Positions 1 to 64,000 of a stretch of 64,000 nucleotides of DNA are shown piece by piece. Where the stretch lies: assembly GCA_921293015.1 (NCBI GenBank), contig OV121092.1:5834001-5898000 (forward strand), in the 5' to 3' direction. The notes below the pieces were generated by a model. The model was given only the letters and a program-made list of their open reading frames with translations. It was not told the DNA's origin and did no database searches. A program made the position numbers and the translations under genes. The DNA comes from Phorcus lineatus (lineage: Eukaryota > Mollusca > Gastropoda > Trochida > Trochidae). Positions within the stretch are counted from its first letter, which is position 1. Each line of letters begins with the position of its first letter.

Positions 1-159
1 CTACCACTTACATCAGACATTTAACCTTCAACAGTGAACTAGCCCCCACCACTTCCAGGAATATCAAAAATCCCAATCACCTCTGCATGTCCCCCACCAC
101 AATCACAACCACAACCACAACCAAAAACAATCCCACAATCATACACGAATACAGTTGCA

Positions 160-291
160 AATTCCATGGTGCCATGAAAAAGTCATTACTTATCCAAAGT
201 CATAAAATAAAATTCCATGGTACCATGAAAAAGTCATTACTTATCCAAAGTCATAAAATAAAATTCCATGGTACCATGAAAAAGTTATTGC
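160..291. repeat. 51-bp tandem repeat, about 2.6 copies
   Basis: Units starting at 160, 211 and 262 share AATTCCATGGTACCATGAAA and are nearly identical. The open frame across them at 87-347 is a by-product of the repeat. The unit length is a multiple of 3. Confidence 0.9.
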
Positions 292-750
292 CCAAATTTT
301 CACTTAATCCAACACAAATTTGTCATGAAAGTACTTCAAGATTGTAAATATCTATATATACCTGAAATCCTGTGTCTCCACACAGACAATTGCCCTGGTT
401 TCATTATGAAATTTATGACACGGCCAGGAATTTTACAGCCTTGTGATAAAACCACTTGTCCCTGTCACAGGCTTATGAGATAATTATTCTCAATAAAACT
501 TTGCAATGAGACAATAAAATGCGTGATTTTCCATTGAGTGATTAAGTTCAGTTCCTAAATTGATGATGATATAGTTAATAAAAGCTTTGTTTCCCTTTTT
601 ATTGACACTTTTATACAAGTTCAAAGCTAAAGTTCAAATGACGGAGGTTTTGTAATGAAAATTATTCTTTCAAAAAGGAAAGTCATATAATGAATTCTGG
701 ATATTCTTTTATCCAAGATATTGACAATAAATTTATTTGTGTATACAAAC

Positions 751-1040
751 CAAATAACTGACTATATAGACAGTGGCTGTGCAAATATATGTCCTTATAC
801 ACATAACTATAAATTACTTCAGGTAATTGACATTTTATGCATGAAAATGATCCTCTTTTGTTTACTCAGCAAATATTTTAACACTTACATAGAACTGATA
901 TAGAAGAAAATCTGACTTTACAAATAACTGACTACATAGATGGGTGGCTGTACAGATATGTCCTTAAACAAATAACTATTAATTACTTTTAAAAATTAAC
1001 AATTTTATGCATGAAAATGATCTTCTTTTGTTTACTCAGC
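751..1040. repeat. Direct duplication of about 120 bp (751-870 and 921-1040)
   Basis: Both copies start CAAATAACTGACTA and end TTTGTTTACTCAGC, with scattered differences. They are 170 bp apart, so this is an old segmental duplication rather than a satellite. Confidence 0.85.
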
Positions 1041-4000
1041 ACTTACATAGTTTTTTTATAAGCCTGATTTTATTTTGTTGATTTTGTTGAAGATATAGTA
1101 TAAGACTTAATCACCATCACCAAACCTATCTTTTTAAAAAATGAGATTATTTGGAAGAAGGTGAAAAAAACGTACATCAAATTACTTACCTTTCAGAGAC
1201 TTTACCGACAATTCAACCTCAAAAGACATCTCAATTGTAGTCTTAAGACTAAAATTCATAGATACACATACAAGTCCAGAAAAAAGGAAATGTATATTCA
1301 TTAAGAGATTGAAAATTAATACGAATCCATTCAACCTTCAAAATCATAAATCACTTCAAGAACATCGGAAGTTCTTATAAAAGCCCATCAACAACTCAAC
1401 AACACTGTTGTTTTTGTGACCTAAGTCCTAAAATACATAATCCTAAAATACCGTTGTTGAAAGCTGCTTGTGTCAACCATATGCTGAGCAAGCAAATGAC
1501 GTAAGTATCACTCAACTAAAATAGATTCGTGTCAATATTATATTCTTGTCCATTTCTCCTCAAGCTATCACAAAGTTTTTTTATTACTACACAAAACATG
1601 ATTTTGTATTTTGAAATATTTATAAATATTTAGCATATGTATATATTTTCAAAAATAGAAGAGTAAATTCATATCTTAAACAAGCTAAGGCAAAATAGCT
1701 CAAATAAATTCAACACTGCAAATAGGATTTTCTTGTTCGTTTTTATCTATGATATCACGACCAGTTTCATAAAAAAAAAGGTACTTTAATAAATCAGAAG
1801 AAAATCTCACAAAAACTTATTTATAATGATCAAATTAACAAACACATGGTACCAAACCACAGATCCAAGTTGTTGACAATTTGTAATTATTTAAACTCAG
1901 GCAGATTTTTTGATAGAGGAATCTCACACAAACAGAATAACAATATCGTAATCCATATTGAACATTTCAAATTTACCCATAAATATCCTAACTCTCTATA
2001 TTTGCAGTGTGCATGAAACTATTCAAGAAATTGAAATAATTCCTTTTATCGATCAAATTTCATAAGCACTTGGTAAGTCTTAAATATGTTACATCAGAAA
2101 TAGACAAGCATCTGTGTAATACCGTTGACCACTAGAGGAACACTTCAGCTTCCATTATCTACGTTCAAGCACTTCTTAGACTTCTTTGAGTGAAGACTCG
2201 TTGTCATTTCGTGATCGTCACGATATCTTTGATCACCGTAATTGAATCAACTTGTACAATCAATATCCCTCCTTCAATACTTGCTGTGTTCTGCAGACTG
2301 AAGCACAATCTCTATACCTATGTAATGGATGCCTGTTAGATCATGCCATTACAGTTTGCACATAAATACCGGAACATTTGATACACGTGTAGAGATTCTT
2401 TGAAGGGTATTTAGAAGTGGCATGCATAAAAACAGCAAGATTCCTAAGTGACAACTTTTTTATTGTGAAAATTGCTTTTTTATACATGAATATTATTCTT
2501 TGTCTATTCAGCACAAATTTACATAAAAAAGATTTTTAAATTATTTAATTTTGACATTTGTTGATTAATGATCATTGATGTACGATATGATAAGATCATG
2601 ATATTTTTCTTTCTGAAAATGCTGAGATGGACTAAAGATGTTATTTTAGAAATGAAGAGCCACTTGTATTTGTATCCAATGGATTTTGACTTAACACTTC
2701 ATATGATTTGAACACTACAGAAATGGGTAGCGTCATCAAAATCAAAATGAAATAATTTTTAGATATTGATTCAAGAATTTACAAATAAACTATGTTGCTC
2801 TTTTGCCTTATTTATGCTCAAGCAGTAAAGACACACCTATCACATATTATTCACAAATTATTGCATTCTTTGCACATAATTGTACATGAGGTTCTCACTA
2901 AGAACAAAATCTCAACAACAAACTCATTGATTTTTCACGCAAATTACCTGGAGATTGCGGAGTCTTTGTTTGACTCCACTGTAAGACTGGGGTATAACTA
3001 CCCTATCTATTATTCATCCGTGCCTTTCTACTGCTAGAGAGATCCCTGACAAGAAAAGCTCTTGAAATATATACACGACACCACCAAGACATCTATACTC
3101 CATCAATACATAACAAACAGTTAATTATTAATTTTTAACAGTCGTGAGAAGACAATATGACCTATGTTTTATTCACAGCCCAACTCCTTTTATTTTTCAA
3201 ATATTTGTATGTATCATTAATATTTTCTTTGACTTGATGGTAGTCATTGTGATTTTTCGTATAAATCTTATAACCGTTATGTAGATTTTCTATTGTTGAA
3301 CTAATAAGTTTGCAAATTGGGAGTTTCAGTTGTCAAGAAAAAAAAAATGTGTCGCAGAACCTTACAAACGTTGAAGGAATTTATTCATTCAAATAACACA
3401 TTTGTGGCTGACAAGATAGATACTTAGAAAATAGGTCAACAAATTAAGAGCAAGGTGTTCAACAATACTGACAAAAACATATTGTTTAATCAAATCAAAT
3501 TTCTTATAACTATACAAATTTAATCTTTTTAAGTTGGAGCTTCCTAACCTTTGCCCCCCCTCCCCCCCTTCCCTCTTCTCATGAGTCCCTACAATGGCAT
3601 AGTTAAACAGGGATGTGAGAAATTTACAAATCATTGCAAATTCATTACCACAATTGATTCACACTTAAATGGCAACATGCAGTTTTTGCTTATTCCAACA
3701 CCGTAGTCACTGATGACAGGTATTCAGGTTGAGAAATAAGATGATATTCAACTGAAATAAGATTCATTTTGAAAAAAACTGATATTTGATAAGAAATTTT
3801 TTCAACAAATAATTTTTAAACAAAAGTGCTATAGTGCCTTTAAATCAAACATATTCCAATGTCTTCAAAAGCAGTGTTCCAAAGCATTTTGAACAAAATG
3901 AGAACCTTTATCTGTAGCAAAAATCAATGGAGAAACATTGCCTCAAAATAGTTGCATCCCAGACTAAAGTGAAAGTCTTTGTAAGTAGGATTCTTCCTCT

Positions 4001-5354
4001 GCGCTTGCCCAGGGGTAGAAAAAATCTATAGGAAAGAAAAGTTAACACTATTCCCTTCACCCTTGACTGTACGACTCAATTCAAAATGTAATTAAGTACA
4101 CAGTCAAAGTAACGCAGTCCGTAGATGCAATTTTCAGTGGAACATGCCAATTCAGCACTTTCTACAATTGATGGGTTCATGGGCATCTTGGCTTAGACGA
4201 TGACGATTGGTTTCTTCTTTTTATGATCAATAGCCAATTGCAGTAACTCTCTTGATTGGTATACTTTCAAACTGCTTTGAGTAAAACATATGGTTTTGGT
4301 TTGTCTTTTTGGTTGAATAAGACAAACAAAAATCAATGCTTCTGGTATATAGTTTACTTGAATTTTTTACTTATCCAGGAAATGTACCTTTCAAGTATTT
4401 CATCATCTATCTGACAAACATACTCATTATACAATGATTACATCAGAACATGATTTAGTAATATTTTTTCAATTTGCAACTTTATCATTTACTTTTGTTG
4501 CACTTACAAAACATTGACTACACTATGATGGAATAACATTATCTATCTTGCTTTTTTCTACAAAATTTTATACTTTTCTTTACTTAGGTCCCTTCAAGTT
4601 TCTTATAGGGTCAATCCTGTATAGCAATGGAGAGATTTTTAAAAATTGTGCTAGGCCCAGGGTTGTCGAGGATCACTCAGCAATTAATGTTGCCTTCTCA
4701 AGGTTTCATTTGCCTGATTTCATGTTTTTCATTTAAAGCTTTAATGTTCCGTTGTCAAGAGTGAAGTTTTATATTGTAGTTTCAATATTTAATAAGCACA
4801 GTTTTGTCTGAAATTCTGATCTTGCACAAACTAACATTTGTCACGGTGCAGAGGATTTTCAAATTGCGGAATCGTTCTGAAGGTCATTGTCTTCATGGAA
4901 GAACATTCCATCTCAAATAACATCCATATACTGTCATGAAATTAAACTGCTTCATATTTCCATATTGAGGTTTAGTTTAGCAATGACAGGGAGATATCTA
5001 TCCTTTATAATGAATTGCAGTCCAGTATGTATTACATGTTTAATCTATGACTAGGTTTCCTGCATGGAAAAGGTAATATTTATGGTAATAACTTATTCCG
5101 TTTGATTGAATTAATATCAACACTGAAATGGACTGAAGTCCTAGAGCCGACATCTGTTATTTCATTCCCATTACAATCATTGATGATAAAAATTTCTCTC
5201 ATGACTTCAAATAATATTCCTATCGACATCAAACCCTATCAGTGGTGATATTTACTGATACTGTTTGACAATTATAAATATTGATTATGAGACGTATGCT
5301 CCCATTCTTATCAAAGAGATTATATTAATAGCAGAAATGTTAGAATGATAGTTT

Positions 5355-5727
5355 ATACCATATTCGACGCAATACGTGCCCACTTCCTACCAGCGCCCCC
5401 TATAGCCACATTTGTAACCGAATTAGCGACCACTTCTCATAACTTTCCCTTTGTAGTAAAGCAAGGCAACTTCATTGAAATCATGAGTCTCGCTATTTCT
5501 TCCATTAGTCAGGAAGCTTTATTTCAAGTAAACTTCTTGTATATACACGTCTGTCGTCATATCGTGGCAAGCAAAGACTTTAAACACAAATCTATTATGA
5601 ACATATATAGTTGGAAGAATTTGTTCTTGTTTTATTCTCTTGATTTCCATGTAGAGTGATTTTAATAAGTGCCCTTTCATTAAAATTTTTAAAGCACCAA
5701 GGGTGTTTAATGCATCGAATATGGTAA
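5355..5727. mobile_element. Inverted-repeat element (MITE-like), 373 bp
   Basis: The left end ATACCATATTCGACGCA is mirrored at the right end, where the complement reads TTACCATATTCGATGCA. The interior has no transposase frame; the 104-aa open frame at 5,345-5,659 starts 10 bp before the left end and lies almost wholly inside the element, without recognisable domains. Target-site duplications are not clear. Confidence 0.6.
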
Positions 5728-6840
5728 TACGATGAGTGCGAGTAACATGTAAAGTCGTACAAAGTTTAAAGCATCAAACACAAGTTACAGGTACTGTAGC
5801 ACATTTTGGGGGGAAATAAAGGGATATCACATAGGAAAGTAAATGTTCCCAATTGCAAGAGAATTATTTTTCTTTGAGTAACATTTACTAATTCTAAATC
5901 ATGTACTTGTTTCTTTTGTTGACAATCTTATTATGTCATACCTGTATATATACATATATATTACAGTTCCTCTATATGCCATTCATGTTTGACAACGATA
6001 CAAGAATCTGTATTGAAACATTGCAAATCTCAGAATAAAGAAGTTGTCATCAATAAATATTTGTACTTACTAAAGAACTATATTAGGAAACAGAAGCAGG
6101 ACGTCTACCAATTTACATATTGTAAACATTAGTTGTTTTCCACCACTTAGTAATGAAGATGTTCTTGTAGGGATATTTAATCATCAAAATTCCTTAATTT
6201 TCCAGTAGAATCCTCATCATAGTTTTTACTACTCTTAGTAAATTTCACCGTAGGTTTCATAAAACTGCTTCAGAGGGGTTGAATATAGCCTTATAAATGA
6301 TAACTGATGTAACAAAATGTTATAAAAATACATAAAGTATTCCAACAATTATAATAATTTGGTAACAAGATCATATCATTACACGACGATCAATTCACAA
6401 AACATAACAGTGATAGATTACAATTCCAATAACATCCTGTTCAATTGCGAAAAAATATGCTGAATTGGCGAAGCAATACCATCCGAAGCGAGCAATTTTA
6501 AGAGAGAAAAAAGAACATGAATAATTTCTGGTCTTGTTCTCTTCAATTGGCCAAATGCTATTGATTATTAAGGTCTCATGGTAAATACTGCACATAACCA
6601 ACCCGCCCTCAAACTACATTTTCTGCAGTGTTGATGAAAAATTCATAGCCTGGGCCTACAATACTTTTATTAATCTGCAATTAGACAAACGACATATATA
6701 CACATGATTAAGTGTTTTGTACTCAACTTATATGCCAATTAATTCCACTGATATCGTCATCAGATTGCTACATTGTTGTCGCTCATTGATTCTGGCATCA
6801 TTATTAGATTATGATGCGAGCGCATGGGATGATGGCGGTT

Positions 6841-7225
6841 GGATACTGAATTCTCCTGGGTGACTAGCTAGGATATGCTATTTGGTACAACATGGTAGTT
6901 GGGATTCGTTATTATTCAATAAGAATATACGTCTCTTCATATGAATTACCTTGGATAATTATATGGACTGAATTCTCCTGGGTGACTAGCTAGGATATGC
7001 TATTTGGTATATAATGATAGTTTGGATTCTAATTATTCAAAAAGAATCTATGGATAACCTTGGATAATCATTTGGACTGAATATTCTTATTTTAGACTAG
7101 CTTGGATATGCTGTATGGTCTATAACATGGATGTTGGGATCTGTTATTATTCAATACGTCTCTTCAAATGAATTACCTTGGGTGATAATATGAACTGGAC
7201 TTTCTTATGTAAGACTAGCAAAGAT
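6841..7225. repeat. Degenerate tandem repeat, about 110-120 bp, three to four copies
   Basis: Units begin near 6,844, 6,963, 7,072 and 7,189 with versions of GGACTGAATTCTCCTGGGTG, then GACTAGCTAGGATATGCTAT and an A/T-rich tail containing TTATTATTCAAT. The first two units are closest; the fourth is truncated. Confidence 0.85.
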
Positions 7226-7963
7226 GTAAAATTGCATTCTGTGACTATCTTGGTCTTTTAACCCATAACATGTGCCCATCTTTGGTGATTACATCATCCT
7301 CAAAAGTTAGATTGAGGGAGTAGAGATTTTCTCTGGTGGTCTTGGGTTTGTCCTTCATGAAAATGTATCAGAAAAAAATCATTTAACACAGTATTCAAAG
7401 AAACTCTCTCAAATTCTATCCACAATTCTCCTACAAAAATCATCTCTGGCGGCTGAATGACATCTGGTTAATTTCTTTGTTAGGGCATCTTCATCCTACA
7501 ATTATATGCTTCTTGTCAGATGAATTATCCTTGAAAAGTTCAGAACACCTTTCTTTTAGACTTAAGATTGTATTTCAGCAAACCATTAGAGAAACACATC
7601 AAGTAAACACTGATCATCAGTGATATGCATTTGCTAATCTTGCAATAATTATATCATTCTTGGAGTGATATATGATACACACTAAAAAAAATTCTGTTTG
7701 ACAAGTCCGGACATTACATCATACTCTCTTCTGTGAACCATCATTCAAAAAACAACACGATACTCTTGCCAAATAAAAAATCCATGAAACATAGTACAGA
7801 TGTTATAACTGTAATCCCCTGAGTAAGACCATGACATTACTTGCTGAAACTATTTTTGCAAATATAAATTATATATGTTACTTCTCATCAAATAAGCTGG
7901 TCTTGAAAGTTGTATAGAATCACATTATCTAGACTTGACATGCTAGAAGATTGAACTTGTATG

Positions 7964-8038
7964 TTCGAAGCTCTCTTAGTGCTAAGACAGTCGTAAGTAC
8001 CATACCTATGACTATCTTAGCGCTAAGAGAGCTTCGAA
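7964..8038. repeat. Fold-back (hairpin) element, copy 1
   Basis: The arms TTCGAAGCTCTCTTAGTGCT and its near complement (TAGCGCTAAGAGAGCTTCGAA) flank a short loop. A related copy lies at 27,602-27,694, so this is a dispersed palindromic repeat. Confidence 0.85.
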
Positions 8039-8805
8039 AATCTAGGACCAGTTTTTTTATTTGTGAAAACTCTAAGAGGTATTTTCAGCAGAGACTGTAT
8101 ATTTTTGCAATGATACTGTAGATATTTGCAGAAAGATTGGTTCCCATTAAAAAGACAATGGTACTTCACAGCAAAAATAATAATCGTTGAAACATTATTA
8201 ATGTTCAAGTGTCGTTTAAGCCTTATCTATCAATATTATCACTTCTAACCTTACCCATGCTGAGCTGTTCAGGTTCAGGTTCAGTTATGGAGTAATGATG
8301 ATCCCCCATATTGAACATTCATTCAGATTTACATAATCCTTAAAAGACGGCAGATCTCAAATCTATAATCCTCATAATGTCACAAATAACAAACCCTCTG
8401 ACATACAAACATACAAATCAAAAGATTTCAAACCATAAAGGAATTTCATTAAATTACTTATAAGATAGAATTCACACACCTCTCCCAAGAGGATAAGAGC
8501 AAACAGACTCAATGACAACATGAATGAGCCAGAATATAGGAATATAACACCAGATTTTTTAAGCAGATTAAGCTGCCTGCACAGCCCCATAAAACATCCT
8601 GGTTATAAGATCACTGTATACTTGCGTAATAAAAGATGGCCAGTAAAGCCTGGGATATGAGATGGTCAGAGACCTCTATATCAATCCAAAGTGATGGAGC
8701 AACCAAGGCGGGTCAATAATAAAAATTGCTATTATACAGGGAAAGATTAACCTGGGATTAAATATGGTCAGAAACGTCCTGAGCACTATTTTTTATGATG
8801 GGACG

Positions 8806-9045
8806 ACCCATACACAGGACTTTTGTATCACCACCCATACTTATAGATTTTCAAAGTACAGGTCGTTAGTATCATCCATACAGACAGATATCCCAAAACT
8901 ATGATCTCTGTATCCCCATCCTTGCAGATGAATAATCTTTGTATCATCCATACAGACAGATATCCCAAAAACAGTGCCTTTGTATCATCCCTACTGTTAG
9001 ATACTCCTATCATCCATACTGATAGATATTCCAATATCTGGATTT
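8806..9045. repeat. Minisatellite with CATCCATACAGACAGATATC
   Basis: Three to four degenerate units contain TATCATCCATACAGACAGAT followed by ATCCCAAAA. The minus-strand open frame at 8,828-9,034 has a matching internal repeat (YLSVWMI) and is explained by it. Confidence 0.85.
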
Positions 9046-9572
9046 CCTTATCACTTAGTATAGTATGTATTATATAGTATGAAAACCTAAAACTGAATAC
9101 AACACAGAAGCAAGCACATTTTTGCCATTGTGTTTGCTATAACTGACGTAACCTGTAATAAAACATTCAGTTAGGAATTGTATTTAGCTCTGACTGTTCT
9201 CTCCCTCCATGAGCCTATAGGACATCCCGGTAACATCCCCTGATCTAACAACATTAGGTGTGGAGAGCTTGCCCCTTGGTGTGAGCTGTACTTTCAGTAA
9301 GGAGTGAGTCTATTGCTTCAGCCCACTAAGATTACACCATCTCAACCCTGTCAACTGCAGAACCACATCCTCTCCCAGCCTACAGGACATCCCAGATACA
9401 GCCCTTGATGGACCTCCGCTGTACAATCTGGCTGGTGAAAGCCTGTGAAGACAGCTGTCCTCGTTGTGTCGCTGAGAGTCTGCCGCAGCACACACGACAA
9501 GCTTGCTCGGAGACGTTCACTGTCTCCACTCACACACACACCAACATACAGAACACACACATGTGCACTTAC

Positions 9573-9672
9573 CGTAGTGAGTTCCTCGGATCCCGGGGCA
9601 GAACCACCACTGGAGTAGTACAGTACGCTGTCCTAGCTCCGAAGTTATCCAGAATTGAAACCTCCAGGAGTA
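9573..9672 (-). CDS. Exon 22: REJ module, VSILDNFGA segment
   Basis: Acceptor ATCCAATTGCAG, donor GTAAGT; phase 1 in, 2 out, 100 nt. It encodes LLEVSILDNFGARTAYCTTP, then VVVLPRDPRNSL. The V-x-I-x-D-x-x-G-A-x-T pattern directly follows the N-Y-x-V step in REJ modules, and the phase fits exon 21 exactly. The next exon must start with one base that completes CG|N. I could not find a convincing one in 1-9,572. Confidence 0.88.
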
Positions 9673-12600
9673 CTGCAATTGGATGAAATGGTTAGGGTCA
9701 ATATTAGCACAAGAAAAATCCATATTCAACAGCGCTGGGTGAACAGTTTCATCCGCAGACAGCTGCGGGCCGGCCGGACATTGCAATCCTTCGGCCGGTC
9801 GTGCTGAAAAAACAAGACTTTGCTGCACTGTTTACTTACGTCAGTCGGTCAATTTCATTCTCTATTGATTTTGAGACAAGCCTTAGATTTGAATCTTGTT
9901 GGAGAGCTAAGCAAACTGACTATATCAGATTGGTGGATATAGGATGGCCCGTCATCCTTCTCCCTGTCACTGTAGCTAACCCATGCTACCGGACTACAGG
10001 AGATCACTGGATATAGCTCCGTCCTTATGATATCTCCCTCATTGGTGTTCCCACGCTACCGGACTACATCAGACTGTTGGAAATAACCAGGTTATTTCCA
10101 TTCTCATTCTCACTAATTATCACATATCCAATTGTTGATTTTTATCATCGGATTCTCGGAAATCCTCCCACAATCATATCACCTTCCACATTCACTTTCA
10201 GAATCAATTTCATAACTGTTATATTTCCTATTACTATCTTTGTCACCTTTCCGTGAAAACTATCCCTATCTCTCCTGTGGCTTTGACTCTCCTATGGCTT
10301 ACCAAATCCTCAAATTTCTCTCCCAAATGGCCTGGACTACCATATCCATCCAAACACTAGTTTAACATTCTGGACTTCTCATATCTTCCAGGGTGTCTGC
10401 AGATATTGGTAGGACTACCCTTTCACCTCCCACACTTGTATCACATCTTGGACAGTAACTCATATTCACCCGGACTCCCTACTGATGTTGCCCTATCACA
10501 TTGCCTATCGCACTGGTCTCCCCTCTGGGACATTTCATATATCTTTGACTACTTTATCACCTCCTACACTCGTTTCACATCTTGGACTGTAACTCATATT
10601 CACCCGGACTGCCTACAGATATTGGCTATCACACTCGGACTTCTTGTATATCTGGGTCTGCCTACAGATATTGCTAGGACTACCCTTTCACCTCCCACAC
10701 TTCCATTACATCTTGGACTGTAACTCATATTCCCCCGGATTCCCTACTGATATTGCCCTATCATATATCGCCTCTAACACTGATATCCAATCTCGGACTC
10801 CTCGTATATCTGGGTCTGCCTACAGATATTGCTTAGACTACCCTTTCACCTCCCACACTTCCATTACATCTTGGACTGTAACTCATATTCCCCCCCCCCG
10901 GGTTCCCTACTGATATTGCCCTATCATATATCGCCTCTAACACTGATATCCAATCTCGGACTCCTTGTATATCTGGGTCTGCCTACAGATATTGCTTAGA
11001 CTATCCTTTCACCTCCCACACTTGTATCACATCTTGGACTGTAACTCATATTCACCCAGACTGCCTACAGATATTGCCTTTCACACTGATATCCCATCTC
11101 TGACTCCTCTTATATCTGGGACTGCCTACAGATATTGCTAAGACTACCCTTTCACCTCCCACACTTGTATCACATCTTGGACTGTAACTCATATTCACCC
11201 GGACTCCCTACTGATGTCACATCACCTATCACACTGGTATCCCATCTCAGACTCTTAATATATCTTGGACTGCCTACAGTTATTGCTGGGACTACTTTAA
11301 AACCTCCAACACTTTCATCACATCCCGGACTCTGTCAGATATTTGTCTGGACTCCCTACTGATATCGCCCTGATGGTCGTATCGCCTGCCACAATGGTAT
11401 TAAATACTGGACTCACCCATATCACCCAGCTCCCTACCAATATCGCCTGGACTGTCATATCATCTACTAGATGCTGCATGGAGCTCGTTGACTAGCAGAG
11501 AGTGCAGAAAGAGTGTAATTAACTTGACGGATTCCCCTATCTTACTGAGCTCCTAACAGCTCGTGTCCCATCTAACTCGAACATGGAATGTGATTACAGC
11601 CCGATATGTAATTAATGGAACTGACAAACATGTCTTCTTGAATTATAAAATCAATTTGGGAAGTCAGTATTGTTTATGCCAAAATGTGAATCTTAATTTT
11701 GGGACCTTGAGATATGAACTAGATCAAATATGATCTAATGAATATTAATTATTAGTAAATTAATTACTTTCTTAAAGATTAACCCTTTTTTTTTTTGATA
11801 GGACGATAGTTATATACATTCTTATGAATTGGACTTTTAGTGTATTTATAACTATACTGTTATAACATAAACAAGTAACATAGGCTTATTTCAGAAATAT
11901 AAGAGTATGATAGTCGTGATAAAATCATGTGAATAAAAATCGATTGGTATTTCATTCAACTACCGGGTAGCAATTCCAGCTTCAATGAGAAACCTCTACA
12001 TTTGCATATGAATGATAAGGAGAAATTGGACATTTGAACACCCAGGAAGAGAGAAATTAACACCTGGTCACAATATTCTCTTCTAATGAAAGTTTCTTAT
12101 TTATACTGTCAAAATGAGAAAATAAATATTTGATATTCAAATATAAACATGAGACTTTAATGATTTGCTTTTAATGTCAACTTTATGTATTTCATTCAAA
12201 GCACTTGATTAATATACTTAGATATGTTTCTTCTCCAAAAATATATGTTATCCAAATATCAAGATCATTAAGTAACATTGTTAGATAAGTATTTCATAAT
12301 ATCTATTTGAATACCATGAAATCACAATATTTTAATTTTATAAAAACATATTATGAATAATATTTGTAAAAGGATAAATGTCCAGAAGTAATAACACACA
12401 AAATGAATTTTATAAACAATAACTTCTCTCAGAATTTGATTTTATATTTTCAGTTAAACAATAAAGGTCTTTAATGACAGGTAGATCAAGCTTACAAGGA
12501 CAAAAGTGCTTTGTATGACAAAGAAAAATCTGGGTACTTACATCTTAGATTTTAGATGGAATGTTAATTTAAATCATTATAAACATTAATTTGCTTTATT

Positions 12601-15600
12601 CATCCATACTACCACAGAACTCTGCACCATTTCAAACTTAGCATTTTGATTATGAAGTTTTGCACGAGTGAAAATATAAATTCGACATAATATGGGATTC
12701 GAACATGGAACCTCTAAGTTGATAGTCAGACACTCTACCTATTAAGCTAAAGGGATATCCCACTTCCTAAAATGCTTTTGTACCTTTTGATCTATACACA
12801 AGGACGGTAACTAAACCAGATATTTATGCATACTGATACAGAGGACGCAGGAAGATTGGAGTTGAGAGAAAGCTCAACAACTAGTCGGCTATCACTGACT
12901 GAAAAAGATTATATTCAATAAAGTCCCACTTCATTCATCTGTTATATATATAGATTCTACTGTTGGTTAAGCTAAATATAGGACCCTTGAACTAAACGAA
13001 CAAAGTTACTACGATCGGGCAGGCATTTCAAATCAATTATAAATAACGATTGTGAAGCACATGGTTTGTTCAATTTCACTGTCAACAAAGTCGTCAATCA
13101 ACTTCAATTTTCCATGTCTATTTTAGTTTGCCAGGAAATTAAAGTAAACATTCAATTTCATCGCAAAGCAATCTTTTATGATATAACCACAGATTGATAG
13201 AAAGCTTTTGCAATCAAAAGTGCATTTCGGTGCAAAGAATCGCCTTACAATGCCCCTTGCTGGTTAATTAAACAGTCAATTTGGGTAATAAACGTCCTGC
13301 GATATAGTCACTCTTCCTGATCAATGCAATCAATACACAAACATGGTGCCAAAGCGACAGTGGGAGGATCCAGAGGTCAGCAACATATTGCAGTGGTAAC
13401 CTCTTGTGCAGCAGTGTCAGATAGCAGGAATAAAAGCTATGTAGCTCATCAGTCTTTGCATCATTTTGAACATTTGAAACATACTGAAAGTAATTGATTT
13501 GGAATTAATTATTTAAGTTGTAGTCTTCATGTCAGAGAAATAGAGCAATTGCTTAGGAGCTATTTGGAAATCTGAAGATCTTCATTACAATGGCGTCCAA
13601 ATATTGCAGTGTGCAGCCTTTTCAGAAAGCAAGAATCAAAGCTTTGTAGCTCATCAGTTTTGACATGATTTTGAACTTTTGAGACCTATGTAAAATGATA
13701 ATTTTTTGTATTAGTTGCACTTGTTAGTGTCAAATCTGGCAATCCTAAAAGTTTTAGGAGTCTTTATGTCACTAAGTAGTTCTCGAAAATATTTAAACTT
13801 AACAAAACACTTGTAAACAGTCACAACAGATACATGTTCACAAATATTTTCCATTTTTGTATCGATTTCTTTCAATCAAATTGTAATGCTTCAGTCAGTT
13901 TAAGTAATTCTATTTATTTTACATGATTAGTTTAATCTTTATTAGTCATCCAGCACATTTAATAGCTCAAAAGATTTTAATACAATCAATTAACAAACCA
14001 CCAGCAATCAGTCAGATCTGTACAATGAAGTATTCAAACCATAATCAAAGTTAAATTCTCTTTCATGAAGGAAAATGTATCAAGTGAACCAACAAATATT
14101 TTATTCAGTTCAAGTAAATATTGAAACATTTTTGTGTTGAGTCTGTGAATTACAACAGTTATTTTATTGAATTATTCTTCCAGATTGGCAGTTTCATTTA
14201 GTCAAAATTGAAGGAGATTTTAAACAAACTTTAAAATTTTAATTACATTTTGAGAGCCTTAATTTCGTGCTTCAAGTTCATATTTCTTAAAATGTAAAAG
14301 CATCCTTCGAGTTTACAATTGGTCAATAAAAAATGAATTAATTTGTCAATTTATGTAGCCAAATAACTTCATAAAAAAGGCAATGTGGTAATTAGAATTT
14401 TGAACATGTTTGCCTTTTTGACTAGAAAACATTATACAAGTGACTTTGTTGGTTTTCCGATGAATTAACAGGCTACACCCTAATCTACATTTCGTTAATA
14501 CTTCGCCCTTATGACTCTATCAATACTATTCAAACTCTCCGAGCTAACAGTACAATATTTGAACAATATTTAAACTGCTTAAACTGCTCTGATTTAACAA
14601 ATTATCTCCGGTATATCTCACTCGTCAACAGAGTCGACCACATAAAATCCCAGAAATGCCAAAGTGTCCCAGATTGTTGAAAGTTAACTTAAAACTGAAA
14701 TTGCTTTTTTCTCTCTCTATTTGGTGATGAAGCATTTAAAATGAATTGTGTCAATATCCTATTTAAAGTACAAGATCTCAATAACTGCGTTGACAGAAGC
14801 CATTTTAGATTGCTTTTCAGTATTTAGGGGGCAGTAGCATGTTTTTGAAAAGAATCATTTCTTCAAATTTTCACCAATAAAAAGTTATTTATGCAAAATG
14901 AATCATCTTCAGAGGGTCAAAACATCTCATTATTCAAGCCAATCTTCCGTAGACAGAGAGGAAATTATCAAGCATCAGACAAATGCCACTGGCGGCCATT
15001 TTTGTGTAAACCCCTTTACCGGTAAATCATTTGAGGTAGAAAATAGTTTGCATAGTTAAATTGATCAAGTTACGTTTGTTTGAAAACTGCTTCTATTGAT
15101 TATATAAAATTGTCTCACAATTAATAACATTTATTTTTATTTCCTCAAGATCACTTTATTCATCTGAAAAGAACATGTTAATAAACTTCCATAATCCTTT
15201 AATAAATTTGATTTTAACGATATTAAAAGTGGCCTTTTAGGAGTTAGTAGTGTCAGAAAGAGAAGGAGGTTTATGGATTATCAACTTCTTTGTTATTGCA
15301 CCGTTTCAGTCTAGAATATTCCACCATTTTCAAGTATGAAACCAATTTTGTAAATTTGATATATAAAAAAAAAAAGGTAAATTAAAAACTTGATGACTTT
15401 TTTCTTACAAAGCTGATGATCTAACCTTCAACATTTCAATTTTCTTAAGATGAACAAATGGATGGTAGATTTCCTCAGGTTATATGAGGAAATACTTCTC
15501 CAATCAAAGCTTTACAGCCGTCAATTAAGTCTCATAGCACTGTTAATGACACAGTTAAGTCTTTAGAAAGTAGCAGAAACACTATGCATCAAGTTTATCA

Positions 15601-18600
15601 ACCAATTCTTTAAAATCTTTTCAATTTGAATGTTCCAAAATTGTTGAAGATGACTTCTTTATAATACGAAACAGTTAATCAAATAAATAGGATAAAAACA
15701 AAACCAATCCTGAAAAGCAACATAGAAATGATAGTTTTGAAGATTGACAAGTTTTGTTTATTGCAAAATGAACCCTTCAGTAAGAAAATTAAATGACACA
15801 TATTTTTAAAAACGAAAATTGTTGACACGTTCAGAAAACTTACAGTTCTAGGAACATACTTCAACCCAGCTAGCTTTTGTCCACGTAAAGGTGAAGGGGC
15901 TTACACCAAACATGTGAATGATAAACCCAACCTTAATCGAGTTCAAGCAAAGTACATATGGAAATCTTTGAAGGTGGACGTAAGTGTCTTGTACGCTAGG
16001 AAATGACAGCTCGGCGTTGTCAATTTCCTAACAGGGATTCCTTACATGCTTAATCTAACCTGCTTCAAACAACGAGCAGCACAAACAGAAGGAGTCTATT
16101 TTCGATAACGATACAACTCCTTTTAGATCATGCCGCATGAAAATTAATGGTGTTGTTCTTGGGGGTGAGGTGAATTTAGGTGTTACTTTCTATTTGTGAC
16201 CTGTGGGCTAACTAGATCTTTCATGTTGTAGAATATTACCAAAACTTTAGTCCTTGCATGATTATTGTGTTACATAAATTTCATATGTGCACATGTGGTC
16301 CTACAGATTTCCATGACAGCATTTGCTTTCTTCTTCTTGTAAATATATAATACAGACAATGTTAATACGAAAAATAATTTGTTATAGTTGTTCTATAAGT
16401 TATCTGCCTTTCATTTTATTTGACTGAAAAATTAACAATATAGATATCTTCTCATCAGACATCAAATGTACTCATGCATTTAATACATATAAATATATTC
16501 CTTTAAAACTTGACAATTTTCAAACACAACACTATATTTAATATATATATCAATCCATTTTTAACCTCTACTCAATAACTTACATTCCAGAGATATTAAT
16601 AATTCATAATTAATATTGGTAACATATCTAAAGCAAAAAATGAAAACAATAAGACCTTTTTATTGATCTTGTGATTGTAAAGATGATCAAAAGCAGGTAC
16701 ATGATTTTTTAAAGAAACTTTTTAATGGATCTTGCTTGAGAAGAACCGTCATCTTTAAGAGACATTTCTTTATAACCTCCACTGAGGAACCGGAAAGTTA
16801 AAAGGATTGTCCGTTTAGCGTTATTGATGAAAGATGATGAAATTTTCAGATGCCATGTGCTAAAATGGCAGTTTTTATTTAAAAGGTTCTTCTTCCCAAA
16901 GTGTGCATCTTTAAACTTTGATATTTCCAGGAAAAAAGCCTCTTTTGTTTCTTTTCAGAAAGTCATATCTCTAACATAATATCCACACAAAGAATTTAAA
17001 TATTTTTCTCATGATATTTGTGAAAAATGATGTACACTGCGTATTCTGACCTTAGTTATAATGAGATAAAAGGTCTTTTTAAAGCATATTGTTCTCCTTA
17101 TGGAAACAACAGTGACAACAACATGGACTGTTGATGGATTATTTAAGAAAAATTTTACTTGATACATATTTGGATAATCTTAATGGAACATAAACATCAA
17201 AAGATCTTACATAAAGTATTTTGAAATTTAATTATTGACAAGAAAGTATCTTGAAAGCATCTTTTTTTTCATTTTCATTTTTTAAAATCTGTTTGATAAA
17301 AATATCTTTTAATATAGATTCTTTATGCACCAACATTCTTAACTTTTGAAATATACTCCTAAAACAGAAATGATACACAAACATTGATAATGTCATTTTA
17401 TGACAACTATGATTTCAGTTTTAATTACCATGAAATCAACTTCACCTACTGGAAACCATAAAATTCATTTTCACATAATCAGTACTTCACATATTCTTTG
17501 CATATTGCATAAAACACAAAACTTAAAAAATCGATAGATATTAAATCCATAAATCTTAAATGTACTTTTCATATCACTAATCAATCACTTGTCGTTGTTT
17601 ACTTAGTGAGACAAGTGCAGTTCACAAAACAACCCCTTCGGGTCATACCTAATGAATGGACCTTGTAATTGATTTCAATCACTGCTAGCCCGGCTTTACT
17701 AATTAATAACTGTTTGTTTAGCCTCTTGAAATATACAACAGCCCTGGGCCAAGATTCCGAAGCCTTTGATTCTTGGCTATACAATATTGGTAATTGCTGT
17801 TTTGAAATTCGATTACATCTCTTTTGCATCTTGCGTAGGGTCTTAGCTTGAATTTGTAAGTGAACTAAATTGAAGTATGCAAATGTTAAAAATCCAGACA
17901 ATTTGGGGCATTTTTGTTTTTTCTCTGTCACAAAACGATCCTGACTTTGAGATAGATATGTTGGCAGTATAAAGAAATGAAGGAAATTAATTAATAATAG
18001 TTAATTTTTATTTCAATTCATTCTTTTTGCATAATTTTTTTTTACCACTTTCAGGTATTATATTTATCATGTAAATACGCAGAAGTTGAAAATCCATAAA
18101 ATCCTTGTTTTTTTCTCTAATAAGACAGCTCATAGTGTTTTGAAGTAGTCATTGATTTTAATTAAATCATCTAAATAATTTAATTTTTTTTTAGCATTTT
18201 GAAATAAAAAAGCTCTTGGCCAAGGTTTTTAACAAATCTTTTTTACTAAGATCGAAACATAAATAGAGTTTTCAGTTTATTTCATTCCAAACAGGGTTTC
18301 TAAATTAAAGACTAATAACAAATAAACTTGTTCAACATTTTGAAACATACAAGAGGCCTGTCAGGTAGATTTCATGTCAGTCGATGGTCTGTCTGAAACC
18401 TGAGTGAGATCAATAGCTAATTAATTATTCACGAAACGACAGCCTTGCTGTCAATCACACCATGCGGAAGCCTCGTCCGATAACCTCAGAGATGATTGGA
18501 TGAAATGTACGTGATTCACTGCCACGGATGATTCAAATTCTCGTCGAATTTGCACAATAATTTTTAGGAGCATAATAAACTTAATAAACCAAAAAAGGTT

Positions 18601-20614
18601 TATATGACAAATATTCTTACTGTCTGTAAATGAATTAAGAAATCATAATTAATAATTCCAAAACTTACAAATATCTAAAAAAAAATTTCAAGAATACCAA
18701 GTTAGATTGACATAAGTAAACCCTATGTAAACCGCACACAAGACAAGACAAGGCAAGACTTGTCCAATTAAATGTACATGTCTTGTCCAATATTTATAAG
18801 CTGGGTTTGATTGACAAGAATAATTTGGCAGGAGATCATGCTTATAATGAGAAATAGATTACTAACCTAAAATACTATAAAAATCATGATTTTATTGATA
18901 TAAACTTCTTTATCATAAAATTCATAATGGTTTCGGAGTACATTCTCATTTCATCGGGAGTAAGCTTATACTCAAAAGTGTCATTAATTTCATGATGAAA
19001 AAGTCGTTATCCAAAAAATCTTGTGATTTCTAATGTATGGCACTTCTAAATGACTTAAAACACTTGAGTTCAATGTGATAATATATATTTTGGAACAAAT
19101 CAACATTATGAAATTTATCTTTTACTTTATTGTATCGAAATTTGCCAGTTCGGATCAATATTTATACGAAGACCAAGTACAATAGAGGATTAGATTAGTT
19201 ATACACGCGAGATATTTGAAATCTTGGTTGACTCCGAGAGAACAGTTTGGAAGAACACGATAATTATCTGATTGCCCCATGTAGTAGACAAGAATGTAAT
19301 GTAATGTACAATGTCGGCGGTATTGATGTATATTGTCTGAAGGCATGATTAAATATTCATTCATTGTACAATCAAATTAAGAGTTCAGTGGTCTCGAACA
19401 TTATGTGTTATGCTTGTGTAATTTGAGTGTCAGTGAAGAGTTATATTCAAGCAAGAGTTCATTAACCTGTATAAAAGAGATTAAAATATTTTATCATCCA
19501 AAACTGACTTTCAAAATTGATATCGCTTAGATACCAAGCGATATCTACAAGTGATACCTACATTGTAGATATTGCAACAATCAAATCATACTAAGGCTTT
19601 TGCATCATCTATTTACGACTCACTATGTTTTTGCATCACTGAGAACACTGATAACAATGCTATGACGTCACAATGTTGATAACAAAATAGAAGACTTTAT
19701 TAATCTGTCACACACTTATAAAATTGTTCAACACGACCAAAAGTGGCCTCTGAGACAATAAAATCATTACTAAACATGTTATACATGTATAAGAGTTATG
19801 AAATATAAAATATTATAAAATATAATACATAGAGTGAACCAAGTGATGCCTTACAGTAATATATATGAAATGGCTGATTGATAAAACTTTTCTACAACAT
19901 CTTTAAAACTATTGCAGCGATGGATTTCCCGTAATTGTTGTGTTGTGATGCGTGTTGGACAATAAATATATAGCCTAATTAATTTAACATAATGAGATTT
20001 TTATTGAATTAATTTATTTCTTACATTCTTACAACTCATGTTGACCACGTAGCCCTTCGTCTGTCATTAACGGATAATTCCAGCGAGTTCATATTTACTA
20101 AGAGGAACATCTCACGTCAATACCCCTCAAAATAGTGAGTTTTGTAAAGTAGCCGCTATAAAATAAGCTTGGTACTACATAAGTTAACCAGATACTATTG
20201 AATGATTATGGATGTGAAATCTTCTATCTGTTGATAACTTCATACTTCTAAATTCATTTTCTAAAATATACAGTCAAACAGACAACATGGCAGAAATCTC
20301 CAATGGACAATAAATAAGCTGTTGTCTTGTGAATAAAAGCAAAATTCAAACCTCGAAAGCATCTGATAAATCATTTTAAATCATTATCAAGATAAAATTA
20401 TGCAATAAAGATCGACCTACCAGTGTAGTTTTCATGTTTGGAACCGGCCGGGAGGGTGAAGACGATATCATGACTGGCGCCGCGGTATACGAGGATATTG
20501 TCCTTCTGGTTCAGTCTGTAGGCAACCTCGTAAGTCAATGACTGATCAACACTCTGAAAATAATGATAATAATAATAAAACAGTAATAATAATAATAAAA
20601 GTAGTAGTAATAAT

Positions 20615-20647
<33 letters not shown>

Positions 20648-23600
20648 TATCACAAATATCAAAATGGAGTGCATGCTCAAAGCGCTCCATGCATTATAAC
20701 CCTGGCCTAACCAAAGAGCCAGTTACAGCGCTTACGATACAATCTTCACCAGGTACCCAATTAGTACTACTGGGTGAACAGAGACACATTTTGAAAAAAA
20801 TCTCCTGCCTAATGAGACACCACAAGTTTCTCAAGTCAGTCTCAGTATGGGGCTGGGAATAACCCTTCAAACTATCAGTTAATACAGCAATGAATCAGAT
20901 AACCCAGCCATCCGGCGAGCCATGCCAGATAATGCCGAACTTCACCGAATCGGACAACTGAGCTATGCACAGGCCCAGTGCCTCAAATCTTTAAATTATA
21001 GGTAAGCTTACAAAAAATACCAATGATTTATAACTACAGAGGTTTGAACAAAATTTTCTCTTCCTCCTCTGCATATCAAACATGATTTAGTCCGATGAAG
21101 AGAGCGGTGTCATAGTTTCAATATGTGCACATTTACAGATACTGGTTTTCTTTAGCAATGATTGGTTCACTGAGAGTTCTCCTCCTGTGTTGAACATCAC
21201 AAACCAAATATTTGCGACATTATCAAAGTAGAATATTGCATGAGAAGCAGCCGTTTTGATGCAGTTTTTAGTAGACTTAAAAGTGTGATTCAATGAAGAA
21301 ATAACTAAAAATCGTGCAATCATGACTTTTGATTCTTTTTTACATAATTCTCTCTGCTCACCGAGAACTGACTGTCCTCGTCTATCCACTCGTTACAGAA
21401 GACGGTGAATTCGGTCCGCATCTCCACCCCGCGTTCTGGCTTCACCGTACAACGTCCTTTACTCGGGCTGCGGTTCACTCGGAAGTAGGTTTGGGCCATG
21501 TACTTATGGGTCATTCCTGTAAGAAGAACGCTCATGATTGTAACGGCCCAGAATAAAACTATATGCAGCTAAGGATGTAGTCGAAACCATCACGTGTTTT
21601 AATATTTTCACCTTAAGGATGTCCGTATCTCAAATTTAAAGTATTAAACTTTTTTCCTAACTTATTTTTTTAAAGTTTTAGTGTATTTGCTTGAAATATC
21701 CACCCCAAAAAATAGGGGTTAGTGTGGGTTTTTTCGAGATATTTTAAGACAAAAATCCATCTGTCAGTCAGAGTTTTAACATGGGAGTCTATGGGAAAAT
21801 GATGACCTTTTCGGAGAAATCTTAAATTTTAATTAGTTCCTGTATTAAACTTTTTTTAATATGAAAACATGTTATAGATTTAACATAATCTTCTTCCAGG
21901 TAAAAAGTGAAAAATATGTATGGTACTGTGGGTTTTTAGCCGCTACGGCACATCATGTATTCAAACATTTCAATTAAATTATCAACATTCAAACTATTTT
22001 TGGACTAAGAACATGCTTTCTTCCACTCATTATCTAAAAATTATACCTGAACGCATTCATAAAATTATATTCATCCAAAAACATCTACTTTCTAAGAAAA
22101 ACAGATAATAGAACTTGCTCAAATAATAGTTACTATCAAAATTGCTGAGTCAGCAAAATTGTGAATTATTTCAAAATGAAAATACTACGTTTCTTTATTA
22201 TGATGAAAATTTAGTCAGAAATCATCAAAATTGAGAAATTACCACTTCATTTTGGTTTACTATATAAGAACATTTATGGTTGTTTGAATTTTGTAACTGA
22301 CTGAGGAGCGAACATCCTTAACTATCTTAACTAGTCAAAGGATGAGTGTTTATACTTGTTTAGCATAGAACTGAAGGATAGTTTAAGGCAATCTTTTACT
22401 TTTCCATCATTTTTATCAATCAGTTACTTTTCTACCTTCAGATTCATAAATCTATATTTTAAAACTCGGCTAAAAAAATATTTTGAAAAATAGCAAAATT
22501 CTGCATGTAATGTCGAATTGCTATTGTTGATGACATTATTTATGCTTGTTTTGCTACCTCTCTCAAAAACTGTTCGATAATGCTAAATTAAGTTTGGGTA
22601 TTATCTGTCATATGAAACTTTCTCTATTACAATACAAATCAATAAAATGTATATACCAATGACTACCTAGCCACACAAGCTAACATCAAACTGTTCAGTT
22701 TATTTCCTCCCAAAACATTGTTCTTTCAGAAATACATCGTCAATTTCCCGTCTCTTTAAGTCCCAAGAGCCTCTCTTTCATGTAGAGATCAGCCAATCAA
22801 ACAGATCACAACCCTAATTTGAGCGAAGCCCCTTTAATATGGAGACCCTTATCGTTGCTACTTTAAGGCAAATACTCTCCCTAAAAACAATGCAAACTTC
22901 TTTTGCCAATATGATCCCTCACAAAAAACTTAAAGTTTTTACTTTAAAAGAAAAAATAATAATTTTTTATAGAGATCTTGAATTATCTTTTATTTCAAAG
23001 CCTTGACTGTGTACAATGCCAACACTTTCTAGACTTAAGAAAGCTCCTTTAAAATTTTTACTCTATACAACAGACAATCTGTCTACTTCACAAGAGGAGA
23101 TTCCAATAAAAGTACGTCACTCCAATGCATTCAAGAATAATTGGCCATACATTAAATGCTTTATATCAACTGGTTGCATATTGACCGAATCTACAACAAT
23201 CCCTGAAGATTTCGGCCCAGATAGGGGATCAATTTCTCATCCATTTCAAAATGACTTGGTCATGGTATCAACAACAGTTTCTGGCGAATAAACATATTGA
23301 ACATGCCGATCATCGGGTTAGCACTCCTAGGATTAGAAATATGCCAAATGTCAATTAATTCATCGTTTATGAGATGATATGAAGTCATGTCTGAAACACC
23401 GATATTCGAGATTGCTTGTGCATTTTTGGCATTTTAGCACATTCAACAGAGAGCATGTTAGCTCAGTCATGTTGATTCTATCAGGGATATTGTCGATTCT
23501 ATCAGGGATATTGTCGATTCTATCAGGGATATTGTAGGCTGTATTTGCAGACAAATATTCCAGAGTTCAAAATGTGCTAAGTACGTCCATTTGTCGATTT

Positions 23601-26600
23601 CATCGGCTGATTGATGGCTGAGTGATCGTGATGCTAACTCCTATTTATGTACACAACAAGATTAACTGCAAGCAGTTGATACAAAAACATGAGGAAATTG
23701 ACCATTTTCTATCCTTTCTCTAAGCTTCCAGGGAAATTAACAAATTTTGCTGTCAAGATTTTTTTGTATTGTCTTCTTTCATTAGCACTCAATATTGAAG
23801 TGCTTGTTTGACATTATATTCTTTTCTCAAATTCAAACACAACAATGCCTAACATAACACACTACAATGTGAGAATAGAGTTGGAAAATATGAATTAAAA
23901 GCATATCAAATATAATTTTTTTAAATTGCTGAATTTGTTTTTTCTTCAAAGAACTAGCCACCTACCCAAAACAGTCCATGTGCCTAACATATCTGTTCCT
24001 TTCATGCATAGCTACATCCACCTTTCAACACTAGCCAGAACAAACAACCACAAACTAAACTATTGTGCTTCCCTATTCTTCCCCTCCCAATCCCTCATAA
24101 ACTCCAACACCACCAACCCCACCAACAAAACTCTACCCTACGTCCCAAAACGCTACCTCAAATAGCACTGTAACCCTCATTAATTCACATCCCCTACCAA
24201 CACCACCAACAAAACTCTACCCTACGTCCCAAAACTCTACCTCAAATAGCACTGTACCCCTCATTAATTCACATCCCCTACCAACACCACCAACAAAACT
24301 CTACCCTACGTCCCAAAACTCTACCTCAAATAGCACTGTACCCCTCATTAATTCACATCCCCTACCAACACCACCAACAAAACTCTACCCTACGTCCCAA
24401 AACTCTACCTCAAATAGCACTGTACCCCTCATTAATTCACATCCCCTACCAACACCACCAACAAAACTCTACCCTACGTCCCAAAACTCTACCTCAAATA
24501 GCACTGTACCCCTCATTAATTCACATCCCCTACCAACACCACCCACGGACTAATCTACCCTGAAACCCTGCTCAAACTCAAGTGAACATCATCCACCTAC
24601 ACAAACCAAAAAAAGGCTTCCTGCCTTCCTGCTTCTCAATGCAAAATCCCTCTTATTCCCCCCCCCCCCCCATTTCCTCATCCATTTCAAACCCCTGACA
24701 TGACCGAACACCACCCATAAAATAATTAACCATGCCTACCTACTCAAGTAATACTTTACCCCCTCATCCCCTACCACAAACCATTCACATCACCCACCAT
24801 CACAACCCACAGACTACCCTGCCTCCCTGCTCCCCACTCAATTTTCATTGTACCCATCTACTCCCCTGCTCCTCGATGCATAATCTGACATCACCCACAA
24901 ACACTACCAACAGAATAATCTACCCTGCCTCCCAACTCAAGTATCATTAAACCTGTCTTTCCCTACCAGCCCTGAACATCACCAACCTATACCCCTCAAA
25001 AAATAATCTTTGTTGCCTTCCTGCTTCTCTATGCAAAATCACCCTTATCCCCCCCCCCCCCCCCCCCCACCTTTTCTCATCCACTTCAAACCTCTGACAG
25101 CACCCACAGACTTAACTACCCTGCCTCAATACTCCCCACTGAAGTATGATTATACCCTCTCATCTCCTACCAACCACTGACATCACCCACCAACGCCACC
25201 CATAAAATAATCTACTCTGCAACAATTCACATCACGTACAGCTACTGGTCACCCATCAATATTTACTCTTCACACCAGTCTCCAACTGTACGATGAATGC
25301 TTTGTGCAGGGAGAGGCACTCAGGTTCCCTCTTCCCTTGCTGTATCCTGGAGCTTCTATCAACAAGCCAAATCACCAGGAAGAAAATTTCCTTCACTAAA
25401 GCTTTGTTCTGACCAGTCTCCCTTGAAGAACACCTAAATAAAACTAGATTCTAAATTTCTTAACTTCTTGATTTACTGTCCACCCCTAAATCGATTCCCT
25501 CTATTTACCACAATCCAACAAATCTCTATCTACAATCCACTCATAAATCCACTCCACACTCTATCTACCCTTCATCCATAATTCTAATCTGTCTACCCTC
25601 TACCCAAAAATCTGATAAATAGCCACCTACACACTAGTCCCTAGATCATTTACCATCCATCCATAAATCTGCTCCACACATTTGCTCTAACTAGCCTCAT
25701 CTACAACTTACTCTGTATATCCGTATCTGATATACGACTATCCATCCACTAGTCCATATTGTCCCTGCACCCATAAATTCGCTCTAGACTTATGCTGTAT
25801 ATACCACGGTCTGTTATTTTTCTATTCCCCCCCTATTACAGCTCTGCAATTGAATCCACTTGTTTTATTTTCCAGTCACAAGTCAACTCTATTTACCCTT
25901 AATTCACAACTTTACTCTGTCCTCCACCCACTAATTATCCTCCACCCACAACTCTACTCTATCTACCCTCCACCCACATCTCTACTCTATTTACCCTCCA
26001 CCCAAAACTCTACTCCACCCACATCTCTACTCTATCTACCCTCCACCCACAACTCTACCCTCCACCCACATCTCTGCTCTATCTACCCTCCATCCACAAC
26101 TCTACTCTATCTACCCTCCACCCACATCTCTACTCTATCTACCCTCCATCTACAACTCTACTCTATCTACCCTCCACCCACAACTTACCTACGAAATTAC
26201 TTTATCTACCCTCTACCCACTATCTACCCTCCACCCAAAACTTTACACTATTTACCCTCCATCCACAACTCTACTTTCTTAACCCTCCACCCACTATTTA
26301 CCTTCCACTCAAAACTCAACCTTATTTACCCTCCCCTCACTATTTACCTTCCACATAAAACTCGACTCTATTTACCCTCCACCCACTATTAACCCTCCAT
26401 CCCCAAGTATTTACCTGGCGAGCTTGCCTCCACCTGTACTATGAAGGTCTTGTTCTGGTGGAGATAGCGGGGCCGGATGACCAGGGACGGTTTGTCCAGC
26501 CCGGTGAGGGTCTGATCCGCCGGCAGGTTAAAACTGTGGGTGATTTCTTGGCTGATATGGATCGGGAGAGAAGAACCGCGCTTCTTATCATATCCTGTTA

Positions 26601-29600
26601 CCTGGTCTTCATCTGTCTTGTCCTCTGATGGGTCTGAGAGGAATATATGATAAATTCATCTAAGGGTGAAATGATCTTTTTCTCATCTAAAAGTTATGTT
26701 GAGGAGAGGATGTGTGATGACTGGCAGGATTGCCAAAAATGAGAAAAGCAAAATTTTCTGTATGAAGAAAGAGGTTCTGAAGAAAGGTTTCTAAGGTGAT
26801 ATAATATTATTACTCGTCCATGTAGTATACAACAGTTTAATAGTTAAACGTCAATATTCAACAAGTGTAATACTGCTGCACGTATGATGTCAAGAGAGAC
26901 AGTTTTGGTTTGTAGGGCTGAAAGGGATATAATAATAATCGAATCATGAACATAACCATTTTTTTTTTTTTTTACAGTAGAGTAGTGAGTTGGGGTTTAA
27001 CGCCGCTTTCAAGATTATTTCACTTATATCGCGGCTGCTAGTATTGTTGCAGGGAGAAATCCCGCAACACCATTGTGGCTATGCATTGCGGTGAAACATG
27101 CGAGCATCGGCTGGAACTAGGGAATGGTACTGCGCTGAAACTCAGTGTAGCATTGCACCCTAAGCTGACTGCATGTAGAACAGTTTTCTACTGCAGACAA
27201 AGATGCCGAGCCCCTGGTGGGATTCGAACCACGGACCTCTTGATCAGAGGCCGAACGCGCTAACCACTGCGCTATCCCGCCCCCTTATACAGTAGAGGAA
27301 TCAAGGTTTCAGATTCCAGGCAACAGGAACAAGTATAAAAAGTGTTGAATGTGTTTGTATCCTATAGAATAAAGTGCATTCAATTTCATACATCTTTCGA
27401 AGTCTAAACTTTAAAAGTTAGTTAATTAAGTGATATTTACCTGGTTTTCCTTTGTTGTTCTGTTGTCCTGCAAATGAAAATATCAAAGATAAACAACTGT
27501 GACAAACCAAAACATCCTTTTTAGGAGTCAAACAAAAACTCAAGAACATTCAATTTCCAAAGACTTCACCATATCATTTTTTGAAGAGAATCAGGGGCTA
27601 GATTTTCGAAGCACTCTTAGCGCTAAGATAGTCGTATGTGCCATACATTAGCAATGACGTACGACTATCTTAGCACTAAGAGAGCTTCGAAAATGCAGGC
27701 CCTGGCACGTATTTCACAAAACCCTCTTAGTACTAAGGATGCCCTTGATATATACATATATATATATATCCATAACAATGAGTTACAATTACCTTAGCTT
27801 AAGGGAACTCTATGCAAGTGGGCCCAGGAGTTATAAGAAATTAAAGAATATCAACAGGTTACCAAAATTACTTCTTTTTTTATTAATTACTCACCATATG
27901 TCCTCTTTGAGTTAGGGATGTGTTCATCGGGTATTGGTAAGAAGGGTTCATGGGGAAAATCTGAAATAAAAATTTATGATTATTTGCTAACACCTCTAGA
28001 TATTCTAAGAACAATGTTTGTGTAAAATAATCTTTGTTGATTTGCTTACAGATGATATCAAGGTTTAGATTTTTAAAAAATCTATTATTTCCCAATTACT
28101 AGGACTCAAAATTCTCAAAGATATTTGTAACAGATTCTTTGTTGATATGATCACAAATGATGTGAAATTTTTCTTTAGATGTTTCATTTCCCTAATTACA
28201 AGAACTCAAATTCTCAAAGAAAAATATAGTTAATATAATTACAAATCTATTATCCAAGTTTGAAGTATTGATTAAACAAATAATTTCAACATTTAAAAAA
28301 TTCTCAAATTTTCATATAAAAAAAGCAAATTTTCTTTAAAAAAAAATCTTGAATACTTAATTTCAGTTTAGGATTTGCTTCTATTCATAGTATAGAGTTT
28401 TTAGAAGAAAAAATTATCTTATCATTGGATTTACTTTTTCAACAAATATAAAGAAGAAAAAAGTTAAGTTTAAATACTTACAAAACCCAATCTTTTCTCC
28501 TGAAGAAACTGAAACAAAAAGACAATTTCAGTATAAGTATATTCAATAAGTTGAAACTTAATTTCAAAACAAGGATAAATTAAATCATAAGTGAAAAAAA
28601 AAAGATTATCCAAACTTAAAAAATAAACATTAACAACTGCAATCACCATAACCCCTGTTGAATATTATCTTTAAAATATAGCTATTAAAAGAAACTTAAC
28701 AGCAAAATATAAAATTCTCAAAACAAATATTAAATAAAAAACTACCTTTTATATCCTTCTCTGAAGCTGAGGTTGTTTCTGCAGAAAAAGCAAAAAAAAA
28801 CCTTCAATAGTTATTATGGTCAAACAATAAACAAATAAAGCATTGGACGGTGGACAGTAAAAGACAGTGAATAGTAACAAATGTAACAATATCATTTTTT
28901 GGAATTACACAATCTGCATAAGTAAAAATTGTTTGAACTCTTTTTAGTAGAGTCAGATTTGAACCAACACCTTCCAAGTTGTTCAACGACCACCTGCAAT
29001 CAGTGTTTAAACAGCTTACCATTCATCCAAGACTTTGACATAAGTCAAATTAACTTTAAATCAAATCTAAATTACTTCAATCAGTATTGATAACAATGTA
29101 CTTCTTTATTAGAATTCTAGAAGTTTGATTGTTGAACCTGTCTTATTTTCTAACATTGTTTCAGCATAGATCAAAGTCTCTCTGAAGGCCACTGGCATTT
29201 CCTGATGGAGGATGGCTTACTTAATGATAACACCAATGGGTCATGTTTTATCTAACTTATAAACTGACAGAAACAACAAAAAAGTTTTTGATAAAAGATA
29301 AACTGGGGACATAGGAATATTGAGCTCCATCAAGGCAGGGGTACAACTTTTTGAGTAACAAGGGGTGCACATTTCTAGGGCCATCAGAAGTACCCCACCG
29401 ACATTTCTAGGGCCATTATAAGGACCCCACTGACTTACTCTCAGTGGTAGGGTAGGTGCTGGTGAGCAAAGTCTCCGCTGTTGAGGTGGATGTTGTCTCT
29501 ATAGTCTCTGACTGGTTCCCAACGTACTGCAGACTCTTCCGCCCGTCCGGCGCCCCGCACTTGTCAGGGTAGACGTCCCGCTGGTAGCTGTTATAGATTA

Positions 29601-32600
29601 CGAACACTGACCATCGGAACTGGATGTCCCTCGGACAGTTAATGCACGCCGTCCTCAATGAAATCTTCTCATTCGGGTTGACTAGGTTGTTTTGGCATTG
29701 GTGACAACTGATTTTTAATCTGAAATGAAAATTAATATTAATCTATTAAATTATGTACTTGTATGATGATAATAAATTATTGACATTTTCACCACTTATA
29801 AGGTAGTAGATATAACTCATTTCTCTGAATGGATTTTCTAGGAAATATGATTCCAATTGCAAATTTTTCTCAGAGAGGAATTTCAAGGAGCTATACCGAA
29901 AATGCAGGATACCACCTTTCCCTATCTTTATAAGCTCACCTCATTATCTCATTCTCCTTATCAATGTCGATAACCTGGTCGCTGGTCTTGTTGCGACCGT
30001 CCGGCGTTGAAACGGTCAGTACAAAAAGAAACCTCCTCTCGTCCGTAAGTAAGAGTCGAACTGGGATGATCACTATCGGCTTGGTCAGAACCAACTGGTG
30101 CCAGTGACCGGTCCCGTAAGATTCAAACTCAGACCCTGATCGCTTCAACTCTGTGATGTTGTAGCAAGTTTGGTTTGAGATTGTCTGACATAGCCAGCGG
30201 AATCTGGAAATGAGAGTTGAAAGTATATAAATTTTCATTACCTACAAGAGCAATCGGCAAGGGCAAAAATATCACTTTTACATTGTGATGTCACGTTATT
30301 GACAATGCTTTGAAGTCAGTTTGACTATGACGTTGCGTTCCAAATGTGACAACGGTAGGTAAAACATGGTATATCATGGACATCCATATAACATCCTCTA
30401 TATATATAAAATATTATTATCACTTATTTGACAGCAATCAGCATTTTATGAAATTAAGCTAGTTTTATATTATGATGTTTTAAATTAAATGTTACCTTTC
30501 TCTACTGATTTATTCTTACATCTTGATTGTAGGATTAAAAATGTTGATGTCATTGTTTGGGGAATAATGGGCAAGCATGGCCAGGTGAGCTATTGTTAGA
30601 GAAAGTTTTTTCTGAGTACAGGTTGTTTCTATCTAGACTTTTGATTAAAAGTCTTTCATCTCATAAAATCAAAGTTTGTGAATGTTAACAAATGTGATGT
30701 GCTTATCTTGTGTAAGAATATTGAAAAAATCGCATAGAAAACAATGAAGATCAACTTCTGCAAAGTTCCGCATAAAAGCAGTTACCTGATATGTGATTGG
30801 TTGCGATGGTCTGGGTCCCGTGACCTGCTCCCGTCCAGGGTTATCGTCTCTTCCCGGTAGCTGACAGACCTCCTCATCCCCCCCTCAATCTCGCTCCGCA
30901 GGGGGGACGGCACAATGTTCAGGTTCAACTTAGCATCTGTGTACACAATCTGCCCACTTATGTTCACCTGCAATGATGAAATCAAAATTAGTTTAAATTT
31001 TTAGGTTTTTATTTTGATAGAAACAAACCGCTACAGTATCTGAAGATAGTAAGGCAATTTTGCACTGCAACATTACCATAAACATGGAACTTCTTAAAAA
31101 AAATATATAATAATTTGACCCCATTTCAAATTCACTTTACTTGATGCCATATCTTACAAGAGGAACAGTAGCCGCACAGTTTTTGGTTCCTCATTAATTT
31201 AACATAGATAAATTCTTTTCAAGGGTTTGATATTTTACCTATACCCATATTCTCAGAGTTACAACAGAGTTTGGAAGACAATCTTTGTTAGAATGAAAAT
31301 AATTGTCTCAAGACTACTCTCTGAGATGGAAAAACACTTACATGGAGCAAAACAGTGTATTCCCCAATTGGCAGGGAAAGAGGCGGAAGGATCAGTGTCT
31401 GTTTCTGGAGGATTTTTCGCTCAACTGGGACTTGAACTTCGACACTGGTTGAGTTGATGAAGGTCCATGAGTAGTTGACTGAATAGGCAGGGAGGGTACA
31501 GTTGACCTTGACCCTTGTCTCGATGTGAACTTGCTCAGACTTGAAGAATGTGAACTGTAGGAGGGAAATTGCAGATAAGTACAAATGAATATTCAAGTTG
31601 TTGAGAGGAAAATTGTTTTCATAATTTTTACAACAATGTTGTTTATATGACCTAAGGGAGGTAACTTTGGAGGAAAATCTGCATACCACAAAAAATAATA
31701 TTTGTTCTTGTTTTCAGTTATTCATTTTTGATTAAGATGTCATGATCATCTCAACTTTTTATGCAAGTTTGCTCTTAAATAGATTCCCCTTTAGATCTAG
31801 CAGTCTTTCCTCTAAAGTCTTCTGCAAAAGATTTTCTATCATTCCCATCTCTCATGGGCATATTTACAGGGAGTATCAATTACTCATGTAAGTTACCTAT
31901 GTATACAAGTATTGCAGAGCCACTCACCTGTTTAGTCTTGGAGCCGATGATGGTGACGACGGGAGGTTTGCAGACCTTGTTGAGTATGAAGAGTCTCATG
32001 GTTGTCGTCTCGCTACTAAGAAGGTTCTGGGCTGTCAGGTTCACCACGTACTCACCCAGTCTGGAGGGAAGATAAGAAATAAGTAACCTTACTCCCGAAA
32101 CGTCATTGTTTGGCACTCTTTGATTCAGAGAGAAAACTATTCATTTGTTGTCACATTATCATAATAAGATATATTATTATTCTTAAGGAGTCAATCTTCA
32201 TTCTGCGACATCAGGGTATTTGAATCTGCAGAATTCCTTCAAAAACCTGATTTATTACTCTCCCGTTGAAGATACCACCGTTTAATAAATCTACAAAGTT
32301 ATTACACATTGTGTAATAACATCGCGTGTTGATTGACGTCACATGACGTCACAATCGTTAAACATGACGTCACAATGTAAGCGAGGCAATGACAATGGCT
32401 ATCCTGGCGATCTGTATGATTTTTCTTTGATATAATTCAGCGAGTAATAAATGAAATACTAAACTCAGTCCCGTATAATTACATATTTATGACACATTAC
32501 ATACTTATGAAACTCGTGAATGGTATCGGTATCTAACTCGCTTTCGCTCGTTAAATACCAAACCATACACTCGTTTCATAAATATGTTATTAAACGGGAC

Positions 32601-35600
32601 GTCGTTTAGTATTCTCTATATCTTTTGACGTAAAAGCCTTGTATAACCTTCCAATAAAATGACAAGCATTTAGCAATAGCAGCACTACCTGGATTACAAA
32701 TCTCTTGAATTCAAGATACAAACTTCAAGCTTCCTCCATAATGAAATGTTATTTGGTTTGAATAAATTCATACCAAATATAGCCATGATTATAAAACCAG
32801 CAAATGAATAATAGATATTTTGAAACTAGTCCCTTGCTTCATGTACTCCAGGGCCTCCTTTCACAAAGCCCTTAGGTGATCATATGTCCCTAAGGTTACC
32901 TTAGTGCAATGTTAAAGAATGGGAGTTAAGGTTAACCTTAGTTAAGGTTGCTTTGTGAAAGGAGGCCATGATGTGGAATCTTTAAGGCTAGTTAGCAACC
33001 AAAAGACACAGGAATATGTTTAGACAGAAATCTCGTTAGGAAGTACTTCAATTCAAGTTTTCAATGCAGTTCCCTTATACCTTTCCCTGAATTTTTACTT
33101 ACTTTTTGTAAGTATGTGTTACACTAGTATTGGTCCCAGTCATGGGTCGTGACCCGTCTCCGAAGTCCCAAGTGAAGCGATGATCGTCTCCCCCCCATAA
33201 CAAGGCATTGAACGTGATTGGTTGGTTCACGAGGCTGTCGCCCTGCAGGTTCATTGTGAGACTCTCCACCCGGGCCATCACGTTCATCTTCAGCGGTGCA
33301 GACACTGCTCGACTGGCACAGTTGATGGCAGCCACAGTTACAATTTTCCTGCAAACAAAATAAAGAATCATCTTGCTCGATAACGGTGTCAGCTTCTACA
33401 GTTTTCTCAAAATAATCTCGTCATTTTCCATCCAATCTAATTAAAAAAGTTTTTTTCTCTTAAAAACTTTAGGTGTGGTATTATTAAATTAATGGTGGAT
33501 AGTGAACGGTTCATCTAACAAAGCTAAACTGAGTTGCGCGTCCCGGCAGAAAAGACATCTGACAAATGAGACGGTTCGCTACATGACCCATGTGCAATTC
33601 TAAAACTCCAAACATGACAAAAGCTGTGCTGTATTTTGTGTTTTGCTGTCATTTCAAGGCCATAACTCAGCTGAGATCTCAAATTGTGAACTAGCAGAGC
33701 TTAATCAATGAAACATGCTAATTTTAGAACTTACTTTAATGAGATTGTAAAATCACATGAATAAACAACAACAAAATGTTACGAAAAGTTATTAAGAAAG
33801 TATTACTCACGGGCCAGACCGCTCGAAGTAAAAAATATGGTTTGGTTTGTTCGTGATGAGGCTGATATGGTCAAAGGTCCAGTTATAGTACTTAACACTG
33901 CTGGGGAGTTTTGGTTCCACCATCGCTCGATACTCTAAGTTCTCGAAGTTACCGATTACACTCGTGTTGGTCGTTAAATTCACTCCTGGAAAAAACAAAA
34001 TTTGTAACCTGAGATTGTGTCAATGAATATTTTCTTAGGTTTACTCTTAAAAGATAAAATCTTTTTTATTTGGATTTTGGTCAAAGAATAATTAACGTCA
34101 ACATCTTGAAATTTGTTACTGATTAACACTGAAGATGAGCTCATTATAAAATTGAGGGCTGGGAATATGAACACATTCCAAACCAATATTGAAGCTTTTG
34201 AACAATTCTTATATTGTGAATAATATGACCTGCTATTTTGCTAGCTCAGAAAATGTGCATAGATGTTTAAATTTATGAATCTTGGAATAAAAGATTTTTT
34301 GAAAGATACAAAACTTTCTGTCTTCCATGATGGTTTTGACTAATCAAGATATGAGGTCCAAATCTGTTATTTCACTCATAAGTGACCTTTCGTTGAGACG
34401 ATGATCTACCTTGTATCTCAATGACGACGTTGACGTCCGAGTATTCGGACATTTCGCCGACCATGTTGTGAGCGGTGACAACCAGAACCTTCTTGCCGAC
34501 ACTGCGGTACTGGTGGCTGATCCTTGGTCCTGAATAACACACACAGACAGCGGATGTCAACATCCAAAACAAGAGACACATTTGTTTAGATCTTTTAAAT
34601 TGTCATATGAGTGAACATGACTTCAATGGCCACAAGAAAATATTTTCAAACTTTAACCTTATTGAATGGACATTGACAAATAGAGATATTTATGGCTAAA
34701 AAGAAAATTATTGCATGCTATGTGTGTATATGTAACAATGTATATTTATAATAATACATATCTAAAAACAAACAAGATTCAACTTAGTGATAGTACTGTT
34801 AAGCCCTAAATCCCCCTCACCAAAAATATATTCCAGCCTTAAAGACAGCAAAACTGTATTTTTCCCAGACCGAAATACCCTACAACTGCAATATTGCCCA
34901 GCCCTTAAGTTATCAACATGCAATATTTGCCCAACCGAAAAAGTCATTCACCTACAATAATGCCCAGCCCTAAATGCCCTTTACCTGGATTACTGCCTTG
35001 CACTGAATACTGTTAATCTACAATATCGAATAGTGTCCAGCTTTGAATGCTGTTAACATGCAATACTGCCAAGTTTCAAAATCTTTTCATTACGACAATA
35101 CTTACTGTAACTACTTAATGCCCCTCAACTACAACAGCGCAAGACCCCCCAAAAAACTACCCTAAAATATAGCCCGGTCCAAATGCCCTTACCATAAATA
35201 TAGCCTAAACATTTTCAACAATGAAATGTATTTATTTAATCTGAAACACACCTGCATTGATAAGCTCTGTTTCATCTCCCAGGTGCCAATCAAAGGTGAC
35301 GTTGGTTCCTCGCAGAAGCGTCACCTCAAATGTTATGTTGGTTCCAAATACGGAACAGAACTCCTCAGATCCAAAGGGTTTGATGGCAGGGGGCACCTGC
35401 ACGTGGATGGGGTTCTTCAGAAGGGTGGTCACACTGCCAAGGGGGTTGGAGGCGGTCACTCGGACAGGGTAAACTCCCACTGGATCAGAGAATATCAATA
35501 TTCATTTATGGAGAAATCATATATCTAAACTCTTAAAAATATCAAAGAATATTTTGTCCCTGCTTGGAATGATATCTACTTATAGAATGAACCATAGATA

Positions 35601-38600
35601 TAGCTCATCAACCTGAAGACAAAGGTTCGAATCCTGGTCGTATTGTACCATAGGTGTTAAAAGAAGGGAGATGTAGTTTTCGTGTTTGGGGACCAGCAAT
35701 TAAAAGATAAAAATAGGAAATTATGGATTAACAACTTCTTTATTGCAAAGCGATGCGACGGGGGGGATTTGGAATAAAGAAGTTGTTAATCCATAAATTT
35801 CGTATCGCCATCATACCAAATTCTAAAATGTCACTCAAAGAAGCAATTAAAAGACAGAACACCAAGTGAGCTGGTGCTGAATTGTGACTGTAGGGTTTAT
35901 AAAGTAGTTACATATTTATGAAATAAATGTCAAAAGTTTGACCTATGCTCTTGTTCATGTCAAAATAGTCACAATTGTTAAAGTATATTTTTGCCAGCTT
36001 AGAAATCAAATGGCCTTATTTTCATGAAATGTAAGTAAATGTAGTCTTTTTTTAACCATTCTTTTTCCGAATTTTAACAAAAGGAATGACACAATTTAGA
36101 ACTTAAGATAATACGTACAAAATAAAAAAACAAATAACTGGGTATGGGGTTTTACAAGCATTGCAGATACTTTATCATTTCTATAAGTTTTGCAGGTACT
36201 TTTTTATTTCTCATATTAAAAGACAAAATATTTATAACACCAACTTCAACAAAATAATAAAAACAGAACAAAACACAGTTAGCACATAAGTGTCAAGCTT
36301 TTTCCCCCGCCCATTCTTCCAAATTGAGTTTTAGGCTGATAAAATTCCATTCACAACAGGTAATAGGTCATGAATTACATTCAGTCATGGAAAATAGACA
36401 TAAAACTGGGAGTTAGTAGGCCATTCCAGGCAGAACAAAGACAACCCTGGAAGCTGCAATACATGGACCCAGCAGGCTGCAGATACCGTCTACACTCTCA
36501 ATATACTTTATTGAGGAGTTGACACAAAGGAAATCATATCAAATCTAGAATACTGTACTTCCCATAATAAATGTACAATTGATTTTTTATATTTCTTTGT
36601 TTCATTCATGGCATCAATGTAATCTAAATATTTTACAATATGACAATAATGGATAGCTTTTAAATAGCCCTTAATCTCCACTTGAGGACTAAAAAGTCTA
36701 TGTGCCATTTCCCTGGTCCAACCCAGGCTGACATATAGTCGCTCAACACAACCTTTGCCAGGTACCCATTTGAACTGCTGGGTGAATAAGGGCACATAAT
36801 TCAACGAAGAAATTTGTTAAGGGTGACAACAAAAGTCTTCATATAATATGTCAGTGCAGGGAATCACCCTTCAAACACCTATACAGCCCTTAGATCACCC
36901 ATTCATTCACTGAGCTGGGTCCATTAGTGCTGAACTTCACTGACATCAGACAATCTAAGCTGACATAAGACCATGTGCCAACACAACTCAGAGCTGAGGT
37001 TCAGTGTTATATTTATTGCATTTATTCATTAAGGAAACATTTCCTAAAATTTGGTCATAAAATTATACATTATCATTTTTCAAAATCCTCAGGAAAATGA
37101 TAATAATGCCTGATATATTTGGTATATTCAGGTTGAAATATCAAGGTCTGCTATCTAAAGTCAAACCACTACCAATCGGTCAAAGAATATTCTCTCATAG
37201 CCTTTCTTAAAGGCACTATAGCATCTTTTTAAGGATCAAAATAAAGGATTGAGAGAAAAGGAAAACAAATGGAAACAATTGCAAGACGATCTTTTATAAT
37301 CAACACCAGAATTTTCAACCAATGAACATATTTGGATTAAGCTTATGAATCCATTTACCTAATATAAATCTTAAGGTGTTTACACTAAAATGGTTACATG
37401 CAGTTTTCGCTCGATACGCGACACCTCCTTCTATCACTAAGGATAACAAAATTGACTAATGAAATATTCTACCCTAAGAAGAACATATGTTTTACATAAT
37501 TTAAATAAAATGGGGAAAATTTTAACAAATATCGAATTATTAATACCTTTAATACCTTTGATAACACATTTTGTTACAGGTAAGAAGAACCCTTCAATAT
37601 ATGATTATATGGCGAAACACTGAAATAACACGTCGTTATGAAACCCATGAAAATATCCTTCAACCTCAAATTGGATCTATCAACACATTTTTCTAATGAT
37701 GGGTGAGGTTATTGAGAAATATATGCTAATAGGTAATACACTAAAGACTTTCTCATTAGCCTTGTTGGACGAGCGCTCTGAGTTGCTGACATTGCAAGGT
37801 TTATTACAAAGCATCATGCAATGACTGGAATGGTAATAACATATATACCTGACACAGGTCGTTAGTGATGAGAAATTTTGCAGGTGAAGACTGATTTTAT
37901 ATATTTTCAAACGTTAATTTTGGAAAAAAATGGCTGCGGATATGCGGCAATGTACATAAATTTAGATGGAGTGATAAAAAAGAAGGCTTGTGGAAAGTGA
38001 TTTATTGCATGTTATTTTGGGTTTTTTGTTATGAAAGAGAAGCATAATGCTGATTTTGTAATTTTTTACATAATTGCAATTTTTAAAATTCTGGCAGCAA
38101 ATCTCAGCCAATATGTCATAATTAAAGATTGAAAATATTGAGGAAGACTGAATGTGGAAATTGAACTTATCTCTTGTTAACATTTCTCTTTTAACTAACT
38201 AGTTTTGGAAATAATTGAGTAACAGAGACATTATGTTGTTTGTAGCAGAAAATCTTGACAATGCACATGACAAAAACTATTGTTATCTAATAGAACAAAC
38301 ATATCAGGGGAAATGTTTTTCAGACCAAGGAATAGGGAATATAACAACAATTTGTCATTGCAACCTTATGTCATGAAAAATATTATGAAATTATTTTCAG
38401 CTAAGGCGTTGCAAAATCAAAATTAGGAGACGTCATGAAATAAACCTATTTTTGAAACTTAATATTCAAGAATTTCTTCTCAAATTGTAAATTTGGGAAT
38501 AAATAAATACTATAAGAATTTTACTCTCATATGTTAAAATCATTCTTTTCAAGATATCTCTATATTGTTCAAAATGCAAATATATATAATCTAGCATTAT

Positions 38601-41600
38601 TCATGTGTTATAAACAGTATGACATGCCAACTCCTATAGTATCCTCAATCTGCTGATTACCTTCTGTGTACTTGTGCACGCCCACTCCCTCCATGATTCC
38701 ACTCATGTAGGGGTTCCTTGTCCCGTTTGATATCTGTGTCGATCCGTCCCCGTAATCAAAGTGGAACATCACGTCAGACACCTCCGCGCTGGAAACGCAA
38801 AATTAAATTAAAAGCTTTATGATCAGATTTCTTTCATAAAATCTTTTCACAAGTTTTTCAAAATTAATTCATAAATAAAGGAACACATTTTATCAAATTA
38901 CTCATACTGGAAGGTAACAAAACATTTTCTTACTAAAACGAATAATTTATCAATGAACCAAACCACTTTAACCCTTTCACACCTACAGACTAGAATCAGG
39001 CTTGTAAATGTATTTGTGTCTGGTTTCTTAAAGGTGAAAGGGTTAAAAGTTATCATGACATACTGAGAAACAATGAAAGAGAGAATGATTTATGAAAATG
39101 ACCAATTAACCCCTGACATGTAGATCCTAGTTAAAGTGAAACATTATATCACAGATTTTGACAATGGAGTGTAAAAGAAATATACTAGCTTGATTTACAA
39201 CCCCTCATTTCTTAAAAAGGGTACCAGTTAAAGACACTCTAACATGTTTTCTTGATAAAAGTGATCTTACGAAAAGGGAAACAAATGTTTCAAATTGCAA
39301 GAAATATTTTACAATAAATAAAAGAAGTCCTCAAACAAACATACCAAGTTTGATTGAGCTTCGAGATTCCATTTCCCTTATGCAAAACATTAAAAGATTG
39401 TGAACACAAAAATGGCACTTAATAAATGATAATTTCTTCTATGACTAAAGATAATAATGTTGATAATGAGATGTTGATGCTCTCAAGAAAAATAGATTTC
39501 GCATAAACTAATGAATAATTGAGAAAACTCAAAGAGATAAAATATTTGAAAAAGTACGCTATAGTGCCTTGAAATATTGATTCTACCATGACATCAAAGT
39601 ATCCTTGCATTTGATTGGTTCATATCATCGTCAAATGTGCGTTTAAACTTCGAATACTTTCTACAAGTATGGAATCTACGTTTGAATCACACACACAAAA
39701 GTTTTATATCCTAATTTGAGGAATATCCATACAGAATCACTTACTAAGCTCTGAAGGTCAACTCTGTGTTGACCGCGACGCTGTCTTTGACCTTCAAGTA
39801 GAACACGGTCGTGCTGTCAATCGGCTCAATCACGTGGATGATGAACGGTAACTTCTTGATGATTGGTTTTGGATAAAACTTGTTGGAGATTTTCACCATA
39901 ATTTGAATCTTGTCTGCAAGCGTGAAGGAAAAAGAGACACTGCTAGACTGCGGCTCACTGCAAATAGACATATACTCATATCTATAACTTAAATAACTTG
40001 TATGAAGAATTTTAAAAAATAATATTTTTAATGAGTGCTAAAAAACATTTACGAAAAAATTCAAGTTTAATCAATGTAACTAATGGTAATTAAGTGGATA
40101 TGTGAACAAAAAAAAGTGGCGTTCTTTGAGGGAGTTTTGGAAAATTCATCTTTTGTTTTTGGTAGTTTTTTTGGTAGAAATTTTAACTTTTACAAAAGAA
40201 CCGTTTCCTGAAAATTGGCCAACATAACCCAAACGGCTAGTTATTGATCACATTGGATAAATGTGTTTAAGTGAAAAACAGTAAACAAATTAAGCGTTGA
40301 CATCAACCAAATTATGATTCTGGCACAAGAGGTTTAGGCATGACAAATTACAAAACAAATTAATTGAAATGCACTTGATTTTTTAAAAAAGTTGTTTTTC
40401 ACAGGTATTGTTCATAATCCTTCATTTTATTTGCAAACTGATTGCCCTGATTTCAAAGTTGTCAAACAATTAAAAGTTGAAGTTCATAAGTTGAATGAAT
40501 ACAAAACAAAATTCTATAGAATAAATCAATTGATTTTTATGTAAAATCTATGGCAAATCTTCAGCTCCCTTCACAATATTTAAAACAAACAAAATCAAAG
40601 TGAAGAATATTTTCCATTCAGAGAATGGCTAATGGTAACATAAAAAATAATCAATTTTACAGATTACAAGAGAGAAAGTTTGATCAAATCAGGACTAATG
40701 CCAATTCAAAAGAATATCTCTGTCATTGGTACCTGTTTATCTCCATTGGTGCCAGACTTCTGTACCAATTCTCATTTTCCACCACTTCAAGTTCCCACTT
40801 GAAAACCAAATCAGCGCCTGTTTCCACGGTTACGTTGACAGACACCTTGGAGTTGAAGGCTATTATTGGTTTGGCGTTGGATGTTATTTTAATGCCAGAA
40901 ATTGGTTGCCCTACTGATACAAGAGTGCTATCAGACATACTGGAAAACAAGTTAGCTGCTGTCACATTAACCTCATAATCTCCAACTCTGTCGTACACGT
41001 GAGATATCACCAGGCGATAAATCGGTGGAGTTCTCATTTTGCTGTTTGCCTGTTCTACAATCTCGATAACTCCGGCATGAGAGTGAGATGTCGTGTTGAA
41101 TGTAGTTCCGTCACCAAAGTTGCAGAAAAGGGTGAAATTCTGTCCTCCTTGCACATCGACAGTGGTGTTGGCGGCGGTGCCAAGCGGTACCGGTTCTGAG
41201 TTAAGTTCTGTGTAAAGGATCGGGTACTGGACCAGAATGTTCAAGGAGGTTTCCACGGAACTGACATCATTCTCAGCCTTGACACTAAGAGTCTCAACTC
41301 CTGCTTTTCTGAACACATCGGGCCTCTAAAAGACAAAATTGGAGTCGTTTTGAATGAAGATAACACAAATTCTGTAAAACCAGTTATATGTATTCTTGAA
41401 AAGATTAGATGAAACTCATTATCCTACAGAAAATTATCATCAACATCATTGATTGGCTTTCTTCATTTTTAACACAGGCTTTGAACAGGTGTGACAGTTT
41501 GCAACATATCACCTGGAAAAACTCTGACAAATAACACATTTCTTTGTTATTCCTTCATTACTAAATTATTTCACTTTCGTTGAAGATTGCAACACACAGT

Positions 41601-44600
41601 CAATGATTATTGATAAGAAAAGATTGCAATATATCTTTTCAACTCAGCCCCCTCAGTATATAGACAGCCTCCCATCTGAAGAATTTATGATATAGTTGGG
41701 TATGTTGAAGGGAGGTGAGGTGAGTTGGGGTTTAACGCCGCTTTCAAGATTATTTCACTTTTACACCCCTTGGGCAGTTATTTCCTTTGTTTTATTTGAA
41801 GGTTATATGCCATAACCACCATGTGCGCAGTTGGTTATCTCATAACTACCATGGTCGGTTATGAGTAAGTACATGAGTTGAGGTTTAACGTGTTTTTCTA
41901 ACATTTCAGATATTAAACACCTGTCTGTTATGAGATGTTCAATGTGTACAAATTGACTTGTAAAATTTTGAAATTTCAACAAGCTAGAAATTTAAGATTA
42001 TAAAGGGAGTAAGTGGGATTCGAACCCTCTTTATTGTCAAGCAACACCTCTACCACTTGAGCTAACGAGGATCCATATCAGCCGAGGTACTTTTTGTTGT
42101 GTCATGTCTACACTGATTTCCCCCTATATATATAAGTAATAGGTTTTGTATATTTTTAATGTAAAGGGTCTAGTTATTAGCTTTAAAATCTAAAGCAGGC
42201 GTGTATTGTAAATATTCTATGTGACTCGTTCGGTCAGAAAACATAAAGCCGCAAAGTGTTAAAATATAACGTTTATAAATGCAATATATATGAATAATTT
42301 AGTTTGAAATTATTTAACGAATGTTCCGTGGGAGTGTAAGCCAAATAATGACCTGATTGCCTCGCGTTATGGCAATAAACTCGGCTCGGGCTACGCCCTC
42401 GCGAGTTTATTTGCCATAACCGCTCGGCACCAGGTCATTATTTACTACATATCGCGGCTGCTAGTATTATTGCAGGGAGAAAGCCCGCAACACTATAGTG
42501 GCTATGCATTGCGGTGAAACCTGCGAGCATCGGCTGGAACTAGCAAACCATGGGTGGTACTGCGCTGAATTTCAGTGTAGCATTGCACCCAAACCTGACG
42601 GCGTGTAGAACAGTTCTCTACTGCAGACAAAGTTGCCGAGCCCCTGGCGGGATTCGAACCACGGACCTCCTGATCCGAAGCCGAACGCGTTAACCACTGC
42701 GCTATCCCGCCCCCATGTTGAAGGGAAAGTGACAGGGGAAGAATAGGGTGATATAGGTATGTATATATACTCTGAAGGGTAGGGATGTAGAATTTGGTAG
42801 GGTGATATGATAGGGGTATGTTGAAGGGAAGGGATATACTTATATAATAGGGTGATATAGATGGGTATATTGAAGGGTAGGGTAGATGTCATAGTGCTGG
42901 GGTATGGTGATATGGCTTGGTTATGTTGGAGGTGGGTTGTAGTTTGGGTATGTTGAAGGGTAAAAAACGGAAAAAACCCATTTCAGACCCTAAAAACCCC
43001 CAATGAGAAAGAAAAAAACCCATTTCAGTCCCTTTACAAACCCCCATAGCCTCTGTTTGATTATACCATGTATGGATATACGGTAGTGTATTGGAAGCGT
43101 GATATGGTTGGGGTATGTTAAAGGGTAGGGATATAACATTTGGGTAGGATGATATGGATGGGATATGTTGAAGTTGGGTGATGTTGTTGGGTTATGTTGA
43201 AGGGTTGATGGGATAATCTGATACATTAGGGTGATGTTGGTCGGGTAGGTTGTAGGATAGGAATACATCATTGGGTTAGGGTGATATGGATAGGGTTTGA
43301 TAAAGGGTAGGGTCAACTTCATTGCTCTTGGGTAGGGCGATATGGCTTGGGTATGTTGAAGGTCGGTGATATAGTTTGGGTACATTGAAGGAAAGAAATA
43401 AAGCATTAAGGCAAGTATGCAGAGATGGTTTGAAAATAGGTTTGTGGTACTGGGAACAGAAATTTGGTCATGTCCCATCAATGAAAGAAAGTACTCACAA
43501 ACTGATTGTTGGTCGTACGGTTGCTGGTAGCATTGTTGAGGGACCAGATGTATAACACGTGTGAACCAGACTCGGTCCTGGCTGTCCAGTTGTAGAAGTG
43601 GAAATTCCTGCAAAAAGATTCACAGAATCAGATTCCTGCTGCATTAGTAACTAAAACACAGCCACACAGGATGAAATCATAATTAACTATTTCACTCTTA
43701 TTTGGTTATGTCTTCTGCATTTGATTATGCCCTTAAATGCTGGAGTTGCCATCATACTTCAGTTCCTTAATATATTTGTGTTCAGCCATTCTGAGTGACA
43801 GATTACAGGAATCTCAAACTGGAACAATGATTATCATCCTGCCTTGGTTACTGGCTACAGATATGTTAGCTTTGAATATTCTGGGACCATCCTCAATAAA
43901 AGCAATAAAAGCATCAATATTTCAGGGGAATCAATGACCAATTATTCCAGGATTTGCACCGGAATTCATCGATTTTTTAGATGTAACTCAAACTTTCTTG
44001 AAACAGAGGGTAACCATGCAGTGAGTGTCCAATTATCAGGAATCAAATCTCATACTGATGATATAAACCATAACAATGATGATGATATGCTTGAAATAAC
44101 AGGTCTTCTAATTTGCTGTACATTATTTATCATGATGAATATAACTATAACATTGATATCGATAATGATGGTGATGATGATGATGGTGATGATGATAATG
44201 ATGGTGAAGATGATGATGGTGATGATGATGTTGATGGTGATGATGATAATGATGGTGGTGATGATGGTGATGGTGATGATGATGTTGATGGTGATGATGA
44301 TAATGATGATGATGATAATGATGGTGATGATGATGATGGTGATGATAATGATGGTGATGATGATGATGGTGATGATGATAATGATGGTGATGATGATAAT
44401 GATGGTGATGATGATGATGGTGATGATGATGTTGATGAGGAGGAGGAGGAGGAGGATAAGCTTCATCATGAGTTAAAAAAATACAAATTAGCCATACATT
44501 AAATCCCATAAGCAATCATTCTTTTCAAGAAGCTACTTAGAAACTGTATTGGTCTGGGATTCCTGTGAACTGAGTACAATTGAAATATTTGGTATCTCCA

Positions 44601-47600
44601 CCTGAATTTGAACCTGTAACTTATGACATGAGAGGCCAGCACCCTAACAACACCACCCTCATACTGGACTATCTGAGACAACCACCTGTTACCTATGGCT
44701 TAAGACAGACCACAGAGAAAACCCACTGGATGAACACAGAAGCATAAGAAACACCATTTTCATCTGAAAAACATAGTTGTGGTTCAAGATTTCTAAAGTA
44801 TTTAGAGCATAAAATTAATTTCTATTAACTGATGCAGTGAACCTAAGACTAAGTGATAGGGGAGCCTCGGAAATATGGGCCTAGAAATTAAATTTCAGGA
44901 ACAAAATGTCCTCAAGAGAATCTCTGCTCTGTACTTGTTGCCCTTCTCTCCTTTTGCTTCAAAACATTTATCAAGTTTAATCGTTTATTTTTCCAATTTT
45001 CCAATTGTAGCCTACTCGGATAGGTTTTTGCTAAATGTAGACAAGTAAATTGAATGTTTTATGACACGCATTCTATCATTCTACAATTTATCAGTTAAAT
45101 AATATTTTAGAAATTTTCCATGATATTTTTAATATATCTATTGCACACAGAATAATAAGCAATGTTCAAACACCATGTTGCAATAAAGTAAATCAAAGCA
45201 GAGTACATTCAGAAATACAAACAGCTTTCCTCCATTAGTGTCATCATTTGAAAATCAAACACTTTATTTCGTTGAATTTTTTTTTTAAATTTGGAAATGT
45301 TAAACATTGAAATAAAGGAAAGACGAAAATAACATTTTATCAATTCATATTACCTTCTATGTTCTAGAAATGATGAACAACTTCAGATGTATATAAGATG
45401 AAGAAAACACTATATCAATTTATATTAACCTCTTAAAGCAATTAATTAGATCAAAGTAAACTAATATGAATTTATATATTTTATCAATAATTTATATTAA
45501 CTTCTTAAACTTAATGTTCTAGAAATATTAAACAAAGTGAGATGTAAATGAGAAAAAGAAACAATAAATTTATCAATATTAACTTTTTTACTCAATATTC
45601 CAAAATTGTCTAACACGTTGACATCAGAGTGAGATGAAAACACTTTTCCAATTTATAATAACTGCATGATTATGCCAAATGTTCTATGAAAATTTTGCAA
45701 TGAAGATAAGACTAAATCAATTGATATCAAAGTTTTCAATGTTCTACAAGTGTTCAACAACTAAAATGTAAGATGAAAACACTAAAATTAACTTCTAAAA
45801 TTTAATTTCTTTATATCTTTAACTTGAGATGTAAGTTAGGTGAAGATTATCGTTTGTAAAGGCTGAATATCTGGCGTCAGTAAATACCTTCATAGATCCT
45901 GGGTTGCAGATCAGATCTTGCAGACACAACACAAACACAAGATATCTGCAGGAAATTTTCTCAAATTATGAGATAAATGTACTACTTGAAGAATGTTCCT
46001 TTTCTACAACTCAACTTAAATTGCTTCAAAATCTTTATTCCAATTAATTAATTTTATCCTTATTTAGTTGTATTGCTTTTAGTTTAAAAATTTTATGGGA
46101 AAACATATTGAAAAATGGATTTATGATATAAATATATATTGTTTTAAATTAAACTATTGATTTTTTTTTTGAAAATTACATGGTTATGAATAACACTAAT
46201 AATTTTTATAATTTGATAAATTAATATCAATTAAACTATAAAAAGTTAATCAAAGATAAATGTTCATTCACAAAGATCTCTCTTGAAAATAATTCCACAA
46301 GTATAAGGCAGAAGGCGCTTTTAGCAGACACAACATAAACAGAAGATATCAGCGGGTAAATTCTCCGACAGTACAGGCAGGTTTGTCAGCTGAAACTTGC
46401 CCAAGGCAATTGCCCAACAACATCCAACTGTATTCAGTAATCAGAGCTCGGATAACTGTACTATGATTCGCTCAAATACCAGCTGTACTCCATGTTTATT
46501 TTGAGCCTGCGAATCACCTTTGCTGCATGACAGTAAATTAACAAAATTACAACGCTGAAAACGGCCTGAATACGACGCCAACTGCTAGTTTGCCAGGCAT
46601 GAATCCTCGGATTGCCATGTCTGCTCTGATAACATGACAAGTTAGAAAAACTTGCCTCGGGCAATTATGATAAATTCCTTAACTAGTTAATCAGTCATCA
46701 CAGAGTTTTTTCTACCTTCTTACAAGACTCAACTGAGAGCATTGGTTTCCAGTTAAATGACAGTTTGCTACATGTTTTTTAACATCTTTTTCAAAGGAAC
46801 ATTTGTAAAATATTGAGGAAGAAATTTCTCTTTGATTCAATGAATTGTGTGAAATAAATTATGTGAACTAAAGATTGTTTACTTTCTAGGCATGATATTT
46901 ACTATACTTTTTCAATTTGTCTTCCGTCATTATCAAAAAGGAGTTTTTTTAATTGTTTTATAAAGAAAATATAATAGGTCTAAATAGATTCAATTTCAGA
47001 TTTTTTAAGACTAACTTATGAAAACTAAATCAAATTTCTTTGAATGTTTCAGATAAAAATTGTCTGAAAGGCCTTTCCAGGTTAATTGATACATATATAA
47101 ATCTGTAAGGATTAGACATTGAGTGTTTGTCAAAAGACATCAGAAAAATCTCAAATTTACTCGCTGAAAAGAAATATACACAGATTTTAAGATATTAACA
47201 AAATGATCTTTTGGAACAAGGATAGTAAAATGAAAAATATCTCAAACAATAATCACTCTAATTGAAAGAAAATAAACAAACTCTGAATTTCTTTTTTTAA
47301 AAACTCAAGTGATTCTTGAAGACGAAAATGGTTCCTTATCCATCTTATTTACAAATAACATCTGGAGTGACTTGGAAAGGTAGACGTCATTTCTTGTAAT
47401 AACAAAACATGGAAGTCATTCGCCTTGCCAGAGAGATTCGGCAACTATATACTTTTTGAAAACGAAACGTCTTCTTAGCTTAGAAGATAAACACTGGTAG
47501 TAAAAATACACATTGTAAGTAGTTATTTCTTTACCTTGGGCAGAAACAGAGCCTTTCAAAGACATCCCTAGAAGAGTGATAGCTTTAAATATTTATTCAC

Positions 47601-50600
47601 TTAGATATTTCATTCATATGATTTATCCCTGAGAATTGAAGCAAATAGAGATAAAGCTATGTTTTTGTATATAAATGAAATAAATTAATGAAACATTTGC
47701 AGAGCATCAGCTTGAGTAAAATTCCTTCAAATATTTATTTCAAAATAGAAAAAATGCCTTAATATGTTTCATTAAAAAAGGACAAAATACCTTAAAATAG
47801 GGATAACTCAAATCCATATATCTTGTGAAAATTTAATTTTGAATTAAACTAAAGGAATGAAAAGAACAAAATGAAAGAATTGAAAAAGTAGGAAAATAAA
47901 ATGAATGAAAAATAAATGAAGGGATAATAAAATTGTAAAAAACTTACAGGTAGTATCCGGATCCACATCCTTAGATTATCACACAAATTCAAAGACATCC
48001 AAGAACGAAGATTCCATGTGGTTGAAGCAAGGAAATGGTCTAGGGAAGACCCACTTTACATAAAGTTATCTCTAAACATGGCTGAACAACAATGTAAGTG
48101 TCTGCTGATCTTGTACTTCTCAAGAAGACAAATATTCTCCCCTGAATCTGTTTCACAAATAATGTGAATAAAATACATTGATAGGAGTAAAATGTCCATC
48201 AGTGTTGTAAGGCAATGAAATATGTATAGTTCCAGATCAATTTCACTTAATGAGAATCAAATAAACCTGAAACTGCTCCACGGTGTCAAGATATTCCTTA
48301 GTATATCAGCAGAGTGCCCCAGGACCACTTTCCCCTACAGAAGTAGTTGAGAGGAATACAGCACGTGGTCCTTATTGTGGGACTCCATGGAAACAATGCC
48401 TTCGGGTCATGGGCCCTGGCTGATATTTCATCCAATAGCTGTCGATTCACTGATACCAAATAAGGCCCAAGTCGTGATTCTTTTTAGCCTCGAATGTTTC
48501 AAGATGTAAGAGCAACTGGATCTGATTTGAGCTGCATAAAGCCTGGATGTGTGAGAAATGGTGGCCAGTTCCTCTACACAATGGAACAACTCTCAGAATT
48601 GCAGGAAGGGCGAGGTCATATCGCTGAGTGTCGTTTGGAAACCAACTAGTAAGTGACGTCACTTCGCAAAACGGTCCCAGCTTTGGAGCCAGTCTTTCTT
48701 AGCTCTCAAGCTCTCTGCCAAGAATTTGTTCGCTTTCCAAATAAATTCCATGCTCAGAATGCCGGCTTGATACGCCCTTGATGCCGACATCAAGTTGCGA
48801 TGACCTCCTGGAATGAAGAAGTTCACTTCCTGTTCGACAGAGCTGAGTGTTTTCACAATAAACATGACGTGCCCTCCGGGTACAAACAACCCACTCCATG
48901 CTTCAAACACCCAGCCGACTCCCTCTCCCGCCATTTCACAAGTGTGAAGTCGGTGTTTAGACAAGTGAGCAACGAGACCCAACATTGCAATCTGGATCAC
49001 CAACTGGTGAGGAAACCCAACATTGGTGTCTAAAGCCATATGGGTGCTTCGAGATGGCCAGCAGTATGCTCTATTTTCAAGTACTGGGATTTCTCCTCAA
49101 CATCCAACCTAAACTTTATCCTCGCTGTTATGACACAACCTAGGATATTTGATCTCAGAATGATTTTTGTGGTTGGACGTTTCAAGGTACCTTTCAAGAA
49201 TAAGTACCTAGCATTGCAATCACAGAGTCTGTATCACAAGCCTTACATCCGAGCCATGTGGCTTGTGGGAGCTACGTCCGTGATTGGGGGATACGGAATC
49301 ACATCAATTATGTGTTCAATACATCAGGAGGCTTTCACTGCCGAAGCTGTCATAACACATTTCGGAGCATAATGAAAAACAGGCATCCAGATGTCATCCA
49401 AACTTTTTTTATGTTCAAAACTTTCACAATTTGCTTCATCAGCACTTTTCCAGTGGTTTTTTTTTATAAAGGGTAACTTGATGTCAGCAAAATTTTACAT
49501 GTATCAAAATTACATCCTATTCAAATTTTACCTCTTACAACCAAATTTCTTAAATACATTATTACATGCATAAATACAATGTCAATAAATGGATAAATTT
49601 TCAAACAAAAGTCAATATAAAAAATTTATTCTTTAGTCCTTGAACCAATTTTCATCCAAAAAAAATTCACACGCCAATCAAAATAAAACAGCCACCTAAA
49701 GAGAATTGACTAAGGAGGTTGTTGAACTTTATTTCAAGTTACTGCACTGAAGATTCAAGAAGGGTTTAAGCAAGTTGTGATGAAAATAGTATCTAACTGT
49801 TGTTGCACACAAGTATGTTCTGATAAAACGGTTTCAAGAGTTTCAGGAAACACATGGTACCGACAGTTATTACAAGAGAGGAGAATATTTCTGTCAAGCT
49901 ATCAAACAGGTGTCTCAATGTAGGGTCTCAAAGCCAATAATGGCAATTAAATACAACTTTCAGAAAATAAAAAAGCAATTCCTGCAAATTTAAGAACTCC
50001 AGTTGTTAAGTGAAGTTCAACCCGTCGGTGTTCAGCAATTATGAATTTTTTTTAAAATAATATACAAAAAGGCACCTTTTTGTTAGTTTCAATGATACCT
50101 TAAGTCTCCCTTTTGAAGTTTAATTGTTCTTGAGAAAGTAATATTAGATATTATCACCTGATGACAAATCTGAAAGTATCAGAGAAAAATTATTTTGACG
50201 CTGTTGCATGTTTTCTTAGGGAAAGAAAAAGATCTCCCAAAGAGGAAAACAAATGTCACCAGTCAATGTTTTTGTACGTTCGATGCAGCTACTGATCGAG
50301 CGCTTCCATACATCCCGTATTCAGGTACCCAAGCTGGGTGGATTGAGTGCAATTTGGATGAAGTGCCCTGCCCGAGCACACAACACAGTGTAAAGTCCAG
50401 GTCACAAATGTTTGGTGTCTCCACTTGGATTCGAACCCAGGCCATTTGGTGAGAGGCCACCATGCATAAAGTTTTGCCTATACATATGACACTATTTTCT
50501 ACAACTATGCAAAATCAGATTGAGTTATGACAAGTTTAACCCTCTTAAGAAATAAATATATAGCTGGTATTCAATGTGAAAAAAGTTCACGAATTTTCAA

Positions 50601-53600
50601 AAAACAAACTTGTTAAGATTTATGTGGTATTGAATTTAATTTCATACTAATTAACAGAGGTATTAATGTCCTTTTTAAAATCCAAAGGGTCAAAAAATTA
50701 GGTAATTTCTTGAAGCAAATTTGTTGGATTAATTCAAGATTATTAAAATGAATTTATAACACACAAAATTTGGGTTTACTTCCCAAAAAACCAATAAAAC
50801 ATATATTCTGATATTTTGATTATCACAATTTCTATGAATTCTTTTTAAAAGTTACTTGAACAATATGACATCAACTACAAATCAAATCTTTCGAGGATTT
50901 TTAAATCAGCAAACATAACATCAAACTAAATATGTTGATAAAAATAAAAGACATCTAAAATGATGATTTCTATGATTACAATAAAATACAAATCAACAGA
51001 ATCAGTTTATTACTAATTAAATAAATCAATACCACTTTTTATATTTCCATCCAATCTATAACAAACAATGTAAGCAAGGTCAAAGCACTGTTGGGAAAAG
51101 ATCAAAGCTTGGCTTAATTTGAACACCATGGGTTTTAGCATAAAAATGTCTGCAACCAATGTAGAGGATACGGTTGATCATTGAAAAACGTTTGTCTCCA
51201 ATGTTAAACCTGCCGAAATGGCTTCTATTGTTTGGTGCCAATTAGGCATCTCACCAGCCAATTCTTTGACACCTCTCAGATGTGAACTTTTGTGTGAAAA
51301 CATTTGGAGCTAGTTTCATGTGGGCGAAATTTAGAAAAACAAAATGGCCTCCCAGCTGGTTCCCTTCCCATCTGTTTCTTGGTTTCTTCATATCGTAATG
51401 GATACTGGCCCATTGTAGTAAAGCAATTCATTAAGCGCTACAAATATGACTTTCTGTTCCTGAAAAATTCACTTATGGTCTTTAATAACCATATTTCATT
51501 ATGAATATAACCATAATCACATTGTACTAATACAGATTCTCAACAACCTATACATCATAAAGTTCAATACAAGGTAAACATCCCCAGTACAAGAAAAACT
51601 AGCTCCATGGTCAACAACTGAAGACATCGCTTTGAAATTTTCAAAAATTAAATCAGTTCACCAAATCTTGTTTATAAATGTGATTTACCTGGAAACGAAC
51701 AATTTCAATAACGTGCATGGAAATGGAATTCAAAGAGTCATCGTCAGATCTCAGTAAAGGCCCTGAACTTAGTCTCTAATAACAAACCCAATACTCAAAA
51801 AAATTACATATATGTTCATTCATTCATTCACTCATTCATTCATTTATTCATTCAGCCATTCATGTATTATTTCATTAAACTCAATGTTATCATATTCTCT
51901 ATAAAACTCAAAGTAAACCTCAAAATTAAGTTTTTGAAGGGCATTTAAAAGTATCATACTTGATTTACAAAAGCAACTTCTTTTTGGAGAAACGTCACAA
52001 AATTTGTGAGTATATTTTTTCTCTTTTTCACCTGATGAAGGAGTAAGCATATATTTGGAAATGTTAAAGAAGTTGTTATCCAGAAAATCTTGCTGTTCAA
52101 ACCTCAAAATGTAATTTAGTAAATTTTAATGCAACTGAATTCAAGAAAACCAAAATGGCTGCTGTGTCTTTGCTTATTGCAATATGGTGGCAATAATTTC
52201 CGTGGATCAGTTTCCGACCTACAAGGATTGTTTAGAGTCAGGATTTGGGTTACAATGGGAAAACAGAGAAGTAGAAACATGCGGGGATCAGACAGGGTTT
52301 GGGATCAACATCTCACAACACTGCCACTCCCAGCAATGGTGTAGGGGCATTTGAATAACAAACTGCGGAATGTGAGATCAAACCTAATTGTATGCTTGTG
52401 TGTTTTTTGGGGATTTAAATTAGAATTAATCTGTTTAATGATATAACTGAAGCTGTACTATATGTACCCTGAATTTTAGGATGGATATAAAGTTAAGAGT
52501 AATGGCAAATTCAGTTGGATCAAGTTTGGATCAAGTTTCAAAACAGCCATAAGGGACTAATGAACGGTAGCTTGTAAGAGAAAAGCATGGCTAAATAACA
52601 TTCAGAATTTGTTAATAAAAAACCCCAGTTACTTTGTGTAGTTCAACAATGTACCATAGATCGTCTAATTTTAAGATAATGATAATAGTTTTCTGTTTCA
52701 GAAATTCTAAATTCATCTGATGACCCTGGCACCAAGTTTAATTGATTATCTAAGAAATGCTCCAAAAGTGAATTTTTTTATCATAGAAGGGACAGAACTC
52801 TTTTGCAGTCGTAATATAGATTTTTCGGACATTGAATGTGATAAAAGATTTTCCACACAATATAAAATATCCTGTAGGCAAGACTCAGTGACAAATTGTA
52901 ACCTTTGTAGTCACTAAAGATATGCAATAAATTTGATCTTACTAAGATTGACCCTCAAACTCCTTTGAACTGAAAATCACATTAACTTCCATGAAATGAT
53001 GATTCGATAAGAAGAGTTATGACCGAGCACTGTTAACCAACCAAATGTAGAAAAACAAAGTGCACTATCCAATGAAGACATTAGTATGCAGAGAGTAAAG
53101 AAAATTACAGGCATTCACGTCAAATACCCACAAATCTTATATTGTATCATGGGAGATCGCAAGCGTGTACTTTGTATGCTGTGGCATGTATTTGTAAGTC
53201 TTCTGACCCTTGCTTGCACTGTACGGTTGAAGAACTGGATGTTGGTTGGAGATGCGGCAAATAACCATAATGAGTGCTAAACAAATTGAATGAGGACAAG
53301 GGTTAAATCACCTCTTCAAAGAATCGGGGTTCATTTACAAGAAAACTTTCTAACTGGATGTCGATATTGGAAATCATTTTGCCCTTCCGGAATGCTGTTA
53401 TGAAATTTGATGATTTTCCAATGTACTAGTTGCACTCGATTCAAAATGGCCGGTATGGAAATATGATACATAACTATGGTCACTTTTCAGTCATAATTAT
53501 CAATCAGCTTGATAATAATGGTTCACAACCAGCCGTAGTGGCTTGTACAGCGGTGCAGAATCTCGCAATCAATCAAAACTGATGCCGATAATCTCTTGAA

Positions 53601-56600
53601 TCTCGTCTGGGCTTTGTTCACTGGGCGACTAAACATGCTACAGAATCAGCCACGGCTTCCATAAAATATATGCACATGGCCACCATTTTCATGTAAAACC
53701 TAATAATGTTTCGGTAATCGCCTATCCACTCTACACATTTTGGGACCCTATCAAAGCATATTAGGTTATTTTCTATAGTACGTGCACCTAACCCTTCTAA
53801 TTTGTGACTGACGTCAAAATGATCGAACTTTATCTGAATAAAGTTTCAATTTCACTGAGGCATGTACAATATGGTCGCCTGTACCTGAAAGGATAATTAA
53901 TTCTGTCACATTAGGTGTCGATTTCAAAGTAAATCAAGGTGCCAATTCAAATATGTCAACTTTTTTAACCTTGCATACCTTATTGGAAAAAACTCCTGTA
54001 TAGTACGTTTATCTACCAATGTTTGAAAGGAAAATTAATTCTGTCAACTTAGTTGTCAATTAAGATCAATCATTTGTCCATTAAATACTATCAATTAATT
54101 CAACATCAGCAATGACAGATTGACAAGGACAGCCCTTAACATGTATACTACATCAACTGGCACATTGAATAAATTTAACTCTTTTACTTTCAGGCATCAA
54201 TTTCAAACTTTAAATAAACAATACAGAATAAAGTTTCAACATCACATGTGCATGTATATTTCTTTGTCCATTTCCTACAAGGTAATGTACGTGTCAGTTT
54301 AGGTGTAAATTTCAACATAAATCAGCCTATCAATCTAATTACTTGTGTGTTATTCTAAAATTACATGAAAGTATAAATCTAACCATGTTAATGACAACAT
54401 GTAACTTCAAAAAGGAAAACGTTTAAACAAAGATGTGTTGATTTACAGTGAGGTGTTGATTGCCAATAAACACCTCAGGGACAACTATTTGATTTCCTTT
54501 TGCCAAGAGAACTAGTGAATGACCAATTGCAACAGTTGGATAAGTTCATGGTATAATATTCATAATCATAATTAATATCAAAGTGATCCACGTTTACCAA
54601 ACCTTTCTTTGCAGTGTCCCAAGTATCAAAAAACTCATTTACTTACAACTAAAATATATAGAATCACCAAATATATTTCAATAATGATTTATTGAAACAA
54701 TGTATTGACTAACAGATTATCATCATCATTGATGATGCAAAATATGATAGGTACAACCATGTAACAATAATTGATATCAACTATATATAACAAGCTAGAC
54801 TTCATGAGTTAATCAAATTTAAGACAAATAAATCACAAAAAGATTTTCCATATATCACATTAAAATGTCTGCCAGCTAATACAGAGAACTTGGTAACATG
54901 GTAATTAAATGAAATGAACACTGAAGTAGACGTTTACGTTACCCATGATGCACCAGGTGTGTTAGTCAAATGACACCTGGTGGTCTGTTTCTTATAATTC
55001 GTTCAACGCCAATCTCGGAGAAATCACTTGCTGGGAATCTCAGATAAATCCTTAATCAAATCATTTTATATCCTAAATATACCATTAATTTAATATTTAA
55101 AAATTGAGCCATTCATCTAGGTATAATTAGATTAGATTCTAAATTCTACAGATTTTGAGAAATAATTAATTAATCTCTGATACATACAACTTAATTCATA
55201 ATATATATTTTCATTGGTGGTTGATAAAAAAGGAACTTTCATATTCGATAATATGCTTAATTAACATTTCATTTTCAATGGTTTCTGACTTAAGTCCAAG
55301 TGAATCTCTGTTCTTCAAGATAATCATATCATACATCATATAACACTGATAATTATAGGTAATAATGAACACAAAGTATCATATCATATCCCTTTTAAGA
55401 AATATTCACACTTACTGATTTAAGTATGCGTCCATGCAATGTCAACTTTAATTTCAAATGGGACAAGAAATCTGTATATTTTCTTCATTTTTCTTCAATA
55501 ATTGAAACCGTTGTGATGATAAAGCGTAGCTGAATAAAGATGGGAAATTTTGGTTATGGCTAGACTTATTTAGTATGTCAGAACTTTCAGCACTAGAAAA
55601 AGTAATTTATTTTTGTCAAAGACACTAGATTTTCATAAGAAAACAGGTAAATGGAATAAGATGGACTGAAGAAGAAAAAGGTATGAGAAAATTTTACATT
55701 TAAGGCTTTAAGGTAAATTGAAGGATGTGATTATAACATCATATGCACTAGAGAATATGGTGGACATTGTCGAAATTTAAAATCTAACTCTTCCAGGTAA
55801 ATTAGAGGTATAATTTCTATGAATTTCCAATAAATACAATTTGAGATCAGTATGCAAAATAGATGTGGGAATATGAACATTTCAATCTAAGAAACTAAGA
55901 CAGTGAAGGGAAAAGAGGTCCACTCATTTTGAAACATTTCACAAAGTCACATGAACTGGGTCTCTTAAAATAAACTATATATATAGATATATTTAAAAAA
56001 ATATTTTGACAAATAGTTTTCCATAAACCCTAATAAGAAAGTTAATCATTGTTTGCTTTTCATTTATATATATATGAGTAATAGATAATATTGTATGATG
56101 ACCAAATTAACAGACATACATACTACGTATACTCTTGTAAAATGTTGTTGACCATGTATTTTTCATATTAAAAATACAATAATTACTAGTTTTGAGCACA
56201 AGCATTAGTGATTATATTATCTTGCACCTTTCTGGATTAATATTGAACATTATAATGAAGACAAAGAATTAAAAAATTGGCGGGAAAAATCCTTAGCTTA
56301 AAGGTTGTGGAAAGGGTAGGTGTTTAATACCTTTGGATCAAATCTTTTGTAGAAAGAGTTTGATTTTTAACACAGTTGACTACATTTGCTCAAACTGGAC
56401 CAAGTTTAAAACATAAAACTATGATTATTAATCTTAGGGGTTAGGAAAAGGTCAATCAGATTTTTGACTTGCACAACGAGACAATTCATTTGATAAAGGA
56501 CTGGTAATTAAATGAGAGCAACTTGTACCGCATGATAAAGATTTGATAAAGAAACACTAATTAAGTCATGCACAGATGAAGCGGTACAATACGATAAGAG

Positions 56601-56975
56601 AACGCAATGAATGGAGGCAGACATTTTCAAGACGCCCATTCTTACACCAGAGAAGAACTGACCTTTAAAACATGGATACACTAAACCATTGCCGCCAACA
56701 CCCAAAGACATGTTATTCCACATAATGGCGCCAAACAATGCAAGAATTAACCATCTGTATCCGTACAGCCGGTCACAACAATGATATAAATCAAGATACA
56801 AATAAATTAATATGTAACTTACTTTTCAAGTTTTATCGCTGTCAATCCGTCAAGACGGAGCGATTTGATTGGCTCCTCCACAGCGATGTAGGATTGCAGT
56901 ATGATGGGGCTGCCATTTCCTTTTATGGTCGTGGACACTCCGTAGACACCTGGGTAGGAGAACGCGTGTTTCCAG
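9573..56975 (-). CDS. PKD1-like: Polycystin-1 family receptor gene, 22 internal exons (partial at both ends)
   Basis: Seen: 22 GT-AG exons join with matching phases at all 21 junctions into one open frame of 1,265 complete codons plus split end codons. Joined exons, in transcript order: 56823-56975, 43499-43607, 40733-41325, 39745-39957, 38661-38788, 35252-35479, 34410-34529, 33811-33985, 33103-33348, 31928-32060, 31342-31554, 30786-30967, 29940-30203, 29439-29719, 28746-28778, 28482-28508, 27895-27960, 27441-27467, 26415-26633, 21362-21516, 20421-20553, 9573-9672. The product carries about eight PKD repeats (motifs NFGDGTTF, FDYGDGS, WDFGDGS) followed by a REJ module. Known: this order is typical of polycystin-1, a large multi-span membrane receptor that pairs with a TRPP channel, and of sperm REJ proteins. 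Inferred: an extracellular fragment of such a receptor. The start, GPS, PLAT and membrane segments are outside the window. Orthology to PKD1 rather than another family member is not settled. Confidence 0.93.
10380..11460. repeat. Degenerate satellite array, about 130-165 bp units
   Basis: The phrase CTTGGACTGTAACTCATATT (one copy has ACAG) recurs near 10,448, 10,581, 10,712, 10,870, 11,033 and 11,176. Between copies are variants of CCTACAGATATTGC and ACTACCCTTTCACCTCCCAC. The open frames at 10,406-11,362 are products of this repeat. Confidence 0.92.
12690..12760 (-). repeat. tRNA-like SINE head
   Basis: On the minus strand a run with TAGCTTAATAGGTAGAGTGT (A-box-like) and GTTCGAATCCCATA (B-box) gives a tRNA-like outline. 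The stem ends do not pair well and the downstream sequence is AT-rich, so a SINE remnant is likelier than a tRNA gene. Confidence 0.55.
20421..20553 (-). CDS. Exon 21: REJ module, TYEVAYRLN / LPAGS segment
   Basis: Acceptor ATTATTTTCAG, donor GTAGGT; phase 0 in, 1 out, 133 nt. It encodes SVDQSLTYEVAYRLNQKD, then YRGASHDIVFTLPAGSKH and ENYT. The L-x-Y-E-x-x-Y and L-P-x-G motifs are the expected continuation of REJ after the W-x-D-x-D segment. The split codon G|TA joins it to the exon 10.7 kb away at 9,672, giving ENYTVLLEVSILD. Confidence 0.93.
20556..20648. repeat. TAA microsatellite
   Basis: An interrupted (TAA)n / (ATA)n run starting 3 bp from the acceptor side of exon 21. It is on the intron side, so the polypyrimidine tract of that acceptor is made partly of the repeat's complement. 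Confidence 0.95.
20655..20985. repeat. Dispersed SINE-like repeat, CAGGTACCCA family, copy 1
   Basis: It contains CAGGTACCCAATTAGTACTA then CTGGGTGAACAGAG and GAATAACCCTTCAAAC. The same order of motifs occurs at 36,470-36,990, with divergence, and a shorter relative lies at 50,295-50,460. The family is not named here. Confidence 0.6.
21362..21516 (-). CDS. Exon 20: REJ module, GRCTVKP / EW-D-D segment
   Basis: Acceptor TTCTTCTTACAG, donor GTGAGC; phase 1 in, 0 out, 155 nt. It encodes YFRVNRSPSKGRCTVKPERG then EFTVFCNEWIDEDSQFS. In REJ modules this is G-x-C-x-V-x-P-x-x-G ... F-x-V-x-C-x-x-W-x-D-x-D. The two cysteines and the tryptophan are all present. The 808-bp intron following holds a SINE-like repeat and a TAA microsatellite. 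Confidence 0.95.
23474..23535. repeat. 21-bp tandem repeat, three copies
   Basis: GATTCTATCAGGGATATTGT is repeated at 23,474, 23,495 and 23,516 with no differences except at the last unit's end. Confidence 0.95.
24105..24545. repeat. 84-bp tandem array, about five near-perfect copies
   Basis: TAATTCACATCCCCTACCAA starts at 24,181, 24,265, 24,349, 24,433 and 24,517, exactly 84 bp apart. The middle units are virtually identical, which points to recent expansion. Each unit also has ACTCTACCCTACGTCCCAAA and CTCAAATAGCACTGTACC. Confidence 0.97.
25860..26405. repeat. CT-rich minisatellite, about 26-28 bp units
   Basis: Variants of CTCTACTCTATCTACCCTCC plus ACCCACA repeat about 18 times. It ends within ten bases of the donor of exon 19, so on the transcribed strand the intron starts with GGAGGGTAGAT-type repeats. 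Confidence 0.93.
26415..26633 (-). CDS. Exon 19: REJ module resumes
   Basis: Acceptor ATTCCTCTCAG, donor GTAAAT; phase 1 in, 1 out, 219 nt. It starts with an acidic stretch (PSEDKTDEDQVTGYDKK), then encodes HSFNLPADQTLTGLDKPSLV followed by IRPRYLHQNKTFIVQVEASS. The S-L-V-I-x-P-x-x-L-x-x-x-K-x-F-x-V-x-V-E-A motif is the conserved second half of REJ. The donor at 26,414 is followed at once by a CT-rich minisatellite. Confidence 0.94.
26983..27288 (-). mobile_element. SINE, tRNA-derived head, full-length copy A
   Basis: On the minus strand it starts with GGGCGGGATAGCGCAGTGGT (A-box) and has GTGGTTCGAATCCC (B-box), a conserved body and a tail ending GCGTTAAACCCCAACTCACT. The 9-bp direct repeat ACAGTAGAG flanks it at 26,974-26,982 and 27,289-27,297, the expected target-site duplication. 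It sits in the intron between exons 18 and 19, in the same orientation as the gene. Confidence 0.9.
27441..27467 (-). CDS. Exon 18: 27-nt micro-exon in REJ linker
   Basis: Acceptor TTTTCATTTGCAG, donor GTAAAT; phase 1 in, 1 out. It encodes QQNNKGKP between split codons, low complexity. Support is the splice sites and exact phase fit to both neighbours. The 807-bp intron following contains a full-length SINE at 26,983-27,288. Confidence 0.7.
27602..27694. repeat. Fold-back (hairpin) element, copy 2
   Basis: The left arm ATTTTCGAAGCACTCTTAGC continues GCTAAGATAGTCGTA. The right arm complement is ATTTTCGAAGCTCTCTTAGT then GCTAAGATAGTCGTA. The arms are about 35 bp with three mismatches, around a 20-bp loop. 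It is the same family as 7,964-8,038. A weaker, related inverted repeat with CTCTTAGTACTAAGGATGCC follows at about 27,715-27,830. Confidence 0.9.
27895..27960 (-). CDS. Exon 17: 66-nt exon in REJ linker
   Basis: Acceptor TTTTTATTTCAG, donor GTGAGT; phase 1 in, 1 out. It encodes FPHEPFLPIPDEHIPNSKRT between split codons, a proline- and charge-rich stretch with no globular character. Frame-keeping cassette. The 427-bp intron after it contains a fold-back element at 27,602-27,694 and a weaker one beside it. Confidence 0.78.
28482..28508 (-). CDS. Exon 16: 27-nt micro-exon in REJ linker
   Basis: Acceptor TTTTTGTTTCAG, donor GTAAGT; phase 1 in, 1 out. It encodes SSGEKIGF between split codons. Both splice sites are strong and the length keeps frame. 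It cannot be confirmed by similarity at this size. The 521-bp intron following holds AT-rich sequence only. Confidence 0.7.
28746..28778 (-). CDS. Exon 15: 33-nt micro-exon in REJ linker
   Basis: Acceptor CTTTTTCTGCAG, donor GTAGTT; phase 1 in, 1 out. It encodes TTSASEKDIK between split codons. It continues the Ser/Thr-rich linker of exon 14. It is small and low-complexity, so evidence rests on good splice sites, exact phase fit and position. A frame-keeping cassette. The 237-bp intron following is AT-rich. Confidence 0.75.
29439..29719 (-). CDS. Exon 14: REJ module, CxxC pairs and a Ser/Thr-rich tail
   Basis: Acceptor TTTTCATTTCAG, donor GTAAGT; phase 2 in, 1 out, 281 nt. It encodes ISCHQCQNNLVNPNEKISL, RTACINCPRDIQFRWSVFVI and ends in a run of about 28 residues rich in S, T and E. 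The two C-x-x-C motifs and the following W-x-V are typical of the REJ centre. The Ser/Thr run looks mucin-like (possible O-glycosylation; inference) and begins the variable linker described in the findings. The 660-bp intron following shows nothing beyond AT-rich sequence. Confidence 0.94.
29940..30203 (-). CDS. Exon 13: REJ module, FRWLC segment
   Basis: Acceptor CTCATTTCCAG, donor GTGAGC; phase 2 in, 2 out, 264 nt, symmetric. It encodes FRWLCQTISNQTCYNI, a region ending LVLTKPIVIIPVRLLLTDER, and ends FLFVLTVSTPDGRNKTSDQV and then ..DKENEIMR. This matches the part of REJ where a W-x-C strand is followed by a long beta-rich stretch and a V-x-D/K-x-x-R tail. Two cysteines probably pair. The intron following is 220 bp. 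Confidence 0.95.
30786..30967 (-). CDS. Exon 12: REJ module, DGSRSRDPD motif
   Basis: Acceptor ATCATTGCAG, donor GTAACT; phase 0 in, 2 out, 182 nt. It encodes IVYTDAKLNLNIVPSPLRSE and ..ETITLDGSRSRDPDHRNQSH. The L-D-G-S-x-S-x-D-P-D run is a conserved REJ signature that precedes a W-x-C segment, supplied by the next exon (FRWLC). It is GC-richer than the surrounding introns. The intron after it is 582 bp and unremarkable. Confidence 0.95.
31342..31554 (-). CDS. Exon 11: REJ module, first segment
   Basis: Acceptor CCCTCCTACAG, donor GTAAGT; phase 0 in, 0 out, 213 nt (71 codons). It encodes FTFFKSEQVHIETRVKVNC, then YSVNYSWTFINSTSV and LILPPLSLPIGEYTVLLH. The W-x-F ... L-P-P-x-x-L-P-x-G-x-Y-x-V-x-L pattern is diagnostic of the REJ N-terminal part. 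The 374-bp intron following shows nothing notable. Confidence 0.93.
31928..32060 (-). CDS. Exon 10: end of PKD array and entry to REJ module
   Basis: Acceptor CTTCCCTCCAG, donor GTGAGT; phase 2 in, 0 out, 133 nt. It encodes LGEYVVNLTAQNLLSS (PKD closing strand), then LFILNKVCKPPVVTIIG. A C-x-P-P-x-V-x-I segment after the last PKD repeat is where the REJ module starts in polycystins. The 373-bp intron after it shows nothing notable. Confidence 0.92.
32334..32372. promoter_or_regulatory. Three perfect TGACGTCA (CRE-type) octamers
   Basis: TGACGTCA occurs at 32,334-32,341, 32,344-32,351 and 32,365-32,372. This octamer is the known palindromic site of CREB/ATF bZIP factors. The location is mid-intron (between exons 9 and 10), next to a fold-back element, so it may be part of a repeat rather than a regulator of this gene. 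Confidence 0.45.
32453..32616. mobile_element. Long palindromic (MITE-like) element
   Basis: The left side AATACTAAACTCAGTCCCGT is mirrored at the right, where the complement reads AATACTAAACGACGTCCCGT, followed on both sides by an AT-rich arm with ACATATTTAT and TATGAAAC. The centre has TCGCTTTCGCTCG. No coding capacity. Confidence 0.75.
32852..32967. mobile_element. Fold-back element with perfect 18-bp ends
   Basis: GGCCTCCTTTCACAAAGC at 32,852-32,869 is exactly mirrored at 32,950-32,967. The interior has further imperfect pairing (CCTTAGG / TTAAGGTTAACC). It has no coding capacity. Confidence 0.88.
33103..33348 (-). CDS. Exon 9: last PKD repeat, canonical WDFGDG
   Basis: Acceptor TTTGTTTGCAG, donor GTAAGT; phase 2 in, 2 out, 246 nt. 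It finishes the previous repeat (KIVTVAAINCASRAVSAP) and then encodes MNLQGDSLVNQPITFNALLW, followed by FTWDFGDGSRPMTG and ending SVTHTYKK. This is the best PKD motif in the window. The next intron (1,042 bp) carries a fold-back element at 32,852-32,967, a second at 32,453-32,616 and three TGACGTCA sites at 32,334-32,372. Confidence 0.95.
33811..33985 (-). CDS. Exon 8: PKD-like repeat lacking the GDG loop
   Basis: Acceptor GTTTTTTCCAG, donor GTGAGT; phase 1 in, 2 out, 175 nt. It encodes VNLTTNTSVIGNF, LEYRAMVEPKLPSSVKYYNW and TFDHISLITNKPNHIFYFE. The Y-Y-N-W-T-F-D-H segment is at the place of W-D-F-G-D-G; the glycines and second aspartate are gone, as in many divergent polycystin repeats. The 462-bp intron after it (33,349-33,810) shows nothing I recognise. 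Confidence 0.9.
34410..34529 (-). CDS. Exon 7: closing half of a PKD repeat
   Basis: Acceptor GTGTTATTCAG, donor GTAGAT; phase 1 in, 1 out, 120 nt. It encodes PRISHQYRSVGKKVLVVTAH, then NMVGEMSEYSDVNVVIEIQ. The H-x-Y-x-x-x-G-x-K-x-V-x-V-T-A-x-N pattern is the conserved end of a PKD repeat. Exons 6 and 7 are both phase 1-1, so either could be skipped in frame. The 424-bp intron after it shows nothing notable. Confidence 0.93.
34795..35210. repeat. Degenerate minisatellite, about 30-40 bp units
   Basis: Variants of CAATATTGCCCAGCCCTTAA and TGCCCAGCCCTAAATGCCCT recur at least eight times with indels. It lies in the intron just after the exon 6 donor. Confidence 0.8.
35252..35479 (-). CDS. Exon 6: end of one PKD repeat and first half of the next
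   Basis: Acceptor TTCTCTGATCCAG, donor GTGTGT; phase 1 in, 1 out, 228 nt, symmetric. It starts VGVYPVRVTASNPLGSVTT, closing the exon 5 repeat. After IHVQVPPAIKPFG a new repeat begins, with SVFGTNITFEVTLLRG and TFDWHLGDETELI, where L-G-D-E stands in for F-G-D-G. The following 722-bp intron contains a degenerate minisatellite at about 34,795-35,210. Confidence 0.93.
35718..35800. mobile_element. Palindromic element, TTATGGATTAACAACTTCTT arms
   Basis: The left arm AAATTATGGATTAACAACTT is mirrored on the right, where the complement reads AAATTTATGGATTAACAACT, about 27 bp with one indel, around a loop containing GCGATGCGACGGGGG. A single related arm is at 15,270-15,290, so the family is dispersed. 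Confidence 0.85.
36470..36990. repeat. Dispersed SINE-like repeat, CAGGTACCCA family, copy 2
   Basis: It contains CAGGTACCCATTTGAACTGC, CTGGGTGAATAAGG, GGAATCACCCTTCAAACAC and GCTGAACTTCACTGACATCA. These appear in the same order as in the copy at 20,655-20,985. The exact ends are uncertain. Confidence 0.6.
38661..38788 (-). CDS. Exon 5: PKD repeat with canonical GDG loop
   Basis: Acceptor TTGCGTTTCCAG, donor GTAATC; phase 2 in, 1 out, 128 nt. It encodes AEVSDVMFHFDYGDGSTQIS, a textbook PKD motif (x-W/F-x-F/Y-G-D-G-S), and ends VGVHKYTE. The next exon continues directly with V-G-V-Y-P-V-R-V-T-A-S-N, the closing strand. The intron is 3,181 bp and is described separately. Confidence 0.92.
38965..39050. 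mobile_element. Short hairpin element, TTTAACCCTTTCAC arms
   Basis: ACTTTAACCCTTTCACACCT is mirrored 86 bp on as AAGGTGAAAGGGTTAAAAGT. It has no coding capacity and is a non-autonomous element candidate. Confidence 0.75.
39229..39575. mobile_element. Dispersed inverted-end element, CACTATAGC family
   Basis: The right end reads GTACGCTATAGTGCCTTGAA and the left end is a diverged complement (AAAGACACTCTAACATG). Matching single ends are at about 3,826 (GTGCTATAGTGCCTTTAAAT) and 37,211 (AAAGGCACTATAGCATC), each followed by a similar A-rich stretch with GGAAACAAATG or similar. The ends of the element are approximate. Confidence 0.5.
39745..39957 (-). CDS. Exon 4: PKD repeat, strand-rich linker
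   Basis: Acceptor ATTTGCAG, donor GTAAGT; phase 2 in, 2 out, 213 nt (a symmetric, frame-keeping exon). It encodes ..SSSVSFSFTLADKIQIMVKI, then ..IHVIEPIDSTTVFYLKVKD and ends ELTFRA. The V-F-Y-L-K-V / N-T-E-L-T-F-R-A pattern opens the next PKD repeat. The intron that follows (956 bp, 38,789-39,744) holds a dispersed element at about 39,229-39,575 and a short hairpin element at 38,965-39,050. Confidence 0.88.
40733..41325 (-). CDS. Exon 3: largest exon, end of one PKD repeat, one complete repeat and most of a third
   Basis: Acceptor TTGTCTTTTAG, donor GTACCA (weaker than the consensus); phase 0 in, 2 out, 593 nt. It covers residues about 88-285. It opens with FRKAGVETLSVKAENDVSS (end of the previous repeat), continues with a full repeat containing CNFGDGTTF and the closing motif HVYDRVGDYEVNVTAANL, and enters a third with VFKWELEVVEN, which has no GDG loop. 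Many N-x-S/T sequons fit an extracellular protein. The intron that follows (775 bp, 39,958-40,732) is AT-rich, with nothing I recognise. Confidence 0.93.
41761..42448. mobile_element. Insertion inside SINE copy B, carrying a second SINE and a hairpin
   Basis: It interrupts the SINE exactly between TTTCACTT and ATATCGCGG, which are adjacent in copy A. Inside are a tRNA-headed stretch on the minus strand (about 41,865-42,075, with GGGTTCGAATCCCAC and a tail TTAAACCTCAACTCATG) and a long hairpin at 42,343-42,443. Confidence 0.7.
42343..42443. repeat. 101-bp hairpin with long arms
   Basis: AAATAATGACCTG is exactly mirrored at 42,431-42,443, and further in GTTATGGCAATAAACTCG pairs with CGAGTTTATTTGCCATAAC. 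The loop is GC-rich (GCTCGGGCTACGCCCTCG). It is a candidate non-autonomous element or a terminal hairpin. Confidence 0.85.
42716..43400. repeat. Degenerate minisatellite, GTATGTTGAAGGG type
   Basis: About a dozen variants of GGTATGTTGAAGGGTAGGGA and TAGGGTGATATGG occur in an irregular 45-65 bp spacing. Reverse-strand open frames rich in P, Y, I and T (42,990-43,470) come from it. Confidence 0.85.
43499..43607 (-). CDS. Exon 2: core of a PKD repeat
   Basis: Acceptor CTTTTTGCAG, donor GTGAGT; phase 2 in, 0 out, 109 nt. It encodes NWTARTESGSHVLYIWSL followed by NNATSNRTTNNQF. The Y-x-W-x-L stretch is where typical PKD repeats have WDFGDG; here the GDG loop is replaced by an Asn/Thr-rich loop with sequons (NWT, NAT, NRT). 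The next exon supplies the F-x-K-A-G-V strand that closes the fold. Confidence 0.88.
44161..44457. repeat. GAT/GGT trinucleotide-based array, about 300 bp
   Basis: Interrupted GATGATGATGGTGATGATAA repeats, ending in a GAG run. It is open in every phase, giving Asp-rich, Met-rich, His-rich and Ile-rich frames on the two strands. All are artefacts of the repeat. Confidence 0.97.
48447..49372. other. GC-richer patch with long open frames on both strands, function unknown
   Basis: The patch stands out from AT-rich intron. The minus strand has a 126-codon frame (49,039-48,659) starting MALDTNVGFPHQLVIQIAML and containing FVPGGHVMFIVKTLSSVEQE, ending DRFAK. The plus strand has a 110-codon frame (49,040-49,372) with YHKPYIRAMWLVGATSVIGG. 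A palindromic AAGTGACGTCACTT lies near 48,651-48,664. I recognise no family in either frame. It could be a decayed retrocopy, an unknown mobile element, a non-coding RNA exon or a small gene nested in the intron. Confidence 0.3.
50295..50460. repeat. Dispersed SINE-like repeat with tRNA-like B-box
   Basis: CAGGTACCCAAGCTGGGTGG resembles the core of copies at 20.7 and 36.7 kb. Downstream, CTTGGATTCGAACCCAGGCC contains a B-box-like motif on either reading. It was not matched to a named family. Confidence 0.5.
51811..51862. repeat. TTCA microsatellite
   Basis: Interrupted (ATTC)n run, for example TTCATTCATTCATTCACTCA. Confidence 0.95.
56823..56975 (-). CDS. Exon 1 in window: end of a PKD repeat and start of the next
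   Basis: Borders: acceptor TTTTCTCGCCAG and donor GTAAGT. Phase 2 in, 2 out, 153 nt. It encodes WKHAFSYPGVYGVSTTIKG and ends ..AVEEPIKSLRLDGLTAIKLE. The H-x-F-x-x-P-G-x-Y pattern is the last strands of a PKD fold, so an exon carrying the GDG half must lie upstream, beyond 64,000 or unrecognised. The split codon AA|G joins cleanly to the exon at 43,607, giving KNFHFYNWTA. The intron that follows is 13.2 kb. Phase compatibility supports the join but does not exclude an exon in between. Confidence 0.85.
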
Positions 56976-58204
56976 CTGGCGAGAAAACAAAAGGGATATG
57001 AGAATTATGTGGAGTAAATCTGTAACCTGCAAACCCACTGGGCACCATTCTTTTACCCCCTCTCTCCAGCTTGCTAAACAATGGAAACATGAAACTCAGA
57101 TATACTATTAACAAGGGATGGAGGACTTGGTATGCTTGCAGTATGCCTTATAATTTCCAATACATGTTCCACAAATTATGTTAAATGTCTTTGAACTTTT
57201 TCAATATTGTCCATGAAATAAGTTTAGGCAACACTAAGTCCAATCACTGGTATGACCTTTCAAGTCTTAAAAGGCTTCAAAGTACTTTAAATATCTGAAA
57301 CCCAAAGATGAATGCAAAGATGGTATTATAGTTTAAGACAGATTTAATAGGAAATAGCTTAAAAGGTCCAATTATTCAGTTGCCACCCAGTTTCTGAGTA
57401 ACAGGTGCTTGTCCTTTGACCTTTCTCCTTTGACCCAAGGTCAACAGGTTCAGGTGTCAGGTAGATGCAAGGTGTACATCAAACAGCTCGTGAGCCAGGT
57501 ATTAACGATGTCAACAGAAAAAGGTACAGGTAGAAAACTTAACCTTATTTTCAACGCAAAAAGAAGGAGAGTTGTAAATCAGGTCAAATTTGACATTTTG
57601 AACACACAGAACAGTTTTGTGAACTATTTTGATGAAAAACCTCACTTGGAAAGAGCATAATGAACACAATCCAGTTGAAAAAAGTTATTGTTGAAAATAT
57701 TTTGGTTGTTTGAGATTTGACAATATGACAGAAAATAGCACTTTTCATTTTAAAATAGAAAATCAAAAAGAAGTGAAGCTTTTTTATAAGTCTATAAACT
57801 GCAAAAGGCTTGCCACATAAGGGTAAGCATTGATAGACCAATGAATTTGATATTTCATTTGTAAATTTGTGGAATTTTTGTCAACATCACTATTACATCA
57901 CTAATATCATTTCATGCAAAAAAAGGCAGATTGTGTATAGAACTGTCCCGTCAACATAGGATTAAATGAATTCCATGTTGACAATGATGTATGCAGTGGC
58001 CTCAAGAAGAAGGCAATTACATGATGTAGAACATTACAGTCATCCAACAGGGAAAACAAGCTCTACAAGACAATTACCTACTGAAACAACTTGTCAGATC
58101 CTTAACCTTTTACTTACTGATAGACCACATTTGAATGAGAGAAATGAACTTAAAACACACACATGATGGAAATACTGATCATGTGTAGAATATTGTATAT
58201 GTGT

Positions 58205-58316
58205 GTGTTAAATATAATCCATCAAGTGAAGAGAATAAACAAACTTTGTATCTTAATGTTTAATCTTAATATAATTCATCAAGTGAAAAGAATAAACAAA
58301 CTTTGTATCTTAATGG
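58205..58316. repeat. Short tandem duplication
   Basis: AAGAGAATAAACAAACTTTG then TATCTTAATG occurs twice (near 58,228 and 58,287, AAGAG/AAAAG), with a preceding ATCAAGTGAA in both. Nearby, GGGAATTCTGTCTTATGGGA and AGGAATTCTGTCTTATGGGA (about 58,437 and 58,595) form another pair. Confidence 0.8.
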
Positions 58317-59274
58317 TGTCTTTTGGGAATTCTGTCTTCTTTTCTATGGGTCATTCCATTAATTTCAAAGGGTAGAGCCCATGTTACACATCATTTCTCA
58401 ACCATGAAAAGTGTTGTTTTAAGCTTTCTGTCTTTTGGGAATTCTGTCTTATGGGAAGATACACTTTAGAGACACGTCTGACTTGCGGCAGAAGTCTGAT
58501 TCCTTGTCTGTTACTCAACATATATTTGTAGCTTTCATACCAATCATAAACCAAAGCAGCCAATAAAATCATTGTTTTCAGCATTCTGTCTTTTAGGAAT
58601 TCTGTCTTATGGGACGATACCTACCGATGTGGCTTCATTCTGTCATTTAATTACATTTAGTCTATGGCCTGGACTGTATTAAAGGACTTTATATGACACT
58701 CAGTCTTCAAGCAGAGGAAGTCAATGTGTTCAACCTATTAAGTATTCATATGTATTTGTTAATAAATTGTAGTGCATTCTTCATGATTGGGGTGACTAAT
58801 ATGTCTATTTCATTATTGCAAGACATAGTCTATTGCAACCTACTATTAAGATAGCAATAGATAATATTTGAATATTCATATATGTATATATATTAAAATA
58901 TAATTCAATTTCATCTTTTTTATACATATAACCATAGAGTTTGGACATTCTTTTTGATATTTTGATAAATATATAAATATATTTATATAAAAACAAATTA
59001 CAAAATCCACAATGGTTTAGAGTAGTTTGGTCTTGTTACAAGTGGGGAAAGTGCTCAACATTTTGAAAGTAAAATGTATTTATATATATATATATATATA
59101 TATATGATAATTGGAGTAATGCTGGCTATGTGTCATTTTTTTTTTCAATATATAATACTGTATACTTGTGATCTCTTTTACAAATATTGTCTATTTATTT
59201 AGTATATTGACAATATGATTTCTTAAGTTCATTGAGCTTCGCTGCATGCAGAAGTGCTCTAAACCCAATACAAA

Positions 59275-59350
59275 GTTGCCAGTCTGGGGATTCGATCCCA
59301 GACTTTTTAATCTAAAGCCAAACAGACAAACACTGCACTAACCTTTCGCT
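59275..59350 (-). repeat. tRNA-like SINE head, degenerate
   Basis: The plus strand reads CTGGGGATTCGATCCCAGAC, i.e. a B-box-like GGGATCGAATCCCC on the minus strand, followed by a degenerate A-box region. A second, weaker tRNA-like stretch is at 59,430-59,505 (GGAGATTTAAACCCAGGACT). Remnants of SINEs rather than tRNA genes. Confidence 0.5.
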
Positions 59351-60061
59351 TGCAAATCACCCTCCCCATAAACGTAAATGTGAAGTAAAATCATATACAT
59401 TCATAAGTTCAATGAAATCAACATACAAGTTACCATTGTGGAGATTTAAACCCAGGACTATCAATTCAAATCCAAACAAATCATCAACTGCACCATCACT
59501 TGGTTTTGGAAAAATTCAATCAAAAATATAATTACATTAGTGATAACTGAGTCAGCTAAATAGCAATACACCCGAATGTGATGATAATAAAAATCTTAAA
59601 GTACAATGTGAAAGCTAACAGTGTCATGAAGCACCTGACACAATTACCCTGCTATAAATACAACCTGTGTGAATCACCTCCGTAAAGTGGAGGGTGTTAA
59701 TTTCCTGCCCTTCTCCTCACTGTTATGAATTACAATGTAAGTTTCGTTGACATTGATACGAACAATTCTAAAACAGTCTATTGTAAAATGACAACATAAT
59801 AGATTAGTTGTATGTCGTCCTGGTGTTTCAGCCCATTACCATATTTGGTCTGAAAACTCAAATGCATATACAATGTAAATTGCAATGATGCTGAAATGTA
59901 CAACACAATTATACTTGTCCGTGTTGATAAATCATATTTTCATATAGTTGCAGGATAACTAAAGCCATAGATGCATGGCATTTGTTAAATAATGTACAGA
60001 GAAAAATATGATTTCAAGATCTTAAAGCTTCCCTATTTTTCAAGGGGTATAGGTAACTCGG

Positions 60062-60380
60062 GGTGATTTGGGGTTACATGCCGCTTTCAAGAGTATTTCA
60101 CTCATATCAAGGCTGCTAGTATTATTGCAGGGAGAATTATTGCAGGGAGAATGCCTGCATCACCATTGTGGCTATGCATTATGATGAAACCTGAGAGCGT
60201 TGGCTGGAATTAGCGAACCTTGGGTGGTACTGCGCTGAAATTCAGTGTAACATTGCACCCAAACCTGACTGCCTGTAGAACAGTTCTCTACTGCAGAAAA
60301 AGTTGCACAGGCCATGGCGGGATCGGACCACATGCAGACCTCTTGATCTGAAGCCAAACCACTAATTCACCATCCTACCC
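60062..60380 (-). mobile_element. SINE copy C, degenerate
   Basis: It is the same family as 26,983-27,288, aligned over its whole length: GGTGGTACTGCGCTGAAATT, GTAACATTGCACCCAAACCT and GTAGAACAGTTCTCTACTGC are shared. The tRNA head is decayed (GGGATCGGACC instead of GGGATTCGAACC), so it is an old copy. A 15-bp internal stretch (ATTATTGCAGGGAGAA) is doubled. Confidence 0.88.
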
Positions 60381-61144
60381 CTGCAGCAACAGAATATGTA
60401 TATGGATATGTATATGAAATACATGTTAAATAATAATATGAGTAAATACGGTAAGTGCAAGAGCAGGGCGTCATGCTGTGAATCATGCCTAAAACAATGC
60501 ATAATGTAAACACCGTATAGCCAACATTCGATATTAGTCATTGGGCTGATGTGTTTATTTTCAACTGGTGATTAATTCACATCAAACCAGCCATCTTACA
60601 TTTTTAATTTGGAATAATTCATTGGTTTTAACCCAAAAAAGTTTTAATTTTGAGGAGGAAAAAACGGTATACAAATCAACAACTATTGAATCATTGAATT
60701 TTTGGTGGTTACTAATGTTAGTGTATATTTAGTGTATGATTTATATAAGTATGTTAAATAGTTCATATACCTACAAACTGAGTTAAGAAAGTGTAAATAA
60801 GTCATAAAACCTGATATGTGTGGTAAAATAACAAAAGCTACTTTAAAGCTCCGAATACCTTTAAAAATCCTTATCGCTGGTATCTCATAGCGGCTATTGA
60901 ATTAAATTGCCACCTACATGTATAGTAATGTGATTCGGTCAGGCAAACGAGTACTTTGCACTCGGCTAATAGAATTAGATAGCTTAGTTCCTCTCACAGA
61001 CACATAATTACAACTGTGAGTTGACCTTCCAACTGGAGAACTGATCAATGTTTTCACTTAACTCATTGCAGTTTATTGAATATTTTGAATTTGAATACCT
61101 TTTCAGTTGTTAATAAGGAGTTCTTCATATGAAATCATTATTTT

Positions 61145-61352
61145 GACACTGTGACGGCTTGAACTTCAAATGAATGAATGAATGAATTAATTAATTAAAT
61201 TTCAACTCATTCAACTTCATTAAACTATACGAACTTCTTAATTAACTTCACTCTTTGATGGCTTGAATTTCAAAAGTTTCAATGAATGAATACATCAATC
61301 AAGTAAATTTCAACTTATTCAATTTCATTAAAATGTACAAACTTCTTGATTA
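61145..61352. repeat. Direct duplication of about 100 bp
   Basis: Both copies run from GGCTTGAA(C/T)TTCAAA through AATGAATGAAT, AAATTTCAACT(C/T)ATTCAA and TTCATTAAA to GAACTTCTTAAT or AAACTTCTTGAT, at about 61,153 and 61,260. Moderately diverged. Confidence 0.75.
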
Positions 61353-61689
61353 TATAATTATAATTGATTGTTATTTTCATTGATTGATTTACGACTATCA
61401 CTTGTTGCATACTGGTATTTCTCTAGAATTAGAAATAATTCCATTGTGACACATCACTGATTTAACTTCATCTATGGATTTCAAATAATTGATCTCAACG
61501 CATCCCTCTTCATTCTTCATATCAATGCACACCATCAATTTTGTCAATTTACCGTGGACAGTATCTAAGGAAATTAATTAGCATTAATGTGATTTGATTC
61601 ATTTTCTATTAGCTAAAGTTTCCTTTCAATCATTATCTGAATAATGGTCAATTGAACAATCATCTGACTACTTATTCATTAGCCATCAG

Positions 61690-62670
61690 AATGTATATTC
61701 AATATTTCTTTGATTGTCAATCAGATTTTCAATCAAGTAAGTTTTGTCAATTGTCCATTGAAAAATGATTATTATTTTTGTAATTTGTCTAGTTTGATAT
61801 AGATTTTCAATCTAAGAATCACAAGATTGTCAATTCAATTTTTTTAATTATCACTTCACTTATCTGGAACTGTCAATTCAAAACCTTTGGATTATTAAAT
61901 AAAAAATTTGTTGATGTTGCTTTAATCATTTTGAACCCAATAACTTTGGATTGTCAATTCAATGATTTTGGACTATCAATTCAAAAGTTTTGGTTTTTCA
62001 ATTCAGTATTTTTAGATTGTCATCATATCAATTTTAGATTGTCAATTAACATTGTGTTTTATCAAGAATTCAATATTTTGCAAGTCAATTGAAATGTTTT
62101 GACTGTCAATTAAAACATTTTGTACTGTCAAATCAATGATTTTAAATATCCGACTCAATCCTTTTGAAGGGTCAATTCAGTAACTTTAAAATTGTCAAAC
62201 AATAATTTTTCAATTGTGATTTAAATGATTTTCGTTTGACTATTAAAAGATCTTGAGATCAAATGAATAATTTTGGATTTCAAATAAATAATTTTGGATT
62301 TCCAATTGAAACAATTTTAGATTATCAATTAAATTACTCTGGATTGTCAAATCAATTACTTTGGATTTTCCAATTGAACAATTTTGGATTGGAGATTAAA
62401 TCACTTTGGATTTTCAACTAAACATTATTGGATTGTCAATTCAATACTTTGCATTGTCAATTGAATGATTTTGGATTGTCAATTCAATGATTTTGGATGG
62501 TCAATTCAATAATTTTGGATGGTCAATTCAATGATTTTGGATTGTCAATTCAATGGTTTGGATTGTCAATTCAATGGTTTGGATTGTCAAGTCAATGATT
62601 TTGGAATGCCAATTCAATAATTTTAGATTGTCTATTCAATTACTTTGGATTGACAATTAAACGATTTTGA
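61690..62670. repeat. Degenerate 20-22 bp repeat, GGATTGTCAATTCAATGATT
   Basis: About 40 variants of TTTTGGATTGTCAATTCAAT occupy a kilobase, most regular at 62,440-62,600. Copies differ by substitutions and short indels. No coding frame. Confidence 0.93.
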
Positions 62671-62954
62671 GTTTCCAACATCATGTTAATGTTTTCCCCG
62701 TGACAGTTTCAATTTGTCAAGTGCATGTTAAGACAAGCCATGTTGACCAACCATCGGAACCAATCGATGTACACATGCAAAGAGCTCCTTAAAAAAACAT
62801 ATAACACACCGTAAAGAAGCTATCAATTTGGGCAACATGTAGTCAGCACATCTCAGATGAGTTTGTCACGACATGAGAAAGAAGACAATGGTTTCTTTTG
62901 ACTCGCATCCAGCCTGTATATACTGTACAAAATAAGGAACAGATATTGCAATGA

Positions 62955-63192
62955 TTGAAATTGACAAGTTATGAGTGCCAGTGAACTAATTTTTGTATGT
63001 AGCAACTTTTGTATGTATTAATTTTTGTATGTAGCAATCTTTGTATGTATCAATTTTCGTATATATAGTAATCTTGAAATTGACAAGTTATGAGTGCCAG
63101 TGAACTAATTTTTGTATGTAGCAACTTTTGTATGTATTAATTTTTGTATGTAGCAATCTTTGTATGTATCAATTTTCGTATATATAGTAATC
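62955..63192. repeat. 119-bp perfect tandem duplication
   Basis: Copy 1 (62,955-63,073) and copy 2 (63,074-63,192) appear identical by eye. Both begin TTGAAATTGACAAGTTATGA and end TATATATAGTAATC. Identity suggests a very recent event or an assembly duplicate. Confidence 0.95.
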
Positions 63193-64000
63193 TTTTATTT
63201 TTGTATGTAGTAATGACTGAATATAGTAATACTTGTAAGTGGTAATATTTGTATGTATAGTATTCTTTTTATGTGGTTACCTTTGTGTGTAGTAATTTTT
63301 GTATGTAGTTACCTTTGTGTGTCGTTTTTTGTATGTAGCAATGATTGAATTTAGTATAACTTGTATGCAGAATTTTTTTTATTCATTGTAATCTTTGTAT
63401 GTATTCACTGTTTGTTGTAATCTTTTTATGTGGTAATGATAATAATCTTAAGTTAATCTTTGTATGCAGTAATCATTGCATGTAACTCTAATAGAATGTA
63501 GTAATCTTTGTATGAAATAATAATTGAATGTAGTAATTTTTGTATGTAGTAATAATTGAATGTAGTAATCTTTGTTTTTATAAATATAACAGAATGGAGT
63601 GATATTTGAATGTATCAATAGTTGAAAGTAGTAATCTATGACTGTAAAGTAATAGTTGAATGTAGTGATATTTGTATGCAGTAATAGTTGAAAATAATAA
63701 TCTTTGTATGTAGTAATAATTGAATGTAGTAATCTTTGTTTTTATAACAATAACTGAAAGGAGTGATATTTGAATGTATCAATAGTTGAAAGTAGTAATC
63801 TATGACCATAGTAATAGTTGAATGTAGTGATCTTTGTATGCAGTAATAGTTGAAAATAGTAATCTTTGTATGTAGTAATGATTGAATGCAGTAATGATTG
63901 AGTGTAGTAATATTTAATCGAAGTTATTTTTGTGTAGTAATCTTCGCATTTAGTAATATTTGTATGTAGTAATGTTCACACGTAGCAATAATTGAATGTA
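63193..64000. repeat. TTTGTATGTAGTAAT satellite with higher-order period
   Basis: Variants of TTTGTATGTAGTAATNATTGAATGTAGTAAT continue to the end of the window. A longer unit of about 164 bp (starting TTTGTTTTTATA at 63,571 and 63,735) is repeated with few differences, so the array has a higher-order structure. It runs off the window edge. Confidence 0.92.

Follow-up and report, generated by a model that had tools for sequence, protein, structure and literature searches.

The preliminary description of this locus reported five consecutive exons, four of them tiny, that all begin and end in phase 1 within the REJ module of a putative receptor, raising the question of whether these exons are real and whether they build a hinge whose length is tuned by splicing. 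The window analysed here is a 64,000-nt stretch, C19:5834001-5898000, of the 957.8-Mb assembly of the thick topshell Phorcus lineatus, a trochid snail, for which the genome note also gives public muscle RNA-seq data, ERR10377999 (PMC10444997).

Exons were chained by their splice signals and codon usage, which placed a gene on the minus strand in which PKD repeats are followed by a REJ module. The polycystin-1/REJ family (PF02010) comprises human PKD1, PKDREJ and PKD1L1-3 together with sea urchin SpREJ1-10, and the Phorcus gene shares its order of domains: Pfam matches to PKD lie upstream of REJ, at window positions 40735-41325 and at L023, and the REJ module scored 198.5 bits against a curated cut-off of 25, covering profile positions 2-388 of 452. 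By its sequence, the gene is a member of the polycystin-1 family that encodes a large predicted cell-surface receptor. No match to PLAT or PKD_channel, expected downstream in a full polycystin-1-type protein, was found near it in an exon-by-exon search, which may miss split or divergent exons, with the 3′ end of the gene unassembled: none of the 79 PLAT matches in the genome (E up to 0.01) fell on C19, and the PKD_channel search (E up to 1) gave 28 matches, a single one of which lay on C19, below the cut-off, on the other strand and 1.4 Mb away. The gene model is incomplete at both its 5′ and 3′ ends, and past exon 21, to 30 kb beyond the window, the chain was unconvincing, perhaps with the exception of one helical-looking candidate exon, which matched no Pfam family. 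A search against solved structures gave no relative, returning two chance matches (E of 1.2 and 1.3), and no RNA family reached its gathering threshold in 26000-30300.

Predicted small exons and their splice sites

The exons around the REJ module were predicted as follows, in the order of transcription.

Exon 14: 29439-29719, minus strand, 281 nt, phase 2 to 1
Exon 15: 28746-28778, minus strand, 33 nt, phase 1-1, adding KTTSASEKDIK
Exon 16: 28482-28508, minus strand, 27 nt, phase 1-1, the weakest of the four microexons
Exon 16, alternative form: 28482-28499, minus strand, 18 nt, through a second acceptor 9 nt in
Exon 17: 27895-27960, minus strand, 66 nt, phase 1-1, Pro-rich
Exon 18: 27441-27467, minus strand, 27 nt, phase 1-1, ending in QQNNKGKP
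Exon 19: 26415-26633, minus strand, 219 nt, phase 1-1, the end of the insert followed by REJ sequence
Exon 20: 21362-21516, minus strand, 155 nt, phase 1 to 0, REJ sequence
Exon 21: 20421-20553, minus strand, from the exon chain

The positions, sizes (33, 27, 66, 27 and 219 nt), phases and AG/GT borders of exons 15-19 were all as first described. Exon 14 encodes the CxxC segment, the strand with a conserved Trp and then the first 57 residues of a loop, including a Ser/Thr-rich tail in which 14 of 24 residues are Ser or Thr, the densest such stretch. Exon 19 has a second phase-1 acceptor 9 nt inside, at 26624. The border of exon 20 was set by hand; the automatic chain ran this exon to 21568 and inserted two doubtful exons between exons 19 and 20. 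All four small exons lie in the 2,805-nt intron between exons 14 and 19.

We first scanned this intron with a generic splice matrix for open phase 1-1 pairs of 18-75 nt, which returned the four proposed exons and the second acceptor of exon 16, with no other candidates. The observed number of candidates was matched in none of 200 dinucleotide shuffles at 12 bits and in one of 200 at 11 bits. When frame was ignored, 17 pairs passed, and the best four distinct places were again the proposed exons, followed by an unproposed place at 29221-29263; among 13 other introns of the gene, none of the 12 candidates of at least 12 bits was phase 1-1 and open. We then trained new matrices on this gene and three of its paralogs, using 66 of their predicted exons, each 100 nt or longer; this training set was picked with the generic matrix, and some of its exons may be false. 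Across 114 kb on both strands, eight candidates reached 16 bits, with exon 18 first (acceptor 11.8, donor 9.0 bits), exon 17 second (9.1 and 9.4 bits) and exon 15 fourth (12.2 and 5.5 bits). The trained model missed exon 16, the donor of which, at 1.6 bits, scored lower than those of all 66 training exons, and it listed an unproposed place, 27170-27190, at 9-12 bits. Four places in one background block were seen in 0 of 72 blocks at 12 bits and in 6 of 72 at 9 bits, and three places in 3 of 72 at 12 bits.

It is therefore necessary to weigh the reading that some of the four, exon 16 above all, are not exons but sequence fitted to the frame. The failure of the trained model to find exon 16 and the passing of 12 bits by 27170-27190 speak for it, as does an exon chain built with a loose exon penalty, which fragmented into 144 exons and put three of the four (exons 15, 16 and 18) in other phases; under a stricter penalty of our own setting, the chain picked all four in phase 1-1, with exon 16 in its 18-nt form. 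The coding signal of each small exon is nearly nil (0.2-3.3 bits). Against this reading stand the frame-blind generic enumeration, in which the four exons took the best four distinct places, and the trained matrices, in which exons 15, 17 and 18 made up three of the eight candidates that reached 16 bits over both strands of the 114 kb. We consider this reading unlikely, at about one chance in four. Exons 15 and 18 (33 and 27 nt) combine very short length with good predicted splice sites, as expected of microexons. We thus have good confidence that exons 15, 17 and 18 are exons, as judged from their predicted splice sites, and regard exon 16 as a doubtful one; the good splice sites first attributed to all of them are borne out by the trained model for these three, whereas the donor of exon 16 is poor.

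The shared phase of the small exons might seem striking, and 1-1 exons made up 7 of the 66 training exons. However, a chance argument of (1/3)^5 was rejected because the exons share one phase-1 intron and their phases are not independent: an exon placed in that intron in any other phase would break the frame. The run of 1-1 exons is less surprising than it appears.

A long loop in the REJ module

The N-terminal half of the module matches REJ profile positions 2-247, ending in exon 14, and the C-terminal half matches 262-388, leaving an insert of ~144 residues against ~14 positions of the Pfam REJ consensus, with which the comparison was made and which has no insert of this type. Between the conserved Trp and the conserved strand that follows it, the loop spans 171 residues, of which the microexons contribute 51, leaving 120 with all four skipped, and most of the insert is encoded by exons 14 and 19. 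The insert is of low complexity, and its putative disorder was judged from composition. The REJ score was 198.5 bits with the four microexons and 199.8 bits without them, a neutral effect in keeping with the earlier proposal that small symmetric exons encode a low-complexity linker joining the CxxC-containing half of REJ to its second half. Exon 19 had been grouped with the others as skippable, but its additional removal lowered the score by 19 bits to 180.7 bits, still far over the cut-off, although exon 19 alone gave no Pfam match; given that it carries REJ sequence, exon 19 is not an expected cassette. The 51 residues encoded by the microexons contain no N-glycosylation sequon.

In human polycystin-1, REJd3 (a construct from residue 2380) has been modelled as FNIII-like and mechanically weak, and its role as an 'entropic spring' was a speculation of the same authors (PMC3677617). 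By its order along REJ, the Phorcus loop would likewise fall in the third FNIII-like segment. By contrast with the polycystin-1 family, the Phorcus loop is 171 residues long and carries tiny exons.

We then compared the loop with those of REJ paralogs in the same genome. Leaving out three single matches below the cut-off, 36 of 39 REJ matches were grouped by us into 14 places, including the gene of the window, so that the gene belongs to a multigene set, like the sea urchin REJ genes; of those ten, SpREJ1 and 3 alone are reported as probably linked with the acrosome reaction (PMC1934368). At 3 of the 13 paralog places (C, F and C37:35.73 Mb) the loop was unreadable and was dropped from the count; in the 10 paralogs read it measured 37-61 residues, compared with 171 here. 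In paralogs A, B, G and H a single exon encodes the whole loop. In D, E, K1 and K2 the loop is interrupted by a phase-1 intron, seen from both sides of the junction, with the K2 loop exon weakly scored. The models of J and I, in which the exon edges beside the loop are unsure, were used for loop length and the intron scan only. The loop intron falls 6-25 residues after the conserved Trp in the paralogs and 57 residues after it in the gene of the window; the introns probably descend from a common ancestor, yet their sameness is uncertain because the positions differ. In the same scan, the paralog loop introns held few candidates (D 2, E 1, I 0 and J 3, the best at 13.4 bits; those of at least 12 bits numbered D 0, E 1, I 0 and J 1), whereas the loop intron of the window gene held five candidates at four places, at 12.4-19.3 bits. 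Over this region the paralogs are 18-25% identical to the window gene (7 of 10 aligned), which leaves the order of evolutionary events uncertain.

Two further observations concern the paralogs. REJ-like genes at C37:35.66 and 35.91 Mb (L047, L058, L044 and L059) have the loop on its own in a 1-1 exon, either 138 nt (weakly scored) or 108 nt long. Neighbouring pairs of REJ genes, which suggest local duplications, lie on C2 at 56.83/56.86, 4.31/4.36 and 5.19/5.24 Mb and on C1 at 39.36 and 39.43 Mb.

The loop reaches 171 rather than 37-61 residues because of the small 1-1 exons and the extended flanking exons. Taking the splice scores and the paralogs together, real small exons in a long, gene-specific loop are likely, and our preferred reading, which we hold to be probable, is that the third FNIII-like segment of REJ carries a variable loop specific to this gene, lengthened by small 1-1 exons in a phase-1 intron. 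The small exons probably arose inside the phase-1 intron of the loop and were tolerated, as they would lengthen a surface loop and leave the fold untouched. The loop would serve as a flexible ectodomain spacer rich in Ser/Thr, Pro and charged residues, perhaps O-glycosylated; such a loop would be low-complexity, gene-specific, grown by microexons and possibly alternatively spliced.

Limits on exon skipping

The claim that any combination of the exons can be skipped proved wrong, as joining exon 16 to exon 18 or to exon 20 creates a TGA from the final T of exon 16 and the GA that opens either exon. A stop arises in 6 of the 32 combinations of exons 15-19 with the 27-nt exon 16, and in 2 of the 16 that keep exon 19; this limit on skipping vanishes if exon 16 is no exon.

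These results bear on how the small exons might be used. One reading holds that they are real and always included, the long loop being merely cut up by introns with no tuning. Exons 17 and 18 have trained splice scores that fall among those of ordinary exons, and the stops at the exon 16-18 and 16-20 joins would disfavour free skipping; the donors of exons 15 and 16 are weak, however, and skipping is common for animal exons of 18-33 nt. We give constitutive inclusion a substantial chance, somewhat short of even. At the other end, a regulated combinatorial cassette of microexons would tune the reach or glycosylation of the receptor across tissues or gametes. The exons are indeed short, symmetric and divisible by three, tandem acceptors lie 9 nt apart at exons 16 and 19, and removing the microexons is neutral to the REJ score. 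Nevertheless, a stop appears in 6 of 32 combinations, 120 of the 171 loop residues remain under any skipping of microexons, and a sign of neural regulation did not set these exons apart. A TGC motif near the acceptor is a mark of neural microexons, and it was present in 2 of 4 microexons and in 13 of 66 training exons, no clear difference, so the motif was rejected as a distinguishing sign. We therefore regard such a cassette as a rather unlikely explanation. The boldest version, an ectodomain loop rebuilt combinatorially in tissue- or gamete-specific isoforms, with those exon sets permitted that preserve the frame and the exon 16-18 join as a stop-coupled off switch, appears improbable.

The splice-tunable hinge originally envisaged accordingly survives in part: small symmetric exons, three of the four with strong support, and a linker are predicted, whereas free skipping and the cassette role of exon 19 are not upheld, and 120 of 171 loop residues stay. 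Under the preferred reading of a loop lengthened by small exons, most transcripts would most likely carry most of them, with exons 16 and 15, the donors of which are weak, partly skipped.

The Phorcus exons resemble animal in-frame microexons in being 18-33 nt long, symmetric and located in a low-complexity surface region. The best-known animal in-frame microexons are neural and reside in intracellular proteins. Among the literature matches listed, searched by titles and the starts of abstracts, no paper reported a molluscan REJ gene with alternative splicing or microexons, though others may exist. The locus would illustrate how a single phase-1 intron, situated in a surface loop, can acquire a series of tiny exons that lengthen the extracellular domain of one paralog; if these exons are alternatively spliced, the result would be a polycystin ectodomain of adjustable length, testable in a species for which RNA data are public.

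Repeats in and around the introns

A repeat origin of exons 15-16 was rejected, as the region matches only itself genome-wide (with simple repeats and very common words skipped). The same origin was rejected for exons 17-18, where other matches were confined to 27578-27723, between the exons (40 of 656 candidates scored). A palindromic element at window positions 27592-27704, in the intron between exons 17 and 18, has 48-nt arms that are 88% complementary and recurs at no fewer than 39 other places in the genome at 86-92% identity (again 40 of 656 candidates scored); it looks like a miniature foldback transposon. The block at 26975-27290 resembles a tRNA-derived SINE, and ARAGORN found no tRNA in 26900-27400. 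The intron between exons 19 and 20 contains a tandem array at 24112-24543, with 5.1 copies of an 84-nt unit and 99% matches, and C-rich tandem arrays of several periods at 25877-26399.
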